This document shows, in pieces, positions 1-64,000 of a stretch of 64,000 nt of DNA; the stretch's first letter is position 1; every line of letters starts with the position of its first letter. Position numbers and translations under genes: made by a program. The notes beneath the pieces were generated by a model. It was not told the origin of the DNA. It worked only from the letters and a program-made list of their open reading frames with translations, and searched no databases. The DNA comes from Byssothecium circinans (taxonomy: Eukaryota; Ascomycota; Dothideomycetes; Pleosporales; Massarinaceae): positions 412,951 to 476,950 of the forward strand of contig ML976979.1 in the NCBI GenBank assembly GCA_010015675.1, read 5' to 3'.

Positions 1-3000
1 CGCGTTAGGGAGATAGGCGAGCCCGAACCGGCCTTGCGGGGGTGAATGCTGGTTCGTCGGGTCGTTTGTACGTGATATGCGAGCGGGAGGAGGCGAATGG
101 CGAGTTGGAGATAATGGCTGCGGTGGTGTGTGTACCTGCGTTGCTCCAACTACTTTCCAGCATTAGCCTTAACGAACGTGTAAGTAGTTTTGGATATCGT
201 GGTACTGCAATGTGCAGATATTGTGGAGATAGAAGTGCATTCCAAATTGGGTAGGCTTCATAGCGCCTAGCGATACGGCGTTCGCTGTAGGAAAAGTAAC
301 GTTTGTTCTAGACTTCTAGAAACTTTGAGTAGTTCCTTGACGTTGACGCGTACCGGTATCTTCATCTGACAAGTCACTAGTCTGTCACGGTACCGTAGAG
401 ATTCCATGAGCGTTGCCAAAGCCAATTGCACCAACTGCCCCTGAGTGACCGGTCTTTACTCCCCTGGAATGCAATTCATCGGACAGGAGGTTCGAGGAGC
501 GGTGGTGCCGTGCGAGATGAAGATGGAAGGTGCGCATGCAAGAACGATCCAACCAGCTCGTTCTGCCCGCTGCAGTCGAATAAAGACACCGGGAGCTGGG
601 AGCACCCAGCGCGTATGCAAAAACAACACAGAGCCCTGCGCCATGTTCATTACCGACTTCGTTCCCGGTCGCCTTGAGAAAAAATTCTTGTTCACGATCC
701 AACGACGTAAATATGATGGTGGACGATGGGGTTGCAATTTGCAAGGGAGCAGCCTGTGGTTTAGCGCCTTCACCTTGACCCAAGATTGCCAATTCATGGC
801 TAGATTGGCAATCTCGACAACGACCACCTGTACAGAATGTACAGAAGCAAGGTGTAGTCAGGGCAACATGGGCGTGCAGGCCATTGGTTGTATAGGACAG
901 CGGATGTAAGATCCCAGGCGTCGAGAAGTTCCCCAGCCACAATGCTTGTATATACTGTCCGAAATGAGCGTCACCCACTCAGCCGAGAGGGTTGCGACGG
1001 ACAGGGATTAGTGAGCTGAGGTCGCTGTGGGACGCTGTTGACAATTAAGGCCAGCTTTGTACGGGGGGGTTTTGGCCACGACGTTGCGATGCTGCATGAA
1101 GAAACAAACTGGGGGACGCTTGGGCGTTACAGCCAACTGTGGCAGTGTGAAATGACGGTAGTTGCGCGTATGGGACGTAACAATGAGGAGAAATATCTTG
1201 CACCTCAATCCAAGGCGTTCATTTGTTTGTCGGAACTGTTGTTGTTTCCGTCCCGGATAGGATGGGTAGCTCGGCTGCAATTGAATGATCTTCAGGGATG
1301 TGTCTATTAGAATTTTCTTGGATGGGAACTGCCCTCAACGAACCTCACCGCTCCCTGTTTAGAAGAAGAGTGCGACCAGCGACAAGTTTGCGCCGGCGCA
1401 GACTACGGACAGCGTGAGAGACTTGAGAGACGCGCGACACGCTACGATGCCGCCAGCGCGCCATCTCTCCAGAGATCGGGGCTCCCGAGCCGAGATCTTC
1501 AAGTATAGACTGCACAGGAGTGACGTTTGTGTATGAACGTATTCTCATTCTACGAAGTCCCTGCGCTGGCCGAGGTGTTGCTATCATTGTCTTCGGCATC
1601 GGAGCAATGCCGGAAATTTGGCAAGCGGTGCAAGATGAAGATGTGCCGGAGAGATTTGATTTTGACAGCGCCCGGCATGACCTTGTTAGTAAACTTTTAC
1701 AGAGAGGCAAAATACTAAGCTTGCCGTGGTCCCTGTAGATCAGCCGCGCTGCGGTGACGTCTTGCTGGGCACCTCGAAGAAGTTCGGCGGAGAAAGGAGA
1801 AGTGAGGTGGAGGCTTGAGGCTTGCAGGACCGAACTTCTCCAGATGGCAAACGGCGTATCCAACGCACCCACACTATCAATGTCTCCTGCAGGTCGAGGG
1901 CTCTTTATCTTTGCTTGGATTGTGAGAGTGAGAGGGTTGCTTGCAGACGCTTGCAGATGGAGGGGTCGCAATGCAGATTAGCGGGCAGTCTAGAGATGCA
2001 GGTCATGATCATGCGGTGAGAGAAAGGAGGGGTAAAAAGAAAATGCTCTTCCAAATTCATGGCTTGCAGATGGCTTGCTTGAATTAAGTTTTGCCTCGCG
2101 ATACCATCTGAAGAGGGTACGGCATGATCAAGTGCAGACGGCATAAAGGAGGCAGTCGCAGTGCGTAGACTCGAACTTTTCAAACCCACTGCGGGTGAAT
2201 ACCATTGGAGGAATGTTTCGGCGGACGTAGAGATAGGCGGCTCTCGTGGAGGGTCATGCAACGGACAATAATTAGGATGCAGGTACGTTCAAATTACCAC
2301 TGCATCATCTATCTCCCTAAACTGATCTGCAGAACCGGTTGTACATGAGGCCCCTGATTATGGCTTAGAAGCTCAAAATATATTAATTGTACATACATGC
2401 TTCACCCGTAAAAGATGACGTGCTGACTGCGGTTGACTGGCCATTATTTGTTGAACTGATAGCTGATCTGAAGATAAGGTCCTAGTGCTCCTCCAAGCCA
2501 TCTTCTCCGCATTTCGTCTATCACTGCCTAGTTATGGGGGCAAAACAAAGATGTTCGTCGGCCATCGCACGCTTGGGGCTAGGTCTCCATGATGAGAGGC
2601 GTCGGCATTCCCCTGCGTCAACTCAGCGACTCGCTAAATCATTGGTCGCCAACTGCGGACGCCCAGATTACGATACCAAAGGCAGACTAGCCTCCTGTTC
2701 GAACTGCTGCGATGAAACACATGCTGCCAAATCCTAATCTTTCTGTTGTCGCTATCGAGGCCGTGACCGTGGACTCGAGATGCGCGTCTGGTGGCGGTGG
2801 GGAATAGCAGACGAAAGCACGTATGACGGCGCGGATTAAAGCTGGCGTACTGTTGCAGGCGTGGGTGTCGTTCATTTCCTTTCCATCGCCGCGATTTCCG
2901 AAGTCGATCCCGCGGCGAGCGAGCGCCGGGCTGCGGCATCCCGCCAAGCCATCTGAGATGGAAGTTCACATCGCTTGCAGTTCGCATCGGCGAGTGAGCG

Positions 3001-4245
3001 GTTTCCTGGAGAACCAAGCATCTCCGCCATTGGCGCCGCACTGCCGCAGGATCTCTCTGCACTTGACGATGGCAAGCAAGCAATCAGGCAGGCAAAGGCT
3101 CGGGCAGCCAGCGGAGCATAAGCTGCAGACGTGAGATGGCACAGCGCCGCCGAGCTAGAACGTGTTGCCCTTAAAGGGCCATGTGCATTCCTCGATCACC
3201 GTCCCGTATCTCCAGTAGACTACTCATCTAAAGTGTCATCGGTGTCGTTGGTGTCGTCTCAGTCGTGGAGGCGCTGCTGACAGCAAACGGGCAGGCGAAA
3301 TTTGCAATTGTTAGCAGCCTCGTGACTGTTGCCGTAGCCAGGTACAACTGGCGGCGTGTCAGGCGAAATGAGCGCTGATTGACAGAGGGGACGTCTCGCA
3401 TCGATGTCCCTGATCAGACGCAAACAATAATCGGTCCCTGACCCGTCCACATCGGCAAGGGCTTGGTGGTGAGCGGCGAGCACAGGGCCAGCATCCAAAG
3501 GTAGCAACCGTGGTGGCCGTGGTGACCGACGACCGACGACCGTGGTGATTGCGCAGGTGGGTCGGTGCGGAGTGCTCAGTGTGGTGAGTGGCGGCGCTGG
3601 GATACTGCAGGGGCGTCCCGGCAGCGCAACTAGGAAAGAGCGTCTGTGCGCGCCCCAGCGTCGCTTCCCAAAAGCGTCGGCTTCCTTCACCCACCGGTAC
3701 TCTCTCAAGTGCTCTGCATCACCACCCACCGCCGCCTTTCCACCCCCCCTCCTCCACCCTCCTCTCCTCCCCGCCCGCCGTTGGAACCCACGTCGCATTC
3801 GAAGGCTGCGGAGGCGCGCTTTCGATCGACTGCCGGTCTCTGTCCGTTCATTTCCTGTCATTCCTTAATCTTGGGTGTACTGGCTCTCATCCAACTCGAC
3901 TCCTGCGACAGCCTCTCTACCCTCTACTCTCTACACCACGTATACTGTACGCGCCTACCTCAGCCTCTGTCAATCCGCGCTGCTGACCTGCATCGCCTCT
4001 AGTAGTAATCCGTCGGCACCTTGTACCTCGAGCGCGCCTGTTTCGTCTTAATCCCGCAGTGTCCGCTCTCGTAGCACCTCATCAGAGCCGCCATCCAACC
4101 ACACCCGCCTCGAGCACCGGCACCGCGACGCAAGCTGCCAATCCCACTTGCAAGCCAAGCAGATCGCGGCCTTGCGACACCCTAATTTCGTCAAGAGTGC
4201 CGCAGGCAGTTCATCGCGTCTCCAGGGACCATCGACTGCTTCAGA
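1..4245. other. Intergenic region without a supportable gene
   Basis: Open frames of 60-210 codons occur on both strands, but none has recognisable domains, splice-linked extensions or biased composition, and they overlap one another antisense. The last 600 bases (about 3640-4245) are strongly pyrimidine-rich on the + strand, which fits a promoter and 5' leader for the gene starting at 4246. Around 1800-2100 the word gcttgcaga recurs several times, with no clear repeat unit. Confidence 0.6.
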
Positions 4246-6939
4246 ATGGCTCAAATTGCCCTGCCACGACAGCAGGTTACCCAGACCCAGCAATCACACT
4301 CTGCAGCAGTCGGCTCACCGCTCTACCAGCGTCGCCGCCAGTCGAATACCGGTTCCATTGAGCTGCTCCCGAATCCCGACTTCACTTTTCCCATGCGGCC
4401 AGACCGAACCTCGTCTGAACCCACCACGTCTGCGCTCAATGCACACCCAATGTCGCTCCAGGTGAACCCTACCGGTCGTCGTGGCTCGACTCCAGGACGA
4501 ATGCGACAGAAGTCGGTCAACACACTGCCTGATTTCTCCTTCAACCCCGCTGGAACTACACAACCGCCCGCCGCCCCATCGAGCCCACCACACTCGCCCT
4601 TCTCCCTGTCGACGCCAACAACCCCGTCGAGAGCAATTGGCGGACACAGACGAGGTGGAAGCGAGTTCATTGGAGGCGATGGTCGTGTTGGAACAACAAC
4701 GTTGCTGAGCACGAGCCCCACGAAGCTAGACGGTGTTGTGCCTCAACCCACTAGTATGCGTGTTGGCCCTCCCGCGGGACGACGCGGTCACGCCCACCGT
4801 CGATCAGGAGCGGTCTCTTCACATGACCTCACTACCATTATGAAGCCAACGGCTGTTCCAGCAGCTAGCGCTCCAGTGACGCCATTGGAAGGGCCCAAGT
4901 TTGCCTTTGGTCATTCTGTCAACAAGTCGATGTCGCAGCCGTCCTTGCGGGGCACTGCTCTACACGAAGACGTCGAAAGCACACCGCGACCACCGTCAAG
5001 AGCTCGCGTAGGCTTCTCTGATAAAGTGGAATACATCCGGCCGTTATCAACCATCTCTTCAGAGACCGAAACGTCTTTGTCGACTATCCGTGGGCATTCC
5101 GCAGCCAACAGCATATCGTCTGTACTTAGTTCTGGCGCTACAAGCCCAGCACCGAATGGTCGCCCTTCAATCAGCCCTACTAAACCTGCTAAAGAGGACA
5201 ACGCGCGTCCAAGCACAGCCGGTGCCATTCTGGATATGCAGAAGAACCCTTACCTAGGAGCAGATCTTGCGAACCGCAAGCGTCCATCGTCCGCGGTCTC
5301 CCTCACACCCGTTGCTAGCCCAAACTCCCCAACGATCCCCCCGAAGCGCCGAAGCTTCTTTCGATTGGAGTCTCGACGCAGCGACAACTCTGTGCTTACG
5401 CTTTCCAATGCATCCGATCCCACGCTTTCTGTTCCGCTTGATTCACCTCTTCCCTCGCCGGTGGGAGAGAATGGCGAGTATGCAGACGACAGCGACAAAG
5501 CGAAGAGCCGTAAGTCTAGCCGCACACCGAGGAAGGTCAAGTCATGGGCAAGTTCGATCATTCCGAAGAAATCGAAGAACAACAAGAAAGCAAAGGGCAG
5601 GGCTCCCACTCCTCCGCCTCGAGTAGTGCTCGACGTGGACGATACAGATGCATCCGAGGATCTCGACTTTGACGCCATTTTTGACGCGGACAACACAGTG
5701 ACCATTGTTTCGCCTACAGAGGACGCTTTCCCGGAACAGAAGCCTCAAGCTGATTATACCTCGTGGCAGCCACGCGAATTCAAGCGTGTTGACTCTGACA
5801 TTATGAGTCCAGTCATCGATCTGGATGCTGCGCTAGGACCTTTCAACACACCACAAGGGTCCAGTCCACGTCTGAGCCAACGTGGCTTTGCCGCCCATAG
5901 GCGAGCCATGCACAGCGCAGGAATCGTTTTGCAGAATCACCGCAGGACTGAGAGCGCACCCGAGCTTGTACCATTCGAGCTGAGGACCCTTGCTGTGCCT
6001 ACCACTTCGACCATGGCGGATGTATTTGAGGAAGATGAACCAGAAGAGCAGACTGTGAAATCAGACCCCGCAGACGTTTCAGAGGAACAAGAAGATGTTG
6101 AGGAGCCCAAGATCGAAGTCGTTGAAGCTGATAGCGTCCAGACCGGTTCGTCAATCAACTGGAACTTCGACGACGGTTTGGGCATCAAGCGCGCCGAGAA
6201 GCCTTGCAAGTCTGACCGGCGCGAGCCTGATTCTCCTCTCACGATCGAAGAAGAGCTTACTAGCAATGAGCAGTCAGCTGGGAATGATGTTGTGGAGGTT
6301 GTTGAAGACTTTGAGGAGCCCAGAACGTCGTCTCTGACGCACTCTTCCGACTCGACAATCACAATCCCGGCACCTGTGGACGAGACAAAGGAGCGTCAAC
6401 CAGTTATGAATCTCTCTCTGCCACTCCCCCAGCAGAGCTTGATGACACCTGACACTATTGCTTCGTCTTTTTCCTCTCCGGATTACAGATCTAGCCAGGC
6501 TTCCTTCGATACTCCTCGATTAGGTACCGCGGCCTCTTCGATGACGGATTATCCAGCTATGCCTTCACCACGGTTTGGAGAACCTGGACCGGAAATGCGT
6601 ATTTCTGTGGATGACGTGCCATCCCTGACGTCGTCTAGATCGACCACCAGTGCAATGCACAACGTATTCTCTCTCGGCAGTCCTCGTCGGCCTGGCGATC
6701 GCTCATCGTCTCTCTGCTCTGTCCCCAGCGACGGCGAATCTCACCGCCGCAAGCGTTCCAGCATTGCAAGCCTCTCGCGACTGATTAATAGTTCGTCCTT
6801 CAGAGAAGGCAGCAAACTTGCCCAGGAAATGCGACCTCAATCTGAGTATCTGGAGCCCACGCACAAAGAAAAGAAGAAACACAAGCGGCTCAGCAAGCTG
6901 ATGCAGTTCTGGAAATCCAAGGACTCGTCACGGACCTGA
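4246..6939 (+). CDS. Large Ser/Pro-rich disordered protein ('cell wall proline-rich protein' type), 897 aa
   Basis: This is a single uninterrupted frame starting at the first ATG after a CT-rich leader. The protein is almost entirely low complexity: Ser, Pro, Thr and Arg dominate, with many RRxS and SP/TP sites typical of phosphorylated regulatory proteins. A basic patch at about residues 420-450 (KSRKSSRTPRKVKSW and following Lys-rich residues) is followed by an acidic stretch (DVDDTDASEDLDFDAIFDAD). The C-terminus ends in a Lys-rich segment (KKKHKRLSKLMQFWKSKDSS) that could be an amphipathic membrane-binding helix or nuclear signal. It resembles proteins that Aspergillus annotations call 'cell wall proline rich protein', but no signal peptide or GPI site is visible, so a wall location is doubtful. 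Function is unknown; a cytosolic or cortical scaffold is an inference. Confidence 0.85.
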   Translation: MAQIALPRQQVTQTQQSHSAAVGSPLYQRRRQSNTGSIELLPNPDFTFPMRPDRTSSEPTTSALNAHPMSLQVNPTGRRGSTPGRMRQKSVNTLPDFSFNPAGTTQPPAAPSSPPHSPFSLSTPTTPSRAIGGHRRGGSEFIGGDGRVGTTTLLSTSPTKLDGVVPQPTSMRVGPPAGRRGHAHRRSGAVSSHDLTTIMKPTAVPAASAPVTPLEGPKFAFGHSVNKSMSQPSLRGTALHEDVESTPRPPSRARVGFSDKVEYIRPLSTISSETETSLSTIRGHSAANSISSVLSSGATSPAPNGRPSISPTKPAKEDNARPSTAGAILDMQKNPYLGADLANRKRPSSAVSLTPVASPNSPTIPPKRRSFFRLESRRSDNSVLTLSNASDPTLSVPLDSPLPSPVGENGEYADDSDKAKSRKSSRTPRKVKSWASSIIPKKSKNNKKAKGRAPTPPPRVVLDVDDTDASEDLDFDAIFDADNTVTIVSPTEDAFPEQKPQADYTSWQPREFKRVDSDIMSPVIDLDAALGPFNTPQGSSPRLSQRGFAAHRRAMHSAGIVLQNHRRTESAPELVPFELRTLAVPTTSTMADVFEEDEPEEQTVKSDPADVSEEQEDVEEPKIEVVEADSVQTGSSINWNFDDGLGIKRAEKPCKSDRREPDSPLTIEEELTSNEQSAGNDVVEVVEDFEEPRTSSLTHSSDSTITIPAPVDETKERQPVMNLSLPLPQQSLMTPDTIASSFSSPDYRSSQASFDTPRLGTAASSMTDYPAMPSPRFGEPGPEMRISVDDVPSLTSSRSTTSAMHNVFSLGSPRRPGDRSSSLCSVPSDGESHRRKRSSIASLSRLINSSSFREGSKLAQEMRPQSEYLEPTHKEKKKHKRLSKLMQFWKSKDSSRT

Positions 6940-8496
6940 ACGTATACACGACTCCTACAGCCATACTCTCCACATCCCTTGCCATTCTCCAAAAAGTTGG
7001 CAGCAGTCGCTTCATTCGCGACTGCATGTTGATGGCACGATCTCACGGATTACCGAGCACACACATTTCCTCTTTCTTTCTCGCATGACTACGGAGTTTG
7101 ACTGCGAGGCTACGAATCCTCTTTAATGGCGTATACTGCGATGCATTTCTCTCTTCTTGAACGCGATCCGGATCAGCACCACACTCATTTTCCTTTCGCA
7201 TAACATATATCCCTTTCCTTCTTCATTGCTCTTGCCAAAATGCTAGGAGGATGGGTATCCAGAGAATTTCTCGACTTGGAGGAATACATCCTATGGGAAT
7301 ATCTTGACTGGTACCGGCGGAGGGTCTTTACCACCCACATGACACTTTCCTTTTGCTCTGTCATTTCATTGTTCTCGTTCATGCCACAACATTTCCCTTT
7401 TCCTTGATCCGATTGCACACAACATATTCCCTCGATTTGGCATCCACACATTATGCCTTCGAAGCGCTACCAGCGCGAGCGATGAGACGGAGTCTTGAAA
7501 GACTTTCTCACGAACGATGAAAATAGCTTTTTTCCCTTTCTTTTTTTCTTTTCTTCACTTCTTGGGCTGGCAGCACAGCGAGACGGACATGAGACGGAAC
7601 CAAGGGCCTGAGTTTGAGGTTCTGCATGACGATCTGACTTTGTCGGGTCTTTTTCACAAGAAGACTACAGACGGGTTTTTGCTAATGTGCATGGAATGGA
7701 ATGGTGGAACTGCAATCTTTTGGTGATGGTTTTGAGACAGGAATCTATCACCGGAGCACTTGCTTGAGTTGAGCTGGAGGGATTTAGATAGCAGACACAT
7801 CAATGCAAATATTGACCACATCTCAGTATTCTCTCTCCTGCGACTGTCTCCGATCTAACTTTCGCTACTCGTTGTAGCTAAATGCTTCGACTATACTGCA
7901 GTCGACGCGCAAGCAAGCACTATTACCACGTGCTGCCATATGTGCCTGACCCAAGTGCCGGCTAAGGTGAAGATGTACCCGCTTTCCGCTTTCCCCTCAA
8001 GCCCTTGTGCATGTGCTTGTCCTTACCTCGTCTCCAGGTTTTGGTTTCGCGTTCGGGCATCCCCAAGCCCTCCCAATAAATCACCCAGCTACGCGAAGTA
8101 CACAGCCACAGCTCGCTCGCTCCAATTCATGAAACGAGGAGCTCGGAGAGAGAAATTCCAGGCTAAGATTGAAGGAGTGTCGACTCCAGCTAGCTCCGAC
8201 TCCCGAGTCAGTTCATTCATTCATTGCGTGCGTCTTATCGTCTCGTATCGCATCGCATCACATCGCATGCACACGCACGCGTGTGATGATGTCGTATCGG
8301 TGTACCCCGGAGCCGCTTGCGAATAATGGATGCGGGTTCTGACTCTCCTTGAGACCCTGAGCTGGAGAGACGGGCCGTGTGATATGCTCCGCCTATAGCG
8401 GTACTGTATGATAAGACGGACGGATTTATTATTTGTTAATGAGGTGGGTTGTAGATCATACAGGGTGATGTGATGGGTGCGTGCGTGTGTGAGGAA

Positions 8497-8518
8497 GGAA
8501 GGATGGATGGATGGATGG
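8497..8518. repeat. GGAT microsatellite
   Basis: Four to five copies of ggat in tandem; more scattered ggatgg words continue to about 8625. Confidence 0.85.
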
Positions 8519-8636
8519 GGGTTGGTGTGGGTTGGGGCGGTGGTCCTTGTATTTCCGTGCTTACGTGCTTACGTATGCACTTACGGGTCTGGGTGGATGC
8601 GGGGGATTGTTGGATGGATGGGATGGGGACCGGAGG

Positions 8637-8656
8637 TTATTATTATTATTATTATT
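8637..8656. repeat. TTA microsatellite
   Basis: Six to seven uninterrupted copies of the trinucleotide tta. Confidence 0.9.
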
Positions 8657-9136
8657 TTCTTGGAGGGATTCGTATTGTGGGAATGGAGAGAAATGGAATG
8701 GAGCATAAGGAGCTCATGATGGTAAATTTGTGTATTAAACAGACTGGTCAGTCTCTGTTACGGAATAGTTTTCTTCTTGACCTTTTGAAACTGACCATCA
8801 TTGTTATTCTAGGATTGGGCGTGACGGGACGGAAGGACATGGACTTGGTACAAGCATGCGTTGAAGAGCGTGTAGATACCGTAGCTAGGAACTAAGATGG
8901 TCGCGCAAAAGTACCAGCTATCAACAACGATGATATCAATTTCTTCATCTTTTAAAAACAGCTAGAATTCAGTTCATTCAAGTAACTTGAGGAATGACGC
9001 TATCCTGTTCCTAGTTAGCGTGCGTAACCTGAGAGCACCACTTGGCATCACCGAACGTCGAACAGAACTCGCGATAGCTCCAGCAAAGCACCACAACGTA
9101 TATCAAGCCTTTCATACCAATTCGAATATAGAAACC

Positions 9137-11079
9137 ATGGCCGACGAAGAGAAAGAGAAAGCCGAAAAGGTCGCCGCGGCCAAGAAGAGGGTAGGTAGTC
9201 CGCTGAAACGTCTCTTGAGCTTACGAGGAGGAAGCGCGAGTAGAAGTGGCGACGAAAGCTCGAGCTCCGCGACTGGGTTTGCGAATCTTTTGGCGGTAGT
9301 AGAGTTTGAGCTGCGATCATGAATGAACAGTATGCTAATGTGGAGGCCATAGTACGAGCAATTGAAGAAGCAGAAAGCGAAGAAAGCAGGAGGTGCAAAG
9401 AAGAAGGAAGCGGAAGCGTCCGCAGCGACCGAGAAAGCAGAAGAGAAGACAGAAGAACTAGCGCCCGAATCCGTCGAAGCTACTAGCCCTTCTCCCGGTC
9501 CGGTCGAGGACGACGAGCCATCCGAGCTACCGCAGGCGAAGTCCTCACATGGTCGTAAACCGTCCGTCGCTGTCGAATCGCGACAGCGATCAGCGTCTTT
9601 CTATCGCGGAGGTGCGTCTGGGACACCGACAAGCCCGACGGCAATTACTCCGGGTGGTGGAGTGACGGGCGATATATACAGAGAGCAGGCGCAGAGGATT
9701 GAGGAGCTGGAGAGGGAAAACAAGAGGTTAGCGGGTGAGGTGGAAGAGGGGCAGACGAGATGGAAGAAAGGCGAGGAAGAGCTGGAGGAGTTGAGGGAAG
9801 GGAGGGGTGATGTTGCGCTTGCGGTTGAGAGGGGGAAGGAGGCGGAGAAGCTGGTGAGCGAAGATTGCGTTGTCATCGTTGTATCAAGGACTAATCAGAT
9901 AGCTAGAGATCCGAGGTTGAGTCGCTCAAAAGACAACTATCGCAACTCCAGACGCAGACCTCGAAGAATAACCGAAAAGTCTCCACCGCATCTCCCAGCC
10001 AAACCGCCTCCATCGATGACCTAAACGCTCAAGTTGCTTCGAAGTCCGCTACAATTGAGTCGTTGGAACTCGAGATATCGAACTTGAACAAGCAATTTGC
10101 GGATCAGACAAGCAAAAACAACGAGCTTCAGGGCAAGATCTCCGCCCTAGAAACCTCTCTCCAAAAGGCAGAGCAAGAAGCCAGTACCGTCAAGACCGAG
10201 CTCTCGGACCTAAAAACCAACCTCGACAAAGCGAGCGATCAGGCTGCAAAAGATGGCTCAGATCGCGACTCAGCACAAACCCGTATCGCCCAAATGGAAG
10301 CCGAGCTCGGCGCTGCGAACCGCAAAGCATCCGATTCGCTCTCTCGCGCCGAGCTTCTAGAAAAGAAAGTAGAAACATTAACCCAACTGCACCGCGACAA
10401 CGATGCCCGCAACCAAACCCGCCTCCAAGAGCACAAGAAGATCGAACGCGAAGCCGCCGAGCTACGAACCCGCGTAACAGGTCTTTCCAATGAGAATGCG
10501 CGCCTTCGCGAAGCCGAGCAGCGGCGCCGAAAAGTTGACCTTGGGGCTATTGAAGATAGTAGCGTACAAGAACTCGTCGACGAAGAGCGCGACCGCCTCC
10601 TAGTCAAGGTCCGCGAACTCGAAGAAGAAAACTTCGAACTCCGACGCGGCGTATGGCGCGACAAGCGTGCCGCTCTTCAACCCGGCATCGACGACCCCGA
10701 CACTTCCTTCGACGACATCGATCTTTCCGGCACCACGCCGACCTCGCGTCGCGCCTCTAACCGCCAAACTTCGTCCTTCCAGGACGTCATCCAATCCGGT
10801 ATCTCGGCCTTTACGGGCCGTCAGCATCCCCATGCACCGCCGCACCGGCGAAGCGACGCAGCGGACAAGGCAAGGCCGAGGCAGGAGTCTTTGGCTAGTC
10901 TGGATTCGATAGATGATTTTGAGTTTGATGAGGAGGCTTTCAAGAAGGCGCAGGAGGAGGAGAACCGGAAGAGGATTGAGAGGGTTAGGGAGATCAAGAG
11001 GGGCTTGGAGGGGTATCGGGGATGGAGGGTTGATGTTGTCGATGTTAGGGTCGGGATGGGTGGTGTTTTTGATATCTAA
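9137..11079 (+). CDS. Coiled-coil protein of the fungal 'M protein repeat' type, 575 aa, three exons
   Basis: Exons are 9137-9190, 9353-9853 and 9907-11079. Both introns are phase 0: 9191-9352 (gtaggt, gctaatg branch, ag) and 9854-9906 (gtgagc, ctaat, ag). The join gives AAKKR then YEQLKKQKAKK, a continuous Lys-rich helix. Residues about 1-40 are a charged helix, 40-125 are Ala/Glu/Ser-rich and disordered, and about 130-370 form long heptad coiled coils (for example QRIEELERENKRLAGEVEEG). A Ser-rich linker follows, and the C-terminus has a conserved-looking block (ERVREIKRGLEGYRGWRVD, then VVDVR). I recognise the architecture from fungal proteins annotated 'M protein repeat protein'. A Golgi or vesicle-tether role is a guess from the coiled-coil architecture; no GRIP domain is visible. 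Confidence 0.85.
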
Positions 11080-11901
11080 GTGACTGGATGAGGGCGGCGA
11101 TTGCTTGAGATGGCACGGGAAGAAATGAAGGTTGGTGGGGTGTCTGTGGGCTTGTATGAGTAGTAGAGTATAGATAGATCGCGAAGACGTACAACATGCC
11201 ATCTCAATGCTGCACTTACGATATCTCAGCCCGTGACAAGGAAGACGCGTAGGTGGTAAGGACGAAAAAGTTCAAAGGCAAGCTGCTTACTAGCAACATA
11301 ATCTCTGCATCGCTAAGCCGACACTAAAACCCTCTCCTTCCGCTAGTCACGTGGTCTCTTCTCCCCCTTAAAAAGTGTTCCAAAAATTGCCAAAAATTGC
11401 CAAAAATCGATCTCTATTTCCGCTTGGAACTCTACTGTACCAACAGCGCCAGACCAGTACTCCATCTCCACGTTATGCAGCTTTACCTTAAGACTATACT
11501 AAGCCGGGCTTGGAGGACGACAAGTCACCTCAAGAGCGTTGAAGAACCTATGAGCTTGCAAAAGTGAAAGCATTGGATAGAATTGTATGATCACTTAGTC
11601 TAAGGAAGAGGAATTAGTGGGAAAGAAGTGGATGCATGTTTCATTCAATTCATGCTGCACAGTTCCTACCCATGATCCGTGTCGAAGCCACGATATGTTG
11701 AGCCACTCGGCTCGTGTCCGCATCTGTGTCGATGCCGCTAGAATTCTGCACCATAATATATGAATTCCAAAAGCCCATGTGGTGAAACGCACTGTCGGCC
11801 GTGCATTATTCTAGGAAATGTGCATGCCATACCCATTCCCGGAAGCAGTCGCTAAATGCCCCCTAAAAAATACATATACAGTGAATATAAAGAGCCATCT
11901 C
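11080..11901. other. Intergenic region between convergent genes
   Basis: Holds the 3' ends of two convergent genes. The only structure seen is a tandem repeat of the 10-mer caaaaattgc at 11381-11407 (two full copies and a partial third). Confidence 0.6.
11381..11407. repeat. 10-bp tandem repeat
   Basis: Two complete copies of caaaaattgc followed by caaaaat. It lies in the convergent intergenic space and could influence 3'-end formation; no function is shown. Confidence 0.8.
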
Positions 11902-13515
11902 CTAAGTTTCCAGGTCTTCCTCGACAACAGACCAGTCGGACCTAGGCTCGGAATTCAGGTCTGTATCTGAATCCAGAGAACAGTCCGAGCCGGCCTCGGA
12001 GCCCGGGTCAATATCCGACCCCGAATCCACGTTCATTGCCACCAACACCTGTTCAATGTCTTCCTGGAGTGTCGTCGTAAGCGATAACTTCAACGGAGAT
12101 GGCTTGGGTTTGTTTGAGGACGAAGTGGGCGAGACCTTGGCCGGAGAACAAAGTTGATCGCTTTTATCGGACGATGGAAGTGGAACGGCCGAGGAGGAAT
12201 CCCGAGAAGCAGGGTGGTCGCCCGTGGATCGAAGGATGCTGTATAACTCTTTGATTGCGTCGACGACGTTGCCAATATTTTCCTCTGGCATCGGAGTGAG
12301 GAAGAAGAGCACCATGCCGATACCAACAATGATGAAGGTATCAATGTACCACAATGTGAGCCACCGCATAATTCCGTTACCATCTGGTAGAGATGTAGCA
12401 AAGAATCCGCCCAATCGTACCACACAGAGTATGGTTTGGACGACCAAGAGGCGAACATTACGAACCCGAGGGATACAACGAGAACAATGTACGGTTGCTA
12501 CCTGGTTGGCACATTGGTACAGGAGATCCATAAGGGGATGTTCAGAAGAACACGGTGGGTTGGAGAAATCCTCAACGATGACGAAGATGGAGACCACCGC
12601 CTGGGCTATAAGAAGACGTGTGAAAACCTTCGTGACCATGCATAACGACTTGCAGGTGCCGAAGAGGAAGGTTTCAATGCGTAAAACACGCTTCCAGGCC
12701 GCTTCAACTTTCTGTTTTGAAGTTGTTCGGTCGGCAGACGAGCTGCTGGGAGCGTTGTACGACAGACGGCAAACCGGTCCGGAGCAGTCAAGACTGAAGC
12801 TAGGCGGCATGTGGAGCAATTCATGGGCAATGCCTTGGGCCTCTTTCTGTGAAGCAAGCACATCCTCCGCTGGACCAAGAGTCTTGACGTCGTCCTTTCG
12901 TATGACAACGTCTGCAAACCAGCTCACGATATTGACACCAGCATCCTTAACCCAACGAGCGACATCTCCCATCTTCGTGACCGTCAAGCGTAATAGTATC
13001 TTCAGGTGCGGGCTATGGACCAACGGCGAAAACATGATTTTCCCGCAGTTGTCCTCCGCCCAATCAATCGTGCTGTTCAATACGTCCGGATACTCTTGGT
13101 ATGGTACGACGTCCAAATAATGAGCATCAGCCAAGGTGATCGCTCGAGCCAGGCACTCCTTGTGCGTCTCAAAGGAGCGGCGGTGAAGAGATTGGGAAAG
13201 AAGGGACCGAAGACGGCCGTGTACGAACTGGTCCTGCATGTGGCTGTCTTTCAGGGCGTAGTATCGCGCCGCCGCTGCGTCGAGATCAGCTTCGAAGATG
13301 CCAATGACGCCATGGAGACCTAGTTGTAGGTTGATGAGACCGATGAGCAGCCATGTCAGGCAAGCAAGGATAACGAAAAGGGGTCTCCGGGTGCGTGAGG
13401 CCTTGTTATTGCCCAGATTCTTCAGAAAGCGCCCGGGTGGGAGCCCGCGGCAAGGTTCGACTCCATCAATTGATTCGTCGTCACAGCAGTCCATTGTTGA
13501 CGTTGTCAATGCCAT
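11902..13515 (-). CDS. Unrecognised multi-pass membrane protein with acidic Ser/Asp tail, 537 aa
   Basis: I do not recognise the family. The start chosen is the ATG at 13515 (MALTTSTMDCC). The frame stays open upstream to about 14034, but that extension has the composition of untranslated sequence. A hydrophobic segment lies at residues about 45-67 (after RTRR). A soluble or lumenal domain of roughly 270 residues contains several Cys. Three further hydrophobic segments follow: around LLIAQAVVSIFVIV, around VRLLVVQTILCVV, and around WYIDTFIIVGIGMVLFFL. The C-terminal 120 residues are disordered, ending in an Asp/Ser/Glu-rich tail with repeated S-D and D-S-x-S-D words, consistent with casein kinase 2 sites. 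Organisation is one N-terminal anchor plus a three-helix C-terminal bundle. No intron is needed. Confidence 0.75.
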   Translation of the reverse strand: MALTTSTMDCCDDESIDGVEPCRGLPPGRFLKNLGNNKASRTRRPLFVILACLTWLLIGLINLQLGLHGVIGIFEADLDAAAARYYALKDSHMQDQFVHGRLRSLLSQSLHRRSFETHKECLARAITLADAHYLDVVPYQEYPDVLNSTIDWAEDNCGKIMFSPLVHSPHLKILLRLTVTKMGDVARWVKDAGVNIVSWFADVVIRKDDVKTLGPAEDVLASQKEAQGIAHELLHMPPSFSLDCSGPVCRLSYNAPSSSSADRTTSKQKVEAAWKRVLRIETFLFGTCKSLCMVTKVFTRLLIAQAVVSIFVIVEDFSNPPCSSEHPLMDLLYQCANQVATVHCSRCIPRVRNVRLLVVQTILCVVRLGGFFATSLPDGNGIMRWLTLWYIDTFIIVGIGMVLFFLTPMPEENIGNVVDAIKELYSILRSTGDHPASRDSSSAVPLPSSDKSDQLCSPAKVSPTSSSNKPKPSPLKLSLTTTLQEDIEQVLVAMNVDSGSDIDPGSEAGSDCSLDSDTDLNSEPRSDWSVVEEDLET

Positions 13516-14379
13516 TGTCGTGGTGGAATGATGACCGAGGACTGGGTTGAGGTGTGCAGATTGGAGTTGAAAGTTGCTGCGAGCGAGCGAGCGGTAGGTA
13601 AGGTAGAGAAGGTGGTCACCCAGGTTGATATTGGAAAGAGCAGGCGCGCTCATGGGCCTAGCACGATTACGTGCGCCTGGGTGGACGAAATGCAAACGAT
13701 GAATTGCCATGTGACCGATATGCAATATTGGAGAGCTAGCTAATTGAGCAGAGCCGAGTGAAAACGATTGACAAACGCGGTCTCGCCTGGCCACGGTTTG
13801 TTGTGCGAGACCAAGACGCGCCCATATGGTGCAAATAAGGCAGGAGGTGGCGAAAATAAACCGAACAGAGAATGGCCGGAAGATACGAGAGACGGAAAGA
13901 GACACCTGATTTATATGATGCTGATATAATCCTCCTCTTCTACTGCTTTTCATAGCTATGGATATTTTGGGTTGGATAATCTCATAGCAGACAAAGTGAA
14001 TAGTAATAGTTACTAGGATGAGTCCAGAACACACCTAGAAATGCTTGATAGCGCAAGCCTTCTGCGCGGCGCTGGAGCTGACGGCTCGGACGTGGTCTAG
14101 ATACCATTGCCCGTCTCTCTATGACCCCATGTGTGAAGTAGAGCAAGGCCATCCATCTTCTCCATTTTGTCAACGGACATTTCGAAAGTTATCTCACGTA
14201 ATCGAATGGCCACAGCTGCTCGTCTAGAGCAGTTCCATGTAAGGCAAACAATATTAAGCTGGTCAGCCACATGCACATTCATCGTCACTTCGCTGCACGA
14301 CATTTCTGAATTCCTGTCGCTGATGAAAGAGGATTAGCTAGGGTGAGAAGCATAACGTTCATCAAACTTGAATGTTTGC
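13516..14379. other. Upstream region of the membrane-protein gene, no gene seen
   Basis: Contains the promoter of the minus-strand gene and, at its far end, the 3' flank of NTH1. Short antisense open frames are present without supporting features. Confidence 0.55.
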
Positions 14380-15703
14380 CTATGCCCTCTTTCGTGGCGT
14401 CCGCCTGCGAGGCTCCTTCCCGATATCTTCTATGTCAGGTACCTTCACGTCCTCTTCTTTGGCGACAACCGTCTTATCCCAAGCCAGATTGTCACCATCA
14501 AACCCCTCCACCTTTTTCGTAACCTTTTCCTCTTTAATGGTTGTTTTCTTCCCCACGATTGCGGATGGGCAGAGTCCCCGGTCAGCGAGCTTGCAGTCAC
14601 CACACCTTCTCCCAACAGGCAAGCATATCGTCTGTCCGTGGCCGACCAATAGGTTGTTGATGTCATGCCACTTTTCCTTCGGTAACCAGGACTCCAGGGC
14701 TGCTCTCGTTTCTTCAGGTTTGGTTGTCTTGTGCCAGCCCCAGAGGTTAGTGATGCGATGGACGTGAACGTCTACCCCAATTCCTTCGTCACGTCCCCAT
14801 GCAGCGCTCATGCAGAGGTATGCCATCTTAGGCCCAACACCAGGCAGCGAAGTCAATCCTTCTATCGTGTCCGGGATGTCTGAGTTCCATTTGTCACGTA
14901 GGATCTCTGCAGCCTGTTTGATGTATTTAGTCTTCAAGTTGTGAAAGCCGACTTTGTTGATGAAAGCATTCAGCGCCGGTGGCTCTAAGGCGAGGACTGA
15001 TTCCAGATTGAAGCCCTAATTATGTTAGTATCTTCACATGACCATGGAATCCATCGCATACTCCAGGCATATTGACTTGCATCCCTTTCATAGCAACACT
15101 GGTTACCGTGTCCTTCGTCTGGCTTGACAGCATCAATGCGATCAATGTCTGGAATCTTTGGTCGCGTGGGGTCCCACTGAGATCTGCGAGGCTTTCACAT
15201 CCCATTGTGTCCACTGGCGCAACATTTTCATTGCGCATCTCCCGCGTGAGGGCATATATCTCCTCCCAATTTGGCGGCGGCTCAATCTTGACGCTACCAT
15301 CTTGTCCCTTGATCTTCTTCGCCGGAGCTCGACGCGCCTTCCTGACCTTGGTCCCCTTCTTTGGCAACGCAATGGTCGCGATAGTAATTTCTCTAGCTTC
15401 CCGCTTAACAGCTGTAGGCTGAATCACCGACAAGGCTTGTCCCCTTTTGCGCTTCTTGCTTGCCGTCATCCACTCTTCGCCTTCAGAGCCTGAGTCCGGC
15501 ACGGAGCTCAATTCCGAGTCCGACGGCGCGCTTCCATCGTGGACAGCTGATACTGACTCGCGTTGGCCGTCTCTTGTGCCATGCGTGTTTAGACTAGAGT
15601 CTCGAAGCGTCGTATTCGCGGCAGAGTGTGATTGACGTAATGGACGGGTGCGTGTCGCTGACAGGAGCTTTGAGGTGTCGCGGGATATGCGTGAGGTTCG
15701 CAT
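14380..15703 (-). CDS. NTH1: Endonuclease III homolog (DNA glycosylase/AP lyase), 425 aa, two exons
   Basis: This is a bifunctional base-excision repair enzyme that removes oxidised pyrimidines and cleaves the abasic site. Exons are 15703-15062 and 15015-14380, with a phase-0 intron of 46 nt (gtatgc...ttag). The start is the ATG at 15703; the frame extends 17 codons further but only to a GTG. Residues 1-130 are basic and Ser-rich, consistent with mitochondrial and nuclear targeting ([19 protein letters not shown]). The helix-hairpin-helix LPGVGPKMA (271-279) carries the catalytic Lys at 277, and the catalytic Asp is 296 in VDVHVHRI. Four Cys at 345, 352, 355 and 363 match the iron-sulphur loop, with seven residues in the last gap rather than the five of E. 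coli Nth. The Lys/Arg-rich tail is another nuclear signal candidate. Confidence 0.96.
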
Positions 15704-16320
15704 CTTCGGGCGAAAAGTGTGCGTATCGTATACGAGGGTGGGCGGAGGATGCACGTCGAAGAAAGAAGGAAGGGAAGTTCTATGTTCAGACAGTTGGGGT
15801 TTGATGTCGTTTGTGACTCGTGGGTCCCTGATTGATCGGCAGCTTTCGCGCTAGTGAAAGCGCGAGAAAGAGAGTTCAATGACAACGCGATTTCACATAG
15901 CGACGGCGAGAATACGTGTCTGTCTGTATACTGTTGCTAAACGATTGTAGGCATTTAAAATCAGATTGGGATTCTATATAAATCCTGCGGGTTTTAAGGT
16001 TCTACGTCCATTCTGAAGGTTCGGCCAATCATCAGGCAGGAAGTCCGAACGGCATAACGCATAACGCCCATCATAAGACCACCATCTCGCGAAGCAACCG
16101 CAGGAACGGTCTCATCACGACCGAACTCATAGCGAACCCTGCGATGATCCTGTTCACGGTCCCTCGGCTTCAGAAATGCTAGGATAGCGGCCTCGGGGTG
16201 ACGACGACGCTCGCAGAGGGACAACCACCGTTCGCTCTGTCCCCGCCGCCCCACGCGCAGACCTCAATTGTCACCACCGAACACCTTCAGTCTCCTCAAC
16301 TTCACACAATAACAATCGCA
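15704..16320. promoter_or_regulatory. Bidirectional promoter between NTH1 and the Hcs1-type helicase gene
   Basis: 617 bp separate the two divergent start codons, so both genes probably share control elements. A TA-rich stretch near 15950-15980 (catttaaaa, tatataaat) could supply core promoter elements. Both products act on DNA damage or replication intermediates, which makes co-regulation plausible; this is an inference. Confidence 0.5.
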
Positions 16321-19047
16321 ATGCCGAAACCGACTAACATTGCTTCGTTTGCGGCGACTCAATTGTCGTTGCTCGACGCGGAGCTGCAGGCTGAACTCGC
16401 GGAAACAAACGCGCTTCTCTCGTCACACACTCCGACCGCGCTGTCGCGTGCTGGGCTGGCCATCCTGAACCTTAATGTTTATTCTATACGCACAGGCCTT
16501 GGCGGCAAGACAGTCGTAGAGCTCGGGCTAGACCCGGCTGTGACAGCAAAAGGTGACAAGGCCGATATACCAGAGCATGGTATCAGAGTAGGCGATATCG
16601 TTGCGGTGCAGGACCAGCCGGCCGGTAGTGCAAAGAAGACGGAGAAGCGGGAGCTTGCGAAGAAGGGCGTCGAGGGCGTAGTGCTAAGGGTTCGACGGGA
16701 GAATATCGAAATCATATTGGATAAGGAGGATGCAGAAATTCCTAGTGGCGGCAAGCTATGGCTGTCCGTCAATATATGTCCTTACAATAAGTTCACAGAA
16801 GGCTAATGAACATGACAGTGTCAAGTTAGCGAACGACATCACCTACAAGAGAATGAACCAAACAATGACCAGGCTTCAGAAATTTCAAGACCGAGAATAC
16901 ACACCCTTCATGCGCGTACTGTTCGGACAAGGGTCTCCATCACCTCTCCCTTCAGACCTCAACGACCCATCAAACCCTCTCCACAAGCTTGAGTGGAATG
17001 ATCCATCGTTGAATGACAGCCAGAAAGAAGCCATCCGCTTCGCTCTAGCATCTCGCGAGATCGCTTTGATCCATGGCCCACCAGGCACGGGCAAGACTCA
17101 CACTCTTATCGAACTAATCCTTCAGCTACTGAAGCAAAAGCTTCGCTTATTAGTCTGCGGTCCTTCAAATATATCAGTGGACAACATCGTCGAACGTTTG
17201 GCTTCGCACAAAGTCCCTATGATTCGATTAGGACACCCTGCTCGTCTTTTACCTTCTGTATTAAATCACTCTCTCGATGTACTCACCAAGACATCGGATG
17301 CTGCCGCACTTGTCCAAGACGTCCGCAAAGAAATGGACGACAAGCAGTCTTCGATTCGCAAGACTCGTAATGCTCGAGAGCGAAGACAAATTTACACAGA
17401 TCTCAAAGAGCTGCGGAAAGAGTACCGGGAGCGCGAGAAGGGTTGTGTAGAAAGCTTGGTTACAGGGAGCAAGGTCGTTCTTGCGACGCTGCATGGAGCC
17501 GGTGGCTTTCACACCAAAGGGCAGGAGTTCGACGTTGTTATTGTAGATGAAGCTAGTCAGGCTCTTGAAGCGCAATGCTGGGTGCCTTTATTATGGGTGA
17601 AAGCATCTAAGCTAGTACTTGCGGGCGATCACCTACAGTTGCCACCAACCATCAAATCGCTCAACTCCAAAGAGGCAAAGTCCGCGAAAAAGGAGAGCAA
17701 GAAGGACAACAAGAAGACCAAGGACAAAATTGAGATTGGTGCAAAAGAGAAGGCCGAGTCTTCAGTGAAGCCGTCGGTAGTCAACACGACGCTCGAAACA
17801 ACGCTCTTTGACCGACTCCTAGCGCTGCACGGTCCGTCTATTAAACGCATGCTAACAACGCAATACCGTATGCATGAGACCATTATGCGGTTTCCCTCTG
17901 ACGAGTTATACGAATCGAAACTTGTCGCTGCGGACTTTGTCAAGGGTAGATTACTTAAGGATCTGCCTTACGAAGTGAAGGATACCGATGATACACGCGA
18001 ACCTCTAGTCTATTTCGATACCCAAGGAGGGGACTTTTTCGAGAAGACAGAAGACGAAGAAATCAAGAAAGGCGGCAAAGGCATGAGTCTGGGCGACAGC
18101 AAATCCAACGAAGCGGAAGCCGCATTGGTCAAGATGCACGTCAGTAATCTCGTAGGTGCTGGCGTCAAAGCAGAGGATATTGCGGTAGTTACGCCGTATA
18201 ATGCTCAGGTAGGTCGATCTTCAATGCACGACGCTTGCGCATGAAGGCATGCAAATTTTTCGGCCCGCGCTTTCCCTGTGCTGTCGACATGATAACCATG
18301 GCTGACATGCAATAGCTTGCGATACTTTCTGGAATGCTCAAAGAAGCTTTTCCGGGCATTGAGTTGGGCTCGGTCGACGGGTTTCAGGGCCGTGAGAAGG
18401 AAGCCGTGATTGTGAGCTTGGTGAGGAGTAATGCCGAGCATGAAGTCGGATTTTTGGCGGAGAAGAGGCGATTGAACGGTACGCTGTCACAGCTCACCTG
18501 CATGAAGCCATCATGCTTCATCTTCACGTGAACATCAACTAACTCGGTTGTGGGTAGTCGCCATGACGCGCCCAAAACGGCATCTATGTGTTATAGGCGA
18601 TGCAGAAACAGTTGGCAGGTACGTTCTTCCTTGTTACCATACACTCCCGCCGTGTAACAAACCCATGTTTCCATGTCGCCGGCCCATCCGCGTCGTTGTT
18701 CCAAAAAAGCATGACAGGGTCCCGATGAGATGGGAATCGTTTTCCTTTCGGTCTGTGAGACGAGACGCGAGGGCACACGCGTGGCGCATGCTGTCACCTT
18801 CATCGTCCTAGCCCCAACCCCAAAAGCCTTGCACCCTACATCCATGCTTCCCGTGTTACACGATGTGTTGCGCAACACACGCGGTCAGGCTGGGTTCGGC
18901 GAGAAAGAATAAGCCAAACTAACCCAATCTGTGTATCGTAGGGGCAGCAAGTTCTTGAAAGCGTGGATGGCGTTTTTGGAAGAGAAGGCGGATTTGAGGT
19001 ATCCAGATATTGCGGAGGTGTATGCATACAATGCTGAGCACTCTTGA
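16321..19047 (+). CDS. HCS1: UPF1-like superfamily 1 DNA/RNA helicase (Hcs1/IGHMBP2 type), 720 aa, five exons
   Basis: Exons are 16321-16763, 16819-18208, 18316-18478, 18558-18618 and 18942-19047; all joins keep frame and restore family sequence ([49 protein letters not shown]). Walker A GPPGTGKT is at residues 234-241, Walker B VIVDEAS ends near 394, and motif III is [13 protein letters not shown]. Motif V is [15 protein letters not shown] and motif VI is [10 protein letters not shown]. The N-terminal 145 residues match the stalk/1B region of Hcs1-like helicases, and a Lys-rich insertion follows motif III. The family name is DNA polymerase alpha-associated DNA helicase A; the protein lacks the R3H and zinc-finger tail of animal IGHMBP2, as usual in fungi. 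The fourth intron (323 nt) is much longer than others here. Confidence 0.95.
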
Positions 19048-21111
19048 TTCGATGAAGTTTGCCAGAGTTTGCTAGAGATACAGTGCTTGGCTGCGCGAGA
19101 TTACGGCTCAAGAAGGTGAGAAAATTATCGGATACGGATGCGTGTTCTTCCGCCCACCGCCTGTGTGCTTGCTGCGGAAATCATGAGAAGAAGGCCAAAG
19201 CAATGATCGAAAGAGGACACCGATGCATGATTCGATGCAGTGATGCGGCGTGATTACTACCACCCCCCAGCGGTACTACCATAAGCTACCCGGCTGCGAA
19301 TATTTCATACGGTCCAAGCAAACGCTTGCAAAAAGTGAACGGCGCTGCGGTGTTACGATACGGTACGGCACTCTGGTGGTTTTGTTCGCTTTGGCCCCAC
19401 CGCTCAACGTCTGCTATACTAGCTGCGTGGAACAGCTCAGAGAAGGACCGGCAACGAGCGACTAATAAATGGGGTGGCAGGAGCATACGTGTGGTGGCGT
19501 GAACCGGATGGGTTGTTCAGATGCTTTCACGTTCATATTTACGAAATAACAGTGCGCTCGTGTATCGTGAGGGGGTTGCGCTATCGATATGATACGCCTC
19601 TAGACCTCGGCGAAAGTGGAGAAAGAACTGCCACCTCACCTCAGCAACCATACGGTAAGAGATGTTCGATGGAAGGCAAGCTAGCCACGTTGTGTTTGAT
19701 TCCACGGGTCGACCGACATGCCGAAGGTTGGGTTGGGGCGAGACGGTCCAACAACACCACCTCATCGCTTCTCTCCTCTTGAGCTCGAAAGGTGTCCGAC
19801 GCCGCTGCAGAGCTAAACATGAGGATTGCAACACGCGCCATGACCATCCCTGGCCTGCAGTCCGCGCCTGCATTCCCACCAATCCGAACCACCAAGGCGC
19901 TTGCAGGCGCGCGTTCTCAAACCTCTGCCCCAGCGACTGCTGCATGCACGCCGTGACCGGGGTCGAACAGTGAATGGAGCTCCGAGGCGAGAGGTGAAAA
20001 CCACAGATCGCTGCTTTTCACAAGCTAGAAACGACATCTGCGAGGCGTCGACTGGTGGCATGGTGGCGGCGCCTCGGAGCGCGACAGGCCTCATGCCACG
20101 TTCGATTCGTCCCGCGCCTGACGACAGTGACGAGAATCATGAGATGTTTCCTCCACGCTAGTTGACTCCATGTCATGTCCGCCAACTATCATGACTCTGA
20201 AACACGAGCACCTCGCTTACATACCCGCTCGCACCGGCCATAGGCCGGGCACGCGCATCTTATGATCTTACCAGTACCAAAGCGGTGCAGGCCGCCATCC
20301 CCGTCAAGGCCTTATCGTCCCTATTTCACATATGCATGCATGCAGAGATCCCCCTCTAGCCTACCACCTACCTTACTCGAGCACCAGCAAGCTGAGCTCC
20401 AGCAGTTGCCTGCATCCTGTGCTGTGGCTCTGGCCCCGCGACCCTTCACCTTAAACTTTGGTCTTAGCCTTGCCGTAACCGCCCTGTTTTCTCTTCTACC
20501 CCCTCCATCCCAATAATCATCTCCGCTGTGCGCCATTCATAGAGGTGTCGTCAACCTCGTTTTCTTCTTGGCAGTCTCGCTGCGGTCTTGTCCCGACTCG
20601 TGCCCTAACCTCACCCTCGGCCTCCAACCCTGGTCTGTACATGACGCTTGCGTTTGATACTTAGTCTCGTTCTATCTCCCTCCCGCCTTCTTCGCCATCT
20701 TTCTTCTTGGGCCAGCCTCAACGAACTGTCGTCGCTCTTTCTCGAATATCTTTTGTTCTTCGTTTCTCCCCACCCTTAGTTTCATTTAATAATATTACGC
20801 CATCTGCCACGGTCTGACGGGGCAGATTGTCTTCTCGACTGCTATTTTGTGCTAGGAAAGCTTCTGGGGCACGCGTCCAATGTATAGGTACCTCGGTGTA
20901 GCTTGTCTAGGATGATGGGAAAGAGAGAAAGCTTCTTGAACCGCACAAAATCGCTCGCTCACTAGTATTCGGTTCACCTAGGCAGAGGCTGCTGCATGAG
21001 ACCTTCCGCAATCTCTCACACCAGCGATTCTAGCCCGTGTCCCCGTCTCCACTCTTGCGACTGCTCTCGTCTTGCGTCCAAGGTCCGCTCTTTTCCTAGG
21101 AACTCGAATTC
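19048..21111. other. Long intergenic region, mostly CT-rich promoter and leader
   Basis: No gene is supportable. From about 20240 to 21100 the + strand is rich in CT tracts and short upstream ATGs, as expected for a long 5' leader of the gene at 21112. Antisense open frames near 19500-20100 overlap each other on both strands and have no recognisable content. Confidence 0.55.
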
Positions 21112-23415
21112 ATGCTCACCCAGGACGATTTTCTCGCGCCAAATATGAGCGGAGAAGGCCGCCCCTTGCACCGGTCTTCCTGGAAAGCGGAGGCGATCCG
21201 CAGGGGAGATATTAAAATCAGTCGCCCTATTCCCATTCCTGAGGACATGCCCATTAATAAGGAGGAGGAGAGGGATTTTGGGGAGGGCCAAATGGTTGAA
21301 GTTCCCCCGTCGTCAATACCACCACTTCCTGCCTCCGTTGATGCCCTAAAGGAACCTCCAAGCCTGGACCACGCTCAGCATGACTTGGCCCTGTCCAATG
21401 TACCGCCCAATATTGTAAAAGATGATAGCACCTCACCTCCAAATCAAAACATCGAGACTACAGAGGACCGCCCTCAGACCGGAGAAGCAAATCGTCCGCC
21501 TCAGCAGAATCATTTGACGGCCGGCGCGAGAGATATGGATAGCACCCATCGAAGGAGCGCTACTGAACCAGTCTCGTACAGCACTCCGAGTCCTTACCCA
21601 TCGGTGATTGAAAGTTCCACTAAGACGACGCCGAAGAAGCGAAAGAGCGGATTACGCAATGCTTTTAGAAAAATGTTCGGGCGGAGGAGTCGAGGTGAAT
21701 CGATAGAGGAAGAAAGGGAGAGGGAGACGCAGTCTCGCGGACACAGTCATCATGTCAGCGTAAGTATATTCGGAGGTCGATTTAATGGAAGGAAGCTCAC
21801 CGTTGTATAGGATCCGGGTATGTTACGAACTTCATCAGAAAGGAAGCCAGCTCGTCGCGGCCCGCGCATCTCGGATCTACCCGTCCAAGAACCTACACCG
21901 ATCAACCCGCTAGCCCAACATCTCCCTTTCCCCATGAATGTCAATGCTCCACAAGAAGCAAGCCCACCGCACGAATACCTGACCTTCGAAGCTCCGCCTC
22001 CGGATCTCGGCCGTCGACGCGCAACCCTCCCTGGAATCTTTGCAGAGGCGGAGACACAAAGTTTAGACGGACGCGTAAAACGCCTAGAAACATGGGAAGA
22101 ACGGCACGAGGACGGTTCGATACCTTCACCGCAAATCGGAATCGCACTCTCCAGCCCCCCAACGCAGTCAATAAACTCCATACAATCGAAACGGCGCTCG
22201 CGAAGTGCAGGTGCGCTGCGTGAATTGGCCAAAGCTCGACCGTCCGCCGAGCGAAGGCGCAGCGCAGAAATACGATTTTGGAGAAGCAGCTACGCATCGG
22301 CTAGCATGTACAGCAATACTTCACCGCGACCGCGCACAGCACAAACTGTCGATACAGTCACGTCCATCAAAGATGACACCGAACCGCAACCTTCCGAATC
22401 CATCACCAAATACGCAACGACCGCTCCTGCACTTGACCAAACGGTTCCTCAGCATGATCAAGACCTCAGCCAAATCCAACTCCCTGTCGAAGCTTTCAAC
22501 TTCGGCAACCTGAAATCCGGATTCTCAGAGGACGAGGACTCTGAACATCCCACGGTGTCGCCATCACCTGTGCAATCACCTCCCTTACAGCGGGTGGAAG
22601 AAGGGTCCAGGAGATTGTCAATTGAAGACCGCGTCAAGAATCTAGAAGAAGAAATGCGCACGCTGGGATCCTCCGTCCATCGCCTCTCAGGCCGCAATAA
22701 CCGGCAAACCATCATCCTCGAAAACGTTCCCAAGGGACGCCGATCGTCAAGAAACAGGAGTTCAAGCGGCGCAAGCGAGAGGCAGGAAAGCCACCATTCA
22801 TCGAGTAGAAGTCGACCGAGTAGTCGGAATCTTTCATTGCGACCGAATAGCGAGATGGAAGTGCTACAGGCGCCTGCTTCCCCAACGCTAGCACCATTAT
22901 CTGCTGTGAACGAGGACGCATCCAAGCCGAAGAGTCGCGGAAGTTCGAATGAACGCACGCCACCAACAGCAGCCCAATACACCACCCTCCTCGCCCACCT
23001 AACCACACTCCAAGCCCACCTATCCCACGAACGCCACTCCCGCAAAGCGCTCGAATCCCAAGTCCTCTCCCTGCAATGCGAAATCGCCAACCTGCACACC
23101 CTCGTACAGCGCATCCTCCAGCACACCAGCACCATGTCTTCCCGGGCAGAAAACTACCCCACCCCGAGCCCCGATGCATTTACCACGGGCAGCCAGGGGA
23201 CGATAGGGAACGAGGAGAAGATGCCCACGCCGAGAGCGAGTAAGGGCGAAGCTGTTGGGAAAGGACACGGAGAGGATAGCGGGATTGCGGGCATGAGTGG
23301 GTATGGAAGTGATGCGAGTAGTAGGGAGGATTTTGGGAGTCCGGAGGCTTGGGCTACGCCCAAGGAGGAGGCGAGTTTTCTGTTTCAGGGGAGGGGAGAG
23401 GCGGGGTTGTTTTAG
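21112..23415 (+). CDS. Disordered Ser/Arg-rich protein with coiled-coil segments, 750 aa, two exons
   Basis: Exons are 21112-21759 and 21811-23415, joined by a 51-nt phase-0 intron (gtaagt...tatag). The ATG at 21145 (MSGEGRPLHRSSWK) is an alternative start and perhaps the better one, since a conserved-looking N-terminal block RPLHRSSWKAEAIRRGDI begins just after it. A basic cluster (KKRKSGLRNAFRKMFGRR) lies before the intron. Two similar heptad units recur: SLDGRVKRLETWEE, and IEDRVKNLEEEMRTLGSSV. Near residues 620-690 a Leu-rich coiled coil (LLAHLTTLQAHLSHERHSRK) may mediate oligomerisation. The C-terminal 100 residues are low complexity. Function is unknown. Confidence 0.85.
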
Positions 23416-25012
23416 ACTTTGGGATGCAGGTGTTCGGGAGGGGGGAGAGGGGTGGTGGAGATGGAAGAGGAGCTCCACGGGTTGTTGCACGGCACATGGT
23501 CACGACAGCGATGACGTCTGCGACGAACGACGAGGAAATGTGGGAGTTGTGGGCTTGATGCCTTCTCCATTCCACTGGATGGGTATGCATGAGCTACGAC
23601 CGCTTCTTTTTTCTCCACTGTTTACTGTCGCTTTCCTTGAGTTCTTCTTCTTCTTGTCAAGCCCGGTATATTTGTACGATACCCAGTTTATGGCGTTTTT
23701 TCGGGGAGGGGGGGACTGCCTCTTGCATTTACGTGGTTTTCGTCGGTTTTCTGCATTGTTCTATTCTGTTTAGCTCGGTTTCACGTTCACTTGTCTCTTT
23801 CCTTGTACATCTGTTTTTGGAGGGGAGGGGGGGGACATAGTGCATGTGCTGTGCGAGCGTATAGAGCGAGTTGCGTTTTTGTGGTTTGTGCATTGGTTTT
23901 GCGTCGTCGTTGTTGTTGGTGTACGATATATGTGCACTGGGCACGAGGAAGGGTGGGCGAGTGCATTATCATAAAGAGATATTGAATTTTATCCTTGATT
24001 CTTGTCATCGCCGTTTACCTCCCCTTACTCCGCTTCAATTCACTTCTTTCAAACTGTTCACTTTCTAACCTCCACATCGCCCCCACCGTCCTCCACCGTA
24101 TCCGGCAGAGCTCCGCAGCCGCTACCTCTGTCCTCTTCCATCGCCAGCCCATTAGTACTCTCCGCAAAGTCTCGGCAGGACGAGGATCGCTCGGACGAAG
24201 ATATAGTGTCCAACATACCGCCAAACGGAGCAGAAATAAAGCGACTATCGCCGCTGGTATTTGGCTTTGTCGCGGTGCCGATTTGGATTGCTGGTGGCAA
24301 GGGGTGGAGGGTATATGCGTTTCCTGTGCGGAAAGAATGGCAGGTATTAGGCTGTTTATCGCTGAAGAAATAGGAGAGGAACAAGGAATTGGAGGGATGT
24401 GGGGAAGGGAAGGGATGGAAAGAGTGTGGGAAGAAGTTTTTATAGTTGGGATAGGGCGTGGATGGCGGTTATGGAGTGTGTCGATGTGAGTCTGAGGCCG
24501 TGGAGCTAGGGGTGGATCGCTTTGGAGTTTGAAGAGCTGGGAGGCGAGATGTTTTTGGGTACTGTGGTACTAGGGGGTCGCCGAAGAGGAGACGGTATGA
24601 AGGAGTTGGTAGAGCAGACGGAATGGGTCTACAAAATGTTATACTGACATCAAGTGAACTGGATGTCGGAGATGGAAAGGTTCGGGCAAAGGATTAATCA
24701 CTCAAGGCTTGTGGTACAGGCGCGAGAAGTTATCTAGGACTGGGAGCCCGGCGGCGCTGCGCTTTTCGCTGTGTGGATTCAAATATCCAACGGCTGGACA
24801 CGAATCGCATCCAACACATCGGCACCACTCAATACGTCCCAAACTGACGGGCAGCGCCTGCCCAGTTGGGGTGAGTCGCAGCCACGTGAGCACGCCAGCC
24901 AAACGCGCCTTCCCTTTACACGTCGAAATCGCGCTACCTCCAAACCCCACAACAACACTCTTTCGCTCTCACAATCCATCGCAACAAATCCGAACGACAA
25001 CCACCAGCAAAC
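23416..25012. other. Intergenic region with one ambiguous short open stretch
   Basis: At 24002-24373 (+) and 24384-24058 (-) there are overlapping open frames with protein-like composition on both strands. The + frame ends in a hydrophobic segment (LVFGFVAVPIWIAGG); the - frame is Ser/Asp-rich. I could not decide which, if either, is real, so neither is called. The rest is T-rich 3' flank and leader of the BTB gene. Confidence 0.4.
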
Positions 25013-26332
25013 ATGGCAGCGCCTATCAAGCCAGAGACTGCGTCGCCACTCCCCCAACCTGCATCCAATTCCTTCTTCATACCAGCAGCAAGGCCTGTCC
25101 AACGTAGGGGGGGTGGCATCTTCGGTGGGTTATCTGGGATGGCCCCACAGCCAGCAACGGCTCGCACTAGTTCTGCATTTCGGCCTTTCGGTTCGAACAG
25201 CACGGTGGGTGAAGCCAACAAACCTGTCTTCGGTTCCGGGGTTACGCAAAGCTTGAAGACTGAGACCGTCTCCGCTGGATTCGGATCTGGAGTTCAGAAT
25301 GTATCGGCACCCCATATTGGTGGGGAATTTTTGAAGGACGAAGGGAAGAAGGAAGAGAAGAATGGCCAGGGGGAGAGGGGCAGGTTCTCGGATGAGGGGA
25401 TGCTTGAGTAAGTGCTGAAAGCGAAATGGCAGGTGGTCTGGTGCCCTGGCTCCGTACGAGCTGTACAGAGCTGGAGCTGGAGGGGTTTTCGCTCGACTTA
25501 CTGCATAGCATTGCGATTTTAGAAGAGCTCGAACTAACTGTGCGGTAGTTTCGGTACGTTCCCACTAATAGCGCTCTATCATGAATGTCCAACTACACGC
25601 GATAGATTCCGATACAACATGGCCTCAGTCTCTGGATGATCTATGCTAACATCAATCCCACCAGGCACAATAGTCACCACGATCCGCGTCGGTCCCTCAT
25701 CCTCCCCCAAAGACTTTACTGTCCACGTCAACCTCCTCACACGCTCCTCATTCTTCACCAACGCCCTCTGCAACCAGGGTGTAAGCACATCCATCACCCT
25801 CGACAGCTGCACTGCACCCACCTTCCATCTCTACAACAACTGGCTATACACCGGTCGTCTCTTCTCAAAACCTACCATCAAGGACGCCCCTGCCGTCTCC
25901 GCGCCAGGCTCCCAGCACCGCAAGGAATGGATCCAGCTCACGCAAGCCTATATCCTGGGTGTTTTCCTGGAGGATGTCGAGTTTAGGGATCAGGTCATGG
26001 ACGCGCTGCTCGACTGGTTCGAAGAGGTACACTTTGCTGCCCGGTCAGCCCCATTGGACAATGTCGAGGACGTCTACGGTGAACTGGCCAAGGGCAACCC
26101 CCTCCGTGAGCTGGTGTCCGATATCGCGGCTTACCACTTCGAACATACGCTCGTGGAGGAGATGCAGAAGAAGAGCGACATGCCGGCTGCTTTCCTCTTG
26201 GAGACTTTGGTCAAGATGTCGACGAGGTTCCAGGGCGGTCGCAGCGCGTTTGGAACCGCGTCGCCGGTGCTGAAGGGCAAAGGCGGTTGCAAGTATCACT
26301 GCCATGGTGAGGGAGGTTGTTATAAGCGTTAG
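25013..26332 (+). CDS. BTB/POZ domain protein, 355 aa, three exons including a 5-nt microexon
   Basis: Exons are 25013-25407, 25549-25553 and 25665-26332. Both introns have strong signals: gtaagt with ctaac branch and cggtag, then gtacgt with gctaac branch and caccag. The 5-nt exon (tttcg) completes D-F-G and leads into TIVTTIRVGP. Residues 1-130 are Pro/Gly/Ser-rich and disordered. The BTB fold runs from about residue 132 to 240: beta strands TIVTTIRVG and KDFTVHVNLL, helix SSFFTNAL, then SITLDSC and FHLYNNWLYTGR. This class is common in filamentous fungi and is thought to mediate protein-protein contacts or cullin-3 recruitment. The C-terminus ends in a short Cys/His cluster (CKYHCHGEGGC) that could bind metal. 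The substrate or partner is not evident. Confidence 0.85.
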
Positions 26333-26569
26333 GGTTCTTTACGGGTCTAAAGTGTAGCATAGTTTCATGCCATTTGAGCAGCTGGAACCGGAGCGGAAGT
26401 GGTTATGAGATGGGCGGTGTAACTGTTTGATATGCGAAAGAAGAACTGGTATCATGACCGTAAACGACCCACCACAACCCGGATAGTTGTACCATAGAAT
26501 CAAAATATGCCTCGACGCCCCAAGTACCCATGATGCAAACACGATCAACATCCCAATAGCTGCCCCCAT

Positions 26570-28045
26570 CTACACCGCACTACCCAACGCATTAACCACC
26601 CCCTCAATCTTACTCTCAAACTTCTTCCCACCGACCTCCACACCCACACTAACCTTCAACCGATAAGTCCTCGTAATCGCAAAGCTCTTAAAACTCGGGG
26701 GCGTCGTCCCCGGCACCCTCGCCGTAAACCACACCGCACAAGACTCCGCCTGCCGCACCCCCTTCCCATCCTTCTCCCCCATGCCCGCAGTCGACACTTC
26801 CTCCAGCGCCACAACCTGCGGCCCCGCCGGCAGCGAATTAAGCAACGTCTTCTCCTCGCGATACCTTTCCGACTCCCCGCCCGAGTACAACCCCTGCGGC
26901 GCCGTCGTCGGGACATTCTTATACCGCCACCCGGACATGGAATTCGAAGCCTCAGCGTCGCGCGGCGCGCGGATAAACGTGAAATCCAAGAGTTCCAATT
27001 TCCGCACCTCGAACGTCACCGGCGACGGGACGGCGACGACATTCGGCGTGCGCTCCAGCGCAGTGAAGGAGACGCGGAACCGGAACTCCGTGCCCGAGGC
27101 GAGGTAGTCCGGGACTTCGATGCTGAGTTGGAAATCGAGTCTGGGGGTTTCCTTGCTGAAGCGGTCTTTTAGCGATTGGCGGAAGCCGATGGTTTTGGCG
27201 TCTACGCCTGCGAGGGTCGAACTTGATAGCGTGAAGGGCTTGTCGTATTTTACTACGGTTTCTGGGGCGTGGGCGTGTGGGTTCAGGGGCGCGAAGAGGA
27301 TTTCTGCGGTCGCGGAGATGGGTTCTTGGGGTTTGGAGGTGGGGGATGGGGATGGGGAGATGCCCGGGCAGAGGAGGCGCGTGGTTAGGCCGTATTCGAT
27401 GTGGGCGTTGTCGGATTCGTCTTTGCTGCGGCCTGAGAGCATGGTGGGTGGGAGGTTGTGGGGGAGGATGGTGAAGCGTGGGTCCGTGTCGGTTTTGTAG
27501 TAGCCTGTGCGGTTGAAGCCTGTGCCTTCGGGGACGCGGAAGGAGAAGGGGTAGGTGTATGTTTGGTTGGGGAGTAGGAGGGGGTTGGGTTGTTGGTGGG
27601 ATGGGGGATTTTGGGGGTCTTGTTGTGGATGGTAGGTATCTAATTCTTTTCCTTTTCCTTTTCCGTTTCCTTTTTCCATCTCTTTCTCGCTTCCTTTATC
27701 ACCCTTTTCAAAACTGTCATTCTTCTGGTCCTGCTGCCCTTGTGGCTGAGGTTGCTGATTCGCCAAAGCATTAAAGCAAATATCAAAAAGCGGCGCATTG
27801 TCCCTATAATGCGTATAATCCGTCGATTTCGACGTCGAATTCGAACTGCTCGTTCTAAGCCAGACCCTCGACATCCCCCAAAATGAGATCTCAACTGCCT
27901 GCGGATTAATCGGGATTGGCGTGACCAGAGTAACGTAACCAGAAACTGTGTCATTTGGTTTGAAGACCTTGTCGGCGGGAGTGTGGAGATGAACGGTGAG
28001 GGTGGGGAGCGGGCCTGGTGGGGGTTTCTTGGAGAAGATGCCCAT
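26570..28045 (-). CDS. Arrestin-fold protein, 491 aa
   Basis: This is an intronless frame starting at ATG (MGIFSKKPPPGPLPTLTVHL). The N-terminal segment has the beta-sandwich pattern of arrestin-N domains: VHLHTPADKVFKPNDTVSGYV, then the ISFWG strand. The GYKT-like element (FNRTGYYKT) and the second sandwich with FRFRVSFTALERTPN and FEVRKLELLDFTF also fit arrestin-related trafficking adaptors. A Lys/Glu/Gly-rich insertion (residues about 105-140) and a Pro/Gln-rich linker interrupt the first domain. Fungal family members link Rsp5-type ubiquitin ligases to membrane transporters; I do not see a clear PPxY motif, so ligase recruitment is unproven. The gene converges with the BTB gene, with 237 bp between stops. 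Confidence 0.88.
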   Translation of the reverse strand: MGIFSKKPPPGPLPTLTVHLHTPADKVFKPNDTVSGYVTLVTPIPINPQAVEISFWGMSRVWLRTSSSNSTSKSTDYTHYRDNAPLFDICFNALANQQPQPQGQQDQKNDSFEKGDKGSEKEMEKGNGKGKGKELDTYHPQQDPQNPPSHQQPNPLLLPNQTYTYPFSFRVPEGTGFNRTGYYKTDTDPRFTILPHNLPPTMLSGRSKDESDNAHIEYGLTTRLLCPGISPSPSPTSKPQEPISATAEILFAPLNPHAHAPETVVKYDKPFTLSSSTLAGVDAKTIGFRQSLKDRFSKETPRLDFQLSIEVPDYLASGTEFRFRVSFTALERTPNVVAVPSPVTFEVRKLELLDFTFIRAPRDAEASNSMSGWRYKNVPTTAPQGLYSGGESERYREEKTLLNSLPAGPQVVALEEVSTAGMGEKDGKGVRQAESCAVWFTARVPGTTPPSFKSFAITRTYRLKVSVGVEVGGKKFESKIEGVVNALGSAV

Positions 28046-29190
28046 TGTTATTCTTGCTTCTGGGTTTTGTGGGAGGTATTGAAAGTTGAGGTTGGGGTTG
28101 ATGGATGTGGCGTTGGTGATAGTAGTGTAAAGGGAAACAGTCCTGACGATGTAACGACAGATGTTGATGTATCTACCCCTTGCTCAGCCCCCAGCCCAAG
28201 CTCCGGACTCTTGCGTCTTGCTAAACACTAGCTTTTCCGTGCGATACAAATGCTCATATGATGATCAGCCTGATGACAGGCATTGAGTAGCTGAGTACTA
28301 AGGACAAAGATGCCAGAAACGGGAGGTGGCTTTGTCGTGGCTTAGCCCTTTGAACGCAAGTGGGAACCCTGTAGTGACTTGTACAGAGTGTTTCGCCGGG
28401 CGTTAGCTGCGGATAGAGGAGCTTCCCATTCAATTCAGCTGTGCTACCTAAGCCTCGGGGAAGAGACATGGGAAGTGTGAATGTCGGAACGCCGTTCAAT
28501 AGTCGCTGTTTCTCTTGCCGGGGCACTGCGCATCTGACGTCATTCGAAGATTACATTCCGCACAAACGTGCGCGCAAAGGCGTTGATGAAAAGTTCGGTC
28601 ATGATTACTCCAGGTCTGGAGTGAGGAATCATCAAAAGTTTGGGAATGGGTATTTATGAAGTATCCATGTATTAGAAAACCTGTACCATTGCTCATATAC
28701 AGCGCCTCATCAGTCGTACTCAACCAACCAAATCACCGTCCCTTTTCACCCCTAGTCCGTCCTTAATACCTATATCATGGCAAACTATCTCCCATTCGTT
28801 AGACATCAATCATCCCTATCACCAGCCCCACACATGCCCCCCTGCCATCCTTAAACGCCTGTATAAAAATATCCAAGTAAAGAAAAAAGGAAATGGGGTA
28901 TCTTGAGCCACAAAGACGGAAAAGACCAGGACGTAATCAGAGAAATGCGTCGCTCCCACCGAACACGAACTCAGAATACGCCTTGATATGCTCGTCTTTT
29001 TATTGCTCAAGATGCGGATCGGTTCACCGTCGGACCTGGGATGAAACAAATGATCGTGCATACAAGGTATGCGGTAGAAAACGCCGGTGAGCCAGTGTTG
29101 TTGAGAACAAAAGAAAAAGATCGCGAAATCTGGGAAAGTGGTGGTGTTTTCGTCATCATCGTTGGAGATGAGAGGAAAGAGGTTCCGCGC
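28046..29190. other. Intergenic region, no gene seen
   Basis: Contains the promoter of the arrestin-fold gene and the 3' flank of MAF1. Nothing else is recognisable. Confidence 0.6.
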
Positions 29191-30340
29191 TCACAGCTCT
29201 GAACCATGAAGTTAGCACACATCTCGTATGCATTGTGAATAGAAGAAATACTCACCCATGCGCTCGACCGCCCCTTCACTAGCACTCCGCACCTTATTCT
29301 TCTTCCTCGAGCTCTCCCTCTCCCTCAAACTCTCCACATCGCTATCCTCCTCACTACTCCAACATTCAGCCCCCATACTAGTCTCCCTCGCGGGCAAATA
29401 TTCATCCTCTTCGGCATCAATCACCTCGCCCGGATGATCAATAACCATATTGTCCAACTCGTCGCTCTCTCCATACGCGCCCAACGCCTTCTTCGCACGC
29501 GCACCAAGCCAGAACTCCGCGCGCTTCCTACTCCCCGCGTTGGCCGAAGACTCGTACTTGGACTGTTTGAAGCGCGTGATAAGCGACGTTGGAACGCTCG
29601 GAGAATTCGATAGCGCGGAAACGCCGCGAAGATAGAAGTACGCAACCCGCTTCTTCTCTTTGTTATACATGAAGAAGTGGTGACTCCATATCGCGCCGTC
29701 GTCGGCAAAGGGGTCGTCGGACGGCTGCCATGCGTAGTATTCGCAATTCGTCATATCCATTTCGCTATCAATGAGCTGCCAGGAGCGGGGGCTCCATATG
29801 GGCGATCCGAGCGGGGTTACTGCGCCTGTGGGGAGCCCAGCGCTGTAGACTTGCGGTCGGAGGTAGTACATTGTGGTATCGATTTTGTGTTGGAATGACC
29901 GCTGCGACTCGCGGCGGAATTCATCGGGATTCAAGGTGTTTGCAAAATCGTAATCGATATGTGTCGCATTTAGTGTCGCGATCAAGTATGCAAAGGTGTG
30001 TCGATTCGAAGGCTCGTTGAAGCTGCCGAATGGTGTATCCCGTGCAGTGTTCAGTTCCTCCGAGAATCGCGCAGCGGAGGATTTGGAAAGCCCAGCGACT
30101 GCGGCGAGCAGCTCCTGGTGTCGCTCTTGAAGCGTGTGCTCGATGCGCTTGTATAGTTTCTTGTCGCTGCCGGCGGCCTTTACCGTCCAAATGTCGCATC
30201 CGCCGATGATGGCAGTGTCTGGCGTGTCGAAGTTAAGGGCGAGGTTGACCTCGTGGAGGGCGCAAAGATCGAGGTACTACCAGGTCAGCTGCATTAACCC
30301 TGAATGCTTAGGCTTTTCGCTGCGCAAAACATACCTTCAT
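29191..30340 (-). CDS. MAF1: Maf1, repressor of RNA polymerase III, 344 aa, three exons
   Basis: Maf1 represses RNA polymerase III under stress and TOR inhibition; phosphorylation controls its nuclear entry. Exons are 30340-30335 (ATGAAG only), 30276-29256 and 29198-29191 (8 nt with stop). The introns are 58 and 57 nt with consensus ends (gtatgt/tag; gtgagt/cag). The joined start M-K-Y-L is the family N-terminus. The conserved A box is visible as IIGGCDIWTVKAAGSDKKLY at residues 25-44, and the B/C region as YLIATLNATHIDYDFAN and CEYYAWQPSDDPFADDG followed by WSHHFFMYNKEKKRVAYF. The tail has Arg/Lys clusters and Ser sites (RERESSRKKNKVRS) typical of the regulatory part, ending in MEL. Confidence 0.96.
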
Positions 30341-31555
30341 TGTGACTATCGGCTCTTGTTCCCTCTTGTATGTGTTGTGTTTTCGAGTCCGCAAATCGCG
30401 TACGCGCCGTTCCGATGGATTTCGGGTCTGCGCAGCAGCAGCTGGCTGTTGGGTTCTTTGATCGAGGTGGGGGATGGCCTGCGTAAGCCGGGACAGTTCG
30501 TACACACTTCTCTAGGCTGGCTGCGGAGAGCTGAGGGTACTTGCTGCTCGGCCAGACGAACGTCTAGCAGGCAAGAGTCATATGGCGGAGGGCGCGGGTG
30601 GTGGTGGGTAATAGTGGTGTGAGTGATGCGGTGTCGGCGGTCGCGAAGCGGAGACGCATGTGGTGTTCGAGTGACTTGGCGCCAGCTGAGCGGTTCGTCA
30701 CGTGTCCTTCTTGATTGGTTCATCTGGTTCTGGACTCGACGTGAATGTCGGCCAACGATAAGGCGACATGGGACCAGATGGAAGAGCTGTGAGCCGTCAT
30801 TTGGCGTTGGAACTGTTAAAAATGCGCGATGTTCAAGTCGACCTGTTGGTGAAGCCTCCCCGTCGCAGCATACCGGCAACGAGGAATGGCTCGTATCAAT
30901 GAGACACATTATCCGTGGACTGTACTGTACTGTGTCGGTCAACGTTGGAACAAGCTAGTCAGCGTCAAGGAAGAAGTGAAATCAAATCAAGGGTAGAGTC
31001 TCGATGTCATGACATGTAGAATCACGTTCGAGGTCCATAAAACCACTTGAGGCAATGCCAAACCTGCTGGCGCGAGAGCCCGCTAGCCGTAGGTGATGTT
31101 TGTTGTAGATAAAGAGTACATCCATCGCCATCCGCTAATCAAGGCAGAGTGACTGATAGTGCGTTCTCCAGAGCCTCCTAGAGGACTCGTACAACCCCAA
31201 CTTTCCTCATGATACCGAATCGAACATGGTCCTTAGAGAAGCAGTTTAGCACAAAAGATGCCCGCACGACAGGCAAAGAAAGTGGTATACCGCTTGCAGT
31301 GAACCCAAAACCAGCAACGCCCATTCCATTCCATTCCATCCCTCTGCGCCGTGTGCTATGCCAGTCCGTATTGCTATTGACAGTCAAAAGGTGCTCATAC
31401 GAAGCCGCTGTCTTTCAAACGTTGTACAAGATCATCTGTGTCCTGGAAGCCGGCGGGTGCGATACGGTCAGCAATGGTCTAGAGTGGCATTGAAGGATGT
31501 TATGTATACGGCGACTGGAAGCTGCACTGGTAAATTGTGCGCTTCGGACAGTACG
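30341..31555. other. Intergenic region, no gene seen
   Basis: Contains the promoter of MAF1 and the 3' flank of the AP-1 sigma gene. Open frames here overlap on both strands and have no domain signal. Confidence 0.6.
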
Positions 31556-32170
31556 CTACATAATCTTTGTGACGATGTCGTCCTCGGCCTGACAAGAGGT
31601 CGATGTCAGCGAACCGAGCTACTGGTGGAATATAAAGGACAGGGGACGGGTGAGGGCTAAGGGAGAGTGGATAGGGAGTCGCTTACTTCCATATCCTCCA
31701 GACTGTCCTGCTGGCCTATGCACCGCAGCACGTTCTTCTTGCTGCTCTCCTGCAGCTCGCCCGCAAGTAGAAGCTCGTCGAGAATGAAGTAGGCCTTCTG
31801 GAAGTTGAAGATGATGTCCAGCTCGCACACATTGCCGTAGTACTTGTCCATCTGCTCGACATAACGGTGCACAACCTCGAGGGTGATCAGCTCATTGTCG
31901 GTAGAATCGCAGCCGGCAATGAAGAACAACGACGCATAGCGGCGGTAGACGATCTTGGTGTCTTTGTACTCGAGGAAGTTGCACATGCGTGTGCGGCGAG
32001 CGAGGACGAGCTGCGAGACGTCTTTCACGATCTTGGCCTTGTCTTTAGGGGCGAGCGTCGTGAACCATTTGGCTAGGCGCTGCGAACATTAGCATTAACC
32101 AAGGAGGAGAGCAGAGGATACGTACGACTTTGCCCTGTCGTGAGAGTAGGATGAGGTACTTGATGGCCAT
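31556..32170 (-). CDS. APS1: AP-1 clathrin adaptor complex, sigma subunit, 156 aa, three exons
   Basis: This is the small chain of the AP-1 adaptor, acting in clathrin sorting between the trans-Golgi network and endosomes. Exons are 32170-32126, 32079-31687 and 31588-31556. The introns (46 and 98 nt) have gtacgt/gcag and gtaagc/tcag ends. The protein has the longin-like sigma fold from residue 1: [17 protein letters not shown], then [39 protein letters not shown] and ESSKK. The GELQESSKK signature and 156-residue length favour sigma-1 over sigma-2. The short last exon encodes [10 protein letters not shown]. It is divergent from the GCLM gene. Confidence 0.96.
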
Positions 32171-32538
32171 GGTGTGGGTGGAGGCAGGAGAGTGTGGTGG
32201 CCTGTAGACTGTAGAATTTCGGAGATCGGCAGTCAGCCCCGCGATCAAAGCGACCTCACCAACCCCGCGACCGTCTCTGATATCACAATTATCAACAGAC
32301 GCGTATTCGATCCTCCAAGACAGTTGAGGTAAATCTTTTCCTGAGCTTCGGGATATTCGAATCAAAGTGGAACACGCGACCAGACTGAAAACATCTCCAC
32401 CTAGAAGGCCGCTTACAAACATTCACTTACAAACCACCTGAGGCTTCGACGACACCACTATACCTCTTGGAAGGAGAAGAAAGGGACGCGCATTAAAACA
32501 ACAACAGCTCGCGACTCGAAGGAGCACAAACAATCATC
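32171..32538. promoter_or_regulatory. Shared promoter of APS1 and the glutamate-cysteine ligase regulatory gene
   Basis: Only 368 bp separate the two divergent start codons, so the region must hold both core promoters. I see no named binding site with confidence. Confidence 0.5.
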
Positions 32539-33560
32539 ATGAAGCTCATACTTTCTACCTCGTACATCCTTCTACCCTACCCTCCCTATCGTCCCCATAC
32601 TGACCAAGTAAAAGGAATATCATGTCCGGCGGCCCCTCTGTAATACGACACCCAACCTTCGAGAAATCAAACGCAGAACTCATCTCCTCCCTCCGCGCAA
32701 ATTTCACCGCACATCAATCCAACCCAACCCCCACAAACGCCTCAAACGGCACCACGTCCCCTACAAAACCCCACCATGCATCGTGGACCACACAACAGCA
32801 AGACACACTATGGATACCCACGCATACCGCCTCTCCTCTCAGCGAACCCCGAGAAGCCTACGACATCACAGTTAAACTATTCTATCTCCCAAACATACCC
32901 GCAGACCGACGCTGCGTGCAAACACGAGAAGCCATCCAACTAGTTCTCAAGGAGCTGGGCGCGTCGTCAATAGACCTCCTCATCGTCAGCTTTCCAGGGA
33001 TATCCTTCGACGCAGACGATGAGGAGTCTGATCTTGAGGATCTGCCTTCGGCGCCAACGTCGGAAAACGACCAGGACATGCAAGACATGGGGGACGGCGC
33101 ACCCGAAGACATCGACACGATGCTCACAACATGGCGCACCCTTGAAACGCTCCACTCGGAAGGCCTAGTCTCTCGTCTCGGTATCGCAGAATTTGGAGTC
33201 CCTAAGCTGGAAAAGTTCTTGCCGCAGACGAAGGTTAAGCCGAGTGTGAATCAGATCAACGTGAGGGATTGCTGTGTTGTTCCTAAACCGCTTATCTTGT
33301 ACGCCAAACAGCAGAAGATTGAGCTGTTGACGCATAACGACTGTACGAACGTGCTGCCGAGGGGCACGTTGAGGGAGATACTGGGCATGGGGGAGAGGGG
33401 TGCGGGTGTTTTGGCTGGAGCGGATGAGGATGCGGACAGCGTGGAGAGACTGAAGGGTGATGTCGAACCGCAGTGGGTGGTCAAATATACTGCTGTGGTG
33501 AAAGACAGGGGCGTTGTGGAGAGCAAGGGGTATTTTGCTGTTGCTGAGTTAAGGACATAG
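32539..33560 (+). CDS. Glutamate-cysteine ligase regulatory (modifier) subunit, 322 aa, two exons
   Basis: This is the regulatory partner of gamma-glutamylcysteine synthetase, the first step of glutathione synthesis. Exons are 32539-32561 and 32615-33560; the 53-nt intron (gtacat, actgac branch, aaaag) joins MKLILSTS to NIMSGGPSVI. The protein has an aldo-keto-reductase-like fold: LGASSIDLLIVSFPGI, LETLHSEGLVSRLGIAEFGV, PSVNQINVRDCCVVPKPLI and KIELLTHND are the recognisable strands of GCLM-type proteins. An acidic insertion (residues about 138-165, EESDLEDLPSAP and following) and an N-terminal Thr/Ser/Asn-rich linker are fungal features. Starting at the internal ATG at 32622 would lose the conserved first ten residues. 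Confidence 0.92.
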
Positions 33561-33853
33561 GGGGAGGTGAGTGAAGATCAGTCTGCAATTTTGACACCTT
33601 TTGAACGTACACATTTGGCATTTATCGTTTCAAATTTGCTACATGCATAACTATACCCTGGCTCCATCCATCCCAAATCTCGCCCTAGCAAATAGCAAAC
33701 AAAAACACAATAAGTGTGCCAGCACACAACAGTCCTACCCAGATTCTCAATCCTTCCTCACTTGCGGCGCCCAACATTCAAAACACCCGACTCTACTCGG
33801 CCCTAAATTTGTAAGCACAAGCTTTCCTCCACAGTTCCAGCACAAGCCTACAT

Positions 33854-34393
33854 TCATATCCGGATTCGAGTCTGTTTCCTCTCCATCCCTATCCCGGTTT
33901 TCTTTCCCTCTGCCTCATCATCGCCTTCTGTTTCATCATCCTCCACTTCACTTTCATCTACATCATCCTCGTCCTTCTCTTTATGATCCGCCACATCTTC
34001 ATCGTCGTCATCATCATATGCATTCTCAAGCGATGCTCGACGCGCGGGATACGGACTCGGTGACCTCGAGCGACGCTTGAAAATTGGAGGACGCTCGTCA
34101 ACATTAACGGAATCGAAAGGGTCATCGCGTTCTTCTTGTGGAGATGACAACCTAGGTGTCGTTGTGCGGGACCGGAAGGGTGTCTGTGTGCGCTGGATAG
34201 GCTCGCGGTCGCTTGAAGAGGGGCGTTTGGGAGGTAAATTAAAGGAGAGTGTACGGGTGCGTTGCAGAGTGGACTTTGGACCTAACACTTTGGAGTTGGA
34301 ATGGTTCTGTGTCTGAGGTTGAGTCTGAGACTGCGGGAGAGAAGGGCGGGATTGCGACGAGGACGGCGACGACGACGACGACGGCGAATGCAT
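33854..34393 (-). CDS. Small unrecognised Ser-rich/acidic protein, 179 aa
   Basis: The frame begins at ATG 34393 and opens with a Ser run (encoded by a gac/gtc-rich microsatellite-like stretch on the + strand at 34350-34385). The N-terminal half is Ser/Pro/Gln/Arg-rich with RT-x-T/S sites; the middle has RRSRSPSPYPARRASLENAY. The C-terminal 60 residues are very acidic (long Asp/Glu runs) and end in a basic tip (ERKQTRIRI). The disordered charge-split layout suggests a nuclear or chromatin-related protein, but no family is recognised. Codon phase and composition are consistent along the whole frame, which supports coding. Confidence 0.6.
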   Translation of the reverse strand: MHSPSSSSSPSSSQSRPSLPQSQTQPQTQNHSNSKVLGPKSTLQRTRTLSFNLPPKRPSSSDREPIQRTQTPFRSRTTTPRLSSPQEERDDPFDSVNVDERPPIFKRRSRSPSPYPARRASLENAYDDDDDEDVADHKEKDEDDVDESEVEDDETEGDDEAEGKKTGIGMERKQTRIRI

Positions 34394-35831
34394 CGTTGTG
34401 GATGTTGTAGCGGTTGTGGCTGGAAGAGGTAGCTTGGAGGCAGAAAATCGACTTGGAACGGGAAATGGTTGCGGGGATATTGTTAACGAGTACTATTGCG
34501 ATGTTTGAGTTCTAACGGAAGGTTGAGTGAGCGAGCGAGCAAGTCGAGGCCCTCAGACCTGATGCTGAGGCGATCGAGTCGGCTGCTGGAAATGCGAGTG
34601 CAATGCGAGTGCTGAAAACAATTGTGCTAAGGAACTGATCTGTAAGTCTGGGAACTATGGTGCGGGTTTTATATGGATAGGACTCGGTAGTCGGCATGGA
34701 AGTCCACGCGCTGTGAGCGAAATACTTCATGGAAAGGAATGAGGGAAAGACTTCAGCGGAGGAACAGGATTGGGAGAAAGGTGACATGTTGAAGTGGAAA
34801 TGGTGATTGACTTCTATAATGACTTTTCAACAAGTTACTCGCGAGATAGACTGCCCTGATCTTGCGTCACAAACACGTTTTTCCCGGGACTTGAACAAGA
34901 GCTTTCGGACTGTTCGGTCAATCGGCTATGATGAATCTGTGGGAACTGTAATACGTTACTGTTACGGAGTCGAGTCTCTTCCCTTCCTCATCTGGTGACT
35001 GGCTCTCTCACATGGGAGCTCACCGTGTAACTCCTCCTTTTGCGACAACACAACACGATCAGAGTGATGGAATGAACTTCTGCATGACATATCACGACGG
35101 AATGCTCTGATATCAAATCAGTACTTCATTCAGCGCGTCTCGAGATCCCCCCCCTCTTTGTTTGTCCTTTCTAGTGCATCTATGTCATCTATCGTTCAAC
35201 TTCCGTCCTATCGAACATGCCTATTTCTACTGCCATAGCCATAAGGTACAAGACAATATTATTTACGCTGTTTGGTTGACAGTCTGTTGTCTTCACAAAG
35301 TTCACTTTCTGGCATCTCTTCACTTCCTCGCTTGTCCTACAGTCTCTTCAAGAAGTCACCAACGCACATCTCTTCACGGGGTTTAGACTCTCACGTGTCT
35401 GTAATTTCTCTTCACATCGTCTTCACGATGCGGGTGGCAATATTCAAGAGTCAGTCACTGCGCAATAATATAATATGAAAGCCTGTCCTTTACCAAGCTT
35501 GCATATGTCAACACGTAGAAACGCCCACTCCCTCACTTACCGCTCACAAAACATTCCATACTGCACCGGACCATATTACAAGAAGTTAAATACACACTGT
35601 TTGCAGGCGCTTTCTAGACCCACTATAGGACACTGAGTGCACACCGCTCTCCATCACTCAAAATTACCAAACTTTGTATGTCGACGCTACTCGTCTCTCC
35701 TCCACTTACCTTCCACCATCCCCTCTCACCGTCCCACACAATTACCTTGTGCACCAGTACCCCCGCAAATGTTGTAACCACGTACGCTGACCCACCATGT
35801 ACCACATATAGCAAATACCAAAAGCCATCGA
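34394..35831. other. Intergenic region, no gene seen
   Basis: Contains the promoter of the 179-aa gene. A 91-codon minus-strand frame at 34512-34787 was considered and not called. From 35100 the + strand is CT-rich. Confidence 0.55.
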
Positions 35832-36232
35832 ATGTCCAAACACGCACTTTCCACACTCCGAGCGGCAAAGAAACCACCGCCTGCTGCACTTCTAACCCAA
35901 CTTTGGACTACAGAAAACACCCAAGATACCCACCACTCGCAACGCAATGCCAGCAGCAAACCAAACTCTCCGGACGCGAACGAACAAGAAAGCTCGCAGA
36001 TCGACAAAGGCGGAGCCGAAGCTGAATCGAGTGACGATGATTCTGGCAATGAACATGCTGGGTTTATCGATTGTTGTTGGGCTTGTGGGGATGAGCTTGA
36101 GGTATGTTTCCTAACTCCCCTTCTCTCTCTCTCACGTTTCCTCTATATTTTGTCGTTGACTTATTTGGTTTGTGATAGTATACTGGGCAAGGACCATCTG
36201 GTTTGGAATGCGCTTGCGGCATGCCGAACTGA
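35832..36232 (+). CDS. Small putative zinc-binding protein, 107 aa, two exons
   Basis: Exons are 35832-36101 and 36179-36232, joined by a 77-nt phase-0 intron (gtatgt...gatag). Residues 1-75 are disordered and rich in Ser, Asn, Gln and acidic residues (ESSQIDKGGAEAESSDDDSG). The last 27 residues contain CCWACGDELE before the intron and LECACGMPN after it, so splicing creates a Cys-x-x-Cys plus Cys-x-Cys pair spaced like a small treble-clef or ribbon zinc site. No family is recognised. The call depends on the splice being real; without it the frame runs on for about 70 unrelated codons. Confidence 0.45.
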
Positions 36233-38553
36233 GATTTCCGAGGTTTTCGAGAGGATGCTGAGGGCTTTGTATCATTGGATGATCGATGTGGCACATCAGT
36301 ATTGCGGGAAGAGGATGGAGGGGTGTAGGCCTTGAGGTTCGGGGTATGGGTTGAGTTGGGTTGATCTTACATGGGAGAAGGGATATCGGGGCTGTGGAGT
36401 TATGGTATACTTGCTTAATCAGTTCCTTTGAACTCATGGGTTTTAAAAGAGGATTGGCTGATGGTGTTCGGTGGGGCTCTTTCTCCTATGCACAACCTTC
36501 TCAGAGTAGAGATATTCCCCCGCGGCTATATCCATGACCTTCAAAACACTTACTTGACGAATACGATATTTCAGACAAGTATACTAATAACCAAAGGGGA
36601 AATAGATGCGTATGGTATTGCACGAGATGCTTTCCTTCAGTCTCTCTCTGCTTTTCCTTGCGGCTTTTTGTAGGTTCCATAACCCCACAATTCTTCTCCG
36701 CAACTGCCTTCTTCCTGCTCAGCTCAACATACTCCTTTGCTTTCTGCATTAGCCTCTTCACTTCGCCAATCACCTTCTCTCTAAATTGCGTTATTATCCT
36801 CTCAATCTCACCCGCTATGACCATCTAAAAAACTCTCTCTCTGAAGTGTCTCATTCTCTGTCCACACTCCTTTACCTTAAACGCCTCCTACAAACACCAT
36901 CAAACTACCTTACCAACCATCGCCTCTGAGCCAGCTTGAACTTCGCGCAAATATTGTTCGTAAAGTTGCTCATGCTTTGTTTTACTCCATCCACAAGTAG
37001 ATCACCTCGCACCTTCTGCGATTGACATAGTACCCAGGAACGTCAACGAAGCAATGAGCAGCTTGACCATTGGCTGCGCGCTACCTAAGTAGCATTGTTG
37101 TGTTGCTAATTTCCTCTCAATCCTAAATCTCTCGCCCTGGTTATGTAGCGGCATCTTTTCCTATTGAAAGTCTGGAATCGGTTCACCGGCCGCGAATATC
37201 GCTCACCAACCTCTTCATAACAACCTGTGCCTACTGCTCGTCGTCGTCTTCGCACGTGAAATATTACCCCTCCGCACAAACAACCAAAACCTGCCAACAA
37301 AATTCCAACGCGCAGCAGACACAACAGCCACCGTGCGCCGCACCGTTTGCGCACTAGAGACCTCTTGCTCCGTTGTAAATACTCTCATTACAACCACCTT
37401 TAACCTCCTATAAATATTTAAATAATGGCAAAATCTGCAACTGAACCAATACGACAACGCGTTCGGTGGTCTAGGAAACCGCTATCCTGACCACCACTTG
37501 GTATTACCTGAGTGCGTCGGTTCGAGCCCGGGGTTTGGCGGTTTCCAACCGGCTCAAAAAATGATGTATAAAAATATGATGTATAGAGCTCTGCTTAATA
37601 GCGGCTCATCCCCTAATTCCCCTTCCTTTCCTTAAATTAAAAAAAATCCGGCGTGAGGGTTTTTCTACTGAAACATGTAGTTTTTTTGCATTTATTTTAG
37701 GCCTAAAATCGTTTGTTGATTTTTTTTCTTAAACTAGCACGTTTGTTAGTTAAGGCATTTCGTGATAAGCGTAGTGTTAGTGTTGCTAAGTGTTATGGAC
37801 TGGCCTCAGAGTGGAACTTCAATGAGCGTTGATAGAAATATGATATTCACAGAGGTGAGAAGGATGCGGGCCCGCTACGGCCCCTATATACTGCTGAGCC
37901 TGCTTGGCAAGCTAGTAGGCTTGGGCAAAGCCCAAGCCCATTACACTAAGGAAAACTAGCGCGCTTGATAGTGCTTTACGTTACCTTCTTATTGCAAATC
38001 TAATTCACTAGAATAATATCAGGCTTTACATCTACCAAGATAGATTGATTAGTTAGTCTTGAATAGGCAACGTAGCATTTTACCATCTCACGCAGTGTAC
38101 GTGATCTGCATTAGTAATTAAACTAAACGCCTGGACTGTTGGACTGGTACTGTCGGGTCATGTTACATTAGGAGCATCTGCTCATGAAAGGCGGACAAAG
38201 CCATTAGGCCAAATGCCTGTGCTTGAAAGTAGCACGGGTCTTCATGAGTGGATTTTCGCCCAGCACTCTCTATTTCTTAAACAATCAGCATTGCGGACAT
38301 GTGCGCTTCAAGTGAATTACCTACCAGATTGCCCAGTTTTTAGAGCTTCGATTGCTTTCAAGTAGTAATCGTTGGGCACCCAACCAAGCTCTGGCTCGAT
38401 ATGGCCATGGTGGTAGACCTTCGGGAGGTTCGGTAGCATACCCGGGAGCGCGACGTCAAAGGCCCTTCCATTCGTATCGCAGGTCTGCGGATTGCCATAG
38501 AATGTTCGTATAATTCCCCCCTCATTCGAAATTTCGGGGGCTCAGCCGCCTTG
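36233..38553. other. Gene-poor, partly AT-rich stretch at the edge of the accessory island
   Basis: No supportable gene. A minus-strand frame at 36824-36501 (ATG start, MVIAGEIERIITQFREKVIG, charged helix) is a weak candidate for a short protein. A polymerase III promoter-like element lies at 37460-37545. From 37560 to 38100 the sequence becomes AT-rich with A and T runs, resembling worn repeat sequence. Confidence 0.5.
37460..37545 (+). repeat. tRNA-like sequence with A-box and B-box (possible SINE remnant)
   Basis: The B-box ggttcgagccc at 37519-37529 fits the GGTTCGANNCC consensus, and tggtctagg at 37467-37475 resembles an A-box as in tRNA-Glu-type genes. The spacing of about 50 nt is possible for a class II or intron-containing tRNA. 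The flanking seven bases do not pair into an acceptor stem, so this is not a functional tRNA. A tRNA-derived retroposon or pseudogene is the likely explanation. Confidence 0.35.
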
Positions 38554-39958
38554 CTATTCGATGAATGCATAAATTTCGCGTTCTCCGTTCGCCGCCCGTT
38601 TCTTGCTGAGCCATGCTTTTGCAGATTTCCAAGAGGTGGGTATTCGATTTTCTTTAAGAAAAAACCCGGCGCTATCGCAGTCAGGGGCATCCAGGTCCGG
38701 GCCCGTTGCCAGCCGTAATTTGTTGATGTCCCGAATGAGATCTTGTTTGAGGGTACCTTTGACAAAGGTTTCTAGTTTCTGATAAAAGATCTCTCCGGGG
38801 TCGTCGGGATGAAGTTCATATTCTTCTTCGGACCTCTTGCCAATGAAGGTTATGTAGATTTCTTGTGACGGTTCAGTATGCTGGGGAATGCTTGTTGGAA
38901 TCTGTGGTGAGGTGCCGTAGAGAGGTCCATTGCTTCCGCGCGGTTGATCGAGGGGTATTGATCCGATACTGCTTCTAGAGGTCTTCCGTCCCATGATGTC
39001 CAGTTCTTCTGAAGCCCCTGACTGTCTTCGTGGTGCCGTAACTATGCCAGATCTGCCGTGCATAGATTGTTTCTCGGTCACATCAGTGACGGTAGATCTT
39101 CCCAATGTGGACTCTCTTAAAGCGCGCTGCTGCAGGACAAGGTCCGGATTGCAGATATGGGGTTTTTTAGGTGGTACTGCAGGTCTTTGACTGTTGAAAG
39201 AGCTTCCACGAGAGTGAGGTCGCTCATTGCCGTAAATATGCGGATCTAATGAATTCTTAGAGCGTTGGGGAATTGAGAGTGGGGAAAGACGTACTCCCAC
39301 TGAAAGAAACGGGGCGTTCCTGGACATCACAATCCCCAAAGACAATTTCAGCATCTGTTCCCGGGATTGCCTCCACCACATAAAAGATGTTACTCAGAGG
39401 CTTTCCGAATTTCAAGTCTTTGTCACTCGAAGCCCAGTCAAGTGATGTCCAACCGATACTAATCAAGGGTCGTCCATTACATTTAACCTTCTTGCGACCA
39501 GGGATCTGATTCATTGAATTGTTTAAATGCTCACGCACAAGCTTGGTTTGGACAAGGTTATCTGATTGAGGTAGATGTGCTGCGTCGGCCGTTGTCGCGC
39601 ATGCAGGTACTCCACTTGGTGCGATCCAGAGTACTTGTGCCTCGTCTCCGTTGCCCAATGAACTGGGATCTGTCGATAGGGATGATAGATGCTGAGATTG
39701 CGACTTGTATGAAGAACTCCTGACACGCGATGACTGAGACATGGTATCGTCTTCGGAACCAAGGCTTGAACTATGCGCCATGACTTCGTGGTAGTCTTGT
39801 TCATTCACTTGGCATCTCTTTTGAAGCATCCCCTTTGCGTCACGAACGGCCAGATACTCGACCACCCAGCTCTCGTGCTTCCGAATCAACACCCTAGCTG
39901 CTTTCAGATTTTCCGGATCTAGAGTACCTGTATTGTGGTGTTCCTGATAGGAAGTCAT
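38554..39958 (-). CDS. Unrecognised 451-aa protein with a degenerate retropepsin-like segment (candidate cluster gene C)
   Basis: Exons are 39958-39295 and 39245-38554; the 49-nt phase-1 intron (gtacgt...cattag) keeps frame. The N-terminal 50 residues form a charged helix, followed by a Ser-rich linker. Residues about 140-220 contain SDNLVQTKLVREHL, GRPLISIGWTSLDW and FYVVEAIPGTDAEIVFGDC, an order and spacing like a retropepsin fold (helix after the active site, flap region, FxVV...D-x-x-hG strand). No Asp-Thr/Ser-Gly is visible before it. A disordered Arg/Ser/Pro linker separates this from a compact C-terminal domain (EIYITFIGKRSEEEYEL to REIYAFIE) that I do not recognise. It is in tandem with gene B, 696 bp downstream of it. 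Confidence 0.7.
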
Positions 39959-40654
39959 TTGCGCCAGCTAGCCTCGTCGTCTCGGGTTTCACAGTGGGGG
40001 CGCACGAACTAGGCGGAGCCAATGAGCGCAGTACTCAACAAGGAGTGGAGCGCGACCGCCATGGTAATAGAATTGTGAGTTGGAAGTGCAACGTTGAGAA
40101 AGAGCAGAAGTTTGAGGTCGTCTCTGCGCTGCCTGGTGTCGCAAGGCAGTGAAACGAGTTGCAGATAGAGCTAGCCTGGCAACCTGCGAATCAGGGCTGG
40201 TGCTCTTGACCGGTCAACCGGACTGAGCTCGAGCGTGCATGTAGCGAAAGTCGGAGCGGGGTAGGAGGGAATGGCTTTTCGTAAAGTCGTCAGTGGCCAT
40301 TGCCCTATCGCCTAGACGCACAGCACTGCACGCCAGTCGTGGCCAACGGTAGGGCCGAGTAAAAGCCATCAGGATAATGCGAGGCCTGTAACAGTGGGAC
40401 AGCGGAACAGGCACTGGCCATAGAGGCTTCGATCTGAGGCCTGAAGATGCACTGCTGCTGTGCTTCGTGGATCCGCATGGACCATCAGTTGCTGGTAGGG
40501 CTGAAGACGACTACAAGACGAGGGCGTCCGAGCATTTAGAAACAAAAGAATTATTCTAGCCTCGATGTATAAAAATCCGCGTTGTTGCCCTACCCTGGCG
40601 ATTTGAGCTGACTGATATTTCTATGCGCACAAGCCGCAAGTCCAGGGATCCAAT
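39959..40654. other. Intergenic region between candidate cluster genes B and C
   Basis: Holds the 3' flank of gene B and the promoter of gene C. No gene or repeat is seen. Confidence 0.55.
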
Positions 40655-41393
40655 CTAGAAAATGGCTCCATGTTCCTTTCCAGCGAATTCCGCTCCACAG
40701 AGTATATCGCATGGAAGACTTGATGTTTTGATGACATGAAAATGATGCGTACAAGACGCTTGTGGGCAATCAAGCTCAACTACCATACCGGTAGAGACTA
40801 ATGCCTTTCCTTCATACCTGGCGAATTTTTCCCTTTCGCGTTTTCTCGTATGAAGCGCGAACTTCCTCACCGTGCGCCTAGAGATCCAGTTACTTTTAAT
40901 CTCAAAGCATATCACCACATCATTTGTCTTTCCAGAATTTTGACCGGCAAAGGACAGAAATTGCACTCCGCGATCTTGTGCTAGCCGGGGTGTTTGCGGC
41001 CTCGTCTGCCGCTTATTAGGAAAGTCAGAGTGACTAGACGAGTAACAAAGCTTACAATAGTCTCCTCGACTTCAGATATTCTCGAAATAGGATTCGCTGC
41101 GATAGTTGTAGACAGCTGAGACCAAGCTTGCGCTTGGTTCATCCTGCCCAGAAAGAAATAATTGCTTTTCCATCTCAGCGCGGCTGGGTAGTAAGGGATG
41201 CTCAATGGGTCACATACTGAGTTTGGATCAGCTTTGTTCCGAAATTGTTTCCAGGAGCGTTGTTCTGGAATCCATATTCGGCCACACGGTTCTTCTCGAC
41301 AGACGTCTTGCTCCTCTGAGCTCCCTGCTCGACAACTTTATCCGAAAACATCTCGGCCACAGCGCGCGAATTGCCGAACTTCGCAAGATCCAT
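40655..41393 (-). CDS. 204-aa protein with N-terminal amyloid-like motif and retropepsin-like module (candidate cluster gene B)
   Basis: Exons are 41393-41218, 41143-41056 and 41005-40655. The introns are 74 nt (gtatgt...ggcag) and 50 nt (gtaagc, ctgac/ctaat branch, ggcag), and all joins are in frame. Residues 32-45 read VEKNRVAEYGFQNN, followed by APGNN, and match the first C-terminal repeat of the divergent neighbour (gene A) position for position. Residues 60-110 are Gln/Ala/Ser-rich. The C-terminal ~90 residues have IKSNWISRRTVRKF, ARYEGKALVSTGMVVEL and HHFHVIKTSSLPCDILCGAEF, resembling a retropepsin fold, with FEIKS where Asp-Thr-Gly would be expected, so probably inactive. An N-terminal motif shared with an adjacent effector is how nwd2 couples to HET-S; a receptor or regulator role is inferred. 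Confidence 0.7.
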
Positions 41394-41845
41394 CTTGCGT
41401 GTAGCGAACTATAAGCGGGATGAGTCTAATATGATGCCATGCGGGCTATGTAGGGAAATAATCTAGGCGATATGAACCCTTTTAATCCCGGTTTCCTTTT
41501 TTCGGCTCCACTGAAGCCATTGGCTTCCTTCGCGTTTGGTGCTTCTTCCATGCATATCGTAAGCAGCTATCACGAGCAAACCTCCAATAGGGTGTTGAGC
41601 TTCGCCACCATCAACAGGAAGTTGTAACAACACCCCGGATTTCCCCGCGCCATGTGATTGCGCCTACGCTGACGTGGACTCAGCTGTTTCATGATTGAGC
41701 CATACGTGCGATATCATAAAGCGGGGAAGACACCGGTTGATAAGTCCATTCTTCAGCAAGCCCGACATCTCCAGGTGTTCTTTCATACACCTCCTTGCGC
41801 ATCAAACAGGTTTCGACCATTGGCACCATTCTCGACCATAGAATC
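41394..41845. promoter_or_regulatory. 452-bp bidirectional promoter between cluster genes B and A
   Basis: The two genes that share the amyloid-like motif are transcribed away from each other from this short region, which suggests joint expression. No specific site is recognised. Confidence 0.5.
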
Positions 41846-42841
41846 ATGGTATGAGCTCCCAACCAAAGACTACTGACTACAATCCTAACCTCGAACTCAG
41901 GCTGAGGCAATGGGAGCCGGAGCCGCCGTGATTCAGCTCTTGGAGGCCGCCATCTCCGTCTTCAAGCATATCAACAAGGCCTACAAGCAGGGCAAAAATC
42001 TCGCAAACCTCCTCCGCCAGTACGAGATCGAACTCAAGGAAATCAGAGACCTCGCCGTCCGCGTCTCAACCGAGGAGTCGCTAAAGGAAACCGATGTCTC
42101 GAAGCAATTGACCAAACTCAAGGCCTGCGCCGACCGGCTCTGCAAATTTCTCCCGAAACTTGACGCCAAAGACCAAAGCGCCTTGCGGACGTTCGTGCAA
42201 CAATTACTGCGGGGCCAAAAAGATATGAAGACGCTGGATGATATCATGAAACAGTTGGACCATGCGAAGGATGACCTGGATCGTAGCATATCGCTGCATC
42301 ATCTCAGCATCACGCGCAAGATCCACACTGCCGTTGAGGGAATGCCCAAGCAGAAGCGCAGACCCACTGGCTTCAGTCTGCCTGCACGCGCGAAGACTAC
42401 TAGTGAACTTCTCCTCCCACCGTGCGCCAATGACAACAATAGCTGACTGGGTGCTTAGCGATGTCGAGCGATAGTTCAAGTTCATCGACAGAGACCGACG
42501 ACAACGACACCCCCACTGAAAGTTCCTCGTCAGACACCGAGTACGAAACGTCAAGCATGAACGAGTCACGGTCTCCAAGGGTCCTAATAGTAGAAGAGAA
42601 TGAAGTGACGAAGGGGGGTTTCCAATCTAACAACAATTGCGGAGATGAGGATATGCTTGCCGACACGAACGTCACGATCAGGAAGAACAAATGTGTTGGC
42701 GGGTTCCAGAATAATTATTCGAATAAGAAGGCGGACCTGGAGGGACTTTATAACCTTCAGTTGGCGAAGCAGAGAGAACAAATGTTGTTTTATAAAGATT
42801 TCGGGTTTTCTCTGAAGGAGATCCTGAAGGTATTGACATGA
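41846..42841 (+). CDS. HET-S-like helical domain protein with two C-terminal amyloid-like repeats, 295 aa (candidate cluster gene A)
   Basis: Exons are 41846-41848 (the ATG alone), 41901-42402 and 42459-42841. Introns are gtatga...cctaac...ctcag (52 nt) and gtgaac...gctgac...cttag (56 nt). Splicing gives M-AEAMGAGAAVIQLLEA. Residues 5-145 are all-helical, like the helical N-terminal domains of fungal STAND/HeLo-like death proteins (LRQYEIELKEIRDLAVRV, LTKLKACADRLCKFL, IMKQLDHAKDDLDRSI). Residues 170-207 are a Ser/Asp/Glu linker. Repeat 1 is at 209-228 (VLIVEENEVTKGGFQSNNN) and repeat 2 at 239-257 (VTIRKNKCVGGFQNNYSN), 28 residues apart, resembling HET-s-related amyloid motifs (V-x-x-N...G...Q-x-N). 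A charged helix ends the protein. Length equals that of HET-S. A membrane-acting cell-death effector is inferred. Confidence 0.75.
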
Positions 42842-45704
42842 GGTGGGGGTTGGCAATTTGTGCACCTAAAGGGTTTGACGTTCGCGCTAGAAGCAAATAT
42901 AAACGTATCAAGACGAAATCGATGACTCTCTGGTGGGGTTTTGGAGTTGGCATTCCTCGCTTCCATGGGACGTTTTTTATATGGCGGCAAGACTGCACCT
43001 TTCCCATCCTATGTTTTATAATCATGTAAACGCGATGTTTACATTGAATATTAATGAATAATGTACTTTTTCTTCACTCTGGAGTCTAGGGATGAGATAT
43101 GTAGTCGTCTTCGGAATATTGTTTGTCCTTAGTGCAACTATATACCTGCCTGAGGGAGCAATCGAGCCTCAGGCCGTCGCAGACCATTGAAAGGCATCTC
43201 CAGAGGATTCGCATCAAGACTAAGTGACCTGCAAGGATGTTATATGTTCTGAAAGCTCAGGATCCTGGTCCCCGTAGACTGTGCTCCAGGGTGAATGATA
43301 ATGTCACGTGGACGAAAAGATGAGTTGGAGTTGGCTTTTCGACTCTAACGACAAAGAAGAGGAAAGTTCTTCGCCGACACATACTGACCCCGGCTTTCTG
43401 ATACCACCAGTGCTTAGCCATGTATTATTTCATCCATTGCTTCAGTCTTTCCGCAGAAATTTGAAGCAGTCTATACACCACAGTCGCTATCTTCGTCTCT
43501 TCCTCACACGTCTCTCCTCTCGTAGTGACTTGAGACCATCATTCTCGGGATTCGGATTCGCGCTGAGCTCGTGTCTCTCGTTCACCTCTCGATATCCTCT
43601 AGACAGTCAAGTCCGACAGCTCGACACACCGATGAGTATGAGCCTAACCGCCATGAGCGCAGTTTCCAACCGCCCGAATACCCTCATGCATCACTACTCA
43701 ATTCTCGCTTACACATTACACAACTCTCATTCAAGATCCTGCACCTCTATCCATATCAGTCAACGCGTGCGCCGTGCGACATTCGGAAGTACCTCTCCAC
43801 TCATAATTCCTCCCGGTGGTCGCTTCCGACAACCAGACATCACTTCCCGGCTACTGTCCTCGCGCCACACGCTCCCGATCATGCACCTACAATGTAGTCA
43901 ACCCTCTTTCGCCCTTCTCTCCCACGTATCACGCCCCGATCCTGCAATCTCTATGTAGTCATACCTCTGTGCTTCCTTCTTACCAACTTGATAGGGTAAG
44001 AGACGCAAGTTCTAGCAACGACAATGCAACGCGGGGGCAGACATGGACGCAGCTACCAATTGAGTCGACGGAACCTAGGATAGTGAAGGATTATCCCAGT
44101 AGGTAGCGTGCTTTCGTAGCGTCTAGGTGTGTATATCGTATCTGAAAACATGAGATATCATAGATTCGCGCGACGGCGACTGCGGCATCTCCGGAAAAAC
44201 AAACTGTTGGTAGCTCCAAGGACCAATATCTGGACCATGTGTACTCGTTCAAATTACGGGAAAGGATCCATTGGCTGTCGTCCGATCAACAGCCAGGCAA
44301 GCATATACTTCTCGGTGTCGGTGGACAGCACAGTATATGGACGCCTGGACGTGAGAAGCATGTAGCGATGGACTTTTCTTAAAGGTAGACATGCATTTAA
44401 AGGTAGACGTGCATTAGAGCATGTATATAGAGGCTATGTCAAGGAAACGATTTAAATCTACGCACGAGTTTTGAAGTTATGGTATGATTAGCGACAGGTC
44501 GGACTCGGTGACTAGATAGTAATAATCAATCCATAGCATCTCATTATAGCATCAAACTTGAGGCGGTGGCACACTATCATCCAAGGTATGACGATACAGA
44601 GGTATCTACTCCACGATGCAACCTTCGAATGCAGACAAATAAGACGCTGGTCTCACTCGTCAACCCTCTGAATCATGCCTTGCCATAGTTCCCACATACC
44701 CAAACCTTAATCCCAAGCAATTTCCACGATTTTAGTCTATCACAAATGATGGACGCTTACAAACAGACGGTGCCATTGCAATATGGATTTGTAGTGAAAG
44801 CGCGAGGAGGAGATTCGAATGAGGCAGACATGCAATTGGGGATATGGTCGGCAGCTAGACTGCAGTTGTTCAAGTAACAACGATCAGCAGTGAGAGGTTT
44901 GGGGGAGATTTTACCCTTCGTGGGTAGGATAATTGTGGGACATGAATGGAGAGTACATATTGCGTGGAAGGATGATTACGGTGGTGAGGTTGGTCATTCC
45001 GTTCCGTATTGCTCCGTATTTCGCGTGTTGCATTGCTTGACAGGTCGACGTCTCACAGTGGAGAGACCTCATTGTGTGCACCACCAGCCTGCCCGAAATC
45101 TTTATCCTTTCCGTCGCATCGAAAGGATATGTATATAGCCTAGAGTTGCGCGGCAGCGCAAAGTTATACAGTGTTGTCGTTGAGACAGATCGCGACAGAA
45201 ACTAAGCGCTGTGATTGAATCAACACTGGTGACTATACGGACGATCTGTCAAGTAGTTTTGAAGGTAAGATAGCATTGACAGGCGATTCACCTGGTGATC
45301 TAATAGCCACTGGACGATCCCCCGCTGCTGAAAGACCCTCGCGTATACGCCTTCGCGGATATGATCTTCCTAGAGGACGTCAAGGCACTTTCCACAATCA
45401 AATTTTGGCAGAAGTTACAGACCCTCTAGACATCCGATTCTTTCCTAGAATGTGTTCGAGAAATACATGCTTCTACTCCCGAAAGTGATCGTGCGATGCG
45501 ATCTGCTGTGGTTGAGGTGGCAAGGGTTCATGCTCGTGAACTTGGCATGAAGGCTATCTTCAAGGACCTCATACGCGAGGGTAGAGAATTTGCCGTTGAT
45601 TTCTTTGAAAGTATCACATATCAAAGGTCTTTGAGGATATCCGGCGCGTGGGGGTGGAGTTAATACAGCACACCCTGGGAAAAAAGAAGTTTCTACAGTA
45701 TATA
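42842..45704. other. Intergenic region between the candidate cluster and the RIP-mutated transposon
   Basis: Three overlapping forward frames at 43308-44106 have Ser/His/Arg-rich composition, but none has a convincing start, splice plan or domain, so no gene is called. A short duplication (aaaggtagac-a/g-tgcatt) lies at 44381-44415. Beyond 44400 the sequence is AT-richer and shows no features until the transposon. Confidence 0.5.
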
Positions 45705-45753
45705 ACGTAAAGCACCATCGAACAGCCCAAAAGCTTGGCGGGGAAAATCAAAT
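45705..45753 (+). repeat. Left terminal inverted repeat, 49 bp
   Basis: Starts ACGTAAAGCACC and ends GGGGAAAATCAAAT. It matches the right end in reverse complement once the right end's extra tandem units are removed. Confidence 0.88.
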
Positions 45754-46006
45754 ATTCAACCTTTAATAACAATTTAAATATAAGAGCTATTAAGCTGAAA
45801 TTTTAAATATAGATATATATAATATAGATCTAAAAGGCTATAAAAAGATATTTTAGGATTTCTAATATCTTAGTAAGCTATATAACTATAGAGAATATTA
45901 GGTCGCTTAAGCTCTATACCCTACAATACCTAATAAACTAGCTTAATAAATTATAATAACTTTAGAGCTAGTTTATATATATATAATATACCTATTAGTA
46001 CTAAAA

Positions 46007-46437
46007 TTATAGCGTGCAGCCTAGACCTATTAGAGAATTAGCGTAGGGAGGGTAGAGATACCTAAAATTAGAAAAATATAATTAAAAATTTTATATAGCT
46101 AGATATTCTTACTTTTTATCTATAGATATACTTTATATATATATATAGAAGTTATATAAATAGGTAGCTACTAGAAATTAGCTTATATAAGCTTTATAAT
46201 AAGGTAGTGTCTTATTTTTTTAAAAACCTATACTTCCTAAGCTAGATCTTTTAGTTTTAGAGGTATTTACTTACTTTAAACTTTTTATATAGCTTTATTT
46301 AGTATATACTATCTTCCTCCTAAGAAGAAAGTAGAGATATCTAATATATATAACTTTATTTAGAAGGTTTTTTAACTTTTTTTACCTCCTACCTTACACC
46401 TACTATTATAGTATTAAACCTAGGCTGCACGCTATAA
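46007..46437. mobile_element. Second small inverted-repeat element nested in the transposon, 431 bp
   Basis: An 18-bp perfect inverted repeat, ttatagcgtgcagcctag at 46007-46024 and its reverse complement at 46420-46437, encloses AT-rich RIP-like sequence. Flanking bases are TA-rich, so a TA-targeting MITE is likely. These ends keep CpA/TpG while the interior has lost them. Confidence 0.65.
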
Positions 46438-46687
46438 TAACTTAATAGCTACTAACTAATATACTAATAAGTAACTCCTAGAAGTTATATAGTATATTAC
46501 TAACGTTTAGCTATTAATCTATAGTATAAGGTAGATTTTAGCTACTAGTACCTTTTAGGTTAATAACTATTTTATTACGTAAGCTAAGGCTATCAAAATT
46601 TAATAGCTATTAGATTATATATATCTATCTAGGTTTAAAATTTCAAAAGAAAATATTAAGGTTTAGCTTTATTATTAAGATAATACT

Positions 46688-46770
46688 ATTTGATTTTCCC
46701 CGCCAAGCTTTTGGGCTGTTCGATGGGGTGGGCTGTTCGATGGGGTGGGCTGTTCGATGGTGCTTTACGT
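46688..46770 (-). repeat. Right terminal inverted repeat, 83 bp, with a 17-bp unit expanded
   Basis: Equivalent to the 49-bp left end plus two extra copies of a 17-bp unit (gggctgttcgatggggt type), giving three gggctgttcgatgg words in a row at 46713-46761. The 34-bp excess is exactly two units. Confidence 0.88.
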
Positions 46771-47236
46771 TATAACTTAACAAGTATTTATAGCAGTAGT
46801 AGGTATTATACAGCTACTAGGTCTTATAACTTGTTAAAGGAGTGAAATGTAATGGAAGAGTTTTTAATTCATGTTTGCAGCTGAGGCTATGTAAAGCTAA
46901 GCTAGTCCTATTTGGGATGGTAAATAATCGCTATGAGCGATTGCCGCGGCGGGAAGCCACGCTTTCCTCAACATAAGCAACTGCGTCCTTCGTAGCCATG
47001 TAGGAGGAATCTGCTTATTGAGTTAACCATCAAGCCAGCTACAGATAACTGCCAACTGAAAAATCGTCGAAAAGGTCAATTAGCAGAGACGAGAAGCAAT
47101 AGATGTAGACAATTAGTGGGGAGAGCGAGGAATATGCCAAGGTCCATCCCAACCCATCCCGCTTACTCATCCAAATTTTTAAGAACCCAGCTCTCCAACG
47201 ATCGACCACCACCTCCGCATCCCCAACCCGTCCACC
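46771..47236. other. Intergenic flank and promoter of the uL15m gene
   Basis: Begins AT-rich next to the transposon and returns to normal composition by about 46860. No gene is seen. Confidence 0.6.
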
Positions 47237-48411
47237 ATGCCTCCCCGGCTCGAGGTCCTCCGCCTCGCCTCCTCTATCCTCACACACTCTCACTCAGCCT
47301 ACCGAATAGCTCCCTTCCTCCAACAGCGCAACGCCTCGATCCTCTCCTCGCTCTCCGACAACAAGGGTGCATACAACAAGCGCATCCGCCGCGGCCGCGG
47401 TCCCGCCTCAGGAAAAGGAAAAACGGCAGGGAGAGGACAAAAGGGACAGCATGCGCACGGGAAGGTGCCTGCGGGGTTTGAGGGAGGACAGACGCCGTTG
47501 AGTATTACAACGCCCGTGAGGGGGAGGGAGAAGTACAATCCGTAAGTGGTTTTCAATTGGGAATTATATGGTTGGGAGATTACGAGAGGGAGAAGCGACG
47601 CGTGGAAAAGGGCGTTGGCTAATTGATGGTCGTTTCGCTGTGTAGATTCAAAGTTGAAATGTCACCCATCAATCTCGACCGTATCCAATCGTGGATAGAC
47701 CAGGGTAGACTCGATACATCGAAGCCGATTACGATGAGGGAGCTAAACAAATCGCGGTGTATACACGGCGTGAAGAGGAATGGGGTCAAACTCCTTGCAC
47801 GGGTACGTTCCACGCCATTAAACCCCTCCCTGGCCCATATTCCTCTCCAAATCCACCGCACCTACTAACACCATTTCTAACAGAATGCCGATGCCCTCAA
47901 ATCCGCAATCAACATCGTCGTATCTCGCGCCTCCGCCGCCGCGATCGCTAAAATCGAGGCCCTCGGCGGCACAGTAACAACCCGTTTCTACAGCCCGACA
48001 TCCATCAAGCGCGTGCTATCCCAAGAATCGCATCCCACGATCTCCCTCCAAGCCTCGCCCGAACTCATCGCCAAAACCTCCTCCACGGGCGTCATCCCCC
48101 CAAAGATCCTCGCCTTGTTGCGAACCGCTTTCGCCTCCCCCGACACACCCGCCGAAGTCAAGAACAAAGCCCTTGCCGCTGTGGTGCAACAAGTGGGCAA
48201 GAAGTACAAGTACAGGCTACCTGACGCGACGGGCAGGAAGGACATTGAATACTACAGGGATCCGGCGCATCGGGGGTATTTGAGCCATTTGGTCAAGGAG
48301 GGGGAGGGCCCGAGCTTGTTGTTCAAGTTGCCTGGTGAGGCGAAGGATAGGGGAAAGCAGACGGCAAGGAGAGCGGCGGCGAAGGCTACTGCCGATAACA
48401 GGCTGTTCTAG
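47237..48411 (+). CDS. Mitochondrial large-subunit ribosomal protein uL15m, 329 aa, three exons
   Basis: This is a structural protein of the mitochondrial large ribosomal subunit (yeast MRPL10). Exons are 47237-47541, 47646-47802 and 47884-48411; introns are 104 and 81 nt with gtaagt/tgtag and gtacgt/aacag. Residues 1-45 are basic with few acids, a mitochondrial presequence. The L15 signature follows: [20 protein letters not shown] and [20 protein letters not shown], then [20 protein letters not shown]. The second half ([20 protein letters not shown] and [15 protein letters not shown]) matches the L15 core, and a basic tail ([17 protein letters not shown]) is typical of fungal mitochondrial versions. 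Confidence 0.95.
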
Positions 48412-51400
48412 TGCAGCGGAGTCGGAAGCTGATTTTGACTGTATTATACCATGTGCGCTTGTAGATACTGGATGTACGATCAGGGATGGTGTAGATCAGC
48501 AAAAAGAATATTCGCTGTTGTACTGCAAGTGTAGTTGTGATTTGTTGGAGCACATAGAAAATCGTGCGTGCGAGATTGACTGGCGAAACTGGAGCTGACA
48601 AACTGTACATTGCTCATCACAATATTCAGCATCTAGCCAGCGATATATTTGCAAGCATATTTTCACTTGAAGAGATACCTAGGTGTTGAGAGTCGCTACT
48701 ACGTCTTGCTAGCACGCAGTCGTCTCCATCAACATCGGAGACCTTCATCAAAACAATGACACACGGCGTATCATCGTTCTATTGACCTACAATGTGTGCA
48801 ATGTACCATTTGCAAGTCAAATGTAAAAGTCGAGCACAATTCATGTCATATCTAAAAGCCGCAGTCTCTCGAATACACCTCTACGTGCTGCCCATCGCAT
48901 GCTACAAACTTACGTGTATCAGGCAGTGGTTTCCCGAGCATGGCGATGCGATGGCTTGTACCAAACACCTTGTCGTCTCAAGAAGTCTTTCCCAGAAAGT
49001 AATCAATGCCGATGGTCAAACACGTGCAACGTGTGATTGATGGTTGGAAATAGTTGCGCAGGTTGAAACGCTCGTGTGCTAAGATCCGAGCACGAGAGAG
49101 TTCAGAGACGGTCGATTTTGGGATGGTAGGCTGGAGGTACTTCGTGACTGGCGTGTACTACATGGCGCTCCCAATCGTCCCGGAGATCTTGGACGTAGAT
49201 TTTCGGAGCAAGGGTGTGATTGGAAGGGTGATTGACTGCTGAGGGAAATACAACATGTCTTGATGAGTTTGCAGACAGACTAAGTGGAAATGTAGGTATG
49301 ACGAAAGATGAGATCTGAGAGGGAAAGTTTGATGGGGAATTAGGAAATGAAAGATACTACACCCGATCGGTTGATGACCCGGCATTGGGTCGTTGGGACC
49401 CTAATAGCTCGTCGAGCTAGGAGTGCAGTGACGCCGTGACGTTGCCGTCGTACGCCGTGAGAAGAAGTCGCCTTTCGTAACAGACAGCGCGAGCAGCTTC
49501 GGTGCTGACTTGAAGGTTCCATGAACTGCGGAAGAACTCTAAGAAAAGCGACGGCTATATGCACAGTACTCATCAACGAGGTTTGATGGCTGCATGTGTG
49601 TCCGGAGGAGAGTCCAGATGGGAAAACGCACAGCACGATTGCGGATTCATATTATTTCGGAAAGGAGTACTATGTCGCAGGGTGAGATGCGGCAGGTAGT
49701 TCAATATGTAGGAGTAAGACCCGAGATATAAGATGACTATGCAGTCAAATACACCGGAATGGCTTGGCGTCGTTGGTCGTGAATGCTGGTGCCTGGTAGC
49801 TTCCAGATGGAGCTCTCGATGAGTGCTCATGTACACGGCTCTTTAAGATCCATCTCCGAAACAGATTCAGCCGGTCGCGGTACGTTCTCGTACTCCCATG
49901 GTGACCGAGATAGCTTCTTCTGCAGATCGAATGCAGCCCAAAGTTTGCTGGCGTGTGACCCGGATAGATTTTGTGCCGCCGTGGTGCAAAAAAAGAACAT
50001 GTTTGACCAGGGAAGGACGGAAGAGAGAGAGAAAAAAAAGACCATGTTCATGCGAAGCCGGAAGAAGCGGGCTTTGAAGAAATGCACTGAGCAAGGATTC
50101 CCAAGTGTGTTACGGCTGCAAGGCCATTCGAACCGTGACACAGAGCGCCGTAACCTGCCAACGATAATTCACAACTTTCAGTAATTACGGCCGGCCTGTT
50201 TCTAGTAAGGCGTTTCGTCAAATGTTGCTTGCGTGTTTGGAGTTGCCGTCGTATGCCGATATGGCGTCCGTGGGAGGACGAGAATCTACTGGCTGCAGCT
50301 CCATTTGTGCGCGCCAGTGAAACGGTGAGCGCGTCTCCAGTGTTGAGGTCACGGCTGCATGGGGAATCTTGCTTTTGAGAGTAATCTGCTCGCACTACGC
50401 GGGCAATCTTGTGAATGAAGGTCAGAAGCGCCACCGGGTAGGTATGCGATATTCATCCCGCACGCAAGCAAGCTGCGCAACGAGGACGTGTTAGCAAACG
50501 AGCAACATGCAAGTGGCGTTGAGGCAGCTGTACTGCGTTGAACTCGGCGAAACCACGTATATCCGTCGTAGGCGTGGAGCGGTTAAGGAGAAGGGGGATG
50601 ACTGAAGTTCCAATCCGGCATGTGCGACAGGCATGCACAAGATGGCTATGCTCCCTGATATGCCGTCGTGTCGCCGCCCCTTGGTGATTAGTTGCGTCGC
50701 GCCTTGTTTGATGGACGTAGATGAGCCTTGAAGCGGGCCAAGTGGAAGGTGGTGTAGAGAAGGCGAGTCGCTGCCCAGGTGCGTTGGTGGTGACCTTGCA
50801 TGATGGAGACAAGGCTAGCCGTTCCCGGCATAGATTCTCATCGGTCAGACTTTGCAGTCGAGAGTGGAGAGAGATTGATGGTGCTTGAATTGTCAGATTT
50901 TTCGATGCCGACTCTCGAACCCCAGCAAATGCAGTGCAGACGGGTCGCGTTGCATGTGTGGAGGCGTCTCGTCAACTTGCTGGCCGGCGAATACCAGGCG
51001 CAGCACCACATGATTCAGTCACAGCCGCAGAGCAAATATCGGCATGGTTGGGGCAAGCGCATTTGTGGACAGAAAAAGCTTCTATCCTGCATCGTGCTTG
51101 TTGAATTTAGGGACATGCTGACAGTCACACAGACAAGCTGGCTGGCTACAACTCATCCAGCCACTCACAACCACGGCCAGCGAACGACGCTTGATCATCA
51201 TGGAGGCAATATCGCGTGGCGCCATCTTCTTGTGAATAAGTCTTGGTGCGTTCGCTGCGGCTATGTGCTGTCCTCGGTGACAGACCCGCTCATAATTCAC
51301 TCGCAGCTGGATCACAGGCGCTTCTTTCCGTCAGCTGTGCATCGTGCGGGCGACAACTCATCGATGACCCCGCGGATATCGGGATCGCAGTCTAATGTTG

Positions 51401-54400
51401 CTGCAAATCTCCAGCGTGGACGCGAATCGCGAGCTGATAGTGTTTTGTATGCACCTATGCTGCCGGCTAGGGTGAAGGATGTACCTCCTCCAAGGCTCCA
51501 TGGCGTTGACCGGCTACTCAAACTTCCGTAACACAGTCAGATGCGAAGAGAAGGTGGCTGCATCTAAAATAATAATGACACAGTGGCGGTACAAGACCCT
51601 CATAGTGGTCATGTATCAGGGGTTGTGTGGTCCATCAAGCCGGCGATGGGATGGATGCCTTGGACCGAAAACCTTCACGACGAGTAAATGCTCTGATTCA
51701 GAGTATAGTCTCGCTCATTATTCGTTGGTGTCGTCTTACCTACTTGATATAGAGAACAGGTGTTGGATCAAAGACTAAGAGTTACGAGGAGGCTAAACTC
51801 GCCCGAATGATGTCGAGGCGCGGGATGATAGCCCCACGCCCGTAACTTCATGGAGAGTACCCAAGGGCAGGGATATTTTGAGTGAGCGTGATAATATTTC
51901 ACAGCCTTGCCGCTTCTCAAACGGCATCGAAGCCTAGCCGGGGTCTCGCGTATAGTGGTGCGAGCCTGGGTGGTTCCTCCAGGATTACACCCTATTTACC
52001 GGATATGTTGTTCTCCCAGGAGGACAATAATAATATGATCCTGCCTTGAGTCCGCAGTCAGTCGATCCAAGGACGGTAATCCTCGCTACCACGGTACGGA
52101 ACTATTGCGGGAATACGTTGCAGGAGCAGCAAAGGAACTTCATGAGTGGGCTCACTTTGCGTCCCTGGGTTCCGATAGACTTTTCATCCCCACACTCGAC
52201 TCAGCCAACCATACGCGATAGTGGCACAACAGGTTGACGGCCTCGCCACGGGAGGCAGTCGAAAATAAAAATTGCATGGGAGGGGCAGAAATACACTAGT
52301 TTCGATCCGGAGGACGCTTGATGTTGAGGATAGGAAGCCGACGTCGACGATGAATCTGCAAACATCTACTTACGCGTCGAGTCCAAGGCGCGGTATGTCT
52401 CAGCGCGGCACGACTGTGGGCGAATTAATAAATGCTACCGGATGAAGCTTAGCCTAGTCATACACCCAACGCTTCAACGACTCGCGCTCGTAAATAGTGA
52501 GCATTGTAGCTGCGGGGCAACCTATCCCATGATGCCGAGTCTCCTCCGTATTACGCCTCATCATCGCCAGCCTTGGATCAAGAACCGCCGCCATCCCTCC
52601 TCTTCGCATTGTCATCTCCACAACATTGGCCGGTCTGACGGGACCGCTCTCGCAGTAGCGAGTGCGCATCAGGGATACGGATAGGTGGTTTGCATCATGA
52701 TTCTGTATGGCTGCACTCCTTCCCGCGATCATTGTCGTATCACAGATATCAGCATTCACCAACGTTACTTTTGGTCCTGGAGGATCGGAGATGGAGGTCG
52801 ACCGCAGTCGATTAATCCTTCCTTCCCGTATTTATTCTGACTAAGATGTGCACATGTGCCGCCTTCCGCATCCAGCTCCGCGTTGATTGCTCGACTTTCA
52901 CCTCAATCGTGGTCCAGGAATCTCGAGGTTTCGACTCGGGCCCGGCGGAACCGGACTTCCGTCGTGGTTGATATCAAGTTATCAACTGCTTCGAGCCATG
53001 TCGGACGCCGGGTGCTCGTCTCCGGGAGCTTGAAAAGCCATGCGAGGTCGAAATCATGCGAGCCTATATCCCGCACTATACACCGCAAGGAAGTCGACCA
53101 GACACAAGTCTAGCGGCATTCGTCATTCAACCCCCTCCATGCGGATTCGATAGATTCTTATGTGGGCATGTTTGAGGTTAGCTCTCACTCGCTCGGGGAA
53201 AGTATATCAGAGGCAGCTGGCATGCAACGGATCTTGCATTCAAATAGTAGAAGTGCGCGATGACAACGGTCGGGTCAGCTCCGGTATTGGCAGTATCTGA
53301 GACCTTGTCTCTTCTCAGTACGGAGTAGTATGGTTCAATACAACCGTGACTGTACCTCGGTGTCCTGTCCATCGTCGCAGCGCCTATAGTCTGTATCATA
53401 GGAAATGTTGACGACGATCTAACGACGGTAGTCCGTGGTCGCTTGATATCCATGGATTGCCGTCAGTGATTACGTACGGGAGCGAAAGATTGGAGACGGT
53501 CTCGCGCGGAATCATCAGCGCTCCAGGCCTCCGACAGCGGAATCATCTCGGGTTTCGACTGCTCTCTAATAATGGATTATTTTCTTTAGCGACCACAAAC
53601 GCCATCGCACAATTTTACGTCCTTGGTTGACTCGGGACCGCGCCCTTGCGTCGCGCCCTCTGATGCATCACGGTTGCACGCTTAGTGCTCGCCTGATCAG
53701 CTTGCTCTGCAGAACGCCAAGCGGAATGCCGACTGATGAAAAGCAATATCGCTCACGATGATGCTGGGTGAAGGAGGGATTTGCAGCCGCGGACGACGGC
53801 CTCAAGTGGTTGCCAACCTGCATCTGCACCCCGGGGCGTCAGGCACAGTCATGGTTTGGAGAGGTCATCGTGTCGGCCTATCTACAATCACGGGCAGGGA
53901 GGGCAGCCGCAATCCCAACTTCCAAGCTTCTCCAAGGAGGCCGGAAGTGACGGTGTTGAGTGGGCGCGGGATTGATACATCAATACGTGTTTCGCGAATC
54001 GCAGGGGCGGACAGACCGGCGTGCAGAGTGCCTCAACTTGGAACGGGACCGTCTGCGGTGTGATTCGCCGGGAGCAGCCCACGGCGCAGAGCTGGCGGCG
54101 ACAACGGGCGTTTTAATTGGCACCCTCCCACACACGACGGCAATTTGCAAAAAGAGGATTCATCGATCAGCAGCGCTCAAACCTCAGCCTGCAAAGCGTC
54201 GCGTTAGACAGGGTTCGGGCTCGGAATTAGATGATGGTTAGGGTAAGACGTTGTTAGCTTAGGGCGGATGGGCGAGCTGTTCGTATCGATTCTGATACCG
54301 CAGACTGGCGGCCTGTGTGAGCCTGTGAAGGGATGTGAGGGGACAGCAAATCAAACACGGCATGAGGGGATGCAGCCAGCAGCGGAATGATGCACGCGCG

Positions 54401-56054
54401 AAATGCCATTCCAGACCGCCCGCCGGTCTGATGATGATTCTCCATGGACACGCTGCGCTATCCATGATGGAGGCACATGAATTCACGCCCGGCCTGGCTG
54501 CCTACTGTATCTACTGCTGCTCAGCCCGCCTTAGTCCTACTGTCGCTAGTCGAACACATGCCGGCGCCATGGGATTCTGGACGGTAAGGGAGCTTGGGGA
54601 GACGGTGTCGTAGCTCCTGCAATAATAATCATGGCTGGCATGAGTGAGCCATGAGTGCGAGAGCTGGCTGAGGCCGACCGGACGCGCACGACGGCATTGC
54701 CTCCTCTCTGGTGAGCAACGCGGTGGCCAATGACGGTGGCGGACCACGATCCATCAGGACCATCACCGCCGCCAACCCTCCCCAACAGGGCCGCTGGCGC
54801 ACTGCGCAGTGGACGAGGAGGAGGCTAGGGCAGACAGGCTAGGCCAGGCTAGGGGCAGTGGCAGCGTGCACGCATCGGCGCAGGGCCATCTAAAATCTAA
54901 ACGACACGCACGACCGGGTTGCAGAGTTGCGGGTCAGAGGCGGCCGCCGGCGTGAATGCTGCCATGATGCCATCCATGAATGGCTTGTTGTTGTGGCCAT
55001 GGACTCTAGATGCCTCGATCCGCTGAGGTGTACCGTGTGCAGACAGACAGTGGGTGATTGAGCGAGCGGGTGCGTGAGAGCGTTTGCGGGCAGTTTGCCC
55101 CGTCGCCAGTGTCTGTCTGTCTCGCTTTGTGCCAGCGACACACTCACACTGCTACTGTACGGAGTACTGTATGTATGTGACTGAGGACAGACAACAACCT
55201 TTGGACAACCCGGCAGGTGCTGAGGGAGGTGCGTGCCGTTGGACAGGGCAGGGGCGCCTTCCCTCTTTCGCCGCTGCCTGCCGTTCTTTCTTAAGCTCCC
55301 CACCCCGGTCGCCCCGGTCGCGGTTGCTGAGGGCGCGGTTGATGTCAGAGCTCAGACTCTCAGAGCTGCTGCTTCTTCTTCTGGATCAGCCTCTGCGGCG
55401 TCGCTGCCAGGCCAGTGGCCAGTCGGCCGCCCAGTCAAGTGTCCGTGCGCCGCGTCGTCCCCATGCCTGGAACCTTCCGCGCTGGTCCTGTCCTGCCTGC
55501 CAGCCTTCACACGGAGTCGTGAATTATTATGTTTTATCACAACCCAACGGCCCCAAGCCATGCCTGCGCAAGCAGCACGCGGGCCGCCAACAATTCCAGC
55601 GCAAAGCGTCAGTCCTTTCTTGACTGCTCGCTTCCCTGCCGCTCCGGGCCTAGCTAGCATCCATCCTGTCCTGCCCCAAGTCACCGCTTTGCTTTCTTTA
55701 TTGCATGTCCTGCCCGCACCCACCCACTACACCTCCGCTACTACCACCTACTACCGCTACCGAGCCACGAAGCTCTCGCAAGCGTCGAACTGTCCTGCGC
55801 CCCGGAAACAGGGTTGCACTCATTCATTGGCCCGCCTGGAGCATATTTGCCAGAGCATACCAAAAACAACCACCCATCGTCTCCTTGCTTGGCCCTGTCC
55901 CCCCGTCCGTAAAGCATGCCGTGAAGACAGGCGTGCAAACAGCCTTGAATAGTCATTCATCTAGACGCTCCATAAGGGCTGCCGCCTCGTCCATGCACGC
56001 CGTCATCCTCACCTTCACCTCCACCTGTCCGCCCTTCACCAACACGCCGGCCTC
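48412..56054. other. 7.6-kb gene-poor stretch
   Basis: No gene could be supported. Open frames are short, end at random and overlap antisense; the longest (50800-51531, +, 243 codons) has no domain, coiled-coil or splice-linked neighbour. Near 52450-53110 brief stretches look more protein-like in changing frames on both strands, which could be a decayed gene. From about 55080 the + strand is CT-rich with many short upstream ATGs, consistent with a long leader for the cyclin gene at 56055. Confidence 0.5.
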
Positions 56055-58008
56055 ATGCTCGAGCTACAGCTCCCTCACCCAATGCCTCACGCCGTGCCGC
56101 GAGAGCATCCCTTCAACTTCTACGCTCCCTCCCGCTCCTCCCACTCCTCCCACACCTCCCACAAGCTCGACGCCGCCCGTACGATGCAACTACCGCAGCT
56201 CCCCCAGCTTCCCGTCCCCCGAGTCTCCCATGGCTACGAGCCCGAGCCACTCCGGACTGTCTCCCGTCGACAGCTTACTCCTCCCTCCGAGATTCCTGGC
56301 TCAGCTGTGAGAGTGGTGTCTCTACCACCTAGCGAGGGCGCCGGCCAGCAGTACGGCTATCAACTGCCCGCCATAGGCAACTCACGCACGGCAACCGCTC
56401 AACCCAGCCCCAAATCTCAACCTCAGCAACAGTCACAATCACAGGAAGTCAGGCAGCAAAGAAAGTGGTCAATATCACCCAATTTGCAAATACCTTCAAC
56501 AATCTCGACCCCTCAGGAGGGACTTCCGCAATTGGCAGCCGAGGTGAGTGTAGTCCATGCTTAAATCCACATCAAGACTGACTCTTCAGGTGACGTGCCT
56601 CTTCTGGTTTGAAAGCTCCACCACCCTCAAACAAATCTTGGACATAAACTCGCCAAAGACTATTCAGCCTCTTGTACCCGATGCGATACCTACTGCGGGC
56701 TTCCGGAAATGGGTGGCTACTATTCTCACGACGACGCAGGTGGCCCAAAACGTCATCCTCTTGGCGCTACTTTTCATCTACCGTCTAAAGCTCACAAACC
56801 CTTCGGTGAAGGGAAAGCCTGGCAGCGAGTACCGCCTCCTGACAGTAGCTCTCATGTTGGGCAACAAATTTCTGGACGACAACACCTATACGAACAAGAC
56901 ATGGGCGGAAGTCTCTGGAATTTCAGTTCAAGAGGTGCATATCATGGAAGTTGAATTCCTCAGCAACATGAGGTACAGCCTCTTTACACCGCAGAACAAG
57001 TGGGAGGAATGGCACATCATTCTTGGAAAATTCGGGACCTTTTTCGACCGCGCCTCAAAGATTCCAGCATCAGGTGCCGTCAGCCCAGTCGGCCTGTTGA
57101 CTCCTTCACTGCACGTTCCGCAGAACTTTGTGCCTTCACCTCCAACTACCCAACAAACCTCACCGCCTTCATCCTTGCTTTACTCACCTGCCCATTCGCA
57201 GTTTTTCAATACGCCGCTCCTCCAACCCCAGGCGACCTCGACCGCAGTATCACCCATCGGCCCACTTCCAGATCTCGGCCCTCTAGTGCAACGCAAACGA
57301 AGCGCCGACCACAGCGGTGAACCCGCTCCCAAGAGACAGGCTTTTGGGTTTGCTCCGGGACCCTACAGCAATGCACCCCTCATTCCAACGCTGCAGGCGC
57401 CTGTGCAGCGGTCGTTTGAACCTCCACCATCGATGAATAGGCTGCCTCCACTTCCTAGTTTGTCAATCCCGACACCGCAAACGAATCCGCCCGTACAGGT
57501 CAAGAATTGGGCCGATCTTCCTCTGCCTGTTTCCGGTGGACGTTCCATGGCTATGGTATACCCTCCACCTGTCCAATGGACACAGCAGCAACATCAGTCT
57601 ATCAGCACGCCTACTTCAACAACCGCGCCTCCTTTCTCTGCGTACACGCCAAGCAGAGGCGATCACACACGCCAGGCCAGTCCTTATCCCCCTTCGGCCG
57701 GCTCTTCTCCTATGAGCGCTACATTCTCGACTAGTCAGAGGCAGCTATCCCCATCGCATTTTCTCAACCAGAGGCAGTCGCCGTATCGACCGGTCCGGGG
57801 TGTTCACACGCTGCTCGTGCCTCCACCCTCTGCATCGATGCACAACCCAGCCCGCAACATTGGCTACGATCAGATGCAGTACCAGCCGCTTGGTCGCCCA
57901 ATGACGGAACGCCGAGCTGGATTGCTGCCTTATATGGACCACGGCGCCTGGCCCAACGAGCATCAGTACAACCAGCTGCCGGTCCCCCAACAGCCGGTTT
58001 TCCGATGA
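56055..58008 (+). CDS. PHO80/Clg1-like cyclin, 635 aa, two exons
   Basis: A cyclin of the PHO80 family predicted to partner a Pho85-type kinase. Exons are 56055-56543 and 56590-58008; the 46-nt intron (gtgagt, ctgac branch, cttcag) is phase 0 and joins QLAAE to VTCLFWFES. Residues 1-160 are Pro/Gln/Ser-rich. The cyclin box spans about residues 163-300: FRKWVATILTTTQVAQNVIL, ALLFIYRLK, then SEYRLLTVALMLGNKFLDDN and TYTNKTWAEVSGISVQEVH, ending with LSNMRYSLF. The C-terminal 330 residues are Pro/Gln/Ser-rich and low complexity with many SP/TP sites. ATG 56082 is an alternative start. The layout (disorder, central cyclin box, long disordered tail) is that of filamentous-fungal Clg1-like proteins. 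Confidence 0.92.
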
Positions 58009-60495
58009 ACAACTGCATTTCCCTTGTACATCAGCTGCTCAACCGAGCTAGAAGCATCGGGTCCATGACCCAACTTTTTGTTATTTTATCCACTGCGTTC
58101 AAGCGTGCATCTGCATTGGGCGGGTTTTTTTTCGGTCGATTCACGCTGGTCGTATTTTTTATCAGCTCGACCCACATTGCATCACAGCATATCATGGCAT
58201 TGGCACGGCGTTTGCATCTTACCCCACTTTTTGGGCTGCACAACTTTACAGCAGTTCGGCGGTTTTTTTCTTTCCTAACAGCGGCATCTCTGTCCATGAT
58301 GACAAGAAAGTAGCATAGCATCTCGAAATCCTAGGTTAGCTCAACAGACTCCCCAAGGTCTAGAAAAATGGACAAAATTCAAAACATTACATTAACAACT
58401 CAAGCCTTTTGTGCCGTGATGTCACGTCTCAGAATGAGGTAGTTTACCCCAGTTGCACAGGTGATGTTGAAAATCAGGTATCGTGATTGGCCGCTTGAAT
58501 TTGGGAGGATCGCATGCATCCGCTTGCGACTTCCTTATCATTGGAGTGGTCGGCGAATCGAGGTAATTGTCATAGGGGAGGGGGGAAGGGTCAACCTTGC
58601 AGCCCCCATAAAGCCATTATTGTTCACACACGAGCACGGCGTCGTGGACGAACTGGCCGCTTTGCATGACGACTTGAAACAAGTTCTAGCCGTAGCGCAG
58701 ACTAGGCGGTACCACGGTGGTAAGAGGCCGGAATCGGACATGCTGCGTTTACCGATGCAGATGCAGAATCGAGATGGAGTGATTGAAGGCGTGTGATGGT
58801 AAAAGGTGGTCAATAATGAGTTAGAGACTTTTCTCCTCTGTTGAACGGGCCAACAGGGCAGTACGCCAACGCGTACCTGCCTTTTGGTAAACCGTAAACG
58901 CCAGACGGCGAACCTCCGGGGCGAATCCATACGCGCATGACGACCAAGTCACCGACCGGTCCGCTTTCCTTTCAAACATCATTGCCAAAGATGGCACTTC
59001 CCCGAGCCGTGCTGTACTGTATTCGCGCGGCGTGGTGCGGCGCGGCGCGGGGGCAACCAGGGAGCTAACTTTTCTTTTCTTGGAAATCGTGGCGAGAGGC
59101 GGAAAGTATGGTACTGTATCATGACTGATTGAAATGGCAATCGAAGACGATGTCAAGATCGGAATCGGAAGCCGCGTCGGTGTCGGTGTCGGTATCGGTA
59201 TCGCTTCGGGTGTTTTATAGTCCTGTACCATACGTACGTCTACATATCAGGTATGATAAAATAAGAAATCGATGAGTAGGGGGTCGGGTCGGGTCCAGTC
59301 TGGTCAGGTGTTCCTGGACGCGTCACGCGTGGAGGGGGTTTGGGAATAATGTTTTTTTTGTTTTATTTTCGGGTTGATGGGACAAAGGGATTGTTGTTGT
59401 TTCGGAAGTGGAGGGATGCGGGATGGGGATATTTCTACTGATGTGTATAGAAAGTATAGCGGGTAGGTGATAAAGTTGGTGTGACAGGGAAGAGGGATGG
59501 GGAGGCGTGGGAGAGAGGGTTTGGTGTTAATTATAGGTGGCTGACGGGGTGTGTCTATGATATGTGGGTTGGGGCTTGGTTAGTTAGTGTCGTATACGTA
59601 AGCGTGTGTAGGTTCTTTTTAGGGGAGGGGCTTGGAGGGTGTGGTCGTGTGATGTGGAGTACTGGAGAGCTTTTCGTTGTTTTTTATCTTTGCGCTGATA
59701 ATGAGATGGAGTTTGAAGAACTGGATGCGTTGAGAGATGTAATCTGGGTAGTATCTCCTTTCACTGTGGAGTTCGTTTCATTTATGGCTCGTTGGGCAGA
59801 CTGCTCCCTAAGGCATAATTACCAATGCATGTTAGTTTTTTAATGTCTATTCAGGTTCTTCATATTTATTAACCTTGCTATACTCAAGGCCCGGCTATAC
59901 TCGTCTTTGAACTGTTCGGCTTATTGGGTAGTCGAGGTTGAGCCTACTCGTTCAAGACAGGACGCTTCAACTACGGCTCCTAGGTTTATTCTTCTTCAAA
60001 AGCACATCTCTAAGACTCCGATATAGATATTCAGAATTCTGAGTGCACGAGTCAGGAGCTCGCCAGCATTTCTTTGAACGATTATTACCTTCCAAACCCA
60101 CTTTCTTTGTCTGCTTTGTTACGTTCTTTGACGCATGTTTCTTCGTCGACCAGAGCGCTTGTTCAAACAATGCCCTTCTTTCTTCTTGTTCTCCGGGTTA
60201 TTGACGCAGGGCTCAATTTTGACTGAAACGCCACTCTCAATAGAGATTTGTTGCCGCAACCCCTGTGTGCCTTTCACTGATGGGTATGATGTAGTAGAGC
60301 ATGGGCAAATGCTATTCACCAAATCTGAAGGTCTGAATAGCGATGGCAAGTCCCTATTCAGACCCATATCAGGCATCTTCTACAATCACTTTGTATATAT
60401 ATTCCCCTCCTTCGTCGCCTAAACGCCCCCAGATTTTATACTAGTATTTCTCTACACCTCTTCCCTCAGATTCACAGAACACAACGAACTTCAAT
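58009..60495. other. Intergenic region, no gene seen
   Basis: Contains a T-rich 3' flank, a GGT-CGG type minisatellite-like stretch near 59160-59210, and the promoter of the secreted-protein gene, with a tatatatt stretch near 60392-60401. Frames at 59967-60376 on both strands were inspected and not called. Confidence 0.55.
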
Positions 60496-61064
60496 ATGCA
60501 GTACCTCTCCATCTTCTACGCCCTGTCCGCGGCGCTTGTTGCGAGCGCTGGACCCGTTGGCATGGTAAGTTAACATTTTTTATTTCCTCCAGTTATTCTT
60601 TCCTTTCCAAGATCAAGTGCTAACCAGGGATCACAGATCCAACTCTACGAAGACAACAACTACGGTGGCCGTTCCGAAGGCTGGGGCGAACCTAATGACA
60701 TCGGACCCACCAGAAAGGCTCCATGCCTGAAGCATACGTAAGTCCCCCTTCTTCGCGTTCCTTCCCTTTTCCCTTTCCTCCTTTGCCCCATGCCCTTCTC
60801 CTTCCGTACCCTCCTCTCATCTCACCCCAAACATTGGCTAACGAAAACCCCAACAGCACCGCCTGGGGCGTAAGCTCGGTCAAATTCGCCCCCCTCCAGG
60901 GTAAACGCTGGGCCTGCAATTTCTACAAGCAAGACGATTGTACGGGCCAGGAATTGCGACTTGACAAGACCGAAAACTTCATGTCGGTGAAGAATGCTTT
61001 TGTGGATATTCGCCCTGGGTGGAATGATAATATTAGGAGCTTTAAGTGCTTTACGCTTTTGTAA
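60496..61064 (+). CDS. Small secreted beta/gamma-crystallin-like protein, 125 aa, three exons
   Basis: Exons are 60496-60564, 60637-60737 and 60857-61064; introns are 72 nt (gtaagt...cacag) and 119 nt (gtaagt...aacag). Residues 1-18 (MQYLSIFYALSAALVASA) are a signal peptide. The mature part has two Greek-key-like units: IQLYEDNNYGGRSEGW with a closing TAWGVSSVKF, and ACNFYKQDDCTGQELRL with closing WNDNIRSFKC. These resemble the YEDxNYxG...(N/D)(N/D)xx(S/T)S pattern of beta/gamma-crystallins, though the calcium motif is imperfect in both (WGVSS, NDNIRS). Four Cys (53, 77, 85 and one in SFKC near the C-terminus) could form two disulphides. Small size, secretion and Cys content are effector-like, but function is unknown. 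It lies 0.9 kb from a transposase pseudogene. Confidence 0.82.
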
Positions 61065-61998
61065 GGTGGTTTTGAGTTTGCAGGTGCTTGGATGTTGGTG
61101 TTGAGCGGTTTAAGAAAGCGTTTTAGTTTGGGGAGGCATGCTTTTTTCTTCTATGCTTGGTGGTTGGACGTGCGGGTGTTTTCTACTTATCTCTCTGTAC
61201 CTAGGTATTTATATTAGTCGTGGTTATTTATTACTTTTCTGAAGAACGCTTTTTCTTTCTATGCCTGGTTCCAGTGAGTTAGAGGTACAACTGGGAATAT
61301 ACCGGGACTTGGCAAGTAGCGTAGCATCAGCAGCAATTGTCTAACGTCCCTCCCTAAGTTGCGCAAAACCCCTCGTGCCGCAAATTACGCGAGGTACCTC
61401 AACTTTAAATGGGAATAAATCTACGCATACTTTAAAATATTCTATGTCTTAGTAAGGGAGGTGTACTTTAGCTACTTAGGCATGTACGGCAGCCTCCCTG
61501 CTAATAAATTACATTTGCATGGTTGCCTCCGCGCCTGATTCGTGAGGAGCATCCTTTCGCCACATAAAAGTATCTCTCTGCTATACCCGCGCTGCGTAGC
61601 TTACACGACCACAACGCGAAGGTATACGTCTTATACAAGCCTCGGAACCTTTTGGCGATGTCGCAAAGTCGTACTAGCCTTTTGCCTCGATGTAGCGGGC
61701 ACATTCATGCGTTATTGCCACGCTGATTGGTACTTCTAATCAAAGTGAGACCCATATCTAGCTAGCGCGAAACGGACGTTACAGATTACATAATTATGCT
61801 GGCGTATTTTACATTTGTCATCTAGTACAGTCAACTTGTAGCTATGGGCCTATGGCTGTGCTTAGGCAGTTAGCAAAGGACACATAATGGGCCCCCTCTT
61901 GAGCTAGCACATGTAAACTTTCGTATTAACTGCGCAATACGAAATGAACATTAAAGCAAGATATTATTCCGTATACTCCGATAACTTGTCCCGATATA
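61065..61998. other. Flank between the secreted-protein gene and the transposase remnant
   Basis: No gene. A 10-bp palindrome gaggtacctc lies at 61391-61400. I looked for an inverted repeat matching the sequence beyond the other end of the transposase and did not find one. Confidence 0.5.
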
Positions 61999-63645
61999 CT
62001 AATACATCCGCGCTACTGGGGCCCTCCATGGCTCAGCAGCTTCGCCTGTTACTTCAGTCTCCACCATATTGACCTCTGGCGCAGGAGTCTTGCGCTTACG
62101 ACCACGCTTTCCCTTGCCCTCTGCAGTAGCTTTGTCTTTAGTAGCACGCTTCGCTCGTGCCTCCTCCAAGTCCTTGAAGCTCATTACTTTCGCCTTCCCG
62201 AGGACCTTGGATGGCGTAGATCGGCGAACCCGGCCTTCTTTATTTATTTGAGCCAAAAGTCGGTTGTGATCCTGAAGGAGATGTTATTTAGTAAAGGATA
62301 TTTGAGCGGCACTTGCGAGCTTCTGTACGCGCCTCTGCAGACGTTCGGATGCACAAGCATCTTGTTTAATTAAGTTGTGCAAGGACGAAAGACCCTCAGT
62401 TGTCATAGGTGTAACAGGCGTTACTGGGCTTAACAGTACTTCCTCTTAAGGGCAGGATCCCGCAGACCTGTTAGGTACCGTAAGCTCTGCGGGTGGCTTA
62501 GGTATATCTTAGAGCACTCTCTTCGGATCGAACGGGAACAAACCAGTGGCAGCCCAGCCGGCCTTGATATTCCTTTTGGTTAACGCTCGGTCCCTTGCTG
62601 GCTGGTATATATAAGTAAAGTGCTCCTTGCCAACCTTGTCTATACCTCCTCTATTTAACCGCTCAACCTCATCACGGTAGGCTGTCTTCAAGGGGGCAAA
62701 GACGCCGACATCACATGGCTGGAGCTTGTGAGAGGTGTGAGAAGGCAGACGACACAAGATGATACTATGTTTAAAGCAAAACTCTAGGATCTCAAGGGTC
62801 TCGTGAGTCCTAAAGCCGTCGCTGACTAGCACCCGTGGTTTGCCGTTAGCTAGTCCTCGTGTTTAGGGATTAAACACACGCGTAAGCTACTCTAAACAGA
62901 TTTTCGAGTCATTGTACCCGTTCTCTAAATGTCCGTAATGCCATCTAGGGGTTGGATGCGTAGTCCAGTTACTTCGATGGGTGGAAGCTGGCCAGATAAT
63001 GAGTAGTAGCAGCGACCTACCGTCAGCGCTGATACACTCGACCACCGTTACCATAGTCCGCTTAACACCAGCGCCTCTATAGCCTTGTAGATCGTCTTTA
63101 CCTACAAGAACCTTGACGAAGCCTAGCATGCTTAGCATGACACCAGTCTCGTCTATGTTGTAGACATTCTCTAGCAGTATATTGATGGTCGGATCTTGTA
63201 GGACCTTACTGATTACCTTAAACCACTCTGTTATCTTGTTGTATATGAGCTTCTCGTGTCGGTTCCAATCTATTGACCTGACTCTCCTCGCTTTGACTTT
63301 GGGCTGGCGTTTCTTGAAGGCTCAAGCCCAGTTCTTGCCTGGGGGCTTGATCAGCTTGTTCAGCGTAGACCGCTGGCGGGCGATGCTGAAGGCTAGCGAG
63401 GGGATATACTTGATTCGGACGGGTTGCCCAAGACTAGACATTAGTAACAAGAACGTTACAAGCGCTTTCTCCTCCTCTACGGTAAGATATTGCTGGCGCT
63501 GGGCCTTCTCCTCGCGGGAGGGTCGGCCGCGTGCGCGGTAATACAGGGTATGGAGAGGAACACCACCCTGTTCTGATAGGGCAGCCTATGTTCTAGGTGC
63601 ATCGGAATTACGTGCCTCCGTCAGTACCTTGCTGGCTCGGTCCAT
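61999..63645 (-). pseudogene. pogo/Fot1-type DDE transposase pseudogene, in-frame stops only
   Basis: One reading frame runs from the ATG at 63645 to the stop at 61999 (549 codons, the usual family length), broken by about seven internal stops and no frameshift. Helix-turn-helix/CENP-B-like part: REEKAQRQQYLTVEEEKALV and GQPVRIKYIPSLAFSIARQR. DDE parts: NVYNIDETGVML (first Asp), VLVSDGFRTHETLEIL (second Asp), SHKLQPCDVGVFAPLK (third Asp). The C-terminus is Lys-rich (DLEEARAKRATKDKA, then GKRGRKRK, ending PWRAPVARMY). Several stops lie where related copies usually read Trp, Arg or Gln, consistent with RIP C-to-T or G-to-A changes. It cannot make full-length transposase. Confidence 0.93.
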
Positions 63646-64000
63646 GTTGATGGTGGTGGTGGTGGTGTACTGGTACGAGAGAATGGCTGGCGGCGATGAA
63701 CACCAGCCCGCCGTCCAAAAATAGCCCGTTGATGGACATTTCCAGAATAGCGCGACACTTGCGCTGGTTAGGCATAGCATAGGAACCTCCACTCCACGTG
63801 AGCTCGCTAGATCGGCCTATGGATTAATCCGAGCCGTGTTACCACCGCCTCAGTGTCCGCGCCACACTTCGGGCTGTGCAATCAGCCTTACCTTGACCAT
63901 GATGGCTTGTCATTACCCCTCTAGCCCAAACCCACTGACACGGCAATAGAACTCGCGCACTCTCGCGCCGCATCGCCATCGGATTTGATCCTTGGGTATA
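63646..64000. other. Flank of the transposase remnant, no gene seen
   Basis: Contains a short ggt/gtg repeat near 63650-63670. The outer terminal repeat of the transposon was not identified. Confidence 0.5.

Follow-up and report, generated by a model that had tools for sequence, protein, structure and literature searches.

The stretch of DNA analysed here (the window; 64 kb) corresponds to positions 412951-476950 of contig C3 in a 48.4-Mb genome of 109 contigs, which to judge by introns and genes is probably that of a filamentous fungus. It contains two neighbouring genes, referred to as A and B, that are divergently oriented (head-to-head) and that have in common an upstream region of 452 bp between their starts (41394..41845). 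Gene A, on the plus strand, is modelled as three exons encoding a 295-residue product that reads M / AEAMGAGAAV.... Exon 1 (41846..41848) consists of the ATG alone and is followed by a phase-0 intron of 52 nt (GTATGA..CAG), as in the model of a paralogue found on contig C18; an in-frame ATG at 41910 offers an alternative start, and the bare-ATG exon is a soft point of the model. Exon 2 (41901..42402) encodes a predicted helical SesA/HeLo-like domain, assigned from the model and from homology to the paralogue, and is separated by a second intron of 56 nt (GTGAAC..TAG) from exon 3 (42459..42841), which encodes a Ser/Thr/Asp/Glu-rich linker, two copies of a motif, a tail and the stop.

Gene B, on the minus strand, is modelled as three exons encoding 204 residues, the exons having been joined by hand from the sequence and lists of splice sites. 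Exon 1 (41218..41393) encodes the N-terminus, with a further copy of the motif. Exon 2 (41056..41143) is tentative and relies on a reading of the sequence and its splice sites; likewise tentative is exon 3 (40655..41005), an open frame of 116 residues assigned to no known family. The two introns, of 74 and 50 nt, have GT-AG ends and the frame is kept across all three exons; left unspliced, the frame of exon 1 meets a stop a few codons past the modelled junction. When codon use was considered, exons 2 and 3 of gene A (scores of 0.159 and 0.111) and exons 1 and 2 of gene B (0.148 and 0.042) each gave the best score of their six frames, yet none of the exons of either gene exceeded the level under which 95% of open non-coding stretches fall, the score of A exon 2 lying within the range of such stretches and that of B exon 1 falling short of a 95% level of 0.202. 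The score of B exon 3 (-0.161) was the lowest of its six frames, such that coding is not supported there.

A scan of the window placed the first copy of the motif in A (R1; VEENEVTKGGFQSN) at 42590..42631 and the second (R2; IRKNKCVGGFQNN) at 42677..42715, both on the plus strand, and a single, r0-like copy (VEKNRVAEYGFQNN) at 41259..41300 on the minus strand, corresponding to residues 32-45 of B. The motif is 13-14 residues long, is rich in charged residues, several of which are found in the B copy, and can be described by the pattern h-x-x-N-x-V/C...G-F-Q-N/S-N over about 14 residues. R1 and the B copy are identical at 8 of 14 positions without a gap, and R2 has KN and GFQNN in common with the B copy. 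Both these resemblances and the divergent arrangement, with its 452 bp between starts, had been claimed in the earlier note; the window scan confirmed the former and the gene models the latter. Because five of the eight residues identical in R1 and the B copy are encoded by different codons and DNA identity is 23/42, the likeness does not reflect a recent DNA copy. Within A, where the two copies follow the Ser/Thr/acid-rich linker and are spaced by 15 residues, E-E-N-E of R1 lies opposite R-K-N-K of R2, bringing three opposite charges into register (E/R, E/K and E/K); by simple arithmetic, three charged columns of seven would coincide by chance once in 35 cases. The tail that follows R2 (42716-42841, plus strand) ends in ...REQMLFYKDFGFSLKEILKVLT, with what looks like the amphipathic character of a MerR- or UBA-like helix. 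In the HRAM effectors described in PMC4518210, repeat two has just a short stretch of sequence after it.

Whether such resemblance exceeds chance was considered at several levels. In a six-frame reading of the 64-kb window, GFQ[NS]N appears at three positions, each of them in the A/B pair. Across the 48.4 Mb, a 15-base version of the pattern was found at 13 places, two of them in the pair; R1 goes uncounted here since the pattern takes only Asn or AGY-Ser codons. A control in which the pattern was read backwards gave 11 forward and 12 reverse places, meaning that the five-mer as such is not enriched genome-wide. The upstream N-x-V/C was, by eye, absent from the other 11 genomic places. When R1 was scanned against 632,582 six-frame positions, taken from the window plus 77 other loci with some overlap among them, the B copy scored 42 and the runner-up 26; a fit to the tail of these scores gave an expectation of 0.022 such scores over all positions, or about 0.002 when allowing for the length of B and the 14-mers of A. 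An ungapped scan with R2 did not return B among its top nine positions, as R2 is one residue shorter. A statistic seeking one 6- or 7-mer with two occurrences in A and one in B was not reached in any of 1000 shuffles. Whole-protein Smith-Waterman alignment of A and B gave a score of 45, matched by 136 of 5000 shuffles (122 of 5000 when domains were shuffled apart), and the score of the C-terminal part of A against the N-terminal part of B was reached by 15 of 5000, and by 3 of 1000 in a repeat test. A protein search of the genome with the A repeats or the B N-terminus returned no motif carrier besides the pair, and a regular expression for the motif found no match in 30 NACHT loci of the at least 64 listed, these loci reaching 1500 bases upstream of the NACHT match and so possibly missing some N-termini. 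In the literature, GFQNN, GGFQNN or GGFQSN was matched in three papers, none of them with a title on amyloid signalling, in a search that covers running text and not sequences printed in figures. Judged from these scans and shuffles, the motif common to A and B is taken to be real and beyond chance.

As for the helical domain of A, a direct comparison with SesA (PF17107) gave 12 bits against a cut-off of 26.3, and A did not appear among the 15 SesA places that a search of the genome listed at E <= 1. A search of the genome with A did, however, find the protein encoded on C18 (E 9.3e-7), with the domains of the two aligning with a score of 128, reached by none of 2000 shuffles, the highest of which scored 66. 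On this alignment, the homology of the A helical domain to the C18 protein is firm. The domain exon of the C18 paralogue gave matches to SesA (E 0.0019; 18.8 bits) and MLKL_N (E 0.0089), as did the full model (E 0.0049 and 0.042, respectively), all under the cut-offs. The C18 effector gene (C18:501689-502231; a 268-residue model) is oriented head-to-head with a NACHT/NPHP3_N gene (C18:502975) that encodes a short N-terminus followed by the NACHT/NPHP3_N domain, the two making up the locus C18:500312-503731. In the models of both A and the C18 paralogue, an intron in phase 0 follows the start and one in phase 1 marks the border between domain and tail. As the protein to which its domain is homologous is weakly SesA/MLKL_N-like and encoded beside a NACHT gene, A is probably an effector of the HeLo/SesA type, with its own C-terminal motif pair. 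The earlier note had read a helical N-terminal domain in A, and a HeLo/SesA-like nature of this domain gains support through the paralogue.

Relatives of A and B were sought in their own genome and in viral contigs, the latter yielding none. A third protein with a relative of the domain of A and the C18 protein was found on C27 (C27:259800-264300; E 3.9e-6 to the C18 protein) and has a valine/lysine-rich tail; no receptor gene was noticed near it when the frames of the 4.5 kb around it were read by eye. Alignment of the A tail with that of the C18 protein scored 42, a value reached by 7 of 1000 shuffles, this being one of eight pairs tried; for the A and C27 tails and for the C18 and C27 tails, the counts were 39 and 349 of 1000, respectively. 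In the tail of the C18 effector, NLVDR is found twice, along with an LQGN stretch; by alignment of the kind used for A and B, the sharing of a motif between this effector and its NLR was not significant (323 of 2000 shuffles). A weak match to residues 118-228 of A lies at C6:934066-934392 (E 0.0495), within an open frame of 608 residues. The A tail matched no PDB sequence at E <= 10, and AlphaFold2 modelling of A exon 2 without an alignment yielded five helices with a mean pLDDT of 52.3, too low for use.

Protein B matched no Pfam family, and its exon 3 matched nothing in Pfam or the PDB at E <= 10, a single NCBIfam match (E 0.18) being meaningless. A search of the genome with the whole of B returned only its own exons. 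In the 13 frames scanned on the minus strand, close to B and downstream of it, no Pfam match exceeded the cut-off, and neither NACHT nor repeat domains were matched. NACHT was matched at no fewer than 64 places in the genome at E <= 0.01, those listed on C3 lying at about 18, 80 and 1272 kb, as compared to 454 kb for the pair; among the matches listed with this profile and threshold, the nearest is thus some 370 kb away. By these searches, B is not a receptor or an NLR. With exon 3 having neither family nor codon support, B may be a 204-residue protein of unassigned fold or a shorter motif protein.

Exon 3 of B has what we take to be a degenerate retropepsin look. As a candidate identity this did not hold: neither Pfam nor the PDB gave a sequence match, a poor structural model gave no fold match of any meaning, and a 4-row profile did not set the exon apart from shuffles, 93 of 467 of which equalled or exceeded its score. 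The AlphaFold2 model in question, built without an alignment, had a mean pLDDT of 41.6, too low for use, and Foldseek searches with this model and with that of A exon 2 gave best E values of 0.72 and 1.2, respectively, which carry no meaning. Adjoining B is a further gene, C (38554-39967 of the window, minus strand), that belongs to no Pfam family and includes the stretch FYVVEAIPGTDAEIVFG, presumably protease-like in look. A relation between B exon 3 and gene C was likewise rejected: in local alignment with three different gap costs, shuffles often did as well (1022, 646 and 328 of 3000), and a global alignment with hand-chosen ends (14 of 3000) was set aside as post hoc. Elsewhere in the genome, retroelement-like protease frames containing stop codons were seen (L071, L073, L076 and L079-L085), the stops being such as repeat-induced mutation would leave.

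The pair was next set against the known families of amyloid motifs. Like HRAM systems, it has two copies in the C-terminus of one protein and one in the N-terminus of the adjacent gene product, and the 15-residue loop between R1 and R2 lies within the HRAM range of 6-18. HRAM repeats carry opposite charges at equal positions (available text of PMC4518210), as do R1 and R2. The 21-residue HRAM pattern (G at 19, hydrophobic residues at 5, 8, 10, 16 and 18, with Q allowed at 16 and 18, K/R at 15 and N/Q/H at 3; seven points) did not fit, with windows on R2, R1 and the B copy scoring 4, 3 and 3 of 7. The best score in A was matched by 763 of 2000 shuffles, and the best in B (5 of 7; 234 of 2000) was located before the motif. 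This test is itself weak, as the C18 effector and NLR likewise did not stand out (375 and 549 of 2000). PF11558 matched neither A nor B and, genome-wide, gave one place, on C2, under the cut-off (E 0.0889); in the part of PMC4518210 available, that profile is said to match just 38 of 155 HRAM proteins. Profiles of amyloid motifs in general matched neither protein at E <= 10, including that of the sigma motif (about 40 residues; PF17106). The PP core NxGxQxGxN (PMC9815663, in part) was by eye absent from the three copies, which have mainly G-x-Q in common with it, nor did the PUASM pattern FxGxGxQxxGxGxF (same source) fit by eye, with no PNP_UDP match at E <= 10. The B copy contains several charges, whereas receptor-side HRAM motifs have fewer on average (PMC4518210, as far as available). 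Its position, residues 32-45, lies inside the range of 20-49 given for PUASM motifs in receptors, those of HRAM and PP being mostly at 5-9 (PMC9815663, available text). The motif thus appears to act like those of the HRAM, PP, PUASM and sigma families but, by profile or pattern, belongs to none, and the membership in the HRAM, PP or sigma families raised by the earlier note is not supported. Nor does B match the adjacent NLR that the note had described for het-S/nwd2, B being no NLR and no NACHT gene having been found nearby; among HRAM effectors, the NLR partner is adjacent in 98 of 155 (PMC4518210, in part), making such an arrangement common, not invariable.

Compared to HET-S/NWD2 of Podospora anserina (HRAM1) and HELLF/FNT1 (HRAM5), the pair is alike in comprising a small effector with a helical N-terminal domain and two C-terminal copies, oppositely charged, and an adjacent gene with one N-terminal copy. 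It is unlike them in that the motif is 13-14 residues long (21 in HRAM), has GFQ[NS]N and does not follow the HRAM glycine/hydrophobic pattern, and in that the partner of A is not an NLR. For HET-S, a non-NLR trigger is known in the [Het-s] prion, but this is formed by the product of another allele of the effector gene. The C18 effector/NACHT pair, containing the closest relative of A found, is also head-to-head and has the same modelled intron phases, but its partner is a NACHT receptor and motif sharing within it falls short of significance. HELLP/SBP/PNT1 (PP) and SESA/SESB/HET-eN (sigma), as described in the available part of PMC5485727, resemble A/B in having a SesA/HeLo-like effector in a cluster with a common motif; they differ in that A and B contain neither the PP core nor a sigma profile match. 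PP and sigma motifs are found as single copies in their HeLo-type effectors (PMC4518210, available text). In KAI8417719-KAI8417720, a SesA-domain/NLR pair with the pattern NxxxGxQYxxxGxGDQNxVSxxxxQxN (PMC12261475, in part), a SesA-associated protein is likewise encoded by a gene next to one with a common N-rich motif outside the named families, although the motif is a different one and the partner is a probable NLR. Fungal gasdermin/protease pairs, too, place a pore-former beside the gene of an activator that is often not an NLR (PMC12881547, available text); unlike these, A/B includes no gasdermin, and the protease nature of B was not borne out.

The gene order, the motif beyond chance, its two-plus-one layout and the homology of the A domain to the C18 protein are observed. 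Together they are compatible with a two-gene signalling module, in outline of the HET-S kind, with A as the effector and B as a templating trigger, a reading that we hold at about even chances. A, a predicted HeLo/SesA-like effector of the MLKL four-helix-bundle type, would be inactive until its C-terminal copies change fold. A signal would lead to assembly of B, whose single N-terminal copy would template the two copies in A, and the helical domain so freed would turn on the cell's own membrane and kill the cell, as in HET-S/NWD2. The cross-beta fold, the templating, the membrane attack and the B-to-A direction, with B as trigger, are what we infer. Of the earlier note's claim of a prion-type signalling pair, what finds support is the layout and the domain of A, the layout and the opposing charges of R1 and R2 being as in HET-S-type systems; a known motif family and an NLR partner do not. 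The absence of a recognisable sensor domain from B exon 3 counts against a module of this kind.

A rather unlikely alternative is that the motif mediates homotypic binding or co-assembly that is not amyloid in nature, with B being a regulator or inhibitor that holds A and not a trigger. The frequency of charged residues in the motif, the failure of the HRAM glycine/hydrophobic spacing and the lack of any match to the amyloid profiles searched would be in keeping with this, but the two-plus-one layout and the complementary charges of R1 and R2 are as in known amyloid pairs (PMC4518210, available text). Another explanation concerns B. If exon 1 is coding and the rest is not, B could be the remaining 5' part of a receptor gene since lost, or a small protein of some 60 residues that has only the motif, leaving A an orphan or set off by a small prion-like protein in the manner of HET-S/HET-s. 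The codon score of exon 3, its lack of a family and the stop that soon follows unspliced exon 1 all point this way; nonetheless, introns with usual ends connect the three exons in frame, and the 13 minus-strand frames scanned retain no NACHT, repeat-domain or other Pfam match over the cut-off, as a receptor remnant might. To this explanation, too, we assign a low probability.

It is improbable that A and B are unrelated genes that resemble each other by chance or through low complexity. The motif match was what the initial reading had looked for, the whole-protein score is reached by 136 of 5000 shuffles and homologues with the motif were not seen elsewhere in the genome. Against this, the threefold motif was not reproduced in 1000 shuffles, B is a clear outlier among the 632,582 positions scanned and the other 11 genomic GFQ[NS]N places do not have the upstream part.

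PMC12261475 lists five NLR-associated motif families in fungi. A literature search, conducted mostly outside subscription journals, returned no such motif or gene pair. Fungal amyloid signalling as described runs from NLR to effector, the [Het-s] prion being the other known trigger. The sequence evidence presented here suggests, but does not prove, that two genes with a common motif form a trigger-and-executioner pair of the fungal prion-signalling type. That they further represent an additional family of amyloid motifs, one linking a SesA/HeLo-like effector to a small non-NLR trigger without a receptor ATPase, is a tentative proposal, more doubtful than not. A two-gene pair this small would be amenable to direct test in laboratory fungi. 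If the proposal is true, the motif would lie outside the known families and its partner would be a separate protein other than an NLR, so that the code of such signalling and the range of its triggers would both be broadened.
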